Source of the DNA: Clostridiaceae bacterium | GTDB taxonomy: Bacteria > Bacillota > Clostridia > Acetivibrionales > Acetivibrionaceae | Assembly (NCBI GenBank): GCA_012519925.1 | Contig: JAAYPF010000057.1 | Coordinates: 1 to 63,314 of the forward strand | Direction of reading: 5' to 3' | Length of the DNA: 63,314 nt | Shown here: piece after piece, positions 1-63,314 of the stretch | Layout: every line of letters begins with the position of its first letter | Numbering within the stretch: the first letter of the stretch is position 1 | Notes under the pieces: model-generated | Told to the model about the DNA's origin: nothing | The model's database searches: none | What the model saw: only the letters and a program-made list of their open reading frames with translations | Position numbers and translations under genes: made by a program

Positions 1-119
1 CTGCGGGATTAAAACCTTTATGAGAATTTTACCCATAATATGTAGTCAGGGGGGTCAAATTTTCATTAGCACAAAGGGGTCAAAAATTAATTAGCGAAGG
101 GGTCAAATTTTTGTTGACA
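1..119 (+). mobile_element. Terminal end of an IS21-family-like insertion sequence (partial)
   Basis: Three spaced copies of a GGGGTCAAA(A/T)TTT-type repeat occur within about 70 bases (near 49, 76 and 99), and the last runs into TTGTTGACA, whose reverse complement TGTCAACAA is a typical outer tip. Several repeated GGGGTCAA blocks at the tip are characteristic of IS21/IS408-family ends. The reading frame just beyond base 119 is the interior of a prepilin signal, which fits insertion into that gene. No transposase or IstB frame is visible in the short stretch available, so the family call rests on the end repeats only. Confidence 0.55.
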
Positions 120-593
120 AACGCACTTATAGAATTGCTTATTGTCATAGCAATTTTAGGTGTAATCTCGGTTATTGCGTTTAGTATGTTTACTGGAGTT
201 ATAAATAATTCTAGAAAAAAATCTGATGAACAACAGGCACTGTTAATTGAAAAAGCCGTCCTTTCTTACATGATCCAAAGTAATGATTACAAACTACAAC
301 ATTTAAAGTATGATGGTAGCAATCACTCAATGAACGGTAAAGACTCCGAAGAGTTAATATATGCACTTCAAAACACCATCATATGTGATATCGATGGGAG
401 CGAAAAAGAAATATATCCCATTCTGAATCCAAAATCCTCTTCGACTCCATCAGCCTCAAATTATTTACCTTTTTGGAACACCACTAAAGGAGGTAACTAT
501 ATTGGATACAAAATAGAAATAGATTCAGAGACTTTAAGCTGTAATGTGACTCCCGTGACCTCAAATGCAAAGGTTTTTGTAGATGAACACTAA
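111..593 (+). pseudogene. Type IV pseudopilin / type II secretion prepilin-like protein, 5' end cut by insertion element
   Basis: The first residues after the element read ALIELLIVIAILGVISVIAF, the hydrophobic core that normally follows a short basic leader and the G-F-T site cleaved by prepilin peptidase. The leader and cleavage site are missing: the codons before it belong to the insertion-element tip. The remaining part is about 155 residues, with a helix followed by a polar globular C-terminal region ending in VFVDEH, a usual size for pseudopilins. Without its leader the product could not be processed by prepilin peptidase. A TTG at 111 could open the frame, but it lies in the element and has no ribosome binding site, so it is called a broken gene. 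A strong terminator follows at 608-637. Confidence 0.7.
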
Positions 594-607
594 ATAAAAA
601 TATAAGG

Positions 608-637
608 GAGGGGACCAAGTGGTCCCCTCTTTATTTT
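608..637. terminator. Rho-independent terminator between convergent genes
   Basis: A perfect inverted repeat, GAGGGGACCA at 608-617 and TGGTCCCCTC at 620-629, is followed by TTTATTTT. It lies just after the pseudopilin stop and about 10 bases past the end of the opposing DUF4956 gene (648), so it may serve both directions, although the T tract is clearest for the plus strand. Confidence 0.8.
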
Positions 638-647
638 ACATACTATT

Positions 648-1334
648 CTACTGTTCGGCTGGATCAGCATTCATTGTTAATACAATGTTCAAATTACCGT
701 TCCTACACCTTAATTCATCTAGGAAATCTTTTTCCTTTACATTCATTTTCATACTAACTAAATACACAAGTTCATATAAAGTACCAAGATCTGTTGTTTT
801 AACTTTCTTTAATTCATGTCGATATGTATAAGTGTCAAAGATGTCATCAAATACACCTTGATAATCTAAGTCCTCTGGAATAATAACTTTTAGTAACTTA
901 TCAGTGCTTTTCTTTGCACCAAAATTGACTTTGCATAAAAGATACATAAGAGCACAAAGGACTATTGTAAAAAACAATGCATATCCATATACACCGACTC
1001 CACAAGCCAAGCCTGCACCCATACAAAAGAGTACATAAGAAATATCTTTAGGATCTCCTGGTGCACTCCTAAAGCGGATTATCGAAAAAGCTCCCGAAAG
1101 TCCAAAAGCACTTGCTATATTAGTACCTATTAAAAGAATTATAACAGCTACAACACAAGGCATCATAATCAACGTAAGAACAAAACTTTGTGAATAATAC
1201 CCCTTAGCATAGGTCTTAATATAAGTTAAGCTAATAATTATTCCTAATATAAAAGCAGTTATAATCGTTAACGACGCATTGCCGAAAGATAACTGTAATG
1301 ACTCTGCTGTTGTATTGAATATTGACCATCCCAT
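648..1334 (-). CDS. DUF4956 family integral membrane protein
   Basis: The 228-residue product has four or five hydrophobic segments in its first 135 residues (around 20-40, 50-72, 98-112 and 115-135) with a conserved-looking stretch GAFSIIRFRSAPGDPKDISY, followed by a hydrophilic cytosolic C-terminal domain of about 90 residues. This matches the DUF4956 family, whose function is not established. The start ATG at 1334 has GGGAGGAAGC ten bases upstream. It overlaps the 3' end of the VTC-domain gene by 67 bases, so the two are probably translated together. In other Firmicutes DUF4956, VTC-domain and CotH genes often sit together, as here; a role in building or phosphorylating an extracellular polymer is an inference. 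Confidence 0.85.
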   Translation of the reverse strand: MGWSIFNTTAESLQLSFGNASLTIITAFILGIIISLTYIKTYAKGYYSQSFVLTLIMMPCVVAVIILLIGTNIASAFGLSGAFSIIRFRSAPGDPKDISYVLFCMGAGLACGVGVYGYALFFTIVLCALMYLLCKVNFGAKKSTDKLLKVIIPEDLDYQGVFDDIFDTYTYRHELKKVKTTDLGTLYELVYLVSMKMNVKEKDFLDELRCRNGNLNIVLTMNADPAEQ

Positions 1335-2071
1335 TTATTGCTTCCTCCCTCTAGTAAATTCTCTTTAATCATTGTTTTATATTCTGTTCCGTATTTGGAG
1401 AAACTTGTCTTAAAAAGTTTAAACTCACTCAATAATCTTGAAAGCCATATAGGAATGGTTTTCTCTGCCTTAACCTCCATTAACCACAAATCATCATTAG
1501 GCAATAATTTGCGTCCGTGGTCTCCCGCTTCAAGTCTCAAATCTTCTCTTCTAGAACGAATATTTGTATCAAAGGTCACCCTTAAATCCCTGTTGTTTAT
1601 ACCAAAAAACGCTTTTCTGTCATAAGCTAAGTACAATTTAGGAATAGGATTATATAGTTTTATTATATAATCAATTTCGTTCAAAACTTGTTTGTTCATA
1701 TAGGTCTTTAAACTTGGCTTATCTCCTGTAGCAGCAAAATCATAAGCCTCATTTAATACTAATTTTGTTCTTCTCTTATTCACAAGACCGTTTACTTTTT
1801 TCTTTATCTCTAAGTAAACCTTATCCTCAATATTAGGTACACCATAACCACGTAGTCTTAGCTTTTCTTTGTATTTCGGCTTAGACAATGAATGTCTTAT
1901 GAGGTGGTTATCTGATGTATCATAATATATGTTGCATATCGTATAAAATGGATGATTCTTGTTGTATTCATCTAATTCCATATACTCAACAAGCCGTTGC
2001 TGAACTTTATGGCATGTCTCACTATCCATCATATATTTAATTTCATACCTGTTAAAAACCTCAATAGCCAA
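1268..2071 (-). CDS. VTC-domain (polyphosphate-polymerase-fold) protein
   Basis: The 267-residue protein has the marks of the VTC/triphosphate-tunnel fold: NRYEIKYMM near the N-terminus (acidic and Lys metal/phosphate ligands), YYDT, a basic KEKLRLRGYG strand, YLEIKKK, KRR, and LMEVKAEKT near the end. Yeast Vtc4 makes polyphosphate with this fold; bacterial members are often annotated as polyphosphate polymerases without proof. It starts at a TTG at 2071 with GGAGGAGG eight bases upstream. No membrane segment is visible. It lies 177 bases downstream of the dockerin-CotH gene and overlaps the DUF4956 gene, forming a three-gene set. Confidence 0.88.
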   Translation of the reverse strand: MAIEVFNRYEIKYMMDSETCHKVQQRLVEYMELDEYNKNHPFYTICNIYYDTSDNHLIRHSLSKPKYKEKLRLRGYGVPNIEDKVYLEIKKKVNGLVNKRRTKLVLNEAYDFAATGDKPSLKTYMNKQVLNEIDYIIKLYNPIPKLYLAYDRKAFFGINNRDLRVTFDTNIRSRREDLRLEAGDHGRKLLPNDDLWLMEVKAEKTIPIWLSRLLSEFKLFKTSFSKYGTEYKTMIKENLLEGGSNKWDGQYSIQQQSHYSYLSAMRR

Positions 2072-2248
2072 TGGTTTACCTCCTCCCTACAATTCTATTC
2101 TACATTAAGAACCTTAAACAAATCTTAAATTCCTTAATGTTAATATTACATAAAGGTAATTCGTCATTTACACGCAAGCAATTTTTAACCACCTCGATTC
2201 CAATGTTAAATTATATTGCTCATATATGTTGATATATGGAATAACAAA

Positions 2249-5050
2249 TCATTCTGCTGGGAACTTGTTGATTACCCCTATCAAACGCAGCCTAAAATAT
2301 GCAAAGTCTATTGAATCAATATCTCCATTTGCATCAACATCACCGGCTGACATAATTATTTCATTTTCGCCCTTAATTCCTAATAAGTACATTCTGAGCA
2401 ACCCAAAATCCAACGAATTAAAGAAGCCATCGCTATTAACATCGCCAAGAATAACACCTTGCGGCGAAGCTGTTGGTGTTGGTAATGATGTCGGTGTTGA
2501 TGTTGGTGTTGGTGTTGGTGTTGGTGTTGGTGTCGATGTCTGTGTTGGTGTTGGTGTTGGTGTTGGTGTTGATGTCGATGTTGGTGTCTGTGTTGGTGTT
2601 GGTGTTAACTCTGGTATCCCATCCTTTTTGAAAACAGCTGTTATATTTATGTTATCTGTATGATTAAACGTCACCGTCTCCGAACTCCCTACTACACCTT
2701 CCCAGTGGTCAAACACATAACCTTCTTTTGCTACCGCACTTATAGTAACGGGTACGCCTGTAAAATACAAACCCGTCCATGAATCTGGATTCTTAATACC
2801 TGGTGTAGAAGCTTTTATATCTATTGTGTTTATTTTTAAATAACCCCTTGTCGTATCAGTGTTCAAGGTTATGTTAGCTGTGCCTGTAACACCATTACTA
2901 GCAAACTTGTTCTTTATGAATTGAACAATATTTGAAGGGCGATTCATCGCATAATTCTTAATTGCTTTAACATTCTGGCTCCATTTAAAATAGGGCCAAC
3001 GTTCAGTATGTTCTTGCATTTCAGGAGTTAAAATAGCCTCAAACTCATTTATTACCTCAAGTACGCGTTCTGGGATAAAGGCAGTATTTAATTGATCTGC
3101 AAAACAGTTTATAAACTTGTTTCTAAACTCATCATTCTGAAGCAAAGTCTTTAATAGGAAAGTAGACCACTCTGGATTACTAGTTCCTTCTACTCTATCA
3201 CCTACAGCATACTTTAGTGTATCATGATTGACAGATTTATTGTAAAGTCCAAAACCAAAATCCGTGTCTTTTAACATCCATCTCCATCTGCCATCTAGAC
3301 CATAAGGAGCATCTGGATTATACTTTCCATCATCAGTTCTATATTTCCAAATCACTACATTATTTGCGGGCCAATCAGTATTACCAAAGAAAATTTCTGC
3401 AACATTATAAATAATATAATTGTCTATATCAATTTTGGTCTTGATATACTCATATGTACTAGATTGAGAAATAGAATTCTCTTTTAGATAATTAATTACC
3501 TCGTTAGTATATGCATCTGCATCTTCTGAAGTACCTTGTTGAATATCAAAGGACATATGTTGTGCTGGACTTATTTGTTTAGGCTCGATTATAGCAACTT
3601 TATCGTCATCAAGATTATAATGATCCTCTAAGTACTCTTTATCATAGCGCTCACGAATATAATACACGCCCCAGTACTCACCGTTTAGAAATAAAATTGC
3701 CGGTCTCTGAGCCTGTGTATCAAGTATATTTACATGAGATATCAAGCTCTGCATTAATTCATCTCTCATATAAGCAGAATTCCAATCATTACCTGTATTT
3801 CTTAAAATTAAACGCTCAAAGCTTTTCATTTTTTTTCCGTTTCCGTTCTTGGTAAGCCCTGGAAATATCTCGTACTTAAATTCACCTAAATCACCATATT
3901 GACCATCGGCATATATCCTAAATGACTTTTGAGGAAACTTTCTTGAATATCCTCCGTGTATTCTTAAACCTATATTTTGTGAAAATCCAAGTTCCCCATT
4001 AGATTCAAAAAACTCAACATGTGCAGGTCTCTCCCACTCTTCTCCTGTTTTCAGCGAATTTTCTGTGTAAATTCCAATTTTAGAATCAAACAAGTTATCA
4101 AAATCAGTAACAATAGAAATAACCGGCAAAGTATATCTTGTGTCCATTTCCGAATCAACAAAATATGTATGTGTTATTACTTTACTCTTTGAACCATCAT
4201 CCTTAATAGCAACAGTTTTTAATGTAGTACCTTTAAAGACCTCTCCCTTCGGTTCTTTCCATGAATTCCAGCTATCCGTGGATATATTCCGAACCATTGA
4301 CAATACGTTAGCATCCCCTGCCCTGCTCTTAATTTTTATACTGCCAGTATATTGAAAGGTTCCGGAAGCCTCAGGTATAGGATCTGAACCATCAGTAGTA
4401 TAATAGATTTTAGCTTCAGAATCCTGTGAAGTAATTATTAAGTCAAAAGCTTCGGTGTAAAATCCCCCACTTTTCGACAATATAGGTTCTCTAACTAACA
4501 CAGCTCCTTTAGCATTATCCTCTAAAGCCGTGGCTTTTGTGAACACTTCAAACTGTTGACTACCATCGTATTTACGTCCATATGACTGATCATCTAAAAG
4601 GCTCTCATACTTAATAGAGTCAACAATATCACCGTTAGGTGATCTTAAAATAATTTCTTCTCCTGAAGCACTTAGTTTAAAATTTGTATGAAGCTGTCCA
4701 TCTTTAGATACCTTATTTTTGTCCGATGCCCAAACAAGCAGATATCCTTTTGGTTGAATAGTACATTGAGGGAATACCCAAGTTGCACCAGAGTCAGACA
4801 AAGTATAGGCTGTCAAGTCAACGGGCTGCTCACTTGAATTATATATCTCAATCCAATCAGAATATTCTCCTCCATTTGCCCCCTCATTTTTGTCTTCTAT
4901 ATCTCCGTCTCTAATCGTTTTCGAATTTGCCGCCATAACTTCATTGATGTACAACGTACGGGTCTGTGCACATATTTGAAAAACTTCATTTGGTGCAATT
5001 ATGAGCATCAACATAATAGCAGCTAAAAAACACACTAATACTTTTTTCAT
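2249..5050 (-). CDS. Secreted CotH-kinase-family protein with C-terminal type I dockerin
   Basis: The 933-residue protein has a signal peptide (1-29), a lamin-tail domain (about 30-150), a chitobiase C-terminal-like domain (about 185-300, with KIYYTTDGSDP), a CotH domain (about 315-690), an InlB-like beta repeat (about 740-800, GYVFDHWEG), a Thr/Pro linker with 6-base coding repeats, and a dockerin (about 865-933) with two calcium-binding repeats (GDVNSDGFFNSLDFG and GDVDANGDIDSIDFA). CotH motifs seen include GLRIHGGYSRKFPQKSFRIY, MRDELMQ, YYIRERYDKEY and MLKDTDFGFG; the last resembles the metal-binding Asp site of this atypical kinase family, known from spore-coat CotH. The dockerin implies attachment to a cellulosome scaffoldin. 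GAGGGGG precedes the ATG. VTC and DUF4956 genes follow on the same strand. Confidence 0.92.
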   Translation of the reverse strand: MKKVLVCFLAAIMLMLIIAPNEVFQICAQTRTLYINEVMAANSKTIRDGDIEDKNEGANGGEYSDWIEIYNSSEQPVDLTAYTLSDSGATWVFPQCTIQPKGYLLVWASDKNKVSKDGQLHTNFKLSASGEEIILRSPNGDIVDSIKYESLLDDQSYGRKYDGSQQFEVFTKATALEDNAKGAVLVREPILSKSGGFYTEAFDLIITSQDSEAKIYYTTDGSDPIPEASGTFQYTGSIKIKSRAGDANVLSMVRNISTDSWNSWKEPKGEVFKGTTLKTVAIKDDGSKSKVITHTYFVDSEMDTRYTLPVISIVTDFDNLFDSKIGIYTENSLKTGEEWERPAHVEFFESNGELGFSQNIGLRIHGGYSRKFPQKSFRIYADGQYGDLGEFKYEIFPGLTKNGNGKKMKSFERLILRNTGNDWNSAYMRDELMQSLISHVNILDTQAQRPAILFLNGEYWGVYYIRERYDKEYLEDHYNLDDDKVAIIEPKQISPAQHMSFDIQQGTSEDADAYTNEVINYLKENSISQSSTYEYIKTKIDIDNYIIYNVAEIFFGNTDWPANNVVIWKYRTDDGKYNPDAPYGLDGRWRWMLKDTDFGFGLYNKSVNHDTLKYAVGDRVEGTSNPEWSTFLLKTLLQNDEFRNKFINCFADQLNTAFIPERVLEVINEFEAILTPEMQEHTERWPYFKWSQNVKAIKNYAMNRPSNIVQFIKNKFASNGVTGTANITLNTDTTRGYLKINTIDIKASTPGIKNPDSWTGLYFTGVPVTISAVAKEGYVFDHWEGVVGSSETVTFNHTDNINITAVFKKDGIPELTPTPTQTPTSTSTPTPTPTPTQTSTPTPTPTPTPTSTPTSLPTPTASPQGVILGDVNSDGFFNSLDFGLLRMYLLGIKGENEIIMSAGDVDANGDIDSIDFAYFRLRLIGVINKFPAE

Positions 5051-5901
5051 TTTTTCCCCCTCTAAAATTTTAATATATATGTAAAATTTTTAATTAATAC
5101 CAAAATGTGTTATAAGCAAGAAAAATTGATCAATTAGGTTATATAAATCCTATATTGAACTCAATTATATATAGATAATTTGGGTTCATAATATAGATAT
5201 ACATGATATCTCAATAAGATTCTCTACACTCACAACTTTCTTGTTCGTTATGTAACCCTATACTTTCTTCAGCAAATGCTTCACATTGTAGGACACATGG
5301 CAAACAGTTCCGCACAGCGAAAAAAATAGCTTAAGCACCCTTCTTAAACCGAGAAAAGGAAATCCCCCTTTTCAAAACTCTGTATAGGAGTTAACAAAAA
5401 TAGGATTTTTATAATTACCTATACTTTAAGAAAAAACAAGGCATATAAAGAACTTTTTGAGAAACATGTAGAACCTTTGATCAAAAACCACTTCAAATTT
5501 GCTATTAAAAATGAAAAATATCGAGTACTACATATTATAGATAAAATAAGTATATTATATATTGGAGCATATGAAACTAAGCATATTAAATTTTTCAACA
5601 ATTATTATACTATAACAACCTTAAAATAACCTTAAGAACTCTAGCTGTTACAATAATATTAACTTATAAGAACTAACTAAAGCAACATATAAATGCTAGC
5701 AAATTTTAGTATCCACTTAATTCAAATACACTCTTTCTTGATCTAATCCTCATAATCTTCTTATTAAAACTTCTATTCATTTTTATTTTTTAACAATTTA
5801 CCGCTATAAAAAAAAACAACCCTCGAAATTCTATAGTGTAAGTAAAAACCTTAGCGTCATTTTATCATAAAAAGTTTAAAATTTCAATTGGAGGAAAATT
5901 T
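5051..5901. other. 851-base intergenic region with possible decayed sequence
   Basis: No convincing gene is seen. On the plus strand one frame stays open from 5348 to the stop at 5627-5629 (93 codons) but has no start with a ribosome binding site. On the minus strand around 5240-5360 a short frame ends VSYNVKHLLKKV before a stop, which loosely recalls transposase C-termini. The stretch GAAGGGTGCTTAAG (minus strand, near 5335) resembles part of the tandem repeat at 8938-9037. Upstream of the response regulator only the ribosome binding site TTGGAGGAAAA is clear. Confidence 0.4.
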
Positions 5902-6618
5902 ATGCGTATACTTGTAGTGGAAAATGATCCTTATTTATCAAAAGCTTTGAGTAGAGTTTTAAAGAAAAGCAGTTATTCTGTGACCTGTGTACATAATGGT
6001 GATGATGGTTTGGATTTTGGTCAAACAGGCATATACGATATTATTCTGTTAGATGATACACTCCCAATTATGGATGGTATTACTGTGCTGCAAAAGCTTA
6101 GGAAGAATAAAGTTTCGGTACCTATAGTTTTATTAAGTGCACGAGATGATTCATTCTCAAAGGTTACGGGTCTCGATAGTGGTGCAGATGATTATCTTGT
6201 AAAGCCATTTTCTTTCGATGAGCTATTAGCACGTATTCGTGCATTAGGAAGGCGTAGAGGAGAATTTTTGTCAGACAATATATTAACTTATGGTGATATT
6301 GAATTAAATATAGACACCCTTAAGCTATCAACCGAGATAGGAGAAGTCTCTCTTACCTGTCGTGAATACGAGCTGCTAGATTTTCTTATAAGAAGAAAAG
6401 GTATTATTTCTCCTAAAGAAAGGATTATAGAAAAGCTTTGGGGTTATGACTCTAGTGCTGGTTCAAATCATGTTGAGGTATATATCTCTTTTTTGAGAAA
6501 AAAATTAGAGTCTATCGGCTCAAATGTTGTCATTATTACTCATCGTGGAGCAGGTTATGAAATAAATACTATGGATAGGGAGTATCCTGAAAAACCTTTA
6601 CTCAAAAACTTAATCTAG
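5902..6618 (+). CDS. OmpR/PhoB-family response regulator (orphan)
   Basis: The 238-residue protein has a receiver domain (1-120) and a winged-helix DNA-binding domain (about 130-225). Receiver residues are visible: E7/D9 in the acidic pocket, phospho-acceptor D51 in LLDDTLP, S79 and K101 in LVKPFSFDELLARIRALGRR. The effector has the usual CREYELLDFLIRRKG and HVEVYISFLRKKLE helices. N8 replaces one of the usual acidic residues, which may alter metal binding. GGAGG lies eight bases before the ATG. No histidine kinase gene is adjacent; the nearest kinase genes in the window are about 47 kb away, so the partner is unknown. Confidence 0.93.
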   Translation: MRILVVENDPYLSKALSRVLKKSSYSVTCVHNGDDGLDFGQTGIYDIILLDDTLPIMDGITVLQKLRKNKVSVPIVLLSARDDSFSKVTGLDSGADDYLVKPFSFDELLARIRALGRRRGEFLSDNILTYGDIELNIDTLKLSTEIGEVSLTCREYELLDFLIRRKGIISPKERIIEKLWGYDSSAGSNHVEVYISFLRKKLESIGSNVVIITHRGAGYEINTMDREYPEKPLLKNLI

Positions 6619-6682
6619 ATATGTAAAACCACTCGTCGTATTGCCAATAATATAGCCAATAAACTCATACTAATTATTATTA

Positions 6683-7339
6683 TTACTGTTTTTTATAACA
6701 CAAATACCAATCCATACATTGTAATCCCTTAGGACATTTTATTCTTTCTAACAATTCACAGTAAGTTTTTGGAGGTGGCACCAGCACTGGTTGACCCGGA
6801 TACCAATTTGCAGGTGTTACAACTTTTTCTCTATCCGTTGTCTGCAATGCATCTATGAGCCTTAGTATTTCAGGTATGTTTCGACCATTTGTAAGTGGAT
6901 AATCAAGTATTGCCCTTATTACTTGCTTATCATCTATTATGAAGACACTTCTTATAGTCTCTGTATCACTAACCTCTGCTGCGATCATACCATAGCTCCT
7001 TGCTATTGAACCATCCCTATCTGCAACAATAGGAAACGGAATAGTTATTCCTGTATTCTGGTAAATATTGTATACCCATGCAAGATGAGAAGGATTGCTG
7101 TCGATACTTAAGCCTAGGAGCTGAACATTTCTCTGAGTAAAATAAGGTGCCAACTGTGCGAATGCAATGAACTCAGTCGTACACACGGGTGTAAAATCGC
7201 CAGGATGAGAGAAAAAGACAATCCATTTCCCTGCAAAATCTGAAAGTTTTATATTCCCAAAGGTCGTTTGTGCACTAAACTCTGGAGCCTTCATGCCTAA
7301 TTGAAGTTTTTGAGTCCTATATAGTTGGTATTGTTCCAC
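6683..7339 (-). CDS. Peroxiredoxin, Prx6 (1-Cys) type
   Basis: The 218-residue protein reduces hydrogen or organic peroxides. The peroxidatic site is clear as HPGDFTPVCTTEF with C53. The length and the C-terminal arm (PANWYPGQP followed by a proline-rich segment) fit the Prx6/AhpC-TSA long form rather than typical AhpC. The tail adds four cysteines (in KTYCELLERIKCPKGLQC and WYLC), which could act as resolving residues; this is inferred. It converges with the response-regulator gene and diverges from the carboxypeptidase gene. No thioredoxin-type partner is adjacent. Confidence 0.93.
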   Translation of the reverse strand: MEQYQLYRTQKLQLGMKAPEFSAQTTFGNIKLSDFAGKWIVFFSHPGDFTPVCTTEFIAFAQLAPYFTQRNVQLLGLSIDSNPSHLAWVYNIYQNTGITIPFPIVADRDGSIARSYGMIAAEVSDTETIRSVFIIDDKQVIRAILDYPLTNGRNIPEILRLIDALQTTDREKVVTPANWYPGQPVLVPPPKTYCELLERIKCPKGLQCMDWYLCYKKQ

Positions 7340-7651
7340 AATGCATCACCTGTCTTTATATATTTTTGGGCACTATATCATATGAATAATACAAGTGTTT
7401 TGTACCACATCCATTAAAAAACCTTTCATGCGATAAAAGCAATTACTTTTATTCTACATTTCCCGGGAAATATCTACAGCACTCGAGAGTGCTATATTCA
7501 AATTGTAAATTTTCCCTACATTCCTTAACTTTCTTCGACAAACGCCTACATGAAAATATTACATTTGTTTAAAAAACACCAAAATGATAACATTATTTAT
7601 GATACCTAAATAGTTTATTAGAGAAATTATATAGTAGAGGAGTGTCGTATA
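7340..7651. other. 312-base divergent promoter region
   Basis: This lies between the divergent peroxiredoxin and carboxypeptidase genes and should hold both promoters. The one clear structure is the inverted repeat AGCACTC-GA-GAGTGCT at 7478-7493, a possible operator. No PerR or Fur-like box was recognised with confidence. Confidence 0.4.
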
Positions 7652-8806
7652 TTGAGGTCAAAAAAAATGAAACTGATTGCACTATTTCTTTTAGTTTCTC
7701 TTTTTACAACCATGCTTCCATTAAACATATATGCTCAATTCGAATCCTTAGCAGAGTCTGCTATTTTAATCGAAGCATCAACAGGGCAAGTTCTATATGA
7801 GAAAAACTCCGAAGTTGCCCTGCCTCCTGCTAGCATTACCAAAGTAATGACCTTGCTACTTGGATTTGAAGCAATTAGTAAGGGCAATGCAAATTGGGAC
7901 GATCTTGTAAGTATTTCAGAAAATGCTTGGAGAATGGAAGGCTCAAAAATGTTCCTTGAGGTTGGAAGCAAAGTTTCTTACAGGGATATTATTAAGGGTA
8001 TTTCTATAGTTTCTGCCAATGATGGTTGTGTTGCATTAGCTGAATACCTTTCAGGAAGCGAAAGAGCATTTGTAGCAGTTATGAACCAGCGTGCAAAAGA
8101 ACTTAGAATGACAAACACTACATTTAAAAACTCAACTGGATTACCCGAAGAAGGACACACTTTATCCGCAAAAGATATAGCCACTTTATCCCTTTATCTA
8201 ATACAAAACTATCCTGAAATACTGGAAATAGAGTCAACAACAGAATTTACATTCAACAATATCCGCCAATTTAATAGAAATCCACTCCTCGGTGTTTATG
8301 ATGGAGCTGACGGTTTAAAGACAGGGTGGACGGAAGAAGCGGGATATTGCTTAGCCGCTACTGCACTACAAGACGATATTAGATTGATAGCTGTAGTATT
8401 AAATACTAAAAGCGAAAGTGAACGAAAAACCGCTTCTCAAGAGTTGCTAACTTATGGCTTTAAGAATTTCAAAGTCCTTGAGTATAAAAACGCTGGAGAA
8501 ATCGTGGATAATATAAGTGTAAGTAAGGGTAAAAAAAATTCTGTTCCGCTTAAGCTAGACCAAGATATAAAAATAATTATTCCAATAACTAGAGAAAATG
8601 ATATTCAAACAGCAGTAGTAAAAAGCACATCCTCCCTTAATGCTCCAGTTGCTATTGGTGTTTCTGCAGGAAAATTCGAGGTCAAACTAGACGACAAAAC
8701 ATTAGCAACTAGTAATATATCTACCGCAGAAAGTGTCGAAAAATCAGGCTTTATCAAACGGCTTTTTGATGGATTGCTTAGCCTTTTCTCTAGATTTGGT
8801 AAATAA
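7652..8806 (+). CDS. dacF: D-alanyl-D-alanine carboxypeptidase (S11 family, DacF-like)
   Basis: The 384-residue penicillin-binding protein trims the terminal D-Ala from peptidoglycan stem peptides outside the membrane. It has a signal peptide (1-29), the serine-lysine pair S61-I-T-K64, the S-x-N motif in SANDGCVALAEY, and KTG in DGLKTGWTEEAGYC. After the catalytic domain comes a beta-rich PBP5 C-terminal domain (about 275-360) and an end (GFIKRLFDGLLSLFSRFGK) that could form the amphipathic membrane anchor usual in this family. TTG at 7652 is the start, with AGAGGAG about eight bases upstream; an ATG five codons in is a weaker choice. The symbol is by family resemblance. Confidence 0.92.
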   Translation: MRSKKMKLIALFLLVSLFTTMLPLNIYAQFESLAESAILIEASTGQVLYEKNSEVALPPASITKVMTLLLGFEAISKGNANWDDLVSISENAWRMEGSKMFLEVGSKVSYRDIIKGISIVSANDGCVALAEYLSGSERAFVAVMNQRAKELRMTNTTFKNSTGLPEEGHTLSAKDIATLSLYLIQNYPEILEIESTTEFTFNNIRQFNRNPLLGVYDGADGLKTGWTEEAGYCLAATALQDDIRLIAVVLNTKSESERKTASQELLTYGFKNFKVLEYKNAGEIVDNISVSKGKKNSVPLKLDQDIKIIIPITRENDIQTAVVKSTSSLNAPVAIGVSAGKFEVKLDDKTLATSNISTAESVEKSGFIKRLFDGLLSLFSRFGK

Positions 8807-8898
8807 GTTGATTTTGTGATAACACAAGGTTGGATATTTCATAAAAAGGGAGTTACGTCCCGTTAAAAACTTGTAGATGTTTTACGAAACATAAAAAA

Positions 8899-8933
8899 GC
8901 AAAGGGTTTGGATACCCTTTGCTTTCAATCTTT
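8899..8933. terminator. Rho-independent terminator after the carboxypeptidase gene
   Basis: GCAAAGGGT at 8899-8907 pairs with ACCCTTTGC at 8914-8922 around a six-base loop, flanked by an A run and followed by TTTCAATCTTTT. It is 92 bases past the stop codon. Confidence 0.8.
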
Positions 8934-8937
8934 TACT

Positions 8938-9037
8938 GAACTTAGCACCCTTAGAACGAACTTTCAAAATGCAAATTCCTATACTATGAACTTAGCACCC
9001 TTCGGGCGAACTTTCAAAATGCAAATTCCTATACTAT
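8938..9037. repeat. Tandem direct repeat, two copies of 50 bases
   Basis: Units 8938-8987 and 8988-9037 are identical except for four bases near the centre (CCTTAGAACGAAC versus CCTTCGGGCGAAC). Each begins GAACTTAGCACCC and ends AAATTCCTATACTAT. The pair lies between the convergent ends of the carboxypeptidase and GH9 genes. A partial relative may lie near 5330-5400. There are only two copies and no spacers, so this is not a CRISPR array. Confidence 0.9.
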
Positions 9038-9109
9038 CAAGTTAAATGGTTGTATCATTTAACACCAAAACATGTTAATGCTTTAGTTTTAGCTTACTTT
9101 TTACTATTC

Positions 9110-11326
9110 TTAAAAACCAGATCTCATTCCAAGCAATACCAGTCTCATCAATGCGAAGTCTAGTGAATCAACCTCTTGATTGTTATCCACATCAGCAATT
9201 ACAAGTTGCTCTTCAGTTAAAGCTTTTGAGCCTAATAAATGCAATCTCAAACGCCCAAAATCTAACGAATCAAAGCTTCCATTGCCATCAATATCGCCCT
9301 TTAATACATTAGTTGGAGTAGGTTTTGCTGTTGGAGTTGGAGTTGAAGTTGAAGTTGAAGTTGAAGTTGGAGTCGCTGTCTTAGTTGGAGTTACAGCAGG
9401 CTCTCCAGGTTCTTTACCATATATTTTCACACCATTGTCGTAAATAGGTATATATTCAGTTTTCTCACCAGTTTGTGGTGAAGCCTTATCCAATCCCTTA
9501 AAGGAGAAATCGTTTGTGTTGTCCCAAGCTGTAAATCCGTTTGGTGCATTTAGCGTAAAGTAAACATCCCTCTTGTAATCATTTATTCCGCCAGGGAAAA
9601 TATTAGTTCCGGTATAATCAACCTCTACATAGTAAATATTCTTTGAGGCATCCCACTCAATAAGTTTTGGTGATACCTTCCCGCCATTTGTAGAATTTGC
9701 TGAAACAGTAATATCACTTGCTTTAAATCCTGCTCCAATAACTTCAGATATATCAATAAAGTATCTAAACGAGAGTGTATCACTTGCTCTTGGCGGCCAT
9801 CCTGTCATATTTGCTAAAGTAACCTTCATATTAGTAAAAGTTGGTCCTGAGGCGTTCATAGCACCAAAAATAGCAAATTCCTCACCCACTGGCTCAATCG
9901 CATTAAAATTAGGTATAGGTGTGCCACCATATTGATCGTACATTCTAGCAAGTATTCCTACAAATCCTGCGTTATAGTCACAAGCAACTTCATTCGCCTG
10001 AAAATCGCCAATTGAATCACTATAAGTATCGCTTACACTTGGTCCCCCAACTAGTGCTCCGTAAAGTATATGTCTATGCTCATCAGGAGTAGTCATCATT
10101 GCTTCCCATCCACCGTGAGCACTTCTGTGGTGTGGATACTTAGGAGAGTTTGTTCCAAAACCCACTACATAACTTCTACCAGTACTTCCAAGGGCATAAT
10201 CTATCTGGCTTTTTGCAAATTCCTTATAAGTCTTTGCTTTGGTAGAACTACATCCTGACCAGTCAGCATAAACATCTGCTAAAAATGCTGCCGTAGTTGC
10301 GTATCTTAAGGTACCCCACACGTCACAAACCGCAAGTCCCTTAGGAGAATATGCTACACGATTACCGTTGTAACCTGTAGTCCACCAGTCTAAATTATTT
10401 TCTATACCCTGCTTATATAACGAATCACCGGTAGCTCTTGCAAGAAGCAAGAAAGCACCAAATAACTTATTGTCCCAACAATGCCCCCATGCATATTTAA
10501 TTATGGTTGTACCATTTTCCACTTCCCAATTATTTTCGTATGAAGCAGCCTTGTCAAGGTATGCTGTATCTTCTGTTGCAAGATATAACCATGCTGCAGC
10601 CCATGTAAGTTCATCGTAAAAACCACTGAATGAGGAATAATAACCGTTTGCAGCTACATATCCTTCATCACTCCTAGTTGTATCTGCAAAAGTAAATAAT
10701 TCTTTTGCATGTTGAAGACATGTTGCAGCATAACTAGGATCTGTATCTTTAAATATAATTGAAGCTACAGCCAATGCTGCTGCTGTTTCTCCAACAACTG
10801 TAGAACCAGGACTTGCAGTAGTCACCTTAAACGAAGGTCTTTCCATCTGCATAACTTCTGGAGGTCCCCACCAAGCGTGATCAAGGGCACCATCAGCAAC
10901 CTGATAGTAATATACATTTGGACTTGGGTGACACTTAATAAAATAATCGGTTGCCCATTTGATGTTATCAAGTATGTAATCGAGCTGACCACTCTTTTTG
11001 TAGGCATCACGGTTCTCATAAACACTCCAACCAAGCATTGTAGCTGAATATGCCATTGGAAGATTAAATTTGGCATTATCTCCAGCATCATACCATCCGC
11101 CTGTCAAATCCAACCCTGCATCTGATCCATCTTCTAATGCTGAATCCCCACGCCAGTTAACCCTGTTATTTTCAGGCAGAGCCCCAGACCTTTGCATTTC
11201 ATAAAAAATTATTCCTTTCTGAAGAGCCTCTCCATAGTTATAGGATGCTGCTGAAACTGAAGAAAACGGTACAAGAAAAGCTGCCATTAGTGATAACACC
11301 GTAATAAATGCTATCGGTTTTCTCAT
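9110..11326 (-). CDS. Cellulosomal GH9 endoglucanase (GH9-CBM3c-dockerin)
   Basis: The 738-residue enzyme should cleave beta-1,4-glucan, probably processively. It has a signal peptide (1-27), GH9 catalytic domain (about 28-470) with GGWYDAGD (D80 and D83), HHRSAHG at 399-405 and acid E446 in [14 protein letters not shown], a fused CBM3c (about 475-630), a Thr/Ser/Pro linker with 6-base repeats (645-675) and a dockerin (677-738) with two DSLDF repeats. This is theme B of GH9, in which CBM3c helps feed the chain. Order and length match CelF of A. thermocellus, but orthology was not tested. The start is the ATG at 11326 with GGGAGG upstream; the in-frame TTG at 11344 overlaps that ribosome binding site and is rejected. 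Confidence 0.95.
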
Positions 11327-11482
11327 TAACAAAACCTCCCTCAAATTATTTATATTTTTGGCAATTTCAAAGAATAACTCTACAATATTTATGTCCTAAA
11401 TTACCTCATAGAAAATTCTTTGAAAAAGCAATTGATCAGTTATTTTTATGGAGTAGATGCGAAGCATCCGCCGAAGGGAGCC

Positions 11483-11547
11483 GAAGGGCACCATAGGGTT
11501 CCCTAGCGAACAAGAAAATTCATGAGCGAAGTCAAATTTTCTTGAAT
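11483..11547 (+). repeat. Dispersed hairpin repeat, copy A
   Basis: This 65-base sequence begins GAAGGGCACCATAGGGTTCC and ends AATTTTCTTGAAT. It matches 39005-39068 on the opposite strand at nearly every base. It can fold into two hairpins: an AGGG(C/A)ACC / GGTTCCCT stem, and CAAGAAAATT pairing with AATTTTCTTG. A further small palindrome GATGCGAAGCATC lies just upstream at about 11457-11469. It sits in the 541-base gap (11327-11867) between the GH9 promoter side and the celA terminator. Nothing else in that gap is gene-like. Confidence 0.85.
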
Positions 11548-11710
11548 CACCCTTAAATAAAAAATACAAGCCTAAATTGTATATAATTATTCTCTATATT
11601 TATAATAGTTCGAGTTGTATGCTCTTTTTTAGTCCATGCGTTTAATGCTTAATTTACTTATTTTTTAATCATTATTGCTTACAGGCTTCAAAGAATCACC
11701 CCATCAAATA

Positions 11711-11773
11711 CAAAAAACAAATAGAGTTAGAAGGAATAAGATACCGCAAGCGATGACTTATCTCTTCTAACTC
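11711..11773 (-). terminator. Rho-independent terminator of celA
   Basis: On the minus strand GAGTTAGAAG-AGATAAG pairs with CTTATTC-CTTCTAACTC (11724-11773, 15 of 17 positions paired) and is followed by TATTTGTTTTTTG. It is about 95 bases beyond the celA stop. Confidence 0.75.
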
Positions 11774-11867
11774 CTAACTTCAAAACTTGCACTTTAATAT
11801 AATTCCTCAAAAAATCTGTTTCTTGTAAACATTATAACTACATTGAACTCAAAAGATTTCGATATAA

Positions 11868-13295
11868 TTATATCATACCTAATAATTTCATTCTCATATA
11901 TCCAAAATCTAACGAATCAAACGCTCCATCTTGGTTCATATCAGCAGCTGCATCACCATATACATATGGAAATCTGTCAATTTCCCCAAGCAATTTCATT
12001 CTCATATATCCAAAATCCAAAGAGTTTACATCTCCATCAGCATTTACATCTCCTAAAACCACTGACACTCCCTTTGTAGGGGTTGGCGTCGGAATCACAG
12101 GTGTAGGTGTTGCAGACACTACTTCTTCATAAAGATTTGGGAAATTACCTGTTGTGTACAATAAAGTAATCATTTTTAAGCTTCCTCCATAATAGCAGTA
12201 AGCATCAGGTTCTATTACCTTTACGTTTTCTTCATGCATAGCTTTTGCAAAATTAATATCATATCCTGTAAGAGCACTAGCTGCTATCGGAGCCACAAAG
12301 GAACTGTTATGGGCAGAACCTATTTGATTTCCGTTTATGGAGTATTCACCTTGTATATTTGATGGTCCAACCTTAATAAAAAACTTATTAATAAGGTCAC
12401 AATTCGTTTTCGCTCTCTCATCTCCAAACCATAAATAGTCCAATACCGTTCTCCAAGGATATCTTGTAGCATCGTAGCTGTAGTTGTATCCTTGACCTGA
12501 AGCAGGAGAACCATCTCCTGTACACCAATCAGGAACCAGTCCTGTTCCGCCATTTTTTCTATTTACACTATCTATTATCTCGTAACACTTGTCCGCTACA
12601 CTATACCACTTTGTATTACCCGTAAACTGTGCAAATATCTTATACCATGCTGGTGCAAAATAGGAAGGATTTACAGTACTCCAACCACCCCAAGTATCGC
12701 CGGGCTTGAGTATATCGCCATCCAAACAATGCCTTTCCAAATTGCTTATTAAAGTTTTAGCTTCGTTGCTGTAATTAATTGAGCCATTTGATCCCCACTG
12801 CTTATGGGCAAAAATCAAAGATACCGCAATATCTTCATCTGCATCGGTAGCACAGTTTACTTTACCGTCACCCGGTGCCAAACTACCATTAGCACTAATA
12901 TGCCAAGACATAAGTCCTCTAGAATTGAAATGAAGCTTTACATAACGATAAAGATCGTCAAATAGTGATTGTTCATTGAAGTAAACCGCAAGAAGCATAC
13001 CATAACCGAGTCCTTCAGATACTGTATCATAGTCTGTGGAACTGTCTCTCTGAACCCTCTTAAAGCCACCTGCACCACTTGATGTAATGTGTCTTCCCTT
13101 CCATGCTTCCCACTCTCTTAAAACTAAAGCATTTGCCTCATCTTGGTTGTCAACCACAGAACTCAATCCATACTTGTATATTGCATTGTACGGAAACTTT
13201 GCTGCAGCAGATACACTCTTGACATTGATGGCTACAGTTGATGTTATCAATGAAATTAAAACTAAAAATATTATGCCCGCCCTTGATGTTTTCAT
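11868..13295 (-). CDS. celA: Cellulosomal GH8 endoglucanase CelA (GH8-dockerin)
   Basis: The 475-residue protein matches GH8 endoglucanase CelA of A. thermocellus in domain order and length. It has a signal peptide (1-30, ending SVSA-A), a GH8 (alpha/alpha)6 domain (about 34-375) with general acid E94 in VSEGLGYGM, the D151-A-D-E-D cluster, and D275 in YDATRYPWR, then a short Pro/Thr linker and a dockerin with two repeats ending in SLDFGYMRMKLLG. It should cut internal beta-1,4 bonds of cellulose. The ATG at 13295 has AGAGGAGA upstream; a GTG at 13313 overlaps that site and is unlikely. The gene diverges from sigI-rsgI, the arrangement at the A. thermocellus sigI1-rsgI1-celA locus. Confidence 0.95.
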   Translation of the reverse strand: MKTSRAGIIFLVLISLITSTVAINVKSVSAAAKFPYNAIYKYGLSSVVDNQDEANALVLREWEAWKGRHITSSGAGGFKRVQRDSSTDYDTVSEGLGYGMLLAVYFNEQSLFDDLYRYVKLHFNSRGLMSWHISANGSLAPGDGKVNCATDADEDIAVSLIFAHKQWGSNGSINYSNEAKTLISNLERHCLDGDILKPGDTWGGWSTVNPSYFAPAWYKIFAQFTGNTKWYSVADKCYEIIDSVNRKNGGTGLVPDWCTGDGSPASGQGYNYSYDATRYPWRTVLDYLWFGDERAKTNCDLINKFFIKVGPSNIQGEYSINGNQIGSAHNSSFVAPIAASALTGYDINFAKAMHEENVKVIEPDAYCYYGGSLKMITLLYTTGNFPNLYEEVVSATPTPVIPTPTPTKGVSVVLGDVNADGDVNSLDFGYMRMKLLGEIDRFPYVYGDAAADMNQDGAFDSLDFGYMRMKLLGMI

Positions 13296-14006
13296 TTTGT
13301 GTCTCCTCTTCACTATACCTTCCCCTTTCGCATATTATTTATCTTATTTAACCTCTTATATACTACCAATTTTGGTCGCAATTATAAGAGCTTCAATCAT
13401 TGAAATATCAGGTGCATCTACTATTATGGGATTTTGCTATTTATAACACAATCAGTTCTTTAATATAATATGTACCGTTTTCTCTGTAAGGAGCTTTAAA
13501 AAAAATTCGTTAGTATATATATTTACAAGCTAATAAAACCACTTTTTCGAAACACTAATTGACAAGTTGTTATAATCCCCAATGTCCACAATGCAAATAG
13601 AGGCTATTAGCAATTAACTAAAATATCCTTCTTAGTAATTCTATAATATCATAGATGAAATAACATTAACAAGATATATGCAATTCTTCTCAAAAAAGTT
13701 TGTCTGCTTACTAAAGTATTATGCTGGAGGTATTATAACTTAGGCATTATAAAACACTTTATAAGAAATTCTTGAAGAATGCAGATATTATCTAATTCTT
13801 ACAAAGAATCTTAAATATTGTGACGTTTCAGACTCAAAACTTCTTTTAGAAGAAGTTAGTAAATTTGTCAGAGTGTTTTAAATTCTGAATTCTATGGTTC
13901 TGAATTCTTGCGGCTTTGCCGCGGTATGTTTCTCAAATTGCATTAAACTTATATCCGTTAACATTTATTAACTTCTTTACTCTATGATCTGTCTGTATTT
14001 ATTTCA

Positions 14007-14035
14007 ACCCCCTAAAAAATCAATCGTTTTCCGAA
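14007..14035 (+). promoter_or_regulatory. Candidate SigI-type promoter for sigI-rsgI
   Basis: ACCCCC at 14007-14012 and CGAA at 14032-14035 are the -35 and -10 words reported for SigI promoters in Bacillus, and SigI factors of A. thermocellus recognise related C-rich and CG-containing elements and control their own genes. The 19-base gap here may be longer than usual, so the pairing is uncertain. It would give a leader of more than 450 bases before sigI. Confidence 0.35.
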
Positions 14036-14390
14036 TTCTTATTAAGGATAACATCTACAAAGGGGATAATATATTACTCAAAATTGGAAGCAAAATCCTA
14101 TTATATTGGATTTTACATACCTAGATAAATGCTGTATTGTAAAGTATAGGAACACATTCAATTCCTATTTGTGTAAATTTATGCTAGGATTTTCAAAGGG
14201 ATTCCCTTTACTGTTATAAAGTTTGTTTAGGTTAGTAGTTCTGCTATGTGGAATTACCTATGCGTCCTAGTACGCAAAACGACTTAAAATGATGAATTTT
14301 AGACTTTTATCATTGTAAAATACATAATTGTTTGTTTCATAAATACTTGAATAAAATACGAAAAAAAACTAAACATCATAAGGATATTAT

Positions 14391-14418
14391 GAGGAATTTT
14401 ATCTATCTCCTCTTTTTT
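14391..14418 (+). terminator. Possible attenuator in the sigI leader
   Basis: GAGGA at 14391-14395 can pair with TCCTC at 14408-14412, followed at once by TTTTTT. The stem is only five pairs, so this is weak, but its place about 100 bases before sigI would let it limit read-through into the operon. Confidence 0.25.
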
Positions 14419-14513
14419 AGTACTGCTTAATATGCTATAATCAACAATATACACTTCTATTAGCAATACTACAAGGTTTCTTTGCAGTACTTCAAATTTG
14501 AGGGGTGAAATTT

Positions 14514-15299
14514 TTGACAGATATATTTTTCCCTAAGAGGAAAAGAAATATCCATAAGGATGATGAACAAACAAATGATGTTATCCTTACTATTAATAGA
14601 ATAAAAGCTGGAGACAACTTGTTAAGAAATGATTTTATCGACAAATACAAGCCCTTTATTCTAAAAACCATCTCCGGCGTAACAGGTAAGTACATTGACA
14701 CTGAGAACAGTGACGAGTACAGTATTGGTCTATCCGCTTTCAATGAAGCCATCGATTGCTTTGATGAGAGTAAAGGAGTGATGTTTTTTAAGTTTTGCTC
14801 CTTAGTCATTAAACGGAGAGTATCAGACTATCTTCGTCAAAACAAAAAACACAATAAGGTTTTTCCTTTTACATATTTTGAAGAAGATGATAATAATAGC
14901 TTTGAACAGACTCATTTAAAAGCAATCAATGATGATCTAAATACTTTTGAATTTAGCGATGAGACAAAAAGCTTTGAAAAGAAACTTAATGAACTTGGAA
15001 TAAAGTTTGAAGATCTTGTTCGGACCGCACCTAAACATAAAGATTCAAAAATTCTATGCTTAAAGATTGCAAAGGCTATTGCTGATAACAAAGAAAGCTT
15101 TAGTAAGCTTGAAAAATCTGGAACGATACAAAAAACAGAACTAGTCAGAACATTGAAAATAAATAAAAAAACTATAGAACGAAATAGAATCTTTATTATT
15201 GCTGCCGCACTTATTATCGGCAATGGGTTTTATCTATTGAGAGATTTTTTGGATATCCCAGAAGTTGGAGGGAAACATTTTGAACAGAGTACAAAATAA
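14514..15299 (+). CDS. sigI: RNA polymerase sigma factor SigI
   Basis: The 261-residue protein (from TTG 14514) has a sigma region 2-like N-terminal part, with FIDKYKPFILKTISGVTGKY, SIGLSAFNEAIDCFD and FFKFCSLVIKRRVSDYLR, and a C-terminal DNA-binding domain with NKKTIERNRIFIIAAALII, both typical of SigI. In cellulolytic clostridia SigI factors switch on cellulosome genes when freed from their RsgI partner. TTG is chosen because GAGGGGTG ends six bases before it; the GTG at 14505 lies inside that ribosome binding site. Its end overlaps the start of rsgI by 20 bases. It diverges from celA, matching the sigI1 locus of A. thermocellus. Confidence 0.92.
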   Translation: MTDIFFPKRKRNIHKDDEQTNDVILTINRIKAGDNLLRNDFIDKYKPFILKTISGVTGKYIDTENSDEYSIGLSAFNEAIDCFDESKGVMFFKFCSLVIKRRVSDYLRQNKKHNKVFPFTYFEEDDNNSFEQTHLKAINDDLNTFEFSDETKSFEKKLNELGIKFEDLVRTAPKHKDSKILCLKIAKAIADNKESFSKLEKSGTIQKTELVRTLKINKKTIERNRIFIIAAALIIGNGFYLLRDFLDIPEVGGKHFEQSTK

Positions 15300-17322
15300 T
15301 GGTTCATCAAATTTAGGTATAATACTTAAGTTAAAAAAGAATAGAGTTATAGTAATGACAGACAAACTTGATTTTATCGAAGTTTATCGTAAACCTGGAA
15401 TGATACGCGGACAGAAAGTATATTTTAATTCCTTTGATTTATGCGAATCTAGTCTATGGTTCTTTAACTATAAAAAAGTCTTGAAATTTGCTTCTGCTGC
15501 TGCATCGGTTGCTGCAATCTTTGTAATGCTATTTGTTGGATATAGATTTTTATCACCTGTAGACGAATATGCTTATATTGATATTGATATAAATCCTAGC
15601 GTTGAAATGACAATAGATAAGGACGAGAATGTACTCAAAGCTCAGGCTCTAAACAGTGAAGGACAGACTCTTTTAGATGCTGTAAAAGTTAAAAACACAG
15701 TGCTAGTAGATGCTGTATCTTTGCTGTTGAATAAATCTAAAGAAATTGGTTATATAAATTCTGACAACAATGAAGTCATAGTTACTACTTCTGTCAACTC
15801 TAAAAAAGCATCTGAGTCGAAAAGCAAAGATTTAGAAGCCATTATTTCGTCCTTAAAAGAAGTTGCAGATAAATCAGGATTTGAATCACAAATCATTGAG
15901 ATTTCTCCCGAAGATAGAAAGGAAGCAAAGGAAACAGGTATTTCTATGGGGAAATATTACATATATAGTAAAGCTAAAGATGAAGGCATCGATATAACTA
16001 TAGAAGAAGTTAAAAACTCAAGTGTATCAGTTTTACTTAACAAAGTTACCCTTTTAGATGATACAGATATGCCTCACACTCAGAATCCAAATACCGAACC
16101 AACTTCCCAACCTACACAAAAACCGACTTCTACTCAATCAGTTGAAAATTCACCTGCTGTTACAGCGACTTCTTCGGTTGTTACTGGGGCACCCGTTACT
16201 TCTACACCGACTTATACTTCGGTTGCCATTATTACAGCTACACCATCTTTAATATCCGATTCAACGCCTTCACCTACAGCATCTAATGTAACTAGACCAT
16301 CTGTTACTTCCTATAGAACAATTACACCAGAAGTTAGAACACCTTCACCTAAGCCATCAATAACAGCTACACCTTCGAGACCTACTAATACAGTTACTAC
16401 ACAGCAACCTTTCCCTGTTTTTACACCTACTAAAACTCCAAAACCTTTGTTTACGGCTACTAAATCACCTACACCTACGCCTAAACCTACAAAACCAAAA
16501 GTGACCGTCACTACTTCTGTGACTATAAATACACCTGTGAAAAAAACACCTACACCAACTATTGTTTCAACACCTACACCTATAACAACTATTATGCCAA
16601 CAATAACATCGTCTCAGCTACCAACACCAACTGATAAACCAACGCCAGTTCCAACTATTAAATCTACACCTACATCTGTACCTACGCATACGCCTACACC
16701 TACACAGACACCTATATCTACGCCAACAGCAACACTAACACCTATATCTACACCGACAGTGACACCAACTTATACTCCTAAATCTACACCAACACCAACA
16801 CTAACACCAACGCCACCAACAACGACTATACCAACAGCAACACCAACGGGAGTAATATCAATGAAACTTGGTATGTATAATGAAGAAAGAGCAAGCAACG
16901 CAAAAGAAATTCACCCTAGATTTAAGCTCATTAACAATGGAAATACTGCAATCAAGTTATCAAATATTAGAATTAGGTATTACTATACTATTGATATCGA
17001 GGATAAGCACCAGAAATTCTACTGTGATTGGTCCGATATAGGCAGAGATAATGTAACAGGCAAATTTGTTAAAATGAACTCAAGTGAAAATGATGCAGAT
17101 TATTATCTTGAAATAGGTTTTGACAGTACTGAATCTCTAGAACCAGGAAGTAATATAGAAATTGCGTGTAGAATTGGTCCGGACAATACCATTGGAGATG
17201 GAAGTGAATTCTACAATCAGTTGAATGATTACTCCTTTAACGGAACCGCTAGAGACTTTGTGAGTTGGGATAAAGTAACAGTTTTTGTATCAAGTTTTAT
17301 CCTGTGGGGTGACGAGCCTTGA
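15280..17322 (+). CDS. rsgI: RsgI-type membrane anti-sigma factor with C-terminal CBM3
   Basis: The 680-residue protein has a cytoplasmic anti-sigma domain (about 1-60), one membrane helix (about 67-92, [21 protein letters not shown]), a conserved outer domain (about 95-245) beginning [20 protein letters not shown], a very long Thr/Pro/Ser linker (about 255-525) and a C-terminal CBM3 (about 530-680). The Asn-Pro in DINPS is the site at which RsgI proteins are reported to self-cleave before signal-dependent proteolysis. The CBM3 should sense cellulose outside the cell and lead to release of SigI. The TTG start at 15280 has GGAGGG seven bases upstream; the TTG at 15265 overlaps that site. The gene overlaps sigI, so they are co-translated. 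Confidence 0.94.
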
Positions 17323-17363
17323 GCCTCTAGTCAAATTAGTACTAATGACTAATTAATATAGGG

Positions 17364-17415
17364 TTGCCTACTTTGTTAGAAGGAAAATATGCTTTTATTC
17401 TTTCAAAGTAGGCAA
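17364..17415 (+). terminator. Hairpin terminator after rsgI
   Basis: TTGCCTACTTTG (17364-17375) and CAAAGTAGGCAA (17404-17415) form a 12-pair stem about 40 bases after the rsgI stop. The following T content is modest (TTAGCATTTAG), so it may act with the stronger hairpin at 17473. Confidence 0.6.
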
Positions 17416-17472
17416 TTAGCATTTAGAGGTTGTTTTTTGGTCTCTAATAGTAGTTTGTGATTGTATGAAAAC

Positions 17473-17496
17473 AAAAAGGGGCTAACGCCCCTTTTT
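17473..17496. terminator. Bidirectional rho-independent terminator
   Basis: AAAAAGGGGC-TAAC-GCCCCTTTTT is a perfect hairpin with A and T runs on either side, so it works in both directions. It separates the convergent rsgI and dockerin/PF14262 genes. Confidence 0.88.
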
Positions 17497-17612
17497 CTGC
17501 ATGTTATACCTTTACATTTCTTTTGTAATACTTGCATCTTCTGCTGTTTAAGAGTTTATTTAATTAAACCAATACACTTTCTAACCCCCTAGAATGGTAG
17601 GGGAGCTTTTGA

Positions 17613-19304
17613 TTACCATCCCCAACCTGGGAAACCGCCTCCTGGGAAGCCACCTCCAGGAAAACCTCCCCCTGGGAAACCGCCTCCACCATTCCAGTTG
17701 CTAGTTGTTGTTGGTGAAGTATTTACTGTAATTGTTGCAAGTGCTGTTCCACCGTTGTATGTACCTCCAGTTATCAATCCATTTGCCTCAGTACCACCTG
17801 ACACATTCCCTCCTGAGTAAATGGTATATGTAGAACCTTGTTTTAGTTCTGGTGATGAAAAAACAACATAAATATAATTACGTTTAGGTCTAGTAATAAT
17901 CAGCTCTTTTCCTGTTGAATCTTTTACACAAACAGGAGAATTGGCTGGTTGTGAAGATGAAAACATAGCAGCTATTGAATATTGCGAAGATGCCCCCGTC
18001 GGATATTGAGCCATCAGACCACTTGGACCTGTGGCTATCAAAGTTCCACCAGTAACCGTAAATGTACCGTTACTATCTATAGCCACCTCAGGTTGTGATT
18101 GAGGTCCATGTACAACAACAGTGCCACCTTCAATAGTTAATTTTCCATTACTATCAAGAGCATCTCCAGTACTTGCTTCTAGATATATATTTCCTCCCGA
18201 AATTATCAATTGGCTTCCGTCGTCATTAAACATACCACCAGTGCCATTAGTGGCATTCAAACAGTCATCCGTCGAACTAATGTTTATTGTTCCGCCATTT
18301 ATGGTTATATTGGGAGCCTCAACACCTTCTTTAGATTTTGTTACCGTGATAGTTCCTCCATTAATTACTACTCCTGTATCAGATTTAAAAGCCTGACTTC
18401 CTGCTGAAAGGGTCAATTTACCATCTTGAATAAGCATATCTTCATCCTCAGTTTGGAGTGCATCTTTAGTTGCTGTAATATTTAATGTACCGCCTTTAAC
18501 CTTAATCGATCCATTAGTATGAATACCGTCATTTGCTGCTGATAGTACATTAATAGTCCCGTTTTCAATAATTATATCATCATCGCTGCATATTGCATGG
18601 TTGTAATTAGCTGTTATATTCAAAGTCCCTTTTCCCTTTATTTCTAGATCGTCATTGCTAAACAGTGTTGCCTTTAACTCAGTGTTTTGGTATGACCATC
18701 CGTCAGAAAGAGTATTAGTCGTACCTTCTACTAAAGTGATAAAACCTTTATCAACATCCTCAAAATAAATAGCCGGTCCCGTCGAGTTGGTTATGTTCAC
18801 ACCATTGAGTCTTAATTTAACTCTCTCTTTAGTGTTTACATATATCATACCATTTGACAAGGTTCCAGTAACTTCATGATCCCCGCCTGAAGTAATCCTT
18901 ACTGTTGATCCACTAACCGATATACCTGTACCAGTATATGTAATTGTATTTCCAAGATTAATGGTACCAGTATTATTTTTCCAAGCTTCTTCAGGATCAT
19001 TACTCGGCGTAGGCGTAACTATAGGTGCTTCATCAGCTGGAAATGTAGTTATCATACCTAATAGATACTTCCTCAAAAGACCAAAATCAAGTGAGTTTGA
19101 TGAGCCGTCAGCGTTTAAGTCACTAATTGTATTGTCACTAATTTGATGACCTCCCAACAGGTACATCCTGTACAAACCAAAGTCCAACGAGTCAACACCA
19201 CCATCGTAATTCAAATCACCACGTACAGTAGCATATGAAAAAACAAAACTGTTTGCTAGAAAAGCAAATAATACTGCCGCGGTTAGAAACCATCTTTTTT
19301 TCAT
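17613..19304 (-). CDS. Secreted dockerin protein with Cthe_2159-type (PF14262) beta-helix carbohydrate-binding domain
   Basis: The 563-residue protein has a signal peptide (1-25), then a dockerin directly at the N-terminus (about 28-90, with VDSLDFG and SNSLDFG repeats), and a long beta-helical region (about 105-480) of short repeats such as GGTLNIT, GGTITVT and GGTINIS. It resembles the PF14262 family, whose founder Cthe_2159 binds cellulose and polygalacturonate. The end is glycine-rich, with four GGGFP units coded by 15-base repeats and a final GWGW. The ATG at 19304 has GGGGGA upstream; a longer frame starting 57 bases earlier lacks a ribosome binding site. No catalytic residues are apparent; binding polysaccharide for the cellulosome is inferred. 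It diverges from the CYTH gene. Confidence 0.88.
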   Translation of the reverse strand: MKKRWFLTAAVLFAFLANSFVFSYATVRGDLNYDGGVDSLDFGLYRMYLLGGHQISDNTISDLNADGSSNSLDFGLLRKYLLGMITTFPADEAPIVTPTPSNDPEEAWKNNTGTINLGNTITYTGTGISVSGSTVRITSGGDHEVTGTLSNGMIYVNTKERVKLRLNGVNITNSTGPAIYFEDVDKGFITLVEGTTNTLSDGWSYQNTELKATLFSNDDLEIKGKGTLNITANYNHAICSDDDIIIENGTINVLSAANDGIHTNGSIKVKGGTLNITATKDALQTEDEDMLIQDGKLTLSAGSQAFKSDTGVVINGGTITVTKSKEGVEAPNITINGGTINISSTDDCLNATNGTGGMFNDDGSQLIISGGNIYLEASTGDALDSNGKLTIEGGTVVVHGPQSQPEVAIDSNGTFTVTGGTLIATGPSGLMAQYPTGASSQYSIAAMFSSSQPANSPVCVKDSTGKELIITRPKRNYIYVVFSSPELKQGSTYTIYSGGNVSGGTEANGLITGGTYNGGTALATITVNTSPTTTSNWNGGGGFPGGGFPGGGFPGGGFPGWGW

Positions 19305-19571
19305 GATAAATCCCCCTATTTCTTTAATATTTATATTTATCGCATAAATATATGCGAGCATAATAAGAAACTTTTTTTGATAAGCCTATGAGCATTTTAG
19401 GATACAACTTACTAAAAAAGTGCATTATATATCCATTATATAATAATTTTCTTAAATAAAACTTAAAACATTTATCTTTTCACACTTAAACACTTGTGAA
19501 AACTCATAATTTATGTTTTCATAAAAGTACACAAAATAACATTCTTATCGAACAAGGCAAGGGAGGATTTT

Positions 19572-20051
19572 ATGGGAAAAGAAATCGAACGAAAGTTTCT
19601 TGTAAAAGACAGCAACTTTAAGAAAATGTGTACTGGACAACTTTACAAGCAGGGTTATCTTAACAGTGATCCTAATAGAACAGTTAGGCTGAGATTAGTT
19701 GGAAACAAAGGATATCTTACCATCAAAAATAAGGGAAATGGTCTCACTAGAGAAGAATTTGAATATGAAATTCCTTACTCAGATGCACAGGAAATACTTC
19801 AAGGTATTTGCGAGAGACCTTTCATAGAGAAAACAAGGTATATTTTTAATTACCAAGGGCATGTATGGGAGATAGACGAATTTCACAGAGAAAACGAAGG
19901 CCTTATTATTGCAGAAATAGAGTTAGAAAATGAGAACGAAAATTTCCCAGTACCGGAATGGATTGGTGAAGAAGTCACATATGACTATAAATATACAAAC
20001 TCCAGCTTAGTAACTAACCCATACAAAAAATGGAACAAGCAATTTACTTAA
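19572..20051 (+). CDS. CYTH-domain triphosphate tunnel metalloenzyme
   Basis: The 159-residue protein begins MGKEIERKFLV, the E-x-E-x-K signature of CYTH/TTM enzymes, and continues with RTVRLRLVGNKGYLTIKNKG, EFEYEIP, WEIDEFHRENEGLIIAEIEL and a C-terminal LVTNPYKKW. These charged strands line the tunnel that holds metal and triphosphate. A close relative from A. thermocellus (CthTTM) hydrolyses tripolyphosphate and nucleoside triphosphates. GGGAGG is seven bases before the ATG. It diverges from the dockerin/PF14262 gene, and VTC (1268-2071) belongs to the same fold superfamily. Confidence 0.93.
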   Translation: MGKEIERKFLVKDSNFKKMCTGQLYKQGYLNSDPNRTVRLRLVGNKGYLTIKNKGNGLTREEFEYEIPYSDAQEILQGICERPFIEKTRYIFNYQGHVWEIDEFHRENEGLIIAEIELENENENFPVPEWIGEEVTYDYKYTNSSLVTNPYKKWNKQFT

Positions 20052-20103
20052 GTCCTTTAAGATGATGTGCTCCATATACAGAATGATCAAAGGCGATGCT
20101 CCT

Positions 20104-20129
20104 TAAAAAAAGCTGCCTAAACGGCAGCT
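20104..20129 (-). terminator. Rho-independent terminator for the 35-residue peptide gene
   Basis: On the minus strand AGCTGCC-GTTTA-GGCAGCT is followed by TTTTTTT. It lies 24 bases after the stop of the small gene at 20153-20260 and points the same way. It could also stop CYTH transcription less efficiently. Confidence 0.8.
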
Positions 20130-20152
20130 CCTTCAGCATTTATCCTTAAGTA

Positions 20153-20260
20153 TTATTCTTCACGAACACATCCATTACACCAGAAAAGTAGTAAAAATAA
20201 AATTATGAACCACAACAATGTATCGTTATCAAATAACCCACCTAAAATTCTATCATTCAT
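20153..20260 (-). CDS. Small hydrophobic membrane peptide, 35 residues
   Basis: The frame reads MNDRILGGLFDNDTLLWF, then a run of Ile, Leu and Phe, and ends NGCVREE. It has a polar N-terminus, one membrane segment (residues 15-27) and a Cys-containing tail. GAAGGGATG stands about ten bases before the ATG, and a perfect terminator follows the stop, so it forms a complete transcription unit. The G-G-L-F-D-N-(D/N)-T-L-L pattern recalls short hydrophobic proteins seen in several copies in spore-forming clostridia, some annotated as YjcZ-like sporulation proteins; that comparison is from memory. The function is unknown. Confidence 0.65.
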   Translation of the reverse strand: MNDRILGGLFDNDTLLWFIILFLLLFWCNGCVREE

Positions 20261-20825
20261 TTCTACACATCCCTTCAATTTATTCTTTCAAAATACTTAT
20301 TATGATTCATACTATGCTAAAATAACTATAATGTTACTTATTAAACCATCACAATTTTGTGTATTTAAAAAATTTTTCAACTATATTTGATTAAAAGTAT
20401 TCCTCCCGTTTTTTGCTTAACTATCACTTATAGTCACAAACTCACAACTCTAAATACAAGGCTATGTAAAATAAAAATATCAAATACGCTTTTTTAGATA
20501 TAGCTCTACAAAAAATGTGCATCAAAGCTGATTACATGTTATAATTACTCTAGGATTTTAATTTTGCGTAAAAATACATCTTACAATAAGCTAACAACGT
20601 ATAAATTACTAAGATGTTTCAAAATCAACCGTTTAGTTTAAGCTTAAAACTCGTTTGGTTTGTATAAGGTGATTTTCAAAATTAACTGGTCAATTGCTAC
20701 TTTTATAAAACCTTGACTTAACGCTTAATTGGAATTAGTATTATTTAGATTATTATTTCAAATGACCTAAGCAAAGTTTTAATGAGATATTTTTTATTGA
20801 TTTATAGAAATGAGGAATGTATTAA
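20261..20825. other. 565-base AT-rich gap
   Basis: Apart from presumed promoters for the small peptide gene and the YjbR gene, nothing gene-like, repeated or strongly structured was recognised here. Confidence 0.4.
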
Positions 20826-21143
20826 ATGAATGTAGAAAAGGTAATCAGTTATTGCCTGTCAAAGGATAATGTTTATCAAGACTATCCTTTTGGTCCAGAA
20901 CCCCTTGCTCTTAAGGTAAATCATAGAATGTTTGTAATGATTTCCAGCAAAACAGGAAAACCAGCTGTCTCAGTAAAATGCGATCCTTTTGTCGCTCAGA
21001 CACTACGAAATCAATATCCTTCTATTGAGGCTGGATTAGACCCTAAAAAACGAGATTGGAATACAATTACACTAGATGGCTCTGTCCCTGAAGAGGAATT
21101 ATACTGGATGATAGATCATTCCTATGAGCTTGCCACAAAATAA
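20826..21143 (+). CDS. MmcQ/YjbR family protein
   Basis: The 105-residue protein has family features: an N-terminal helix with a YCLSK segment, KDNVYQDYPFGPEPLALKV, MFVMISSKTGKPAVSVKCDP, a YPSIEAGL turn, and a C-terminal LDGSVPEEELYWMIDHSYELA. The YjbR fold resembles a double-wing DNA-binding structure, but no molecular role is established. Length is normal and the protein is cytosolic. It converges with proS, with a shared terminator between them. Confidence 0.9.
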   Translation: MNVEKVISYCLSKDNVYQDYPFGPEPLALKVNHRMFVMISSKTGKPAVSVKCDPFVAQTLRNQYPSIEAGLDPKKRDWNTITLDGSVPEEELYWMIDHSYELATK

Positions 21144-21155
21144 CATTGTACATAA

Positions 21156-21215
21156 AAGATAGAAACCCAACACTATATTTCATTAAAAATCATGGGTTTC
21201 TATCTTATTTTCTTT
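21156..21215. terminator. Shared terminator between YjbR gene and proS
   Basis: AAGATAGAAACCCA (21156-21169) and TGGGTTTCTATCTT (21193-21206) form a 14-pair stem followed by ATTTTCTTTG on the plus strand, with an A-rich flank on the other side. It serves the convergent genes ending at 21143 and 21242. Confidence 0.8.
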
Positions 21216-21241
21216 GAATAACACTACAGTGAAACCAATAA

Positions 21242-22687
21242 TTAATACGCTTTACCCCAATAGAGCATATTTTTTGCTTCCTTTCCACAACATACACATT
21301 TATCAGATATTTTTTCCTGTTCAAATGGTATGCATCGAGCAGTTGCAGCTGTCTTTTCCTTAATCGTATCCTCGCATTTTTGGTCACCACACCACATTGC
21401 TTTAATAAAACCTGGTGTTTCCTTTATTATCTTTTCAAATTCTTCTAAGTTAACAGCAGTATAGGTCTTATTGTTTCTCATTTCAAGAGCCTTATTATAG
21501 AGCTCTTTCTGCACCTTTTCTAAAGTATCTATAACTTTAACTTCCAATTCATCTAGAGATATAAACAATTTTTCTCTTGAAACTCTTGTTACAAGCACTG
21601 CTTGGTTCTTCTCAATATCCTTAGGACCTATTTCAAGTCTCACAGGTACACCCTTCATTTCATATTCACTATATTTCCATCCTGGCATCTTGTCCGAAGC
21701 ATCTATCTTAACTCTGATACCTTTTGCTGCTAAACTATCTCTAATAGCGTATGCTTTTTCCAATACTCCTTCCTTATGTTGAGAAACAGGTATTACAACT
21801 ACTTGAATAGGAGCTATCTTAGGTGGAAGTACTAGCCCATTGTCATCACCATGTACCATTATTATTCCACCAATAAGGCGCGTAGATACTCCCCATGAAG
21901 TCTGGTGAACATACTGAAGTTGGTTGTTTTGGTCTGTATACTGAATACCGAAAGCCTCAGCAAAACCGTCCCCAAAATTATGTGAAGTTCCCGACTGGAG
22001 TGCCTTTCCATCGTGCATCAAACTCTCTATGGTATACGTTGACTTTGCCCCTGCAAATTTTTCCTTATCCGTCTTTTGTCCTTTTATTACTGGAATTGCT
22101 AGTACCTCTTCACAAAAATCAGCATACACATTCAACATTCTTATAGTTTCTTCTTGAGCTTCTTCTGCAGTTGCATGAGCTGTATGCCCTTCCTGCCATA
22201 AAAATTCTACCGTTCTTAAAAACGGACGTGTTGTCTTTTCCCATCTTACAACAGAACACCATTGGTTGTATAGTTTTGGTAAATCTCTGTAGGACTGAAT
22301 TATGTTTGAATAATGATCGCAAAATAAAGTTTCAGAAGTAGGTCTAACACACAACTTCTCCGTCAATTCTTCTTGCCCTCCATGGGTAACCCATGCAACT
22401 TCAGGTGCAAAGCCTTCAACATGATCCTTTTCTTTTTGCAGTAAGCTTTCAGGAATAAACATCGGCATATAGACATTTTCATGTCCTGTCTCCTTAAACT
22501 TAGCGTCTAAATTCTTCTGTATGTTTTCCCATAGGGCATAGCCATAGGGTCTTATAATCATGCAACCTCTTACGCTCGAATAGTCAACTAAATCCGCTTT
22601 TTTTACAATATCCGTATACCATTGAGCAAAATCAACATCCATTGAGGTTATTGCTTCAACCATCTTCTTATCTTTATTATTTGACAT
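21242..22687 (-). CDS. proS: Prolyl-tRNA synthetase, short archaeal/eukaryotic-like type
   Basis: The 481-residue class II enzyme charges tRNA-Pro. It lacks the editing insertion of the longer bacterial form and has the archaeal-type end, a Cys-rich zinc-binding C-terminal domain (WCGDQKCE to [11 protein letters not shown]) finishing WGKAY. Motif 2 lies in [20 protein letters not shown] and motif 3 near [20 protein letters not shown]. The ATG at 22687 follows AAGGAGTTGGAGAC. No T-box was found upstream despite a 1.1-kb gap. Confidence 0.96.
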
Positions 22688-23791
22688 GTCTCCAACTCCT
22701 TATAAATTTTAATTCGATATAAAATATTACTTTAGCATCATTTTCTACAGGTCACATAACCAATTGAAAAATATTATATAATTCTCTAACAAATAAGTTT
22801 ATCTAAACAATTTCAAAAAACAAGTTATAGCACATTTATGTCTTATAGCTAATCACTGGAGCTTAAAATTCTCAAGCAAAAGAGTATAATTATGCTAAAC
22901 AAAAATGTAAATCATATTATTTAAATGGCAATTGCAAAGTTTTTTTGAATCGCCCTATTAAATGTTAATATAACAAAGTACCTCTGTCAATGTAGAACTT
23001 CATAGGTTTAATAAAATTTTATTGAACCTTCCTTATTAACTTTAATCAGTATTCTTTTTAGCATATAAAAATATACACAAAATTGAGCAACAGATAATTA
23101 TCCGTTGCTCTTAGACTATCACGTTATAAAACGCAAATTGTATATGGGTAAAAAAGGGTGTAATGATATAGTTTTTTGCAAATATTCAACATCGTATACA
23201 TAACAGTTCAAAAATATATATTATAGATTGCTGTGAAGAAAATGTATTGTATTGAAAGTATAAACTACAAAGAATAAAAATATTAAGATTCTCGATTCAA
23301 TTATTAACATATTGTTTATTAGATTATTATCTGTGTAGAAACTACAAATTATAGATATCGGATGCTACGGACTAACTACATGGAATGCAAATTATTACTA
23401 CAACGTTTATAACAAATTAACCAATAGTGTAAAACATAATAAAATCAAATATTGCTACATATAAAAAAGTGGGTAGTTGGCGTTTGGTATATGGTAACTA
23501 AAAATACTATATATTGATTATTGTGTTTTAGAATGTGATTAATATAATTTATTCATCACACCCCTTAAATTTTCCCAACCAATTTATATTAATATTTTCT
23601 CAGAATATCGTAATATAATCAATATACAAATTTCACAAAAATGATTAAAAAACTAAAATACTTTTGTATATATCGTACATGTTCTTATGTCAAATTTGCA
23701 TATGTACCCATTCCATTTTATAATTGGACATAACTAGAAGTCCGATCAATAAATATATCGGACTTCTAGTGTTTATACATTAGCTTTATTT
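22688..23791. other. 1.1-kb region without a protein gene
   Basis: This very AT-rich gap separates proS from the end of ileS. The clear structures are the ileS terminator (listed separately) and an isolated hairpin at 23085-23110, with arms GAGCAAC and GTTGCTC around a GATAATTATC core, followed on the minus strand by AATTTTG. No T-box, tRNA or reading frame with a ribosome binding site was recognised. An untranslated RNA ending at the hairpin is possible but unsupported. Confidence 0.4.
23734..23769 (-). terminator. Probable terminator of ileS
   Basis: CTAGAAGTCCGAT (23734-23746) and ATCGGACTTCTAG (23757-23769) form a perfect 13-pair stem 22 bases past the ileS stop. The T tract on the minus strand is weak (TTATGTCC), which lowers certainty. 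Confidence 0.6.
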
Positions 23792-26700
23792 TTATATTTT
23801 TGCGACAGTAAACTTAACCTTTTCTCCGTTTATGTTCCATTCCTTACTGTAACCTTCGGCACTTCCTTGCGAAATCTTGTCTGCAAGTGTTTCCTCTTCT
23901 ATTATGACCTTATTTCTTTCAATTATATCTGAAATCTTTCCATTATCCGCAAAATATAAGTTTATGTGGTCTTGTACTTCGAATTCTGCTTCCTTCCTCA
24001 TTGTCTGGATTTTACTAATAATCTCGCGCACAAAACCTTCCTCAATAAGCTCCGGTGTGAGATTGATATCTAAAACGACAGTAGTATCCCTTTCTGTCTC
24101 AGACACAAAGCCTTCCTTTTGTGAAGTCTCTATCAATACATCAGCTTCTGCAAGCTCTATTGTAGTATTTTCAATTTCAAAAGTTACCATTTCTCCTTTA
24201 GCAAACTTCTCCATAACCATATTATCATCAATTTCAGTAAGAACTTTAGCTATATGTGGAACAAGCTTACCATATTTCGAACCAAGTGTCCTTAATTGCG
24301 GCTTAAATTTATACTTTGTAAAGCTTCTGGCATCATCAGTGTACACTACTTCTTTCACATTTAATTCATCTTTTACAAGCTCACTAAACATTTCAGGAAG
24401 TTCAAAGTCTGCCTTAACATATATTCTTGCAACTGGCTGCCTGTTTTTGATATTTGCGGCGTTTCTACATGCACGACCTAAGACAACCAATTTTAAAACA
24501 AGATCCATGTTCTTTTCAAGTTCTTTGTCTATGAATTTTTCATCCGCTACAGGGAAATCACACATATGGATGCTCTCTACAGCTTCACTGTCAATATTTC
24601 TAACAAGATTACCATAAATCTCTTCAGAAATAAACGGCACAAACGGTGCTGATACAGTAATTAACTTTACTAAAACGGTATAAAGTGTCATATAAGCATT
24701 TATCTTATCCTGTGTCATATCCTTCTGCCAGAAACGCTCTCTGCTTCTTCTTACATACCAGTTGCTTAAATCGTCAACAAATTCTTGAATAGCTCTTGCC
24801 GATTCGGTAATTCTGTAATTTGCTAAGTTCTTATCTACTGTTGCTATCAAGGTGTTCATTTTTGACAATACCCATTTATCCATTACTGAAAGCTTTTCAT
24901 ATTCAAGCTTATATTTTTTCGGATCAAATTTGTCTATATCTGCATATAAGACATAGAAAGCATAGGTATTCCAAAGTGTGCCCATAAACTTTCTCTGCCC
25001 TTCACTAACAGCTTCTTCATAAAAACGGCTCGGAAGCCATGGGGCACTATTTATATAGAAGTACCAACGCACTGCGTCAGCTCCTTGCTTATCAAGCACC
25101 GACCATGGGTCAACAACATTGCCCTTGTGCTTGCTCATCTTTATTCCTTCTTTATCGTTTACATGTCCTAGAACTATAACATTTTTGAAGGCAGGCTCGT
25201 CAAACAGGAGCGTTGAGATTGCAAGTAAAGTATAGAACCAGCCTCTTGTCTGGTCAATAGCTTCACTTATAAAATCAGCGGGATAGTTATCCTTAAAAAT
25301 CTCCTGATTTTCAAAAGGATAATGCCACTGAGCAAAAGGCATTGAACCGGAATCAAACCAGCAATCTATAACCTCTGCTACCCTCTTCATTTTTCCTGTG
25401 CCACATTTTGGACATTTCAATAAAACATTATCTATAAACGGCTTATGAAGCTCAATATCCTCCGGAACGTTTTCTCCCATCTCCTTAAGCTCTGCAATAC
25501 TTCCTATAACGTGACGGTGACCACATTCACATTCCCATATAGGCAGCGGAGTTCCCCAGTATCTTGAACGGCTAAGTCCCCAGTCCACAACATTCTCTAA
25601 GAAGTTACCCATACGACCTTCTCTTATATTATCCGGCAGCCAATTAATCTTGTTGTTGTTTTCTAATAGCTTATCTTTAACAGCTGTCATTTTCACAAAC
25701 CAAGTATCCATTGCATAGTAAAGAAGATGGGTATCACATCTCCAACAGAAGGGATAGGAGTGCTCATAATCAAGCTTTTTGTATATTAAATTTCTGCCCT
25801 CTAAGTGTTTAATAATCAAAGGATCGGCATCCTTTACAAACATACCCTTCCACTCTGTAACACAGTCAATAAAGTTTCCCTGTTCATTGACCATTTGCAC
25901 AAAAGGCAAATCATACGCTCTACCAACTTTCGCATCATCCTCACCAAAGGCAGGAGCTGTGTGTACAATACCAGTACCATCGGTCAAGGTAACGAAGTCT
26001 CCACCAACAACATAGAATGCTTTTTTGTCAACCTTTACAAAGTCAAACAACGGCTCATATTCCATGCCTATTATTGATTGACCGTCCATTTTTTCTAGTA
26101 CTTCGTATTCTTCATTTAATACGGTCGGTGCTAAAGCTTCAGCTAGTATATATACTTCATCAGAACACTTGGCCTTTATATAGGTTTCACGCGGATTCAC
26201 AGTTAGTGCTACATTTGATGGTAGAGTCCAAGGTGTAGTAGTCCACGCCATAAGGTATACATTTTTCTCACCTTTAACTTGGAATTTCACATATATTGAA
26301 GGTTCTTTTACATCCTTATAACCTTGTGCAACTTCGTGGCTAGACAGTGAAGTTCCACAGCGTGGACAGTAAGGAACTATTTTGTGACCTTTATATAAGA
26401 GATCCTGATCCCATATTCTCTTTAGTGCCCACCAAACTGATTCAATGTAGTTGTTGTCATAGGTTATATAAGGATCATCCATATCAGCCCAATAGCCAAC
26501 TCTGTCACTCATCTGCTCCCATTCGCCCTTATATTTCCATACGCTTTTTTTACAGTTTGCAATAAAAGGCTCCACACCAAACTTCTCAATTTCAGGCTTT
26601 CCATCAATACCAAGGAGTTTTTCCACTTCCAGCTCCACCGGAAGTCCATGGGTATCCCAGCCCGCTTTTCTCAAGACTTTGTAACCCTTCATTGTTTTAT

Positions 26701-26911
26701 ATCTTGGGATAATATCCTTAATAACACGGGTCAATATATGTCCGATATGGGGTTTTCCGTTTGCAGTGGGCGGACCGTCATAAAAAGTAAAGGTCTCCCC
26801 ATCTTCTCTCATTTCGATACTCTTTTCAAATACCTTGTTGTCCTTCCAGTATTTCAAGACTTCCTTTTCCCTATCAACAAAGTTAAGGTTTGTCGATACT
26901 TTTTTATACAT
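23792..26911 (-). CDS. ileS: Isoleucyl-tRNA synthetase (type 2, eukaryotic-like)
   Basis: The 1039-residue class I enzyme charges tRNA-Ile. Signature sites are PHIGH in GKPHIGHILTRVIKDI and KMSKH in KEGIKMSKHKGNVVDPW, with the CP1 editing domain between (TWTTTPWTLPSN). Length and the long C-terminal region fit IleRS2 rather than the shorter IleRS1; type 2 enzymes tolerate mupirocin better in several bacteria. Cys pairs occur in YCPRCGTS and LKCPKCGTGK. It is controlled by the T-box leader at 27073-27345, and a dispersed hairpin repeat lies between that leader's terminator and the start codon. Confidence 0.97.
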   Translation of the reverse strand: MYKKVSTNLNFVDREKEVLKYWKDNKVFEKSIEMREDGETFTFYDGPPTANGKPHIGHILTRVIKDIIPRYKTMKGYKVLRKAGWDTHGLPVELEVEKLLGIDGKPEIEKFGVEPFIANCKKSVWKYKGEWEQMSDRVGYWADMDDPYITYDNNYIESVWWALKRIWDQDLLYKGHKIVPYCPRCGTSLSSHEVAQGYKDVKEPSIYVKFQVKGEKNVYLMAWTTTPWTLPSNVALTVNPRETYIKAKCSDEVYILAEALAPTVLNEEYEVLEKMDGQSIIGMEYEPLFDFVKVDKKAFYVVGGDFVTLTDGTGIVHTAPAFGEDDAKVGRAYDLPFVQMVNEQGNFIDCVTEWKGMFVKDADPLIIKHLEGRNLIYKKLDYEHSYPFCWRCDTHLLYYAMDTWFVKMTAVKDKLLENNNKINWLPDNIREGRMGNFLENVVDWGLSRSRYWGTPLPIWECECGHRHVIGSIAELKEMGENVPEDIELHKPFIDNVLLKCPKCGTGKMKRVAEVIDCWFDSGSMPFAQWHYPFENQEIFKDNYPADFISEAIDQTRGWFYTLLAISTLLFDEPAFKNVIVLGHVNDKEGIKMSKHKGNVVDPWSVLDKQGADAVRWYFYINSAPWLPSRFYEEAVSEGQRKFMGTLWNTYAFYVLYADIDKFDPKKYKLEYEKLSVMDKWVLSKMNTLIATVDKNLANYRITESARAIQEFVDDLSNWYVRRSRERFWQKDMTQDKINAYMTLYTVLVKLITVSAPFVPFISEEIYGNLVRNIDSEAVESIHMCDFPVADEKFIDKELEKNMDLVLKLVVLGRACRNAANIKNRQPVARIYVKADFELPEMFSELVKDELNVKEVVYTDDARSFTKYKFKPQLRTLGSKYGKLVPHIAKVLTEIDDNMVMEKFAKGEMVTFEIENTTIELAEADVLIETSQKEGFVSETERDTTVVLDINLTPELIEEGFVREIISKIQTMRKEAEFEVQDHINLYFADNGKISDIIERNKVIIEEETLADKISQGSAEGYSKEWNINGEKVKFTVAKI

Positions 26912-27009
26912 TTTACTTACCTCCGGTCATTTAGTATTTATAAAATTATGAACATTTAAACTTCAAGTCTTCGAGCTCTTAAACTCTCTTACTTAATTAA
27001 AAAAGTGAA

Positions 27010-27074
27010 ATAGAAACTCCGTGACATCGAGTCCCTTCGTTTTTGCTCCTTTCATTTCATTCTATGGAGCGTAA
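27010..27074 (-). repeat. Dispersed two-hairpin repeat, copy 1 (ileS leader)
   Basis: On the minus strand the element starts TTACGCTCC and ends GGAGTTTCTAT. It is a diverged copy of 28632-28697: both share TTACGC, a variable stem, CAAAAAC, a TCGATG loop and CGGAGTTT. The first stem is GCTCC/GGAGC here and GCCTCTTTC/GAAAGAGGC in the other copy, so both arms change together. It follows the T-box terminator directly and precedes ileS by about 100 bases. Confidence 0.75.
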
Positions 27075-27345
27075 CAAAAATCCCCTCATCCCAAAAGGGA
27101 CGAGAGGATATAAATTCTCACGCGGTACCACCCAAATTATTGCAGAAAATAATCCTTCTACAATCACTCTAATGTTTTAACGGTCAACACCGGTATTCCC
27201 TACACATTATACAACTTCAGGATACGACTCATGGATGATTTTCAAAGGTTAACCTTACAGGTATTCCACCCTCACCTGCTCTCTAGAAAGTTTTCTCCCT
27301 CTACTCTTTCCAATCAACATCTTCACAATATTTAGGTATTAATAT
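27073..27345 (-). promoter_or_regulatory. T-box riboswitch of ileS with terminator
   Basis: The minus strand carries the T-box sequence GGGTGGTACCGCG (27121-27134), a stem I with GAGAGC and AGGTGAGGGTGG features, and a probable specifier AUC (Ile) at about 27237-27239. A terminator stem TCCTCTCGTCCC-TTTT-GGGATGAGGGGA (27081-27108) runs into TTTTTGTT. Uncharged tRNA-Ile should stabilise the antiterminator and allow ileS transcription. A second ATC directly follows the first, so the exact specifier position could be three bases on. Confidence 0.93.
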
Positions 27346-27391
27346 GATTTTAATCACAAAATTTACTTATGTCAAGCCCCTCATTTTCACT

Positions 27392-28261
27392 CTAATTTTC
27401 AAGAGTCCTCCATACGGGTGTTGCGTTGAATATGTAACCTGTGTCGAAAGGCTTTGTTAGTTGCAAAATATTGAAGAAGGATGTTGCTGGGCTTTCAAAG
27501 GTTATATTTTGTACTGTATCTCCCGACAATATGGTTTTGTGAGCTCCTGTTGCCGCAAAGTTTAATGGATTATTCGATTGCGTAAAATCGCCCTTTACTT
27601 CAAGTGTTCCTGCTGTTAGGTACTCACTGTGATCTGCTGCACTGTTTGTTGTAAAGTTTCCTCCAACATACACATAGTCTGCTTCATTTGTCATCTGAAG
27701 CATTCCTTCTTCATAAATTGTATGATTGTTATCGATGTTAAGGCTACCTGAATTTATAATTACGTTACCTTCATTCTGCAGAAAATCACCCTTCACATAA
27801 AGTGCATACCCATTCAGATCTATTGTTGCCCCTTCTTCTAAAACCAAGTTCCTATAAGTCCTATCTTCTTCTAAAACTATATCCGAACTTATAACTGCAT
27901 CTTCAAATTCACTTGTTGGAGAAGGCGTTGGAGTTGGTGTCAAACGTTGATTCACAGGAAATACTTTAATCAACCCTAAAAGATACTTTCTCATACATGC
28001 AAAATCTATGGAATCGAAATCTCCATTACCATCGACATCAGCCGCTTTGATACCATTATCAGTTTCAAAATCTTTTATAATTCCTAAAATATGTTGTCTC
28101 ATTAATGCAAAATCTAAAGAATCTACTTCTTGATCCCCATTAATATCTCCATAAACAAATTCTTCAGCAAATACGACATTTCCGCTTGATGCCACACCAA
28201 TTATTTGACATAAGCATAAAGCAAGCAACAAAGATAAAAATACATTCGTTAATTTTGACAT
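27392..28261 (-). CDS. Small secreted dockerin protein with beta-rich C-terminal domain
   Basis: The 289-residue protein has a signal peptide (1-32), an N-terminal dockerin (about 36-105) with repeats [15 protein letters not shown] and ADVDGNGDFDSIDFA, a short Pro/Thr linker (about 108-117) and a beta-rich region (120-289). That region repeats a V-K/G-G-(D/N)-F unit (YVKGDFLQ, YVGGNFTT, EVKGDFTQ), suggesting a beta-solenoid. No catalytic motif was recognised; similar repeats in larger clostridial surface proteins are known to me only loosely. It ends NATPVWRTLEN, perhaps shorter than relatives. It lies upstream of the ileS leader on the same strand. A role as a cellulosome-borne binding or structural module is inferred. 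Confidence 0.75.
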   Translation of the reverse strand: MSKLTNVFLSLLLALCLCQIIGVASSGNVVFAEEFVYGDINGDQEVDSLDFALMRQHILGIIKDFETDNGIKAADVDGNGDFDSIDFACMRKYLLGLIKVFPVNQRLTPTPTPSPTSEFEDAVISSDIVLEEDRTYRNLVLEEGATIDLNGYALYVKGDFLQNEGNVIINSGSLNIDNNHTIYEEGMLQMTNEADYVYVGGNFTTNSAADHSEYLTAGTLEVKGDFTQSNNPLNFAATGAHKTILSGDTVQNITFESPATSFFNILQLTKPFDTGYIFNATPVWRTLEN

Positions 28262-28354
28262 TTTATTACCCCCATAAAAATTTTATATAAATCTCTAAAT
28301 CACCAGAAACTAGCTTTCATTGTAATAACTTCCAATTTCTAGGTTCTCACAGGA

Positions 28355-28385
28355 TAAAAAAGCGATCATATATTCTTTGATCGCT
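28355..28385 (-). terminator. Rho-independent terminator in proA-dockerin gap
   Basis: On the minus strand AGCGATCA and TGATCGCT (28361-28368 with 28378-28385) form an eight-pair stem followed by TTTTTTATCC. It can end transcription coming from proA and separates it from the dockerin gene at 27392-28261. Confidence 0.85.
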
Positions 28386-28631
28386 GTTTAATACATCTTG
28401 CTAAAATATAAAGTTATTATATCATAAAAGTATACAAAAACATACAATTATAAGCTAAATCTTTTCCATAATATTGGTGCCAATAATATCACAATAGGAT
28501 ATATGCAACCTTTCAACAATATTTAAGTTACAACGAAATAAGACCAATTTTTTATATCAAATCAACCAGTTGCTTTTTTGGAAAAAGCCTAAACATCCCA
28601 TACTAAATTAGTCCTAAAAACTAAAGTTTGA

Positions 28632-28697
28632 ATAAAAACTCCGGGGCATCGACCCCCTATGTTTTTGCCTCTTTCACTTCGTTCGAAAGAGGCGTAA
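28632..28697 (-). repeat. Dispersed two-hairpin repeat, copy 2 (after proA)
   Basis: On the minus strand the element begins immediately after the proA stop codon with TTACGCCTCTTTC and ends GGAGTTTTTAT. It folds as GCCTCTTTC...GAAAGAGGC and GGGG-TCGATG-CCCC. It matches 27010-27074 in order, loop sequence and spacing. The rest of the 28262-28697 gap holds only the terminator at 28355. Confidence 0.8.
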
Positions 28698-29993
28698 TCA
28701 AAGTATAAACTCTTTGTTAGTCTTTTTATGTTTAAACGTCTTTGCTTTGCTTGCATAGTCGGCAACAATATGACCCTTTCCAACGAGTTTATACTTATAT
28801 ATCAATAGACCATCTAATCCAACTGGACCCCTTGCATGAATTTTGTTGGTGCTAATCCCCACCTCTGCACCAAAACCATATCTAAAACCATCACTAAAAC
28901 GTGTAGAACAATTCCAGAACACATTTCCGGAATCAACAAGATTCATAAAGGTTTCCACGTTTTCTTTATTGTTTGAAATTATTGAATCGGTGTGCCCCGA
29001 ACCATAAGTATTTATATGGTCAATGGCTTCCTCTGTGCTGTCTACAATCTTTATGGATAATTTATAGTCAAGATACTCAGTCTTCCAATCCTCCTCAGAA
29101 GCTGCAGCAACATCAACTATTTGTCTAGTCTTATCACAACCTACCAACTCAACATTTTTATCTACTATTTTCTCTATAAGAAAAGGTAAAAAATCCTTAG
29201 CTACTTCTTGATTCACCAATAAAGTCTCAGTAGCATTACATACAGCGACATATTGAGTCTTTGAATCCACAACAATATCTACTGCCATTTTAATATCAGC
29301 ACCTTTATCAACATAACAGTGACAAATACCATCTGCATGACCTAAAACAGCAATATTGGAATTTTCCATAATATATCTTACAAATTCGTTTGACCCTCTA
29401 GGAATTATAAGATCTATACAATCGTCCATTTTGAGCATCTCATTTACATCATCTCTTGTTTCGAGAAGCTGTATCCAACCCGATGGAATTCCTACACTCT
29501 CAGTAGCATCCTTTATTATATCCGCCAAAATTCTATTGGTATTAATAGCTTCCCTTCCACCCTTCAGAAGCACGGAATTACCACTTTTTAAGCATAAAGT
29601 GGATATTTGAACTAGAGCATCCGGTCTTGATTCGAATATAACTCCGATTACACCAATAGGACAACTTACCCTATATAAATCCAATCCCTCATCTAATTCT
29701 GACGAAGCTAAGGTCTTCCCCACAGGATCTGGAAGCTCAATCAAGCTGTTTATTCCGCTAATCACTTCTGAAACTTTGCTTTCATCAAACTTAAGTCTCT
29801 TTAGCAGTGGGGACGCAAGGCTTTCTTTTTCACTTCTATCAATATCTTCCTTATTAGCTTTGAAAATTTCCTCTTTACGTTTCTCAATAAGCTTAGCAAT
29901 TTCCCCTAATGCCCTATTTTTCAATTCTGTATCTGCTGCTGCAAGTTTTATTGATGCTTTTTTTGCAAGAAATGCAACTTCCTTAATATCCAT
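28698..29993 (-). CDS. proA: Gamma-glutamyl phosphate reductase
   Basis: The 431-residue enzyme reduces L-glutamyl 5-phosphate to glutamate semialdehyde with NADPH in proline synthesis. Aldehyde-dehydrogenase-like features are visible: CPIGVIGVIFESRPDALVQI, KGGREAINTN, IPRGSNEFV and the catalytic Cys in QYVAVCNATETLLV. The C-terminal part has GFGAEVGISTNKIHARGPVGL. Length is normal. The proB kinase gene is not adjacent, which is less common. A dispersed hairpin repeat begins directly after the stop codon. Confidence 0.97.
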   Translation of the reverse strand: MDIKEVAFLAKKASIKLAAADTELKNRALGEIAKLIEKRKEEIFKANKEDIDRSEKESLASPLLKRLKFDESKVSEVISGINSLIELPDPVGKTLASSELDEGLDLYRVSCPIGVIGVIFESRPDALVQISTLCLKSGNSVLLKGGREAINTNRILADIIKDATESVGIPSGWIQLLETRDDVNEMLKMDDCIDLIIPRGSNEFVRYIMENSNIAVLGHADGICHCYVDKGADIKMAVDIVVDSKTQYVAVCNATETLLVNQEVAKDFLPFLIEKIVDKNVELVGCDKTRQIVDVAAASEEDWKTEYLDYKLSIKIVDSTEEAIDHINTYGSGHTDSIISNNKENVETFMNLVDSGNVFWNCSTRFSDGFRYGFGAEVGISTNKIHARGPVGLDGLLIYKYKLVGKGHIVADYASKAKTFKHKKTNKEFIL

Positions 29994-30124
29994 ATTATCA
30001 CCTTAAATAAATTAATTTATATAAATCATACAATAGTATTAATACTTTAGCAACAAGCAAAATTGTTTAAACACCACTTTAGCCCAGTAGTTATGTGGAT
30101 TTATCAACTATATTAATGTTTAGG

Positions 30125-30160
30125 AAAAAAGATGACTCCTATTCAATATAGGAATCATCT
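30125..30160 (-). terminator. Terminator of the large SLH protein gene
   Basis: On the minus strand AGATGATTCCTAT pairs with ATAGGAGTCATCT (one mismatch, five-base loop) and is followed by TTTTTTCC. It lies about 90 bases after the stop at 30251. Confidence 0.82.
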
Positions 30161-30250
30161 TCTAGTTGCATAACTCTTTGTTTATTATGCCCTTGACTTA
30201 GGTACCACTTTATTTAAGTAGCCCCCTTTTTCTGTATTTACGCTTTGAAT

Positions 30251-33200
30251 TTAGTCTTTCAATATTGCTGTTTCAGAATCATCTTCATTTCTCTTGAAAT
30301 TGTGATCTAATGCACTTTCAAGAATGTGCCCGTATGCCCAGTGAGTTTCGGCGACATCCTTAAAGGGCATTTCTATACCTGAAAGAGGACCTCTAAATAA
30401 CATCTTGTTTACTATAGTAACTGCTTCACTTCTTGATATATTGTTGTCAGGCTTAAATAGCCTTTCACCTTGTTCAATATATCCTTCTATAAGTTTAACT
30501 CTATAGATTTCTTCGATAAAGTTTCTTGCCCAATGCTTGCTTATATCTGAGAAGTTCATTTTATCATGTTCTACATTTTTTAGCTCAAGATAATTTGCAA
30601 GTACTGTAGCAAATTCAGCCCTTGTAATAAAACTGTCTGGATGGAATGAACCATCACTATAACCTACAAACAAGCCTGAACCCGTTACCACATTTATACA
30701 TTCATATGCCCAATGAGTGCTTTTAACATCGGTATAATTTTTATTAGTTGATGCTTCTTTGTTTATACCAAGTACATTGTACATCATTGCAGCAACTTCA
30801 GCTCTAGTAATATTGTTAGCTGGTCTAAAAGTGTTGTCGGTATAGCCTTCAATATATTTAGCGTGGAAATTGTCAATGTTTGAGTATAGTAGGAATATTG
30901 TCTTAGATGAATCATCCTCTGTCTTAGTAATATTTGCACTGCTAATCGTAGCAGTATTCGAGGAATTCACTTCCGCTTTATCAAGTTTATTAACACTTAC
31001 TTTGTACTCAATTTTAGCTGAAGTATTCGCAGCTATTTTTTCAACTTTCCATTCAATAAATGCACCGTCTACAGTTCCTCCAGCCATTTCAGAAATAGTT
31101 GTATACTCGGGAATCTCAGCTTTTATGGTAACATTATTAACCTGTATGTTTGACTTATTTTTATAGTCTATAATAAAGGTAATTGTGTCTCCTTCTGCAT
31201 ATTTGGATTTGTCTGAACTTATAAACACTGACAAATCGACTGCTGTAACTGTTGGCACTTTATCTTTAGGCTCTGTAGCCTTTTCATCTCCACTATTGTT
31301 GCCACTGTTTCCGCCGTTATTTCCGCCACTATTTCCGCCACTATTTCCGCCGTTATTTCCACCGTTATTTCCACCGCTATTTCCGCCGTTATTGTTATTA
31401 TCCTTTGATCTCTCCAAGATAGTAACTGTTTTACTTGTAACAGGGGAAATGTTACCTGCTTTATCGATAGTTCTTGCACTAATAGTTGTTTTACCTAAAT
31501 TTTTTATTTCAATAGTATTTCCCTCTATGTACTCCAGCCAATCGCAAACTGTTGCTCCTTCTAACCGGTACTCTGTTCTGTCAACTCCAGACTCCTCATC
31601 TTTTCCCGGCAAAATTGTAGCTTTTATAGGTTTTTCTGTTGTTACATCAGCACTGGTTATTATTGTTGGTGCAGTAGGTAATGTGGTATCGATGTTTCCG
31701 ACAACATATTCTCCTACAGGTGAGTTGTTTCCAGCTTCATCTTGCGATCTTCCACTAACTGTTGTATTTTCATCTACGACAACAGGATCAGTATATGGTT
31801 TCCAGTCGCCTTCTCCAACTTTTACCTCCTGTATTACAGAGTCTTCAGGATAATATACTGTTACAGTAACTGTTCCCTTTGTAGGTTCTGTTATGTCGGG
31901 AATAAGTATAGGAGTGTCCGGTGAGGTTTTATCTATATTAGTTATAACTAAACGACCTATATCCGACACATTACCCGCTAAATCTGTTCCTCTTGCTTCC
32001 ACAGTTCCATTTTGATCCATAATTATTTTGTTATCTACCGCTACATCTTCAAAGTTCTTCCAATCAGAACCTTCAATTCTGATTTCTTTTATTGCAGCAT
32101 CCTCTGGATAATATACTGCTACTGAAACGCTTTGGTTGGTAGGTGTTGTAATATCTGCAACTAAAATTGGTTTTAACGGAGGAATTTTATCAATATTTGT
32201 CACTTCAATAACTGCCTCTTCACTTACATTACCCGCTTCATCTTTGCATATAGCATATACTTTTGTATTTTCTACAACTACAAATTCCCTATCGTACTTA
32301 ATCCATTCTCCAGCTTCTCCTACTTTATATAGCTTTTCAATTGCATCTTCCGGATATGTAATGGTAATGTTTACAGCACCATTAGTTGGAATGCTATTGT
32401 CTGGGTGCTGCTTTATTACTGGCATTTCTGGTGCTATTTTATCTATATTGGTTACTTCTATCTTTCCAACTTCCGACACATTACCCGCTAAATCTGTTCC
32501 TCTTGCTTCTACTATGCCGTTATCATTCATTACTATCTTTCCTTCTTTAGCTATGCTATCAAACGGTACCCACTCTCCGCCATCTATTCGCACTTCTTTT
32601 ACTGCTGCATCATCAGGATATGTTATTATCACATCTACATCACCGTTTGTAGGTGTTGTTGGTTGCTGAGTAAGAATCGGTGCTTGAGGTGGTACTGTGT
32701 CAACTGTGATTTTTGTCTCAAAAGGAATAGATTTTTCTCCTCTTTTATCAACCGCCCACATATAGAGAGTATGAATCCCATCTTCAAGGGCTAACGGAAC
32801 AAGATCAATGGTACCATCTATGTTCTGTTCTGTTCCATCGGTCACCAGATTAGTTTTGTACGCTGTTCCTTCAGTACTTTCATCATATTTGTCAAAAACA
32901 TAATATACATTAATTTCATCTCCAACATTTTCATCTTTCGCAAATCCCTCTATAACAATTTTATCCCTGACTATTTTTCCATCAACAGGTGAGGTCAATA
33001 TCAATTGAGGTACAACATTTAATAAATACGTATAATAAACTCTATACGTGTAGAAATTAGTTTCAGCTTTTGTTACATTTCCCTTATAGGTTGCCCAATA
33101 TAATTCTTTTTCGGAATCATATCCTGAATCTGATTTAGCTATGTCACCTACATATCCATCTAAATTATAGGGAATCATTCTGGGAAACTCATCATAATTA

Positions 33201-33529
33201 CTTTCTTCCGTAACTGTTACGCTTTTTGTATGCGGTCCAACTCTTGAAGGTATTCCATCAGATACTGATATTTTAACCGAATCTCCAGTTATCTCATAAT
33301 CTACTTTACCAGTATTTACGGATATGTCTGAGATATCAAAAATACCTTTTATCTCAATGGTTCTTGAGCTTTTTTGATAAGGGCTTTCTGGAAAATCTAA
33401 TGATGCTATCGTGGATTTTACATCTGCGAGTACTAAAATTACATTTTGGCAAATCAACGAAACAAGTAAACATAAACACGCCATAACTGCCAGAATTCTA
33501 CTGCGATTAATTCTTTGCATTTTCTTCAT
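30251..33529 (-). CDS. S-layer-anchored surface protein with Ig-like repeats and three SLH domains
   Basis: The 1092-residue protein has a signal peptide (about 1-36), an N-terminal beta region, at least five Ig-like repeats (about 185-660) marked by TNIDKxxPxxP, TYPED(A/S), and DEAGN/DLAGN motifs, a Gly/Asn/Ser linker (about 685-725) coded by 12-base repeats, a DUF11-like domain (about 745-860), and three SLH domains (about 880-1060, with FRPANNITRAEVAAM). SLH domains bind pyruvylated secondary cell-wall polymer, so it sits on the cell surface. No cohesin or enzyme domain is seen. The DUF11-SLH tail is shared with the two proteins at 39077 and 42216. The fourth residue is also Met and fits the GGGGGG ribosome binding site slightly better. 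Confidence 0.9.
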   Translation of the reverse strand: MKKMQRINRSRILAVMACLCLLVSLICQNVILVLADVKSTIASLDFPESPYQKSSRTIEIKGIFDISDISVNTGKVDYEITGDSVKISVSDGIPSRVGPHTKSVTVTEESNYDEFPRMIPYNLDGYVGDIAKSDSGYDSEKELYWATYKGNVTKAETNFYTYRVYYTYLLNVVPQLILTSPVDGKIVRDKIVIEGFAKDENVGDEINVYYVFDKYDESTEGTAYKTNLVTDGTEQNIDGTIDLVPLALEDGIHTLYMWAVDKRGEKSIPFETKITVDTVPPQAPILTQQPTTPTNGDVDVIITYPDDAAVKEVRIDGGEWVPFDSIAKEGKIVMNDNGIVEARGTDLAGNVSEVGKIEVTNIDKIAPEMPVIKQHPDNSIPTNGAVNITITYPEDAIEKLYKVGEAGEWIKYDREFVVVENTKVYAICKDEAGNVSEEAVIEVTNIDKIPPLKPILVADITTPTNQSVSVAVYYPEDAAIKEIRIEGSDWKNFEDVAVDNKIIMDQNGTVEARGTDLAGNVSDIGRLVITNIDKTSPDTPILIPDITEPTKGTVTVTVYYPEDSVIQEVKVGEGDWKPYTDPVVVDENTTVSGRSQDEAGNNSPVGEYVVGNIDTTLPTAPTIITSADVTTEKPIKATILPGKDEESGVDRTEYRLEGATVCDWLEYIEGNTIEIKNLGKTTISARTIDKAGNISPVTSKTVTILERSKDNNNNGGNSGGNNGGNNGGNSGGNSGGNNGGNSGNNSGDEKATEPKDKVPTVTAVDLSVFISSDKSKYAEGDTITFIIDYKNKSNIQVNNVTIKAEIPEYTTISEMAGGTVDGAFIEWKVEKIAANTSAKIEYKVSVNKLDKAEVNSSNTATISSANITKTEDDSSKTIFLLYSNIDNFHAKYIEGYTDNTFRPANNITRAEVAAMMYNVLGINKEASTNKNYTDVKSTHWAYECINVVTGSGLFVGYSDGSFHPDSFITRAEFATVLANYLELKNVEHDKMNFSDISKHWARNFIEEIYRVKLIEGYIEQGERLFKPDNNISRSEAVTIVNKMLFRGPLSGIEMPFKDVAETHWAYGHILESALDHNFKRNEDDSETAILKD

Positions 33530-33767
33530 ACCCCCCGCTTCATGTTATTAATTTTTTGTGGATAATGCTGGTTATACTGCATTATTCTATTCTATATTAC
33601 ACAATTATCTTCAATTTTACAACTATATGCATCTTAAAAAATGTAAAAATTTTTACCTTAATACGCCATGTATTTTTATCGTTTTTATGTAAAAACCTCT
33701 AAGCATTAATTTCTTTTATATCTTATTTTTATTTTTCGCTTTTCATTCTATAAGCCTTAACAAATTC

Positions 33768-33796
33768 TTGTATTTATTATTCTGTTGTGCTATTAT
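33768..33796 (+). promoter_or_regulatory. Candidate promoter of the thiamine-transport operon
   Basis: TTGTAT at 33768-33773 and TATTAT at 33791-33796 are 17 bases apart, a standard housekeeping layout. Transcription from about 33803 would begin just ahead of the TPP riboswitch. Confidence 0.5.
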
Positions 33797-33825
33797 TAAT
33801 TCAATTAAAGATAGCTATATAATAA

Positions 33826-33947
33826 AAGGGGTGCTGATACTATCGGCTGAGAGTGGTTTATTGTCCACAACCCATAACCTGATCTGGATAATGCCAGCGT
33901 AGGGAAAGAGTAAATTGTATTTTACCGCCTATGTTGGGCGGTTTTTT
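33826..33947 (+). promoter_or_regulatory. TPP (THI-box) riboswitch with terminator
   Basis: The aptamer shows AGGGGTGC, CTGAGAG (33847-33853), ACCCATAACCTGATCTGG and GCCAGCGTAGGGAAAG. A terminator, ACCGCC-TATGTTG-GGCGGT followed by TTTTTTATTT, lies at 33924-33947. Thiamine pyrophosphate binding should favour this terminator and shut off the downstream transport genes. Confidence 0.96.
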
Positions 33948-34005
33948 ATTTGCTATTATTAGTTAGGTTTATTTTAGGACTCGAAAGTGAAAGGAGACTT
34001 TACTT

Positions 34006-34293
34006 ATGAATAATGTGAATGTGTCGCTGCAGGTTATTCCAAATGTGCCGGAAGAGCAGATTTATCCGGTTGTAGATAAAGTTATTGAAATGATAGATAG
34101 AAGTGGTGTAAAGTACGAAGTGGGACCAATGGAAACTACTATGGAAGGTAACTTAGATACTCTTTTAGAGATTGTTAAGAAGGCACAAAATATTTGCGTA
34201 GAAGAGGGTGCAAACAGAGTTGTATCTGTAGTCAAAATTGATTATAAAGTGGAAGGCGTGACTATGGATGAAAAAATTTCGAAATACAGGTAA
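34006..34293 (+). CDS. MTH1187-family thiamine-binding protein (DUF77)
   Basis: The 95-residue protein has the small alpha/beta fold of the MTH1187/YkoF thiamine-binding family: NVSLQVIPNV, a helix, YEVGPMETTMEGNLDTLLEIV and RVVSVVKIDYKV. Such proteins bind thiamine or related pyrimidines in the cytoplasm and are often coded with uptake systems. GAAAGGAGA precedes the ATG. Its 3' end overlaps the permease gene by 26 bases. Position directly behind a TPP riboswitch supports the role. Confidence 0.9.
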   Translation: MNNVNVSLQVIPNVPEEQIYPVVDKVIEMIDRSGVKYEVGPMETTMEGNLDTLLEIVKKAQNICVEEGANRVVSVVKIDYKVEGVTMDEKISKYR

Positions 34294-35029
34294 TGTCATT
34301 TACCCATCTATTGCATTTATCGTTTTCGTGATTATTTGGGAATTTATTGTGAAAGCAAAGGACATAAAAGAATACATACTTCCAGCTCCTTCAATTATTT
34401 TGAAAGAGTTTTCAAAGTCCGGGGACCTTTTGCTTTCTCACTCTTTGACCACAATTTCTGAAACCCTTTTAGGCTTTGTAGTAGGTGTCTTTTTAGCTGT
34501 TCTACTCTCACTTGTAATGAGCAGTTTTAGGATTATGCGTAATATTTTTTATCCCTTTATGATTCTTTCTCAAACTGTACCTATTATTGTAATAGCACCA
34601 TTAATCACAATTTGGTTTGGAATAGGAATTGTATCAAAATTAATAATCTGTGTTTTAGTAGTCTTTTTCCCGGTAGCACTCAACTTAACAGAGGGGCTAA
34701 ACTCATATGACAAAGACCTTGAGGAATTACTTAAGTGTATGAATGCCAGTAAAATACAGATATTTACGAAAGTAAAACTCCCTTCAGCATTAGTTCACTT
34801 TTTTTCAGGACTCAAACTAGCAGCAACATATGCTGTAATGGGAGCGGTTATGTCCGAGTGGACCGGTGCTCAAAGTGGATTAGGCATTTTTCTTACAAGA
34901 TCAATGAAATCTTTCAAGACCGCTGCAATGTTTGCGGATATTGTAATTATTTCGCTTTTTAGCATTTTGTTATTTATATTTATTAGCATAATAGAAAAGA
35001 AGACAATTAAATGGAATTTGAAAGGATGA
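34268..35029 (+). CDS. thiX: ABC transporter permease for thiamine or pyrimidine precursor
   Basis: The 253-residue membrane protein has about six helices (about 12-27, 62-84, 97-118, 122-142, 185-200 and 222-243) and the cytoplasmic EAA-type loop ECMNASKIQIFTKVKLPS-like segment (KCMNASKIQIFTKVKLPSAL) that contacts the ATPase. It belongs to the SsuC/TauC/ThiX permease group. It overlaps the thiamine-binding gene upstream, and the binding-protein gene starts six bases after its stop. Substrate is inferred from the riboswitch and the THI5-like partner. Confidence 0.9.
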   Translation: MKKFRNTGNVIYPSIAFIVFVIIWEFIVKAKDIKEYILPAPSIILKEFSKSGDLLLSHSLTTISETLLGFVVGVFLAVLLSLVMSSFRIMRNIFYPFMILSQTVPIIVIAPLITIWFGIGIVSKLIICVLVVFFPVALNLTEGLNSYDKDLEELLKCMNASKIQIFTKVKLPSALVHFFSGLKLAATYAVMGAVMSEWTGAQSGLGIFLTRSMKSFKTAAMFADIVIISLFSILLFIFISIIEKKTIKWNLKG

Positions 35030-35034
35030 ATAAT

Positions 35035-36069
35035 GTGAAAAAGAATATATTGGTATTAATCTGTATGTCTATTGTTTTTTGCCTGACTGCTTCAGGCTGT
35101 ATCCAAAAATTCGTCACAAGCCCGAGGCAGACTTTTCCATCTAGTAAAGGGGGCTCTGACCTCGAAAAAGTCACCTTCGTGTTGGATTGGACTCCTAACA
35201 CAAATCACACTGGTATCTACGTTGCTAAGGTAAAGGGTTTTTTTGCAGAAGAGGGACTTGATGTATCTATCATTCAGCCTGGTGAGTCCTCTGCCGATCA
35301 GCTTGTAGCTACAAATACTGCTCAGTTTGGTATAAGTTATCAAGAAGGCGTTACCTTTGCCCGCTCGTCAGATATACCTTTAGTTTCAATTGCTGCTGTA
35401 ATTCAACACAACACTTCAGGCTTTGGTTCATTAAAATCAAAGGGTATAACCTCCGCAAAGGACTTTGAGGGGAAAAAGTATGGTGGCTGGGGTTCTGAAG
35501 TTGAAGCTGCAATGGTAAAGCAAGTTGTAAAAGAAGCTGGAGGAGATGCTGACAAAGTTGAAATTCTTACTACCGGTACTTTAGACTTTCTAACAGCTAG
35601 TGAAACAAACCAAATTGATTTTGCTTGGATTTTTGAGGGCTGGGACTATATAAATGCTACTAATAAAGGTGCAGAAATTAACTATATCTCCCTTAAGGAC
35701 CTTTCTGATATTTTTGATTACTACACCCCTGTAATAGTGACAAATGAGGAAAATATCGCCAAAAACCCTAAGCTTGTTGAGAAGTTCATGAGAGCTACAC
35801 AAAAAGGCTATAAATTCTCAATAGAAAAACCCGATGAAGCAGCTGAATGCCTACTTCAACTTGCACCTGAATTGGATAGAGATCTTGTAATAAAAAGCCA
35901 ACAATATCTTGCCTCTAAATATCAGGATGATGCTCCCTATTGGGGTATGCAAAAAGAAGATGTGTGGGAAAGATATATGAACTGGCTATTTGAAAATAAT
36001 TTTATAGAATCACCTATTGAAATAGAAAAGGCATTTACAAATGAGTTTTTGCAAGGAGATAAAAGCTGA
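35035..36069 (+). CDS. thiY: NMT1/THI5-like substrate-binding lipoprotein
   Basis: The 344-residue protein (from GTG 35035) has a lipoprotein signal ending LTASGC, with the lipidated Cys near residue 22, and a THI5/NMT1-type domain: FVLDWTPNTNHTGIYVAK, GFFAEEGLDV, FGISYQEGVTFAR and KYGGWGSEVEAAM. Relatives such as Bacillus ThiY bind formyl-aminopyrimidine for salvage into thiamine. The GTG start has AAAGGA about nine bases upstream; an in-frame ATG at 35011 lies inside the permease gene and would place extra residues before the signal peptide. Confidence 0.92.
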   Translation: MKKNILVLICMSIVFCLTASGCIQKFVTSPRQTFPSSKGGSDLEKVTFVLDWTPNTNHTGIYVAKVKGFFAEEGLDVSIIQPGESSADQLVATNTAQFGISYQEGVTFARSSDIPLVSIAAVIQHNTSGFGSLKSKGITSAKDFEGKKYGGWGSEVEAAMVKQVVKEAGGDADKVEILTTGTLDFLTASETNQIDFAWIFEGWDYINATNKGAEINYISLKDLSDIFDYYTPVIVTNEENIAKNPKLVEKFMRATQKGYKFSIEKPDEAAECLLQLAPELDRDLVIKSQQYLASKYQDDAPYWGMQKEDVWERYMNWLFENNFIESPIEIEKAFTNEFLQGDKS

Positions 36070-36072
36070 TTA

Positions 36073-36825
36073 ATGACAACTAAAATAGAAATAAAGCATT
36101 TGAATAAAACCTTCATACGTAATAAGGAAAGTCTTGAGGTACTAAAAGATATAAATTTGATTTTGTTGGAAAATCAATTTGTATCCTTATTAGGTCCAAG
36201 TGGTTGCGGAAAAAGTACTATATTAAGGATTTTAGCGGGTCTAGAAGATAACTATTCTGGTGACATAAAAGTTTTCGGCCAAACTCTGTCTGATTCTTCA
36301 ACCCAGTTAAGCTATATGCCTCAAAAAGATCTGCTGATGCCTTGGCGTACAGTATATAAAAACATCATTCTACCTTTAGAAATAGATGGTCGGCTCGATA
36401 GCATCGAGAACTTCATGTTACCAAAGCTTATAAAAGAATTTGGTCTTGAAGGCTTTGAAAATTTCTATCCTTCGGAGATTTCAGGCGGAATGAAACAGCG
36501 GGCAGGGCTTCTTAGAACCTTTTTGATGAACAGTAATATAATGCTTCTAGACGAGCCTTTTGGTGCTCTAGATGCAATAACCCGTATGAACATGCAGGAA
36601 TGGCTGCTTTCAGTACTATGTGAGCACAATAAAAGTGTACTTTTTGTTACCCATGACATTGACGAAGCTATTTTTCTATCGGATAGAGTTTACGTTCTGT
36701 CCGATAGACCTGCCTCTATCACAACCTTTTTGGATATAGAATTTCCAAGACCTCGAACAAGAGAAATGCTTTCAACGAGTGAATTTCTTAAATATAAAGA
36801 ACAACTATTAAAAGCATTAAGATAA
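36073..36825 (+). CDS. thiZ: ABC transporter ATP-binding protein for thiamine precursor
   Basis: The 250-residue ATPase has Walker A GPSGCGKST, a Q-loop in SYMPQKDLLMPWR, signature SGGMKQRAG, Walker B IMLLDEPFGALD and H-loop FVTHDIDEA. It energises the permease coded just upstream. It starts three bases after the binding-protein stop and ends the riboswitch operon. A short hairpin overlapping the stop (AAAGCATT / AATGCTTT) has no T tract. The MATE gene converges from the other side. Confidence 0.94.
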   Translation: MTTKIEIKHLNKTFIRNKESLEVLKDINLILLENQFVSLLGPSGCGKSTILRILAGLEDNYSGDIKVFGQTLSDSSTQLSYMPQKDLLMPWRTVYKNIILPLEIDGRLDSIENFMLPKLIKEFGLEGFENFYPSEISGGMKQRAGLLRTFLMNSNIMLLDEPFGALDAITRMNMQEWLLSVLCEHNKSVLFVTHDIDEAIFLSDRVYVLSDRPASITTFLDIEFPRPRTREMLSTSEFLKYKEQLLKALR

Positions 36826-36853
36826 TGCTTTAAGCCTTATATATCAAACTTAA

Positions 36854-38218
36854 CTATGTTTTGGTCATTACAGCTCTAGATTTGACTTTTTTCCATTTGC
36901 CAGAATGATATCTAAAGTACACTACAGCTGCCCTTGTATATTGATCTAACAATAACGCTACCCACGCACCAATTAAACCCCAATGAAAAACACTCACAAA
37001 TATATAGGCTATAAACACCCTAAAAATCCATATACCGAAAATAGAGGCGTACAATGGATACATAGTATCCCCAGCTCCCCTCAGTACTCCTGCTACAGAA
37101 AGCTGTGTTGATTGTCCCGGTTGAGATAGAGCCATTATTTTAAGTATAATAGCAGCACTAGCTGCCACTGCAAAGTCATCAGTATATAATCTCGCAAGCT
37201 GGTATGAAAACAGAATAAATACTCCGCCCATTAAACAAGCTACAAACAAAGCCATATGATGTATCATATCCGCATATTGTTTTGCTTTTTCTTCATCCTT
37301 AGCACCAAGACTCTGACCTACTAAAGTTGTTGCAGCAACCCCAAAAGCCATGCTTGGTGAAAAGGTCAAACCAGAAATGTTCAAACCTATCTGATGTGCA
37401 GCAAATGCGACTGTACCTAGGCTCGAAACTGTTCGTGCAAACATCATAAGTCCGCTTTGCAAAACAAACTGCTCTATTGCTGACGGCAAACCTATGGAAA
37501 AGACTTCTTTTATTATTCCCAAATCAAATCTAAATCTATCTTTACGCTCGATTGAAATAAACGATTGGTTTGATAAATAAACTACACTAATTCCAATAAC
37601 ACATGCAACTAATCTAGATATTGTTGTCGAAAGTGCTGCACCAGCAACCCCCATTTTAGGCATTCCAAACTTTCCATAAATAAGAGCATAATTTCCGAAA
37701 ACATTAAGAAGATTACTTCCTATATTATAAAACATAGGTATCTTTGTTTCTCCAGCACCTCTCAAAGCTGCCGTAATTCCCATAGTGATGGCTTGAAACA
37801 CTAGTCCAGAAGAAACAATCTGAAAATATATTGTCGCATCTTTTATCGTATCCGCCTGTGCCCCCATAAACGCAACTATTTGATGCGATAAAATTACACC
37901 TAAAGCACTTAATATTATCCCTAAGATAGCATTTATTACGACAATTTGCCTAGTGATAAGATTGGCTTTCTCTCTATTTCCCGCACCTATATTCCATGCC
38001 ACAAGAGTAGTTGTACCAACATTAATTGCTGAAAATATTGCTAACAAAAGCATAAAAGGCTGATTTGTAAGCCCCACAGCGGTTATCGCAGCCGAGCTTA
38101 ACCTTCCTACCATAATCATATCCACCATACCAAACAAAGTAGACATAACTAATTCTACAAAGGCAGGCCATGTAATAGATATTGCTTCACGCCGCATAGG
38201 GCTTAATTTTTTTAACAA
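36854..38218 (-). CDS. MATE-family multidrug/cation efflux transporter
   Basis: The 454-residue membrane protein has about twelve helices in two halves, with MATE-type segments such as SAAITAVGLTNQP, LRGAGETKIPM and LRGAGDTMYPLYASI. These exporters use a Na+ or H+ gradient to expel organic cations or other small molecules. Length is normal. It diverges from the XRE-desulfoferrodoxin-like regulator (38414), so that protein could control it. Substrate is not predictable from sequence. Confidence 0.94.
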   Translation of the reverse strand: MLKKLSPMRREAISITWPAFVELVMSTLFGMVDMIMVGRLSSAAITAVGLTNQPFMLLLAIFSAINVGTTTLVAWNIGAGNREKANLITRQIVVINAILGIILSALGVILSHQIVAFMGAQADTIKDATIYFQIVSSGLVFQAITMGITAALRGAGETKIPMFYNIGSNLLNVFGNYALIYGKFGMPKMGVAGAALSTTISRLVACVIGISVVYLSNQSFISIERKDRFRFDLGIIKEVFSIGLPSAIEQFVLQSGLMMFARTVSSLGTVAFAAHQIGLNISGLTFSPSMAFGVAATTLVGQSLGAKDEEKAKQYADMIHHMALFVACLMGGVFILFSYQLARLYTDDFAVAASAAIILKIMALSQPGQSTQLSVAGVLRGAGDTMYPLYASIFGIWIFRVFIAYIFVSVFHWGLIGAWVALLLDQYTRAAVVYFRYHSGKWKKVKSRAVMTKT

Positions 38219-38413
38219 CTTAATATACCTTCTTTCGTCTACAATTGAAATATTATTAATTATACTATTGAGAAATGATTACTTCAAATAATTATTAAGT
38301 TAATTAGGGCATATTAAAAGTATATATTACATTTATAATGATTTAAACTCTACGAAGCGTTTATTGAAATATTCCCAAAGTTGTATATACTTAAATTAAT
38401 GGAGGAGATAATT

Positions 38414-38998
38414 ATGGATTTAAGTAAAGTAGGAAAACTAATATGCTATCTACGAAAAGAAAAGGATATGACACAAAAACAGCTCGCAGACAGCATGAAT
38501 ATTAGTGATAAAACTATAAGTAAATGGGAACGTGGACTTGGCTGTCCTGATGTTCCATTACTTCCGGAATTGTCTTCTATCCTTAGTGTAGATATCGAAA
38601 AAATACTAAAGGGTGAATTAAACCCAAACGATTATGATGGAGGTAATATGAAAAAGCTCAAATTTTATGTATGTCCACAATGCGACAACATAATAACAAG
38701 TACAGGTGCTGTTTCTATTTCTTGCTGTGGTAGAAAGCTTAATGAGTTAGAAGCAGTCAAAGCAGAAGAAAACCATGCCCTCAAATTTGAAACAATAGAA
38801 TATGAATGGTTTATAACAACTGACCACGCAATGACAAAGGACCATTATATATCTTTTGTAGCCTTTGTAACCGGTGATAAGATTTTAATGGCTAAGCAGT
38901 ATCCTGAATGGCCTATACAGCTCCGCTTTCAAAAATTTGGTCATGGGAAGCTTTATAGTTATTGCACAAAACATGGTTTATCTTATCAACTTCTATAG
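38414..38998 (+). CDS. XRE-family HTH regulator fused to desulfoferrodoxin/superoxide-reductase-like domain
   Basis: The 194-residue protein has an XRE helix-turn-helix (about 6-60, MTQKQLADSMNISDKTISKW). Then a desulforedoxin-like segment has C87-P-Q-C90 and C104-C105, and a superoxide-reductase-like domain covers about 115-194. The latter keeps all five probable iron ligands: H121, H138 (in DHAM), H144 (in DHYI), C184 and H187 (in YCTKHGL). The Lys that precedes the first His in many superoxide reductases is Asn120 here. A redox- or superoxide-sensing repressor is inferred. The ATG at 38414 has GGAGGAG nine bases upstream; an upstream ATG at 38381 does not. The MATE exporter diverges. Confidence 0.88.
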   Translation: MDLSKVGKLICYLRKEKDMTQKQLADSMNISDKTISKWERGLGCPDVPLLPELSSILSVDIEKILKGELNPNDYDGGNMKKLKFYVCPQCDNIITSTGAVSISCCGRKLNELEAVKAEENHALKFETIEYEWFITTDHAMTKDHYISFVAFVTGDKILMAKQYPEWPIQLRFQKFGHGKLYSYCTKHGLSYQLL

Positions 38999-39004
38999 AA
39001 ATAT

Positions 39005-39068
39005 ATTCAAGAAAATTCACTTTGCTCATAAATTTTCTTGTTCGCGAGGGAACCCTATGGTTCCCTTC
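39005..39068 (-). repeat. Dispersed hairpin repeat, copy B
   Basis: Read on the minus strand this starts GAAGGGAACCATAGGGTTCC and ends AATTTTCTTGAAT, nearly identical to 11483-11547. Its hairpins are better formed than in copy A: AGGGAACC-ATAG-GGTTCCCT and CAAGAAAATT / AATTTTCTTG. It begins eight bases after the stop of the SLH gene at 39077 and reads in the same direction, so it may also end that transcript. Confidence 0.85.
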
Positions 39069-39076
39069 AAATACCC

Positions 39077-41764
39077 TTATTTCATTACTTCTGCTCCATT
39101 TTCATCAATGGTAAAATTATGTGTTCTAACGGCTTCTTCAATATCTCCAAAAGCCCAATGTCCACTTGTCATATCAGGAAATGAATTACTTACATTTGTT
39201 AGTGGTCCTCTATATAATAGTCTATTAATCATAACAACCGCTTCCTGCCTTGCTACATTTTTTTGAGGTCTAAACGCTCCGTCATCATATCCTTTTGCAA
39301 TTTTATATCTTGTTATCTCTTCAATATTCCCGTGTGCCCAATGGTTTGTAACATCATTGAAGGACGACTCAAAAGGCTTCTGCTCACTAGTACGAGATAT
39401 TCCAAGATAATTTGCTATAACCGTAGCAAGTTCTGCCCTTTTAATAGGGGTATCAGGATAAAAATGGGTAGTATCCACACCTTTAAACAAGCCAGCCTGG
39501 ACTACCGCATAAATATGATGCTCGGCCCAAAAACCTTCTTTTACATCCACAAACTGTTTTGCAATAGTTATGTCCACATCTTTTAAATTTAGTATTGTTG
39601 CAAATATTGCAGCTATCTCTGCCCGGGTTATATTTCGTTCTCCTTTGAAGGTATTATCCGGATATCCAGAAATATACCTTGAATGCGTATGTAAAAACCT
39701 GTTTGAATATACCATTATGTCAAGCTTTGAAGAGTCATCATAGGTATTTGACAATCTCGAACTTCTGCTGAATATATTTGCAACAAACTCCTTTATTATT
39801 TCCGCCTTATCGGTAAAACCAGGTTTTATTGTAAAAGTAATTTCTCCTTTTTCATATGCTTTAAGTTTACCTACTTCCCATCGCATCTTATTTCCGCTTC
39901 GAACTCCTCCCATATTATTAACTACTTGTACATCAAGCAACTCCATTTCAATATATACATCCTGTACTTCTAATTGAGTTTTATTTGCGTACCTAATAGT
40001 AAATATAACCTCTTTGTCTTCAGCAACTTTTCTCTCATCTGAAAGCAATGAAACTGCAACATCCATCGACATAACACTACTAGGTGGCATATCCTGTTTT
40101 TCTACTTTTATTATTACCGTATCGGTAGATGATAATTTCCCATCGGATACATTCAACGTTATTTTATGGTTTCCAAGTGGAAGTTTCACATTTGGAGTAG
40201 CACCATTCCCAATTGTTACATTAGATTCATTCTTCCATTTATAAGTCAATGAGTCCCCATCCTTGTCGGATGATTTACTTCCATCAAGCTTAATATCAGC
40301 AACTTCATCGTTTGTCAAAACTATTTGATCCTTTCCTGCATTCGCTATAGGTGCATTGTTTTTATTACTGCCTGATGATATTCCATCGGATTTATCTGTG
40401 TTGTTTAGATTTGGTGTCAATGTTGGTGTCGGTTTGATTGTTGGTGTTGACGTTGGTTTAGTTGTTGCTGTTACTTTTGGTGTTGATGTTGGTTTAGTTG
40501 TTGTTGTTACTTTTGGCGTTGATGTTGGTTTAGTTGTTGCTGTTATCTTTGCTGTTGATGTTGGTTTAGTTGTTGCTGTTATCTTTGCTGTTGATGTTGG
40601 CTTAGTTGTTGCTGTTATCTTTGCTGTTGATGTTGGCTTAGTTGTTGCTGTTATCTTTGCTGTTGATGTTGGCTTAGTTGTTGCTGTTACTTTTGGCGTT
40701 GATGTTGGTTTGGCTGTCGCAGTGGGCGTATTCTTAGCTGTTGGCTTATTTGTTTGTATTACCTGCTTTTTCTTCACATTTATGATAACCGTATCGGTGT
40801 CGGCTAATTCACCGTCTGAAACAGTTAGTGTTATTTTGTGCTTTCCTATATCAAAGTTTACTCTAGGGTTTACACCTGTTGCTATTTTCTTTCCCGCCTC
40901 ATTCTTCCATATATAAGTCAATTCATCACCATCGGAATCTTTCGACTTTGTTCCATCAAGAATTACGCTCGCTTGATTTCCATCGGTCTCTAGATTTTGA
41001 TCGTCTCCTGCATGAGCTTTTGGGGCATGGTTGTTTGACAAAACAATATTTGTTTCTATTTTTAGATTTGACTCAGTTACATGCCTCTCTGCAAAAAACA
41101 AATCTAGGCTGTAAGTTTCTCCGGATACTAAATCCAACGATTTAGAATAATCATCAAGGCGAATATCCACAGATTGTGTTTCGTGTATACCGCCTAAATC
41201 CCCTACTAATTTCTTGTTAATAAACAACCACACATCATCATCACCAGAAATCGAGAAGCTTTGACCAGCTTTATAAACAAACTTTGTGTGAAGTTCTAAA
41301 GTGAAATGATAATTTTTCCCATCATAATAGTTTCCAAACCCTTGATCATTAATTGGAAAAAATCCATTAGTTAATGCTGAGTCAAAAATATACTTTTTCC
41401 CAATTTTTTTAAAAACCATGTCATAGCTGATATTTATATTTTTTGGTGTATCATGGTACCAATCATAAAAGGATTCCTCGTTGGTAATAATTTTTGTGGT
41501 ATAACCCGACTTTGAATAAACAGGTTTATTATCAGACCCAAGAGTCGATTTGACAGCACCTTTTGTGCTTGTATCAAAATATTCAGGATTTTCAAAATCA
41601 GGATGATAGAGTTCTTGACGTTCATCATTAACCGGATCAAAATCACGAATTGTAGCTTTAAGCTTGTAACCGTCACTTTCTGCCGCCTGAACATTTACTG
41701 CTGCAAAATTAAAAAAGCTAAACAATAATGTCATTACCATTAACATTACAAATCTTTTCCTCAT
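39077..41764 (-). CDS. Surface protein: fibro-slime domain, PKD domains, Thr/Pro repeats and SLH domains
   Basis: The 895-residue protein has a signal peptide (about 1-27), a fibro-slime domain (about 35-245, with DDDVWLFINKKLVGDLGGIH and FFAERHVTESNL), a PKD-like domain (about 250-335), a Lys/Pro/Thr linker with seven 12-residue repeats, a second PKD-like domain (about 470-555), a DUF11-like domain (about 565-675) and three SLH domains (about 690-880). It should be held on the S-layer by the SLH part; the fibro-slime domain resembles PA14-type sugar-binding folds, so glycan binding is inferred. The second Met (41764) has GGGAG nine bases upstream and is preferred to 41770. It is a paralog of the next gene upstream. 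Confidence 0.9.
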   Translation of the reverse strand: MRKRFVMLMVMTLLFSFFNFAAVNVQAAESDGYKLKATIRDFDPVNDERQELYHPDFENPEYFDTSTKGAVKSTLGSDNKPVYSKSGYTTKIITNEESFYDWYHDTPKNINISYDMVFKKIGKKYIFDSALTNGFFPINDQGFGNYYDGKNYHFTLELHTKFVYKAGQSFSISGDDDVWLFINKKLVGDLGGIHETQSVDIRLDDYSKSLDLVSGETYSLDLFFAERHVTESNLKIETNIVLSNNHAPKAHAGDDQNLETDGNQASVILDGTKSKDSDGDELTYIWKNEAGKKIATGVNPRVNFDIGKHKITLTVSDGELADTDTVIINVKKKQVIQTNKPTAKNTPTATAKPTSTPKVTATTKPTSTAKITATTKPTSTAKITATTKPTSTAKITATTKPTSTAKITATTKPTSTPKVTTTTKPTSTPKVTATTKPTSTPTIKPTPTLTPNLNNTDKSDGISSGSNKNNAPIANAGKDQIVLTNDEVADIKLDGSKSSDKDGDSLTYKWKNESNVTIGNGATPNVKLPLGNHKITLNVSDGKLSSTDTVIIKVEKQDMPPSSVMSMDVAVSLLSDERKVAEDKEVIFTIRYANKTQLEVQDVYIEMELLDVQVVNNMGGVRSGNKMRWEVGKLKAYEKGEITFTIKPGFTDKAEIIKEFVANIFSRSSRLSNTYDDSSKLDIMVYSNRFLHTHSRYISGYPDNTFKGERNITRAEIAAIFATILNLKDVDITIAKQFVDVKEGFWAEHHIYAVVQAGLFKGVDTTHFYPDTPIKRAELATVIANYLGISRTSEQKPFESSFNDVTNHWAHGNIEEITRYKIAKGYDDGAFRPQKNVARQEAVVMINRLLYRGPLTNVSNSFPDMTSGHWAFGDIEEAVRTHNFTIDENGAEVMK
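40460..40711. repeat. Seven in-frame 36-base repeats in the linker of the fibro-slime/SLH protein
   Basis: Seven units encode KPTST(P/A)K(V/I)TATT. The four central units are almost identical in DNA, while the outer units use the P-K-V version, which suggests recent expansion from the middle. The array is coding, has no spacers, and probably varies in length between strains. Confidence 0.9.
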
Positions 41765-42174
41765 ACTCATCTTCTCCCATTACAAATATAGTTGTCACAC
41801 CTCTTTAAAGCATAGATATCGGATCAGTACTTTGAAGTCAGCGAAAATCTAGCTATTTTAAAGCATTATTAGCCTTGAAATGTATCATGGCAAAATCACT
41901 TAACTCACATTTATTATAAACGCTTTAAGAAAATATTGCCATATATATTATAGGATTGCATTAATAAAATTTTTCTATCTAGATGAAATACTTCATTAGC
42001 CCATTATAAAGTAATAACTTTTTTAGACTCTTAAATAAGCTAGATGTAGTTTTCTCTGCCTATTATGTGTTAGAGGAGTTTGAGAAGGGGTTTGTGAGAA
42101 TATGCACTTGTACTGCTGTGAGTTGTGCTTTTATTTGAAAGTTATGATAAAATCAATACACTTTTTTAGGAAAC
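41765..42174. other. 410-base gap between the two fibro-slime/SLH genes
   Basis: Nothing gene-like was recognised apart from the terminator at its end (42175-42210). It should contain the promoter of the gene at 39077-41764. A plus-strand frame from 42102 runs into the opposite coding gene and is not supported. Confidence 0.4.
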
Positions 42175-42210
42175 AAAAAAAGGGCTACGCTTTAAACGTA
42201 TGCCCTATTT
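42175..42210 (-). terminator. Terminator of the upstream fibro-slime/SLH gene
   Basis: On the minus strand AGGGCATACG pairs with CGTAGCCCT (one bulge, seven-base loop) and is followed by TTTTTTTG. It begins six bases after the stop codon at 42216. Confidence 0.88.
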
Positions 42211-42215
42211 TTGTA

Positions 42216-45122
42216 TTACCAGATTGGATCATTAATATATTCAGTCATTACCTCTTCACCTTTATCATTTATGATAAATTCATGGGATCTTACTGCTTCC
42301 TCAACCTCGCCAAATGCCCAATGATCACTCGTTATGTCTGGGAAGGAGTTTGTAACATTTGTCAAAGGACCTCTATAAAGTAAACGATTTATCATAGTCA
42401 CAGCCTCTTGCCTCAATATTTGTTTCTGAGGTCTGAAAGAACCGTCAGCATAGCCTTTAACTATATCATATCTAGCAATTTCTTCTATATTCCCTTGTGC
42501 CCAATGATTTTGAATATCATTGAATGTGTGTGTAAAGGGTGCTTCCTCACTAGTTCTTTGTATTTTTAGATAATTTGCAATTACAGTTACAAATTCAGCT
42601 CTTGTTATAGGCACATCAGGATTGAAATGCGTGCTATCAACTCCTTTGAATAATCCGCTTTGAACTGCTGCATATATATGCTCTTCAGCCCAAAATCCTT
42701 TAGGCACATCTACAAATTGATTGGTGTTTTTTGCCTTTAAATCTTTCAAGTCTAGTATTCTAGCAAAAATAACTGCTGTTTCAGCACGGGTTATATTTCT
42801 TTCGCCTTTAAAAGTATTGTCAGGATATCCTAGTATATAGCGAGTATGTCTTTTTAGATATCTATCGGAATATACCATAACATCTAGCTTTGATCTATCA
42901 TCATAGGTGTTAGCTAATTCCACTTCATTGCTGCTAATACTTGCAACAAAATCTTTAATAACTTCTGCCTCTTGAATCGTATCTGATTTAACTTTAAACT
43001 CTATCTCTCCCTTTTCCTTAGGAGCAAGATCACCCACATCCCAAACTATGGTTTTCCCTGACGCTTTACCCTTAGCTGCTTCCACAACTTCCATGCCATC
43101 ACCAAGTTTAAAATCAACCTCTACATCAGGAATCTTAACATCAGTCTTATTAAGATACTTAATTGTAAATATAATTTGATTACCTTCTTCAACTTTTGTT
43201 TGATCAGCTGTCAATGCAATACCTAGATCAAGTAAATCTTTTTTATTTGATCCTCCAGAAATCTCTTCTCTCTCAACCTTTATTATCACCTTATCCGTGT
43301 CTGAAAGTTTTCCGTCGGATACCGTTAATGTTAATACATTTTCTCCAACCGGAAGCAATACACTAGGTTTAGCAGTCCTTCCAATTGTTGCCCCCGATTC
43401 ATCTTTCCACCTGTAACTTAAGGAATCACCATCGGGATCATATGATTTACTGCCGTCTAAAGTCACTTCTGCTACTTTTTCGTCAGTCATCACTGTTTTG
43501 TCTGCTCCAGCATTCGCCACCGGTCTTGAGTTTGCAGACGTAGGTTTTGGTGTGGAAGTCGCAGCTTTGTATATGCGAATAACTACTGTATCAGTATCAC
43601 TAAGCTCTCCGTCTGACACTGTTAACTTAATTCTATGTGTTCCTTCGGTAAGCTCTATCTGTGGTTTTTCACCTGTGGCTATTCTATCACCGTCTTCATC
43701 TGCCCATCTATAAGTTAACCTATCACCATCAGGATCTGAGGATTTGCTTCCGTCTAGTGTTACTGTTACTTTTTCTCCGGTAATAGTCTTACTTTGGTTG
43801 TTTCCTGCGTTTGCCAAAGGTGCTCTATTATTGCTTATAGTTATAACTACGGTGTCGGTATCACTTAATTCCCCATCGGAAACTGTCAGCTTAATTCTAT
43901 GTGTTCCTTTGGTAAGCTCAATTTGCGGTTTTACACCTGTAGCAATTCTCTCTCCATTTTCATTTGTCCAAGTGTAGGTCAGTTTATCTCCATCCGGGTC
44001 TGAGGATAAACTTCCATCTAAAGTTATTGTCGTTTTTGTACCGCTAATTGTCTTATCTTGGTCATCACCAGCATCTGCTTTCGGTGCTTTATTTTGGTCA
44101 TCTCCGGTGTATATAACTTCAATCGCAACTGTATCGCTATCTGTTTGTCTTCCATCAGAAACAGTCAGTTTACAAATATTTAGACCTACTGGTAAATCAA
44201 CAGTCGGTAAAACATCTCTTCCGATAACGTCACCAGCTTCATTGGTCCATGTATATGTAAGACGATCCCCATCAGGATCCTTCGATCCACTCCCATCAAG
44301 TCTTACAGAAGCAGTCTTTCCATTTGTTCTAACAACTATATTATCTCCTGCATCTGCTATAGGTCTTTTATTGTCCTCCCAATCTTCAGCACTATACAAT
44401 TCAATATTTGTAGAGATCTTTAAATTTGATTCAGTAACATGTCTTTCGGCAAAAAACAAATCTAAGGTGCAAACATCTCCTGGCTTAAGATTCATAGAGT
44501 GTATATAATTGTCCATATTAACTGTTTTGTACTGTGTCTCATGTATTCCACCTAAATCTCCTACCAATTCTTTATTTACAAACAACCAAAGATCATCATC
44601 ACCAGCTAATTCAAATACCTGACCATATTCAAACACAAATTTTGTGTGCAATTCCATAGTAAAGTGGTAATTCTTATTATCCTGATAATTACCAAAACCT
44701 TTATTGTTGATTGGGAAAAAGCCGTCAGTCGATGTAGAATCAAAAGTATACATAGAACCTGACTTTTTAAAAACCATATCATAAGGTATAGTAATGTTCT
44801 TGTCTGTATCGTGATACCAATCATAAAAAGAATCAGCACTTGTAATAATTTTGACCGAATATCCCGAATCGGAATAAACCGGCGTATTATCCGATCCAAG
44901 TCTGGATTTGACAGCCCCTGTGCTATTTGTATTAAAATATTCCTCGTTCTCGAAATCTGGATGATTTCTTTCTGGATGGTTACTATTTACAGGATCAAAA
45001 TCCCGAATTATAGATTTAAGTGTGTAAGTATCTGGTTGTGCAGCATATGAAGACACCACAAAAAAGCTACATAAATTAATAACCAGTACAAATGCGACTA
45101 AAATAGAAATAGTTTTTTTCAT
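42216..45122 (-). CDS. Surface protein: fibro-slime domain, four PKD domains and SLH domains
   Basis: The 968-residue protein has a signal peptide (1-27), a fibro-slime domain (about 30-245, with GDDDLWLFVNKELVGDLGGIH), four PKD-like domains (about 255-340, 348-435, 437-522 and 535-620) each with DGS-x-S-xDPDGD and GxxxxxLTVSDG, a DUF11-like domain (about 635-745) and three SLH domains (about 755-950). It differs from its tandem paralog at 39077 mainly by having PKD repeats in place of the Thr/Pro array. AAGGAGC is about eight bases before the ATG. A surface coat role, perhaps with glycan binding, is inferred. Confidence 0.91.
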   Translation of the reverse strand: MKKTISILVAFVLVINLCSFFVVSSYAAQPDTYTLKSIIRDFDPVNSNHPERNHPDFENEEYFNTNSTGAVKSRLGSDNTPVYSDSGYSVKIITSADSFYDWYHDTDKNITIPYDMVFKKSGSMYTFDSTSTDGFFPINNKGFGNYQDNKNYHFTMELHTKFVFEYGQVFELAGDDDLWLFVNKELVGDLGGIHETQYKTVNMDNYIHSMNLKPGDVCTLDLFFAERHVTESNLKISTNIELYSAEDWEDNKRPIADAGDNIVVRTNGKTASVRLDGSGSKDPDGDRLTYTWTNEAGDVIGRDVLPTVDLPVGLNICKLTVSDGRQTDSDTVAIEVIYTGDDQNKAPKADAGDDQDKTISGTKTTITLDGSLSSDPDGDKLTYTWTNENGERIATGVKPQIELTKGTHRIKLTVSDGELSDTDTVVITISNNRAPLANAGNNQSKTITGEKVTVTLDGSKSSDPDGDRLTYRWADEDGDRIATGEKPQIELTEGTHRIKLTVSDGELSDTDTVVIRIYKAATSTPKPTSANSRPVANAGADKTVMTDEKVAEVTLDGSKSYDPDGDSLSYRWKDESGATIGRTAKPSVLLPVGENVLTLTVSDGKLSDTDKVIIKVEREEISGGSNKKDLLDLGIALTADQTKVEEGNQIIFTIKYLNKTDVKIPDVEVDFKLGDGMEVVEAAKGKASGKTIVWDVGDLAPKEKGEIEFKVKSDTIQEAEVIKDFVASISSNEVELANTYDDRSKLDVMVYSDRYLKRHTRYILGYPDNTFKGERNITRAETAVIFARILDLKDLKAKNTNQFVDVPKGFWAEEHIYAAVQSGLFKGVDSTHFNPDVPITRAEFVTVIANYLKIQRTSEEAPFTHTFNDIQNHWAQGNIEEIARYDIVKGYADGSFRPQKQILRQEAVTMINRLLYRGPLTNVTNSFPDITSDHWAFGEVEEAVRSHEFIINDKGEEVMTEYINDPIW

Positions 45123-45396
45123 AGATCTAGCTCCTTACATAATAATTTATAAAATTTGAGAAGATACTCAAAAATTTAACCAACTAAAAAAACACAGCAT
45201 ATATAACTTAAAATGCAAAATTATAGGGAAAATAAGAAAACCACAAAACAAGAAAAACCCTAAAAAAATAAAATAAAAAAAACAGGAAATTATAAATCTT
45301 TATATCTAATTCTCATTATAAAGTCTGAAATCAAAAATTGCAATGTAAAGTATACATATTTTATAGTAAATTCTTCTTATTAACAATAAAAATATA

Positions 45397-46020
45397 TTAT
45401 TTACCTGAATGCTTTGTCCACTTTCTAGAAAGATAGTACATACATCCTAAAAACAAAGCCATACCCAAAACAGCTATTATAATAGCTATAAAAGTAGAGC
45501 CTCTAATGTTTAAGAAAACAAATCCAACCACAACGACTAGAAATGTTATGAAAAAAGTTCCAGCTAGAAAACTCAAGTATACTTTCAAGCTATTGATTGT
45601 AATAAGCTTTATAGCTTCTTCATCAGCACCATTTGATACTTGAGATAAATACTCGCGTTCTAACTTTTTTAGCTTTCCTGCTATCAATAGCATTCCAATT
45701 ACTGTTAGAAAAAGTACTGCCGTACTAAAAGCACTAAATTTATTTTGCACATTGACCTCAAATAGTCTTTCTCCTAATTTTGAATAGGCCATAAGTGATG
45801 GAACACAAAACCCCATACATATAAAAAAGATAGGAGTCAACATATTTTCAGAAAGAACAAAAGCTATTCCAATTATTATTAAAGCTACAACATTCACTGT
45901 AATAAGAGAGGTCTTAAAGTCTCCATAGTCAAATGCGGATGTGTTGATAAATAATATTAAAGATAAAATATATGACGTAACAGACAGCACAATTCTTCCA
46001 GTCAAAGTCCACTCTTTCAT
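45397..46020 (-). CDS. Membrane protein of unknown function in MoxR operon
   Basis: The 207-residue protein has six probable membrane helices (about 8-28, 38-56, 62-80, 98-114, 145-172 and 177-198) and a short charged loop (GKLKKLEREYLSQ) before a cytosolic segment. No known motif was recognised. Its start overlaps the DUF58 stop by four bases (ATGA), so it is translated with that gene and is the last member of the operon. It may be a membrane subunit of the MoxR/DUF58 system; this rests on context alone. Confidence 0.7.
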   Translation of the reverse strand: MKEWTLTGRIVLSVTSYILSLILFINTSAFDYGDFKTSLITVNVVALIIIGIAFVLSENMLTPIFFICMGFCVPSLMAYSKLGERLFEVNVQNKFSAFSTAVLFLTVIGMLLIAGKLKKLEREYLSQVSNGADEEAIKLITINSLKVYLSFLAGTFFITFLVVVVGFVFLNIRGSTFIAIIIAVLGMALFLGCMYYLSRKWTKHSGK

Positions 46021-47339
46021 CTTACTGTCACCGCCTGTTTTAAAAGTGCGCTAGTAAGACTTTCCTTTGCTGGGTTCCAATCTATCCATATACAACGGTT
46101 TCTCAACTCTTTAGACATTATATTCATAAATGATTCAATAACATTTGCAGCTTGTCTTTCGGTATCTTTTTTGATTCTCATCTCGTAACCTATAATATTA
46201 ATCATCATTATACTTGGTAAATTTCCATTCCTCATAGTGTACTTAGACATATCCTCAATTGCCTTTCTAAGCGTTTCATTATTGCTTCCGCAAAACCTCG
46301 TTACAACTATAAACAAAGGTCTTACACCAATGAAATGTTCGCGATTCGTATAAACAATCTCATTTAGTGACGTTGCTTTCTTTTTAACAGATACTTTTGT
46401 CTCGGTATTATCTCTGACTTTCATCAGTTCTCTCAATATTCTGTGATACTGCCTTTTCCCTGCACCAGCAGGAACAACAATCTGCTTATTGCCGAATGAA
46501 ATTAGAGACACTATGCAGTTTTGACTTAAATAATGGTCTGCAAAACCATTTACTGCTTCAATTGAATACTCTATTACATTTTTTGACTTAGTGCCATAAT
46601 TCATAGTTTGTGAAGTGTCAAGAAAAATATAAACGGATTTTTTTCCTTCCCTTTCAAATTCGTTTACTACAGGATGAATCTTTCCCCTAAAAAGATTTCT
46701 CGAAGTCACCTTCCAGTTGATGGATTTAAAAGGATCACCGGGGTAATACATTCTGACCTCTTTGAATTCATGGGTAGTCATACCAAGGGTAGATAGTGCA
46801 CCCTGCGGCATTGGTATCCTACATTTCGCTGACAAGCCTCTTATCTTATGAAGTTCTAATAGCCTAGGAACTATCTGCAAAGATATATCATTTTGGCTTA
46901 TTCCACCTTCTGAATAGTCGCATACAGGATGCTTAGTTCTCCATTTAGTAACATTTAGAGAATAGGTCCCCGATGAATTACTCCTTATTTTATAGTTAAT
47001 CGTAATATTCTTTGGAGAAATCCCCTTCCAAATCACATGGTAATTACTACCTTCAACAAGGTCAAAGCTTCCATATAAAGCATCACAAATAATTACAGTA
47101 CCAAATCCAGATTCTATAGACACCTCAAGGCTTATACTTAATAGTTCGCCAACACATGCCCTGTTTTTAGATATACTTTTTGATATTCTGATATCTTTAG
47201 GTACCTCGACAAAATAGCTCACAGCCATAAGACACAAAGGTATTATAGAAACGGCTATAATTATATTATTGGCCAATAAAAATCCAGTAAGTATCAGAAA
47301 TAAAAAGATGGTACCTAATTTGGACACATAACTGGGCAT
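46017..47339 (-). CDS. DUF58 protein with von Willebrand A-like domain
   Basis: The 440-residue protein has two membrane helices at the N-terminus (about 8-42), a beta-rich domain, and the DUF58 core with EVRMYYPGDPFKSINWKVTS, followed by a VWA-like metal site YIFLDTSQTMNYG. DUF58 proteins are regularly coded beside MoxR AAA ATPases, which are thought to act on them as metal-dependent assembly factors. The gene begins directly after the MoxR stop codon, with GGAGG inside the end of that gene. It is followed by a four-base overlap with the membrane protein gene. Confidence 0.92.
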   Translation of the reverse strand: MPSYVSKLGTIFLFLILTGFLLANNIIIAVSIIPLCLMAVSYFVEVPKDIRISKSISKNRACVGELLSISLEVSIESGFGTVIICDALYGSFDLVEGSNYHVIWKGISPKNITINYKIRSNSSGTYSLNVTKWRTKHPVCDYSEGGISQNDISLQIVPRLLELHKIRGLSAKCRIPMPQGALSTLGMTTHEFKEVRMYYPGDPFKSINWKVTSRNLFRGKIHPVVNEFEREGKKSVYIFLDTSQTMNYGTKSKNVIEYSIEAVNGFADHYLSQNCIVSLISFGNKQIVVPAGAGKRQYHRILRELMKVRDNTETKVSVKKKATSLNEIVYTNREHFIGVRPLFIVVTRFCGSNNETLRKAIEDMSKYTMRNGNLPSIMMINIIGYEMRIKKDTERQAANVIESFMNIMSKELRNRCIWIDWNPAKESLTSALLKQAVTVR

Positions 47340-48329
47340 TTATAATAAACCTCCTGTGTTTTCCCTAGTATAGCTTTTAGGAACGTCAATTTTACTTATA
47401 ATACTCCTTATAACTGCAGTAGGAAGACGACCTTCCATAATATGCTCTACATGTAGAATTATACGATGTGACAATGCTTCTACAGCTACAAACTTAACGT
47501 CATCGGGAACAACATAATCCCTCCCCGCTATCAAAGCATTTGCACGGGATAATTTCAAAAGCCCTAATGCACCCCTTGGACTTGCTCCAAGTTTGATATT
47601 AGGATTATTTCTTGTAGTTCTAACAATTTCAGTTATATACATAAGTATATTATCATCAACAAATACCTTTTCAGCTTCCTGCTGAAGCATCAAAAGCTCA
47701 TCCATAGTTATTACTGGGCGAATATCGTTGGTTGGATCGTCCTTTTTCCACTCAATACGACGCCTTAGCACCTCACATTCCTTCTCTAAACTATCAAGAT
47801 ACCCTAAAGAAATTTTCATTATAAACCTGTCCATCTGAGCTTCTGGCAAGGGATATGTACCCTCCATTTCTATAGGATTCTGAGTGGCCATTACAATAAA
47901 AGGCGGCTTAAGAGGATACGTTGTACCTTCTATTGAAACCTGTCTTTCCTCCATTGCCTCTAAAAGTGCAGACTGTGTCTTAGGCATTGCCCTGTTTATC
48001 TCGTCAGCAAGTAAAAAGTTTGTAAATATAGGCCCTTTCTCAAGCTCAAAAGCAGAGGAATTGCTCTTCCAAATTTTTGTACCCGATATATCAGAAGGCA
48101 TTAAATCCGGTGTAAATTGAATACGCTTCCATTCACAACCTGTGATCTTTGCAAGAACCTTAACAAGTAACGTCTTCCCTAAGCCTGGATTATCTTCAAA
48201 TAAAATGTGTCCCCCCGACAAAAAACCGCAGAGAACTTTATTGAGCAACAATCTGTCACCTGATACAAATACCTTTTCAACTTCATCAATTATAGTTTTA
48301 CATAATTTTTGAACGTGTACCATATCCAT
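47340..48329 (-). CDS. MoxR-family AAA ATPase
   Basis: The roughly 330-residue ATPase has Walker A in DNPGLGKTLLVK, Walker B LLADEINRA, sensor 1 ATQNPIE, an arginine-finger region EAQMDRFIMKI, and the MoxR C-terminal lid with SPRGALGLLKLSRANAL and YVVPDDVKFVA. MoxR proteins remodel partner proteins, often VWA/DUF58 proteins coded next door. The start is uncertain: several in-frame ATGs lie at 48338, 48329 and 48323 behind AAAAGGGG, and an upstream TTG at 48353 is possible. All overlap the end of the previous gene, so translation is coupled. Confidence 0.93.
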   Translation of the reverse strand: MDMVHVQKLCKTIIDEVEKVFVSGDRLLLNKVLCGFLSGGHILFEDNPGLGKTLLVKVLAKITGCEWKRIQFTPDLMPSDISGTKIWKSNSSAFELEKGPIFTNFLLADEINRAMPKTQSALLEAMEERQVSIEGTTYPLKPPFIVMATQNPIEMEGTYPLPEAQMDRFIMKISLGYLDSLEKECEVLRRRIEWKKDDPTNDIRPVITMDELLMLQQEAEKVFVDDNILMYITEIVRTTRNNPNIKLGASPRGALGLLKLSRANALIAGRDYVVPDDVKFVAVEALSHRIILHVEHIMEGRLPTAVIRSIISKIDVPKSYTRENTGGLL

Positions 48330-49464
48330 TATATACATATACCCCTTTTCCAAAAAGCTTTAGATTTGATGTAATTTTTTCAATTACCTTTGATCTGTTC
48401 TGCCTGTTTCTTTCTTCAATAGCCTTATATTGTTCACTTGTCAACATACCAGGAATTTCCGGATCACAGTATTCAACAAGGGGAGCAATTATATTACTTA
48501 CTGCGTTAAACGGTATGCCCGTCTTATATCCTAAAAAAGTGAGGTAAGATACCAACTTGCTCTTCTTCCCATGATTTACATAATCATTAATATACTTTGT
48601 AATGTTCTCAAGATCCTTACTCTTGTCAAAACTCATATCCTGCATGTGTTTTGCCAATTTTTCCTCTGGAGAGTATTTAACGCTTCCCCACAACATAGTC
48701 GCAAAGATAATAAAAACTACCAGGAAGATCATAAATAAAAAAATCCAACCCGCTACTCCCGAACTCAAATTATCCCTCCTCATCAACGATAACACAAATA
48801 CCATAAAGAATATTAATATATATTTTATCATGTGATTACTTTTAAGCCACATAGATATCCTTCTTGCCTTTTCATTATAAAAAAGTTCTATAAGAGTGCT
48901 CATCTGTAACATGGCTAGTACAATAAATGATATCAATACAAGGCTTGAGAAGGATCTCCAGAATTTATCCACGGAATATCCGCCCTTCCAAAACCCTCCA
49001 AACATACTTTTTATAGTCAACCCCATCATAACATAAGAAAATGCCTTTATTGTACAACCTTCATATATTCCCGTATAAAAAAAAACCGATGCTTTACAAA
49101 CTATTATTGAAGCTGCTAATAAAGCTACCCAGACTATAGAGGTTAAGTATTTCATGTCCCTTGAAACAAAGGAAAGAAAAAGCACTGCTGAAATCCCATT
49201 TGCCAAATAAAGAATAAAGCTTGATAGAAGACCAGACCATCTACCTACAAAATAGGTGCTTACAAAAGACTTAACTGAAACACCCACCAGTATAGCTATA
49301 GCAGGAAATATTAAAAAATAGAAATATTCCCTTACACTATACAAAAGTCTACCTGGCAAAAAGAAAATAAAAAATACAAATGCTCCAAATGCCGCAAGCA
49401 TAATTGTATATCTTTTAAATTTCTTCGACGATGCATTTAAACTTTCTGCACTATCTAGATACAT
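48298..49464 (-). CDS. Multi-pass membrane protein of unknown function in MoxR operon
   Basis: The 388-residue protein has about eight or nine membrane helices in residues 20-270 and then a charged cytosolic region of about 115 residues containing YSPEEKLAKHMQDMSFDKSKDLENITKY-like helices, only part of which is conserved-looking. No family was recognised with confidence. It stands between the transglutaminase-like gene (97-base gap) and moxR (overlap), the position held by membrane components in other MoxR/DUF58/transglutaminase loci. A transport or envelope-assembly role is speculative. Confidence 0.7.
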   Translation of the reverse strand: MYLDSAESLNASSKKFKRYTIMLAAFGAFVFFIFFLPGRLLYSVREYFYFLIFPAIAILVGVSVKSFVSTYFVGRWSGLLSSFILYLANGISAVLFLSFVSRDMKYLTSIVWVALLAASIIVCKASVFFYTGIYEGCTIKAFSYVMMGLTIKSMFGGFWKGGYSVDKFWRSFSSLVLISFIVLAMLQMSTLIELFYNEKARRISMWLKSNHMIKYILIFFMVFVLSLMRRDNLSSGVAGWIFLFMIFLVVFIIFATMLWGSVKYSPEEKLAKHMQDMSFDKSKDLENITKYINDYVNHGKKSKLVSYLTFLGYKTGIPFNAVSNIIAPLVEYCDPEIPGMLTSEQYKAIEERNRQNRSKVIEKITSNLKLFGKGVYVYNGYGTRSKIM

Positions 49465-49561
49465 CTTTTTCTCCTTCTATATATTTTGCAATAAACATTT
49501 TACATTGATTTTAAATATTACAAATTGGCTTATATGTTGTAAAAAACAAGCTTCAAAACCA

Positions 49562-52069
49562 CTATTTTTCTGCCTCGTATTTCTGAATACACATATAAAA
49601 CAACTCGTAATCATCTCTTGTTATATCACTCAAACTGTAAACTGCTTTTTCCATTATAATAAAAATCTGTTCTAAAATCATATATTGCATAGTTGAAAGC
49701 TGGGATTTCATCAATAGCAATATTTCTCTTAATGTCATTTTATCATTAATATCAATATTTTTTGAAAATCCTTTTAATAACAGCTTACCCTTTTCTATTA
49801 CTTCTTCTCTATAATTCACTATCCTAATATCTCTTTTTGCTATCTTACCTGCCCCTTCCAAAACCTTTATTCTGTAAGTACCTTTGTGGTCAAAGGTAGT
49901 TTTAATCTCATCTAGATTTTGTGAATCGTCCTCAAACCTTATAACCAATTCTTCATTAATTCCCCACACATCAGGATAACCATCCTTTATCTGCGGAAAA
50001 CCAATAAACATCCGTATATTTACATCTCTTGTTACAGTCTGAACATAATCTGTCACCGGGTTTGGCAAATCACCATCTAGTGCAAAAACCAAATCCTCCT
50101 CATTTTGAAGGCTTCGCCTTTTGATAACCCTAGTAACTATAAGTACAACAATAACAATCGCTATCAGTAATAAGAACAACATAATCCTAAGCCAAAGAAT
50201 ACGCCAAATATAAATATTACTGTCAGTATTTGAAGGATAAAATATATCTGTACCTAAAAACTCAATTTTGTAGTTTATATCGTACCCTTTAACAAAAAAG
50301 AAATTTTTATGCGGTGATATATTATTAAGATTCTCTAGTTCTACAATTTTGGAAAACTTCCCTTCTTCACCGGTTAGAACACTATCTATAACATCAAGGC
50401 TCAAATATCTTAACTCTATACTTTGGTTTGGTACACCTTCTTTTGAATAGCTATCTAATAATTGCCCTTGTACCTCAAAGCTTTTGCCTATAACACTGTT
50501 TATTACATTGAGTTCTATATGTGTATCAGTGGTAACTCTCATCTCTGGATCACTTGTAGAAGTCCTATATAAATCATTTTCTAATAAATCTGCAACAACT
50601 TGATACTTTCCTGCATCGGTGCTGTGCTTTATATCGCAAGTAACCTCAAATTGTCCATTATTAACATCAGCTTTAACATAAGAAAGAGTGTTGTCAGTCT
50701 TTGAAGGTTTAACATAAATAAGTACTGTCATATCGTCTAGCCCCTGCCCATTAGCATCCGTAACTGTCCCCTTTGCGGTAAAACTAGTACCTCTTCTAGC
50801 TTCATCACTGACCGATGTAAGTTTTGTCACAGTTTCAAACTCAGGTGTAAATGAAGGGTTATATCCGAATACATCCATAGGTACCCATCCATATTCTTTA
50901 AATTTTATCTCTGGATATATATAGGCCTGATCTCTATACACCACCTGATATGGAAGTTCCCTATTGATTTTGTAACCTACAGCCAATCGGCAAGGTATAC
51001 CTGACGCCCTCAATAGATAGGCATAGGCAGACATAAAATCAAGCGTATTTCCTGCCCCTCCCTTTTTCATTAAAAACGACATAATTCCATCGTTGTTACC
51101 ATAAATATTTATATTTCCGTTTTGCAGACTATAATTCGTTCTAAGATAGTTTTCCACACCCATAATAATATCAAAATCGCTTGAACTATTTTCAATTATA
51201 GTATCAATAATTGAATCTATTTCTGCTGGTACAGATATAGTATATGGATAGGAATCATCCGTGTCTGCAAACATGAGCTTATCGTTACTAGCAACCTTCA
51301 TATAATCCATGCTATAAAAGTCACTTATAGTATCCTCGGCATAGTAGGTCTCTGCAATTTTGTACCAATTAACACTTGAGCGATACTTAAAATCAATCAC
51401 ACCAGATAAAACAGGCAGATAACCGCTAGAGGGCTGAATAGGTTTTATTTTGACAGAATTAGTAGTAAATTTTTCTTCTAGTTTCTCGTCAAAATTGATC
51501 TTAACTTCCGGCTCTTCTTCAACAGCAAGCCAGTGATTCTTATAGTAATTCTCCATCACCATTACTTTTAAGAAGGGATAATTAGGATAGCCAAGGACTT
51601 CAAAAACAGGCATATGAGGCTGTCTTTCATTACCTAACGCGATAGTCTGTCCACCTTCTCCACTTCCAAACGGAATATCTGGCATAATATTTTCTCCAGA
51701 AATGTCAATATTGGGCACATTTTTAGGAACAACAAATTCTCCACTTCCAAAGCCTCCTTCTCCTTGACTTTCTCCATAGGAAAACTCCCCGCTAAAAGAC
51801 TCGGAACTCTTTCTCTCAGAACGCCTTTTATCTACCCGTTCCTGCCAATCGTCCTTTCTTCCATTACCAAAGTTCATGCTTGGCTCAGGCTGCTTATTAT
51901 TACCTTGGGAAGAACTAGTATTACCGGTATCTCCTCCAGCCACACCGGTATTTTGTAGATTCAACATATTGATTCCAGCCATAAGCAAAAAAGCGGATAA
52001 TAATACTAAAGAAAGAAACATGGTTAACTTTATTAAATTGTTTTTCATGTTGGAATTATTTTTACTCAT
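49562..52069 (-). CDS. Membrane-anchored transglutaminase-like protein, catalytic Cys and His not conserved
   Basis: The protein (about 835 residues from Met 52069) has an N-terminal helix (about 15-38), a low-complexity Gly/Ser/Asn stretch, an extracellular beta region, a transglutaminase-like core (about 290-400), beta domains, a second helix (about 632-655) and a cytosolic tail of about 180 residues. The core keeps the fold marks LLRASGIPCRLAVGY and GWVPMD. Where active enzymes have Cys there is N341-T342-L343, and where they have His-Ala there is Q381-A382. Only D399 remains of the triad. A binding or scaffold role is inferred. The start is uncertain because no clear ribosome binding site is seen; 52126 is the alternative. 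Confidence 0.85.
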   Translation of the reverse strand: MSKNNSNMKNNLIKLTMFLSLVLLSAFLLMAGINMLNLQNTGVAGGDTGNTSSSQGNNKQPEPSMNFGNGRKDDWQERVDKRRSERKSSESFSGEFSYGESQGEGGFGSGEFVVPKNVPNIDISGENIMPDIPFGSGEGGQTIALGNERQPHMPVFEVLGYPNYPFLKVMVMENYYKNHWLAVEEEPEVKINFDEKLEEKFTTNSVKIKPIQPSSGYLPVLSGVIDFKYRSSVNWYKIAETYYAEDTISDFYSMDYMKVASNDKLMFADTDDSYPYTISVPAEIDSIIDTIIENSSSDFDIIMGVENYLRTNYSLQNGNINIYGNNDGIMSFLMKKGGAGNTLDFMSAYAYLLRASGIPCRLAVGYKINRELPYQVVYRDQAYIYPEIKFKEYGWVPMDVFGYNPSFTPEFETVTKLTSVSDEARRGTSFTAKGTVTDANGQGLDDMTVLIYVKPSKTDNTLSYVKADVNNGQFEVTCDIKHSTDAGKYQVVADLLENDLYRTSTSDPEMRVTTDTHIELNVINSVIGKSFEVQGQLLDSYSKEGVPNQSIELRYLSLDVIDSVLTGEEGKFSKIVELENLNNISPHKNFFFVKGYDINYKIEFLGTDIFYPSNTDSNIYIWRILWLRIMLFLLLIAIVIVVLIVTRVIKRRSLQNEEDLVFALDGDLPNPVTDYVQTVTRDVNIRMFIGFPQIKDGYPDVWGINEELVIRFEDDSQNLDEIKTTFDHKGTYRIKVLEGAGKIAKRDIRIVNYREEVIEKGKLLLKGFSKNIDINDKMTLREILLLMKSQLSTMQYMILEQIFIIMEKAVYSLSDITRDDYELFYMCIQKYEAEK

Positions 52070-52126
52070 ATATAAGTATATATTATATATGAATTTTTCG
52101 ATTTTGTATATGCTAGCATTGACCAT

Positions 52127-52450
52127 ATTTTGATATATTATGGATTATACTTGAATGTTCAGGCTTAGAGTATTCTTCTTTTATTGGGAAAAAAGAGGGG
52201 AATAATCTTTGCAAACCATAGTATGGAAATATAATGAAATAGGGCTATTATGAATTCTTATACTAAACGAAGTAAGATATGCCGTTAAAAACATGTAGGA
52301 ATCTCATGGAGTTTAGCAGGAGTTTTAGAAGGGCTTTGTAAGTTGAAAGGGTACTCGCCGCCGTGCAAGTACATATTATTCCAAGAACTAAAGCTACGAG
52401 TCTAAGAGAATGTATGACTTGCTGAATGTAAGATTTTTTATGTAGCAGTA
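52127..52450. other. 324-base gap upstream of the MoxR operon
   Basis: The region has no gene with a ribosome binding site. It contains CCGTTAAAAACATGTAG (near 52280), which differs by one base from CCGTTAAAAACTTGTAG near 8862; the similarity stops soon after. It probably holds the MoxR-operon promoter and the end of the DUF2161 transcript. Confidence 0.35.
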
Positions 52451-53176
52451 TTAATTCTCTTTTAAGTAAAATTCCACAAGTTCGTGATATTCTTTTAAAT
52501 CAACTTTTCCCTTTTCACTTAATGTGTACAAGCCTCTTGATACTCTCTCAAACCATCCGTAATGGTTATCCTGTAATATCCTCGACGTCTTTTCCTTGTC
52601 TGTCCCCAACTCCTTAAGCCTTTTTGGACTTAAATCACCATATTGCTCAAGCAGGGCTGCAATATGTATTGCCTGTTCTCTATATACAGTCACTAGTTTT
52701 TTACCAGTACAACCTCCTATATTGTAATCTCCATGTCTATTTGAAAATTCGTTAAGAACCTCTCTTTTTTTCCTGTTTGACTTTTTTATACTTAATTCAC
52801 GGTTAAAAGGCATTGGAGCTATTGCCTCTTCAACAAATGCAACTTCTCCTCTGATCGAAACTAAAAACAAACCTAATTCAAGCCTTCTTAATAGGTAACA
52901 TATATCCTTCCAACGTTTCGTGAAAAGTAGCTTGCCTTTTTTGGGCACAGCGATATATACCCTGTCTGTCAATCTTTGGCGTAACGAAGCTTGTAGAATA
53001 ACATCAAGGTTAAGAGTTTTCTTCATTTCCACAACCAGCAATTCATCACATCTTACTGCCATAACATCGCAGTTCTTAACCTCACCCTTTACTGTATATC
53101 CTTCTTTTGTAAGATAATCTTTTATTGGTGCATATAGGTCTTGTTCATATAATATTTTTTTTTGCTTCTGTTTCAT
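52451..53176 (-). CDS. DUF2161 family protein, predicted PD-(D/E)XK nuclease fold
   Basis: The 241-residue protein shows the core expected for this family: GEVKNCDVMAVRCDELLVVE with M-K following, giving D37 and an E-x-K pair near residues 50-52, then a helix with ILQASLRQRL. DUF2161 is assigned to the PD-(D/E)XK phosphodiesterase superfamily, but its substrate is unknown. The C-terminal third contains a winged-helix-like region (YGDLSPKRLKELG, SRGLYTLSEKGK) that may bind DNA. It is a single gene between the kinase pseudogene and the MoxR operon, with no restriction or toxin partner nearby. Confidence 0.85.
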   Translation of the reverse strand: MKQKQKKILYEQDLYAPIKDYLTKEGYTVKGEVKNCDVMAVRCDELLVVEMKKTLNLDVILQASLRQRLTDRVYIAVPKKGKLLFTKRWKDICYLLRRLELGLFLVSIRGEVAFVEEAIAPMPFNRELSIKKSNRKKREVLNEFSNRHGDYNIGGCTGKKLVTVYREQAIHIAALLEQYGDLSPKRLKELGTDKEKTSRILQDNHYGWFERVSRGLYTLSEKGKVDLKEYHELVEFYLKEN

Positions 53177-53273
53177 TTTCTCCTCATTTTCAATACATAT
53201 AATAATATAGCTTTTCCATATAAGGTATCATCAAACATAATAGGCGTCAATAATAGCTCAGAAATAATTTCAA

Positions 53274-55409
53274 CTACCTATCCTTGGCTATAGGCAACGC
53301 AATAAAAAACTCAGTACCTTCATTAATTTTTGATTCAAACCAAATTTCTCCTCCGAATTTTCCCTTTATGGTTGAATACGATAACATAAGACTCACACCA
53401 TTACCGGTCTTGCCTTTAGTTGTAACTATATATTTAAATATACGGGACTTGACTTCATCAGGTATTCCTACCCCAAAATCCTTCACTGTTATTATTATCA
53501 TATTTTCCTTTTTGAGAATACCGAGCTCAACTCTACATTCATGTAGTTCTTTTCTAGTATAGGATTCAATAGCATTCTTTATTAAATTGTCAAGTATTTG
53601 AATGATATTAGATATATCTCCGAGAATAACAATACTTGAATCTGCGTCTACAAACAAACTAAAATCTGATTTCCTTATAATTATATCACTGTTTCTTAAA
53701 AACTTAATTCTATTTGTCAATTCATTTATCGTAAAGCTATTATTCGTTTGAGCGTTCAATTGTACCGCTTGGGACTTTACTGTTGATATGACACTAGACA
53801 TATACGAGTTGTATTCTTTTAACTTTTCAATCCATTCTCCCATTTCTGAGTTTATCTCAAGATGATCCTCAATGGTTACTGATTCATCACCTATAGAATC
53901 TCGATATTCATTGTTTAAATCCTCTAAAGCAGCAGCTAGACCAGCTATCGACATGATAGGTGTCATAAGGTTATGTGATATCCCTCCTATGAGCTGACCT
54001 AATGAAGCTAATCGTTCATTTTCCCTCAAACTCTCTTCGATTCTCTCCCTTTCCATTAGCATTAGTGCACCTTTTAAAGTGTTACTTATCTGCCCTCTTA
54101 AAAGTTCAAAAATCATTACATCATTATTGTCAGTCCCTTCAAAACATGTGTACCCTAAATGCTCATTCTTAAAAAACAAAGGTAATACAAGATGAGTAAA
54201 CCTCCTGTCGTAGTTAATAAAACTCTCAGGAAGAATACTTGTAGTCATTATAATTCTCTCTTCCTCATCAATAGATCTGCGCTCACCATCACAAAAAGCA
54301 TAAATCAATTCGGATGTTTTTGGCACCTCAAAAGACTCATCAAAGGCCATTTCAACATCGTAAAAAATAGGACCCTCGACATACTTAAAAATAAAACAGC
54401 TTTTTATAAAGCAATGTTTTAAAAGAGTTGTTAGTCTATCAAAAAGCTCATCAATCTGATAGGACTGAATACTTTCATGTGCTCTAAATCTTGCTGCTAG
54501 TTTTACATCCATATTATTTTCTATATCATCATTTTCTTTATTATAGCTGCACCCACACGACTCACGTTTTACCATAACACAAGGAAATTCAATAGTCTGT
54601 TCCTCGCTTTCACCTTTTACCAATAATTCTACCGCCTTGTAACACATTTCCTTAATTGGTTGCCTAACCGTTGTCAATCGTGGAGTCACCTGACTTGCGT
54701 TTAAAGAGTCGTCAAAACCGCATATTATGCTTTTTTTATCAGCGGAGCATTTTCCTGCTTCCTTCATGCTTTCAATGCACTTAATCGCTCCTAAGGCCAT
54801 ATCATCGTTTGCAAATACTATTGCATCATAATCTATTTCCATTAAAATAATCTCTTGCATTACTTTATAGCCTGTATCAGCGACAAAATCACCTGAAAAT
54901 ACAAGTGTTTCATCAAAACTTATATTATTTTCTTCAAGAACCTCCTTATAAGCACTGAAACGTTCAACTGACCATTCAAAGTTCTCTGGACCTTTTACAA
55001 AAATGATTTTTTTGTAGCCATGATCTTTAATCAAATGTCTTATTACGTCTTTCATACCTTCTTTGCTATTACTAAGCAAACTAATAGCTTGGGGTATTTT
55101 TATGCCAAATGAAACCTTCGGAATGTCTTTATATTTATTGAAGAATTTTATCAGCTCTTCTTGAAAAAAATTTATCAATATTGAAGAAGTTGTAATGATT
55201 AAGCCATCTAGCTTTCCTTTTTCAACAAAACTATATACTATATGATGCTACTTTGGTGCATAACCAGCTTCTCTTAATGTTCTTCCTTCAAAAACCAATA
55301 AGTTACAGTCCAATTCTTCAGCCGCTTTCTTGAACGCTAGCCATAAAAGTGTTTGGTAACTGCCGTCGATACTATTAATAATAAGGCCTAACGTCTTACG
55401 GTTTTTCAT
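53274..55409 (-). pseudogene. Soluble sensor histidine kinase with LacI-type sensor, interrupted by in-frame TAG
   Basis: From ATG 55409 (GGGGTGA seven bases upstream) the frame is open for 53 codons, meets TAG at 55248-55250, and continues in the same frame to 53274. The whole would be 711 codons and aligns along its length with the paralog just upstream (55420-57552). At position 54 the paralog has Gln coded CAG, so one C-to-T change explains the stop. Downstream parts are intact: periplasmic-binding-like domain, GAF-like middle, GGISHNLMTPI with the phospho-His, N-box NLIKNAIESY and VKDFGVGIPD. A TTG at 55178 could restart translation without a ribosome binding site, losing about 77 residues of the sensor. 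Confidence 0.85.
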
Positions 55410-55419
55410 CTAATCACCC

Positions 55420-57552
55420 CTATAGCGTTTCAGTTATAGGTACTTCAATGTAAAATGTAGCACCTTTATTAACTTCCGATTCAAACCATATCTCGCCTCC
55501 AAATTTCCCTTTTATGGTCGAATATGACAACAATAGACTTAATCCTGTTCCATTCTTCCCTTTTGTAGTTACCATGTGCTTAAATAATCGAGACTTTATA
55601 TCATCCTTTACTCCACAACCAAAATCTTTAACTGCAATTGTCAGAATGTTTTTATTTTTTTGTATATATATATCGATTTTGCACTCATGTTGTTCTTTAT
55701 TATCATAGGACTCAATTGCATTCTTTAATAGATTCTCAAGCACCTGAACCATATTTAAAATATCTCCTGGAACAACAACATCCAAATTCACATCTACAAA
55801 TAGCTCTATGTTAGAATTTTTGATGGTAATATCACTACTTTTCATAAATTCAATCCTATTAAGCAGCTCATCTATTGTAAAACCATTATTAGCATGGTAA
55901 TTCAATTGAACTGCCTGGGACTTAACATTTGATATTACCTTGGACATATATGCATTATATTCTTTTAACTTCTCAATCCATTGTGCTATTTCAGAACTAA
56001 TTTCATAATGATCCTCCTTTGTTACCATTGGATCTCCTATAGATTCTTTATATTCATTTTTCAAGTCCTCTAGAGCAACAGATATACCCGAAATAGACAT
56101 AATAGGCGACATAAGGTTATGAGATATACCTCCTATCAACTGGCCTAATGAAGCTAATCTTTCATTTTCTCTCATAGTTTCTTCGATACTATCCCTTTCA
56201 AGTACCATTAATGCACCTTTGAGAGCATTACTTATCTCTCCCCTTAAAAGCTCATAAGTCATTGTATCACTATCAGTGGCTTCAAAACATATATAACCGA
56301 AATGCTCATTCCCAAAGAACAACGGCATAACAATGTATGTTAGTCTTTTATCGTCCTGTAAAAAGCACTCTGGAAGAATACTTGAAGTCCTTATTATCTT
56401 GTTGTTTTCCTCAATAGATATCCGCTCGCCCTTATAATAAGCATATATCATTTCAGACTTTAAGGGTATTTTAAAGGATTCATCAAAAGCCATGTCAATA
56501 TCGTAAAAATATGGACCATCGAAGTATTTTAAAATAAAACAGCTGTCTATAAAGCACTGTTTGAGAACAAGTGTAAGTTCCTCAAATAGCTCATCTATCT
56601 CGTAAGTTTGTATGTCTTCATGAACATTATAGTTAGCAACAAGTTTTAGACATTTGTTATTAGTATTATTATCATTCGCTATATTATAACTACACCCACA
56701 AGATGCCCTCTTAACCATAATCGATTGGAATTCAATTAACTCTTCTTTAAAATCCTCTTTCACCAATAACTCAACAGCTTTAGTACACATTTCGCTTATA
56801 GGCTGCTTTACTGTTGTTAAAGGTGGATCTGAATTTCTTGCAATAATACTATTGTCAAAACCACATATTATAACCTGTTTGTCTTTAGGATATATACCTG
56901 TCTTTTTCATGTTACCTATGGCCTTTATCGCACCTAATGCCATGGAATCGTTTGCAAAAACTATTGCATCATATTCAATATTTGTATGAATAATTTGTTC
57001 CATTATTTTATATCCAGTATCTGCTACAAAATCACCATGAAACACCCTATTCTCATCATAACTTATGTTCTTTTCTAACAAAACCTCCCTATATGCTTCA
57101 AACCTTTCTAACGAATCAGCATTATTAATAGGTCCGGTTACAAAAATAATTTTTTTACTACCATGGTCATCAATTAAATGCCTGATAACATCCTTCAAAC
57201 CTGCTTTGTCCTTACAAACTATGCTTGCAGTATTCGGAATCTCTATACCAAAAGACACAACCGGAATATCCTTGTACTTTTTACAAAACTCCTCAACTTC
57301 TTTAGGGGATGCAAAGGTACCAACGGAAGCACTTGCTACTATTATTCCATCAAGTGATCCTTTCTCAATAAAATTGTATATTATATAATGCTGTTTAGCA
57401 CCAAATCCTTTATTATTTAAAGTCCTTCCTGCAAACACCATCAAATTGCAGTTCATATCTTCAGAAGCTTGCATAAAAGCCAACCATAATTGAGATTGAT
57501 ATGTGCCATCAATATCATTTAAAACAAGACCTATTGTCTTACGCTTTTTCAT
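55420..57552 (-). CDS. Soluble sensor histidine kinase with LacI/periplasmic-binding-type sensor
   Basis: The 710-residue protein has a sugar-binding-protein-like domain (about 5-285, as in LacI regulators but without the DNA-binding headpiece), a GAF-like middle region (about 300-450), and a kinase (about 455-710) with probable phospho-His H478 in GGISHNLMSPI, N-box LLKNAIESY, VKDFGCGV and TKGKNGTGLSLLLSYSTIKG. There is no signal peptide or membrane segment, so it should sense a cytosolic ligand. The ATG at 57552 follows GGAGTGA; a longer frame to 57603 lacks a site. The broken paralog starts ten bases after its stop. No response regulator is adjacent. Confidence 0.9.
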   Translation of the reverse strand: MKKRKTIGLVLNDIDGTYQSQLWLAFMQASEDMNCNLMVFAGRTLNNKGFGAKQHYIIYNFIEKGSLDGIIVASASVGTFASPKEVEEFCKKYKDIPVVSFGIEIPNTASIVCKDKAGLKDVIRHLIDDHGSKKIIFVTGPINNADSLERFEAYREVLLEKNISYDENRVFHGDFVADTGYKIMEQIIHTNIEYDAIVFANDSMALGAIKAIGNMKKTGIYPKDKQVIICGFDNSIIARNSDPPLTTVKQPISEMCTKAVELLVKEDFKEELIEFQSIMVKRASCGCSYNIANDNNTNNKCLKLVANYNVHEDIQTYEIDELFEELTLVLKQCFIDSCFILKYFDGPYFYDIDMAFDESFKIPLKSEMIYAYYKGERISIEENNKIIRTSSILPECFLQDDKRLTYIVMPLFFGNEHFGYICFEATDSDTMTYELLRGEISNALKGALMVLERDSIEETMRENERLASLGQLIGGISHNLMSPIMSISGISVALEDLKNEYKESIGDPMVTKEDHYEISSEIAQWIEKLKEYNAYMSKVISNVKSQAVQLNYHANNGFTIDELLNRIEFMKSSDITIKNSNIELFVDVNLDVVVPGDILNMVQVLENLLKNAIESYDNKEQHECKIDIYIQKNKNILTIAVKDFGCGVKDDIKSRLFKHMVTTKGKNGTGLSLLLSYSTIKGKFGGEIWFESEVNKGATFYIEVPITETL

Positions 57553-57839
57553 CAAATCACTCCAATTAATTTTCGAATTGGTAATTCTCCCGCAAGCATT
57601 CAATTAAACATAAGAAATCGTCTCTACTGACAATAGAAAAGAACTGCAAAACTAGGCACTAATTAATTTCGTCTATAAAGACCCTTTAGAATACAAATTA
57701 CAAAAACATATTACATGTACATAATTATAGCACACCATAATAAATATGGAAATAACAAGTTTTTGTTAGGTAAACACTTATAATTATACTATAATACGGT
57801 ATATAAAAACAAACACAGACTTTGTCGTGTCAATACATT

Positions 57840-58406
57840 CTAAGCCTTCTTGCCACTCTGACGGGTAAAACCAAAAATGCATCCAAAAATGCCACCCGCA
57901 ATATGAGTAAGCTGTGAAACATTATCTTCCTTTAGTAATGCATCGGCTAATTCCATTCCAAGGTAAACAACTACTACCAAAATTAGCGTAATAGGAATAC
58001 TTCCCTTTTTTATGTTAGCAAAGGAACCTAACAAAATAAACATAAACACAATGCCACTCGCACCAAGCAAAGCAGAATTAAAAAGCAGTATATTCAACAA
58101 ACCTGTTACAAGTGCTGTAATTGCCATCATCATAAGCAGGTTTTTAGAACCGTATTTTTCCTCAAGCATTGGCCCAATTATTAGTATTATGAGGAAATTG
58201 CTCAAAAAATGGTTCCAATCCGCATGTCCTAATACATGCCCAAACAATCTGAAATAAAAGAAAACATCGGTAAGACTTCCTCTATATACCGAAAAAAGTA
58301 ATCGGGTAGAATAAAAATTTGTAACTCCGCTGAGAATTAACACTATAAAGGATAATATAGTGTAAGTCAGTATTACCGGTGAATTATAGTGAAAACGTTT
58401 TAACAT
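57840..58406 (-). CDS. Rhomboid-family intramembrane serine protease
   Basis: The 188-residue membrane protein has about six helices, with the rhomboid dyad visible as Ser in LGASGIVFMFI and His in LTHIAGGIFG, plus HADWNHFLSN and GPMLEEKYGS in the first helices. Rhomboids cut within or near membrane helices. The length is that of the minimal six-helix form. It follows the EEP-DUF4846 gene by 61 bases on the same strand and may be cotranscribed with it; no substrate is suggested by the context. Confidence 0.93.
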   Translation of the reverse strand: MLKRFHYNSPVILTYTILSFIVLILSGVTNFYSTRLLFSVYRGSLTDVFFYFRLFGHVLGHADWNHFLSNFLIILIIGPMLEEKYGSKNLLMMMAITALVTGLLNILLFNSALLGASGIVFMFILLGSFANIKKGSIPITLILVVVVYLGMELADALLKEDNVSQLTHIAGGIFGCIFGFTRQSGKKA

Positions 58407-58467
58407 TTTAAATCCTCACTTTCTCTGTTCAAAATCAATAAATGCTGTAAAAACACTACTTTTTTGA

Positions 58468-60303
58468 CTATTCTCTAAATCTCATAAGCTGTTCTTTATT
58501 AAATGTCCATTCGGGAGTATTTAGTTGTTCTCCAAAATCAGAGCTGTACCATGGGCTTTTCATGCTGTCTGCGTTGTTTTTAAGAACTTGAATATCCTGA
58601 GCTGGCATGTAACTTTGTGCTATCATAAACAGCTTTTCTCCCGTAGATTTATTTTCTGCCATATCCACAATAATGACACAATGACCGGGCAGTGCACCCT
58701 TCATAAAGATATCTCCGATTTTCATATCTTCAATATTCACCTTATCAAGTTCCATAGAGAGGGACAAAGTTCCTGCATACGCAAAAACCATATCCATATA
58801 CTGCCTGAAAACCGCATAATCTTCAGAATACTCGGCTCGCTTTACCCAGTATGACTTATTGCCTTCAACAACGATCCTGTTTCCATTTCTCCATGTAAAA
58901 TAGTCTGCCTTAAAACCATTTGTAAAATTAAAATGAATCTTATCATAAAACCCCTTATTATACAAGTACTCTGCTCTAAGCCTCATTACAGCATCAGCAC
59001 ATTGCTGCAAATCTCTATCCCCTACATCTATGTCAATTACTGCATCGTATACATCTTTCATCTTTACCCGACCGTCAAAGTAGTGTACAAAAGAACCATG
59101 AGGCTTTAGCGGAAGAGTTCTTAGATACTCTTCAAAAGAACCTTCATTAACCGGAACACGTTCAAAGCCTTCTGGCACATTAAATCTATCTTGTATTGTT
59201 GAACCCTCAGGGTTTATTATAATCTTTTGCAAATCCTCTTTATGAGTTTCCTCAGGTAAAGGCGTTGATTTGTTATCTCTTTCGATAGTTTTGTCAGTAC
59301 GATTTTCTGCGGCCAATGTTTTGGGTATACTTAACTCAACAAAAATCGGTCGATGATCAGAACCTAAATTGGGACCTATTTCACGCTTTAGCACCTTAAT
59401 TTCCTTTGACACAAGACAATGATCTATAGGAACCGATATTATAGGTAATGTGGTAGACCATGAAAACCCTATACCATAGCCTCTTCTAGAGTCGTATAAA
59501 TCCATACCTCTGACCAAACTTTGGAAACCATGGGACCATGAGGTGGTATTCAAATCTCCAAGCAATATCATGCTTTCTTTAAAGCCTTTCCTGTTTTGAA
59601 CAATTGAATCAAACTGATTGTTTCTAAGTTTAACACCATTCTTATTCGCAGGCGGAAATGGGTGCGTGGCAAGGATTGATATTTCCTTATCCCCTGCATA
59701 AAACTCAGCTGCCGCACTAGGTACATCTGCATCACCAAAATACTCAATTCTCGGATTGTTCAACTCAATTTTGCTATATATTGCTATTCCAAAATTATCC
59801 TCCCTAATTTCTTCAACACTGTATTTATACTCTTTTGATAACTCCAAATTATCAATCCAGCTTTGATTAACCTCGTTCAGTGCGACAATATCAGGTTTCT
59901 TATCCTCTATATATTTTATTGTACTTTGGTAATCTTGGTTACTGGTTAAAACATTTAAGTGAACTATTTTAATTTCCATTGAGTCATTGGTAATTTCTGA
60001 ATTAAAGGTACCATAGGGTATGTACAGCGGTATAATATGGGCTAAATTTGATAAACATAAAATTAACGAAAATAAAAATAACTTTCTCCTTTTTAGTATT
60101 AAACACAAAATACTCATTATTAGAAAAAAAGCGAAATAGTGAACACGAAAGTGAGAGAATAGATCAAAGTACCATACATATTTGCTGAAATAGCCTCCAA
60201 TGGTAAATATACTCGACAATAGCAAAACCACTTGCAAGATGCCAGTAATAGTTATTTTTTTACTTGTATTCGAATTAATGGATTTATCATTTTCTTTATC
60301 CAT
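58468..60303 (-). CDS. Membrane EEP-family phosphodiesterase fused to DUF4846 domain
   Basis: The 611-residue protein has two or three membrane helices (about 18-92), an endonuclease/exonuclease/phosphatase domain (about 110-325) and a DUF4846 domain (about 375-608). EEP catalytic motifs are LNVLTSN, ALNEVNQSW, LLGDLNTTSW and GSDHRPIF. The DUF4846 part shows PLKPHGSFVHYFDGR, CADAVMRLRAEYLY and GHCVIIVDMA; its function is unknown. The helices place both domains on one side of the membrane, probably outside. EEP enzymes at the envelope often act on phosphodiesters, but the substrate is open. The link between domains (about 325-370) is polar and shows no stop or frame change. Confidence 0.88.
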   Translation of the reverse strand: MDKENDKSINSNTSKKITITGILQVVLLLSSIFTIGGYFSKYVWYFDLFSHFRVHYFAFFLIMSILCLILKRRKLFLFSLILCLSNLAHIIPLYIPYGTFNSEITNDSMEIKIVHLNVLTSNQDYQSTIKYIEDKKPDIVALNEVNQSWIDNLELSKEYKYSVEEIREDNFGIAIYSKIELNNPRIEYFGDADVPSAAAEFYAGDKEISILATHPFPPANKNGVKLRNNQFDSIVQNRKGFKESMILLGDLNTTSWSHGFQSLVRGMDLYDSRRGYGIGFSWSTTLPIISVPIDHCLVSKEIKVLKREIGPNLGSDHRPIFVELSIPKTLAAENRTDKTIERDNKSTPLPEETHKEDLQKIIINPEGSTIQDRFNVPEGFERVPVNEGSFEEYLRTLPLKPHGSFVHYFDGRVKMKDVYDAVIDIDVGDRDLQQCADAVMRLRAEYLYNKGFYDKIHFNFTNGFKADYFTWRNGNRIVVEGNKSYWVKRAEYSEDYAVFRQYMDMVFAYAGTLSLSMELDKVNIEDMKIGDIFMKGALPGHCVIIVDMAENKSTGEKLFMIAQSYMPAQDIQVLKNNADSMKSPWYSSDFGEQLNTPEWTFNKEQLMRFRE

Positions 60304-60469
60304 TTTGTTAACCTCTCCTAGTCGTTTTTAGTATATTATGAACTATATAGACTGATTTAGCAATGGTGACTTTAGATAATGGTACGCTTTTACATTTCTT
60401 TAGTAACCCTTGTATATTCTACTGTTCAAGGAGTTTGATTTTTATTAATACCAATGCACTTTCTTTAAA

Positions 60470-60508
60470 AAATAAAATAGAGGTGGATTCTTTTTAAATC
60501 TCACCTCT
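60470..60508 (-). terminator. Terminator of leuS
   Basis: On the minus strand AGAGGTGAGATT pairs with AATCCACCTCT (minor mismatch, short A-rich loop) and is followed by ATTTTATTTT. It lies about 48 bases beyond the leuS stop. Confidence 0.8.
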
Positions 60509-60556
60509 TATTTTATGTTCTATGGCTAAATCAGGCTTTATAAATGCTTTTGCATT

Positions 60557-62959
60557 TTATTTTACAACAATATTGATAATCTTATTTGGGACATATATCT
60601 CTTTCACAATAGTTTTGCCCTCTATGAAAGGCTGTATGTCGGGAACTTTTTTAGCTGTTGCCATTGCTTCCTCCTTTGAACAGTTCAACGCAAGTGCAAC
60701 GACACCGCGAAGTTTACCGTTTATCTGGACAGCAATTTCTACAGTTGAATCTATAGTCTTTGCTTCATCGTATTTAGGCCATGAAGCTAAAGCTAAAAAT
60801 CCTTCACCACCAAACTTCTCCCAAATTTCCTCGCATAGGTGAGGTGCAACTGGGCAAAGCAGTTTAATAAAGGTTATTAGTTCGTCTTTAGTCAAAGAAC
60901 CATGGTCAAAAATCTCATTTATTAGTCCCATCAAAGCTGCAATTGCAGTATTGAACTTCATTTCTTCAAAATCATTTGAAACCTTCTTTATGGTCTTATG
61001 GAAAGCTGTTTCCAAATTCGGTGTAACACCTTCTCCACTAGCAATATCACACAAATTACCAACACGTTCAAGAAATCTCTTACAACCCTTTACTGAACTC
61101 TCATTCCATGGAGCTGCAGAAGCGTAGTCCCCCATAAACAGGACATAGGTACGCAGTACATCGGCTCCAAACACGCCGACAACATCCAACGGGTCAACCA
61201 CATTTCCCTTTGATTTACTCATTTTATCACCGTCAGGTCCTAAAATCAGACCTTGTGCAGTACGTTTGGCATAGGGTTCAGGAGTATTTACTGCTCCAAT
61301 ATCATACAAGAAGTGATGCCAAAAACGGGAGTATATCATATGACGGGTAACATGTTCCATACCGCCATTGTACCAATCTACAGGCATCCAGTAATTTATT
61401 TTATCTTCAGAAGCTAAAGCCTCATTATTATTAGGGTCTAAATAGCGCAAGAAATACCATGAAGAACCGGCCCATTGGGGCATAGTGTCAGTTTCACGTT
61501 TTGCAGGTCCCTTACACTTTGGACAAGTACAGTTTACAAAAGAGTCTATTTTAGCAAGCGGTGATTCACCCTCTACACCCGGTTCGAAGTTTTCGATATT
61601 CGGTAACCTCAAAGGCAATTCCTCATAGGGAACAGGGACTACTCCACACTTTTCGCAATGAATTATTGGAATGGGTTCACCCCAGTATCTCTGACGATTA
61701 AAAGCCCAATCCTTCATCTTATATTGCACTGCAGCTTCCCCGATACCAAGTTTCTCAACTTCTTCAATAGCCCTTGAAATGGATTCCTTTTTATTCGTGT
61801 ATCCGTTTAAAAATTCAGAGTTAACCATCTCACCATCGCCGGTATATGCAGCCTCAGAAATATCTCCGCCTTTTATAACTTCAATAATATCTATTCCAAA
61901 CTTCTTAGCAAAGTCATAGTCACGCTCATCATGGGCAGGAACAGCCATTATCGCACCAGTACCATAGCCCATCATTACATAGTCTGCAATGTAAATAGGA
62001 ATACGCTTTCCATTCAAAGGGTTCACTGCCTCTATCCCATTAAGGCATACACCAGTCTTTTCCTTTACAAGCTGCGTACGCTCAAATTCTGTCTTCTTTG
62101 CACACACATTGCGGTATTCTTCAACCTCGTTCATATTGGTAATTTCCTTGGCATATTTATCAATAAGTGGATTTTCAGGTGCCATTACCATAAAAGTAAC
62201 ACCGAATAAGGTATCGGGACGAGTTGTATATACACGAAGCTTCTCTTCTTTATCAGCTATCATAAAATCAACAAAAGCACCGGTAGATTTACCTATCCAG
62301 TTCATTTGCTGCTGCTTTATGTTTGGCAGATAGTCAACTTCCTCAAGACCTTGCAGAAGTTTTTCGGAATATTCTGTTATACGCAGGTACCAAACATCCT
62401 TTGATTTTTGTACCACATCGCTTTTACATATATCACACTTACCGCCCTGGCTATCCTCATTGGACAATACAACCTTACATGACGGACAGTAATTAACTAA
62501 TGCTTTGTTACGAAAGACAAGTCCCTTTTCAAACATCTTTAGGAAAATCCATTGAGTCCATTTGTAATAGTCTTCGTTAGTTGTATCCACTACGCGGGTC
62601 CAATCAAAGGAAAAACCAACCTTCTTGAGCTGCTCTGTAAACTTCACAATATTATCATCAGTGATTTTCCTTGGGTGCATTCCAGTTTTGATAGCGTAAT
62701 TTTCAGTTGGCAAGCCAAAAGCATCAAATCCTATTGGAAAAAGGACGTTATACCCTTCCATACGACGTTTTCTCGATACAACTTCAAGACCAGAATATGC
62801 TTTGATATGTCCTACATGCATACCCGCCCCACTAGGATAAGGAAACTCTACTAAGGCATAAAACTTTGGCTTTTCACTGCTATCCACTGCGTTAAAAACC
62901 CCTGCTTCTTCCCATTTTTTCTGCCATTTAGCTTCTATTACTTTAAAATCATGTTTCAT
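60557..62959 (-). CDS. leuS: Leucyl-tRNA synthetase
   Basis: The 800-residue class I enzyme charges tRNA-Leu. It has the HIGH-type motif in YPSGAGMHVGHIKAYSG, a zinc-ribbon-like insert (NYCPSCKVVLSNEDS and KCDICKSD), the CP1 editing domain with RVYTTRPDTLFGVTFM, and KMSKS in GPDGDKMSKSKGNVVDP, ending KIINIVVK. Length is normal for a bacterial LeuRS. GGAGG lies about eight bases before the ATG. No T-box was found in the 355 bases upstream that are visible. Confidence 0.97.
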   Translation of the reverse strand: MKHDFKVIEAKWQKKWEEAGVFNAVDSSEKPKFYALVEFPYPSGAGMHVGHIKAYSGLEVVSRKRRMEGYNVLFPIGFDAFGLPTENYAIKTGMHPRKITDDNIVKFTEQLKKVGFSFDWTRVVDTTNEDYYKWTQWIFLKMFEKGLVFRNKALVNYCPSCKVVLSNEDSQGGKCDICKSDVVQKSKDVWYLRITEYSEKLLQGLEEVDYLPNIKQQQMNWIGKSTGAFVDFMIADKEEKLRVYTTRPDTLFGVTFMVMAPENPLIDKYAKEITNMNEVEEYRNVCAKKTEFERTQLVKEKTGVCLNGIEAVNPLNGKRIPIYIADYVMMGYGTGAIMAVPAHDERDYDFAKKFGIDIIEVIKGGDISEAAYTGDGEMVNSEFLNGYTNKKESISRAIEEVEKLGIGEAAVQYKMKDWAFNRQRYWGEPIPIIHCEKCGVVPVPYEELPLRLPNIENFEPGVEGESPLAKIDSFVNCTCPKCKGPAKRETDTMPQWAGSSWYFLRYLDPNNNEALASEDKINYWMPVDWYNGGMEHVTRHMIYSRFWHHFLYDIGAVNTPEPYAKRTAQGLILGPDGDKMSKSKGNVVDPLDVVGVFGADVLRTYVLFMGDYASAAPWNESSVKGCKRFLERVGNLCDIASGEGVTPNLETAFHKTIKKVSNDFEEMKFNTAIAALMGLINEIFDHGSLTKDELITFIKLLCPVAPHLCEEIWEKFGGEGFLALASWPKYDEAKTIDSTVEIAVQINGKLRGVVALALNCSKEEAMATAKKVPDIQPFIEGKTIVKEIYVPNKIINIVVK

Positions 62960-63314
62960 TTATTATACCTCCAAACGTAACACGTTTAATAAACCGCTAT
63001 ATTCTACTCACAATATACAGATTAACCTCATTAAAAATCTTCTATAAATAGTAACCAAAATTCAATACAATATATCTTTTTAGAAATTTGTTTCGATATA
63101 TTAAACCTAAGGTTTATTAGCTAGTCATCATAATTAAAAAATTATAACTTAATAGCGACGCTTTGTCAATCTTTAGCATCCTTTGAGTCACGGTAAATTC
63201 ATGAATATGTTTCTTTATCAAATCTTAAAATAAGATTTTTTTAAATATGCCATTTCGGCATAAATATTAAATGAAACTACATGTGAGAGCGGTTTTGTGT
63301 GGCATTATTCAGAC
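62960..63314. other. Upstream region of leuS to the window end
   Basis: This AT-rich stretch should carry the leuS promoter. A short inverted repeat AAACCT-A-AGGTTT lies near 63103-63115. No T-box signature or reading frame with a ribosome binding site was seen; a leader could extend past the window. Confidence 0.4.

Follow-up and report, generated by a model that had tools for sequence, protein, structure and literature searches.

A single in-frame TAG in one of two tandem LacI-type orphan sensor kinase genes of a Clostridiaceae bacterium: a probable recent nonsense mutation

Why should a sensor kinase gene that is otherwise well kept carry one in-frame TAG close to its start? The window analyzed here, a 63,314-nucleotide stretch of contig from a cellulose-degrading Clostridiaceae bacterium, contains two tandem histidine kinase genes on its minus strand, the intact K1 and the interrupted K2 (Table 1). 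The first-pass annotation had described K2 as a frame running from its ATG to 53274, continuous except for TAG at codon 54, where an intact paralog has CAG. Translation bears out both statements: the K2 frame extends over 711 codons up to its terminal stop, interrupted once by an internal stop and nowhere by a frameshift, and K1 is intact with CAG at this codon. The K2 ATG lies ten bases past the K1 stop and is preceded by a good Shine-Dalgarno sequence (-6.5 kcal/mol against the anti-Shine-Dalgarno). Because the protein is homologous to K1 (62% identity) and to four copies in two congeners (63-67%), the frame is taken as a gene. With a probability that we put at about 0.72, K2 is a bona fide LacI-type sensor orphan kinase gene of the Clo1313_1973 type, which restrains sporulation, cut short very recently by a single nonsense substitution.

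Table 1. Features of the tandem kinase locus (positions in the window)
Feature	Position	Strand	Basis or remark
K2, LacI-type sensor orphan histidine kinase gene, interrupted at codon 54	53274..55409	minus	translation, Pfam, homology
In-frame TAG, K2 codon 54	55248..55250	minus	context AAG TAG CAT CAT
53 open codons ahead of the K2 stop: LacI-like N-lobe strands 1-2 and helix 1	55251..55409	minus	judged from the K1 model
Open frame past the K2 stop: remaining LacI-like domain, Pfam-unnamed middle domain, HisKA-like helices, HATPase_c	53274..55247	minus	
Codon of the presumed K2 phosphoacceptor His479	53973..53975	minus	in GGISHNL
End of K1 stop codon and K2 Shine-Dalgarno region	55410..55421	minus	GGGGTG ahead of ATG 55409
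K1, intact tandem paralog	55420..57552	minus	ATG 57552, 710 aa, stop TAG 55422-55420
Rhomboid-family neighbor gene	57840..58406	minus	counterpart adjoining or near the kinase in G001, G002, and several g3 genomes
DUF2161 neighbor gene downstream of K2	52451..53176	minus	downstream of the G001 pair too, not seen in G002

In both kinases, a LacI-like sugar-binding domain is followed by a middle domain that has no Pfam name and then by a histidine-kinase core. Among the best 60 of 97 sequences in a PDB profile search, LacI, PurR, CcpA, and AscG match residues ~1-287, and kinase cores match residues ~433-711. Pfam detects PF13377, PF00532, and PF13407 in all 18 aligned members, including K2 with its TAG read as Gln, and HATPase_c likewise in all of them; just seven reach E 0.01 for HisKA, although the H-box His is invariant across this alignment. 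His479 of K2 is presumably the phosphoacceptor, a label that we carry over from kinase families. The structure model of K1 (mean pLDDT 74.7, pTM 0.56) places residue 54 in a low-confidence loop, 44-58. The claim that all domains and catalytic motifs of K2 remain intact stands in part: the motif residues are present, but K2 is not pristine, with a G2 box of GNGVSL where the other nine core homologs have GTGLSL (eight) or GAGLSM (one). These private G2-box changes could reflect a relaxation predating the stop. At residue 144, K2 has an N-to-F change found in no other of 22 full-length sequences.

Is the stop shared by relatives? Homologs were sought in the genus (3 genomes), the family (14), and the order (58) at a threshold of E 1e-90 or better; the family search scored all candidates, while the order search scored no more than 19 per genome. 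On that basis, at least 27 homologs occur in at least 15 of the 58 genomes of the order, and an internal stop is found in K2 only (0 of the 26 others). K2 itself is flagged with two TAGs, codon 54 and the TAG directly preceding its ATG. One copy in G001 (G001_b), flagged with one TAG, was considered as a second stop-bearing homolog and rejected, its flag proving on translation to be the terminal stop; the remaining 25 have no flag. The alignment and tree contain K1, K2, and 22 further homologs; the three remotest (G028-G030) appear in the search table only. At the codon-54 column, all nine other homologs from genera g1 and g3 have Gln (CAG or CAA), and the 23 other aligned sequences, from the 26 other homologs found, divide into 11 Gln, 11 Lys, and one Asn; since relatives tolerate any of the three, residue 54 is not critical. 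A scan of genome contigs yielded a single match, to a distant Patescibacteria sequence, and thus nothing usable as a relative.

LacI-type kinase tandem pairs are also present in G001, G003, G007, and G005 (L024, L050, L051, L052), and the pair members of the last three form two matching clades, so these genomes have retained both copies. The homologs of G004 and G006 are shorter and end ahead of HATPase; because the tree places the two together as sisters and both end at the same point, theirs is apparently a separate, older truncation. In both genomes (L036 and L035, respectively) what is left is the sensor and H-box with no ATPase, and a PilT-like gene comes next. By eye, a PilT-like ATPase gene also lies 3' of the kinase in G012, G013, G008, and G011 (L046, L047, L048, L053), as two ORFs in G012 and as a single ORF in the other three.

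Which twin has been kept better? In the tree, K1 and K2 pair with support 0.968, and the K2 branch is the shorter (0.265 versus 0.375). K2 has fewer private residues than K1 against all seven outgroups, with p<0.05 in five (but not with G012, p 0.26, or G008, p 0.07); with outgroup G001_a the counts are 109 for K1 and 55 for K2. Of the columns that are otherwise invariant across ten core homologs, K2 breaks seven, not counting the stop, and K1 breaks 17. Three comparisons that pair K2 with another copy give dN 0.23-0.26 and dS 1.9-4.3, the latter saturated. Judged by sequence, then, neither twin is decaying. The lack of a second stop in the K2 codons bounds the age of the first at <0.028-0.045 neutral substitutions per site (95%, across three transition biases). 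Because K2 evolves more slowly and its lesion is bounded in this way, the interrupted gene is by these measures the better-kept twin until almost the present. An ordinary pseudogene has a lesion absent from relatives, as K2 does, and further decay past the first lesion, which K2 lacks; this lack is consistent with very recent loss. The earlier proposal of such a loss is thus supported by the missing second stop or frameshift, the signature of purifying selection, and the slower evolution of the interrupted twin.

We infer from the sequence that the substitution is real and recent. The main rival to a genuine nonsense mutation is a base error in the draft, or a minority variant captured in it, with K2 intact in the cell, and we consider this rather unlikely. 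The genome is a 253-contig draft, and a single-base change in an otherwise well-kept gene is how an error would appear. Against this, the TAG lies ~8 kb inside a 63 kb contig. Moreover, DNA identity between K1 and K2 is 69%, and they match over no more than 16 consecutive bases, which makes gene conversion between them or an assembly chimera unlikely. Nor is there any lone internal stop among 138 domain matches in the genome (37 HATPase_c, 65 ABC, and 36 to the Spo0A model, mostly receivers), a survey that covers domains only and misses stops elsewhere. Stop flags occur in eight of these matches: six are terminal stops, one is a multi-stop remnant, and one is a fused or truncated remnant. The flagged kinases on contigs C241 and C130 and the four flagged receiver matches were candidates for further interrupted genes and were rejected, all having terminal stops. 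A decayed ABC transporter gene (L127, G000:C132:3756-4058) has several stops, unlike K2. Products of genes around the pair are close in length to their counterparts in relatives: those of leuS, DUF4846, rhomboid, and DUF2161 agree within 7 aa in G001, and those of leuS, DUF4846, rhomboid, and the five genes that begin with the transglutaminase-like one agree within 12 aa in G002.

Could the TAG be read as something other than a stop? Genome-wide amber recoding was rejected: RF1 is intact, no PylS above the cut-off and, among the tRNA candidates scored, no CUA tRNA were found, and TAG is a normal stop. The PylS model gives four matches only, at 26-27 bits against a cut-off of 178, and since 13 of 14 control genomes also give matches, of which one passes the cut-off, we read the four as ordinary synthetases. 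None of at least 47 tRNA genes has a CUA anticodon (150 of 259 candidates scored, an incomplete list that lacks some isoacceptors). A suppressor-tRNA (CUA) pattern matches 20 times, versus 26 for its reversed control, and ARAGORN on those 20 loci reports three tRNAs (Arg, Arg, Gly), none of them CUA. In a 381,317 bp sample made up of the window and 21 stretches, TAG terminates 69 of the 258 ORFs with a stop, and in-frame continuation of at least 80 codons shows no excess for TAG (3/69, compared with 9/151 for TAA and 1/38 for TGA).

The first-pass annotation had also raised readthrough, which at a low or regulated level would yield small amounts of K2; we hold this to be very unlikely. The fully kept downstream frame is in its favor, as is the noncritical residue 54, where near-cognate insertion would be tolerable. 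In-frame stops, including CAG/TAG, are described in many bacterial genes (Belinky et al. 2021, PMC7918605), and an example given there resembles K2 in that TAG stands opposite CAG at a single position while the rest of the gene is conserved. In that example, however, eight of the aligned sequences have the TAG, whereas the K2 TAG occurs in one genome only; the source also proposes a short life for many such events and assumes the vast majority to be without functional recoding. The intact RF1, the PylS result and, as far as the incomplete tRNA list goes, the lack of a CUA anticodon argue against readthrough, and the 104 bases from the K2 stop onward fold no better than shuffles (z 0.24). Programmed readthrough would leave the stop conserved in relatives, and none of the 26 other homologs shares it. 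Beyond the intact frame, readthrough of K2 is unsupported.

Restart of translation within K2, giving a sensor-truncated kinase with altered signaling, is highly improbable. An in-frame ATG at codon 119 (55055) follows a Shine-Dalgarno-like stretch (-5.5 kcal/mol), and a product begun there would retain lobe 2 and the kinase module, but the stretch ends ~1 base ahead of this ATG, a spacing too close by usual norms. The first in-frame start past the stop, TTG 55178, has no Shine-Dalgarno sequence (+2.8 kcal/mol).

Phase switching, another early suggestion, is likewise unsupported. A phase-variable gene would carry a repeat tract or an invertible element where it switches, and codon 54 has neither: no inverted repeat was found in 53200-57700, the sole tandem match in the pair, at 53559-53577, has a 10-base unit in 1.9 copies, and the three seven-base A/T runs of K2 (at 54731, 55007, and 55164) lie away from codon 54, the nearest being 55164-55170. 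The least probable reading of all, which we rate as having scarcely any chance, makes the TAG a standing, easily reverting single-base off-switch of the better-conserved twin, by which lineages would alternate between K1 plus K2 and K1 only, setting sporulation readiness on sugars while trace near-cognate readthrough keeps a little K2.

What would K2 have done before its truncation? By sequence, K1 and K2 are orphans, with no response regulator gene adjoining. No receiver was found among the four Pfam-scanned neighbors (DUF2161, rhomboid, DUF4846, and transglutaminase-like); two further neighbors within 47340-49464 look by eye like a MoxR-like protein and a membrane protein. The sole receiver match in the window lies at 5905-6255, ~47 kb from the kinases.

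The putative A. thermocellus genome in our set, G013, which we take to be ATCC 27405, contains a single family member, 712 aa long, within the E 1e-100 threshold; its two Spo0A genes lie where Cthe_0812 and Cthe_3087 would be expected by proportion. By their ORF sequences, the neighbors of the G013 copy form the same cluster (transglutaminase-like, MoxR-like, and DUF58-like, the last two by eye) with a nearby rhomboid gene. Identity to this copy is 50% for K1 and 54% for K2, and G013 differs in having the PilT-like gene 3' of its kinase. From domains, size, and neighborhood, K1 and K2 appear to be co-orthologs of Clo1313_1973 of A. thermocellus DSM 1313, a relationship that is new here. By the account of a review (PMC11210211), Clo1313_1973 is an orphan kinase of 712 aa with PPBP-HisKA-HATPase architecture. 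The present pair is alike in its LacI/periplasmic-binding-like domain, HisKA, and HATPase; here, unlike there, two tandem copies are present, one with a premature stop. The same review states that a Clo1313_1973 null mutant formed more spores than wild type and that double mutants with each other gene sporulated like wild type. The functional link of K2 to sporulation is drawn by analogy from this one knock-out in another species, as related in the review.

A second tandem kinase pair in the window (L027, 8897-10726 and 10752-12581, 609 aa each) has no evident regulator gene adjoining and has counterparts in G001 and G002; it resembles Clo1313_0495/0496 in size and order, as these are given in the review (PMC11210211). 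Elsewhere, a pilin-like ORF with an odd start region and no Pfam match occupies the contig end (window 1-593). A sigma-factor-like gene (sub-cutoff sigma-70 region 2) and an RsgI-type anti-sigma gene with CBM3 lie at 14505-17322, and dockerin-bearing GH9 and GH8 genes at 9110-13313 are near them.

Spo0A is intact in this genome as two paralogs (L132 and L133; G000:C220:32383-33171 and G000:C86:17042-17830), and each of the 14 family genomes has two, as is already known for C. thermocellum (PMC4890492, PMC3804516). A Populus-hydrolysate-tolerant A. thermocellus mutant is reported to have an early stop in the second spo0A, Cthe_3087 (PMC3804516). The parallel with K2 is that a gene of the sporulation pathway, in a related bacterium, has an early stop; the case differs in that, as described there, Cthe_3087 is a response regulator, not a kinase, and its stop arose under laboratory selection.

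If the recent nonsense substitution in K2 is real, ribosomes that start at the good binding site of this gene would stop after 53 residues, so that no K2 kinase would be made; the piece would be just the start of the first sensor lobe. In the intact state, a sugar-type ligand on the LacI-like lobe may set the kinase/phosphatase balance toward Spo0A, both the ligand and the Spo0A step being putative. By analogy with Clo1313_1973, K2 would act on the Spo0A pathway, and its loss would remove part of the restraint on sporulation. Intact K1 presumably retains some of the function of the family, and the predicted outcome is a relaxed sporulation restraint buffered by K1.

What does the interruption mean for the organism? 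As a decoding phenomenon, the K2 TAG is nothing unusual; the gene family is interesting, the event itself ordinary. Among studied proteins, the nearest relative of the pair acts as a brake on sporulation in a cellulosome clostridium. If the interruption is real, one member of a tandem orphan sensor kinase pair has been knocked out naturally, leaving the faster-evolving K1 in sole charge, and the strain should then not serve as a wild-type reference for this pathway.
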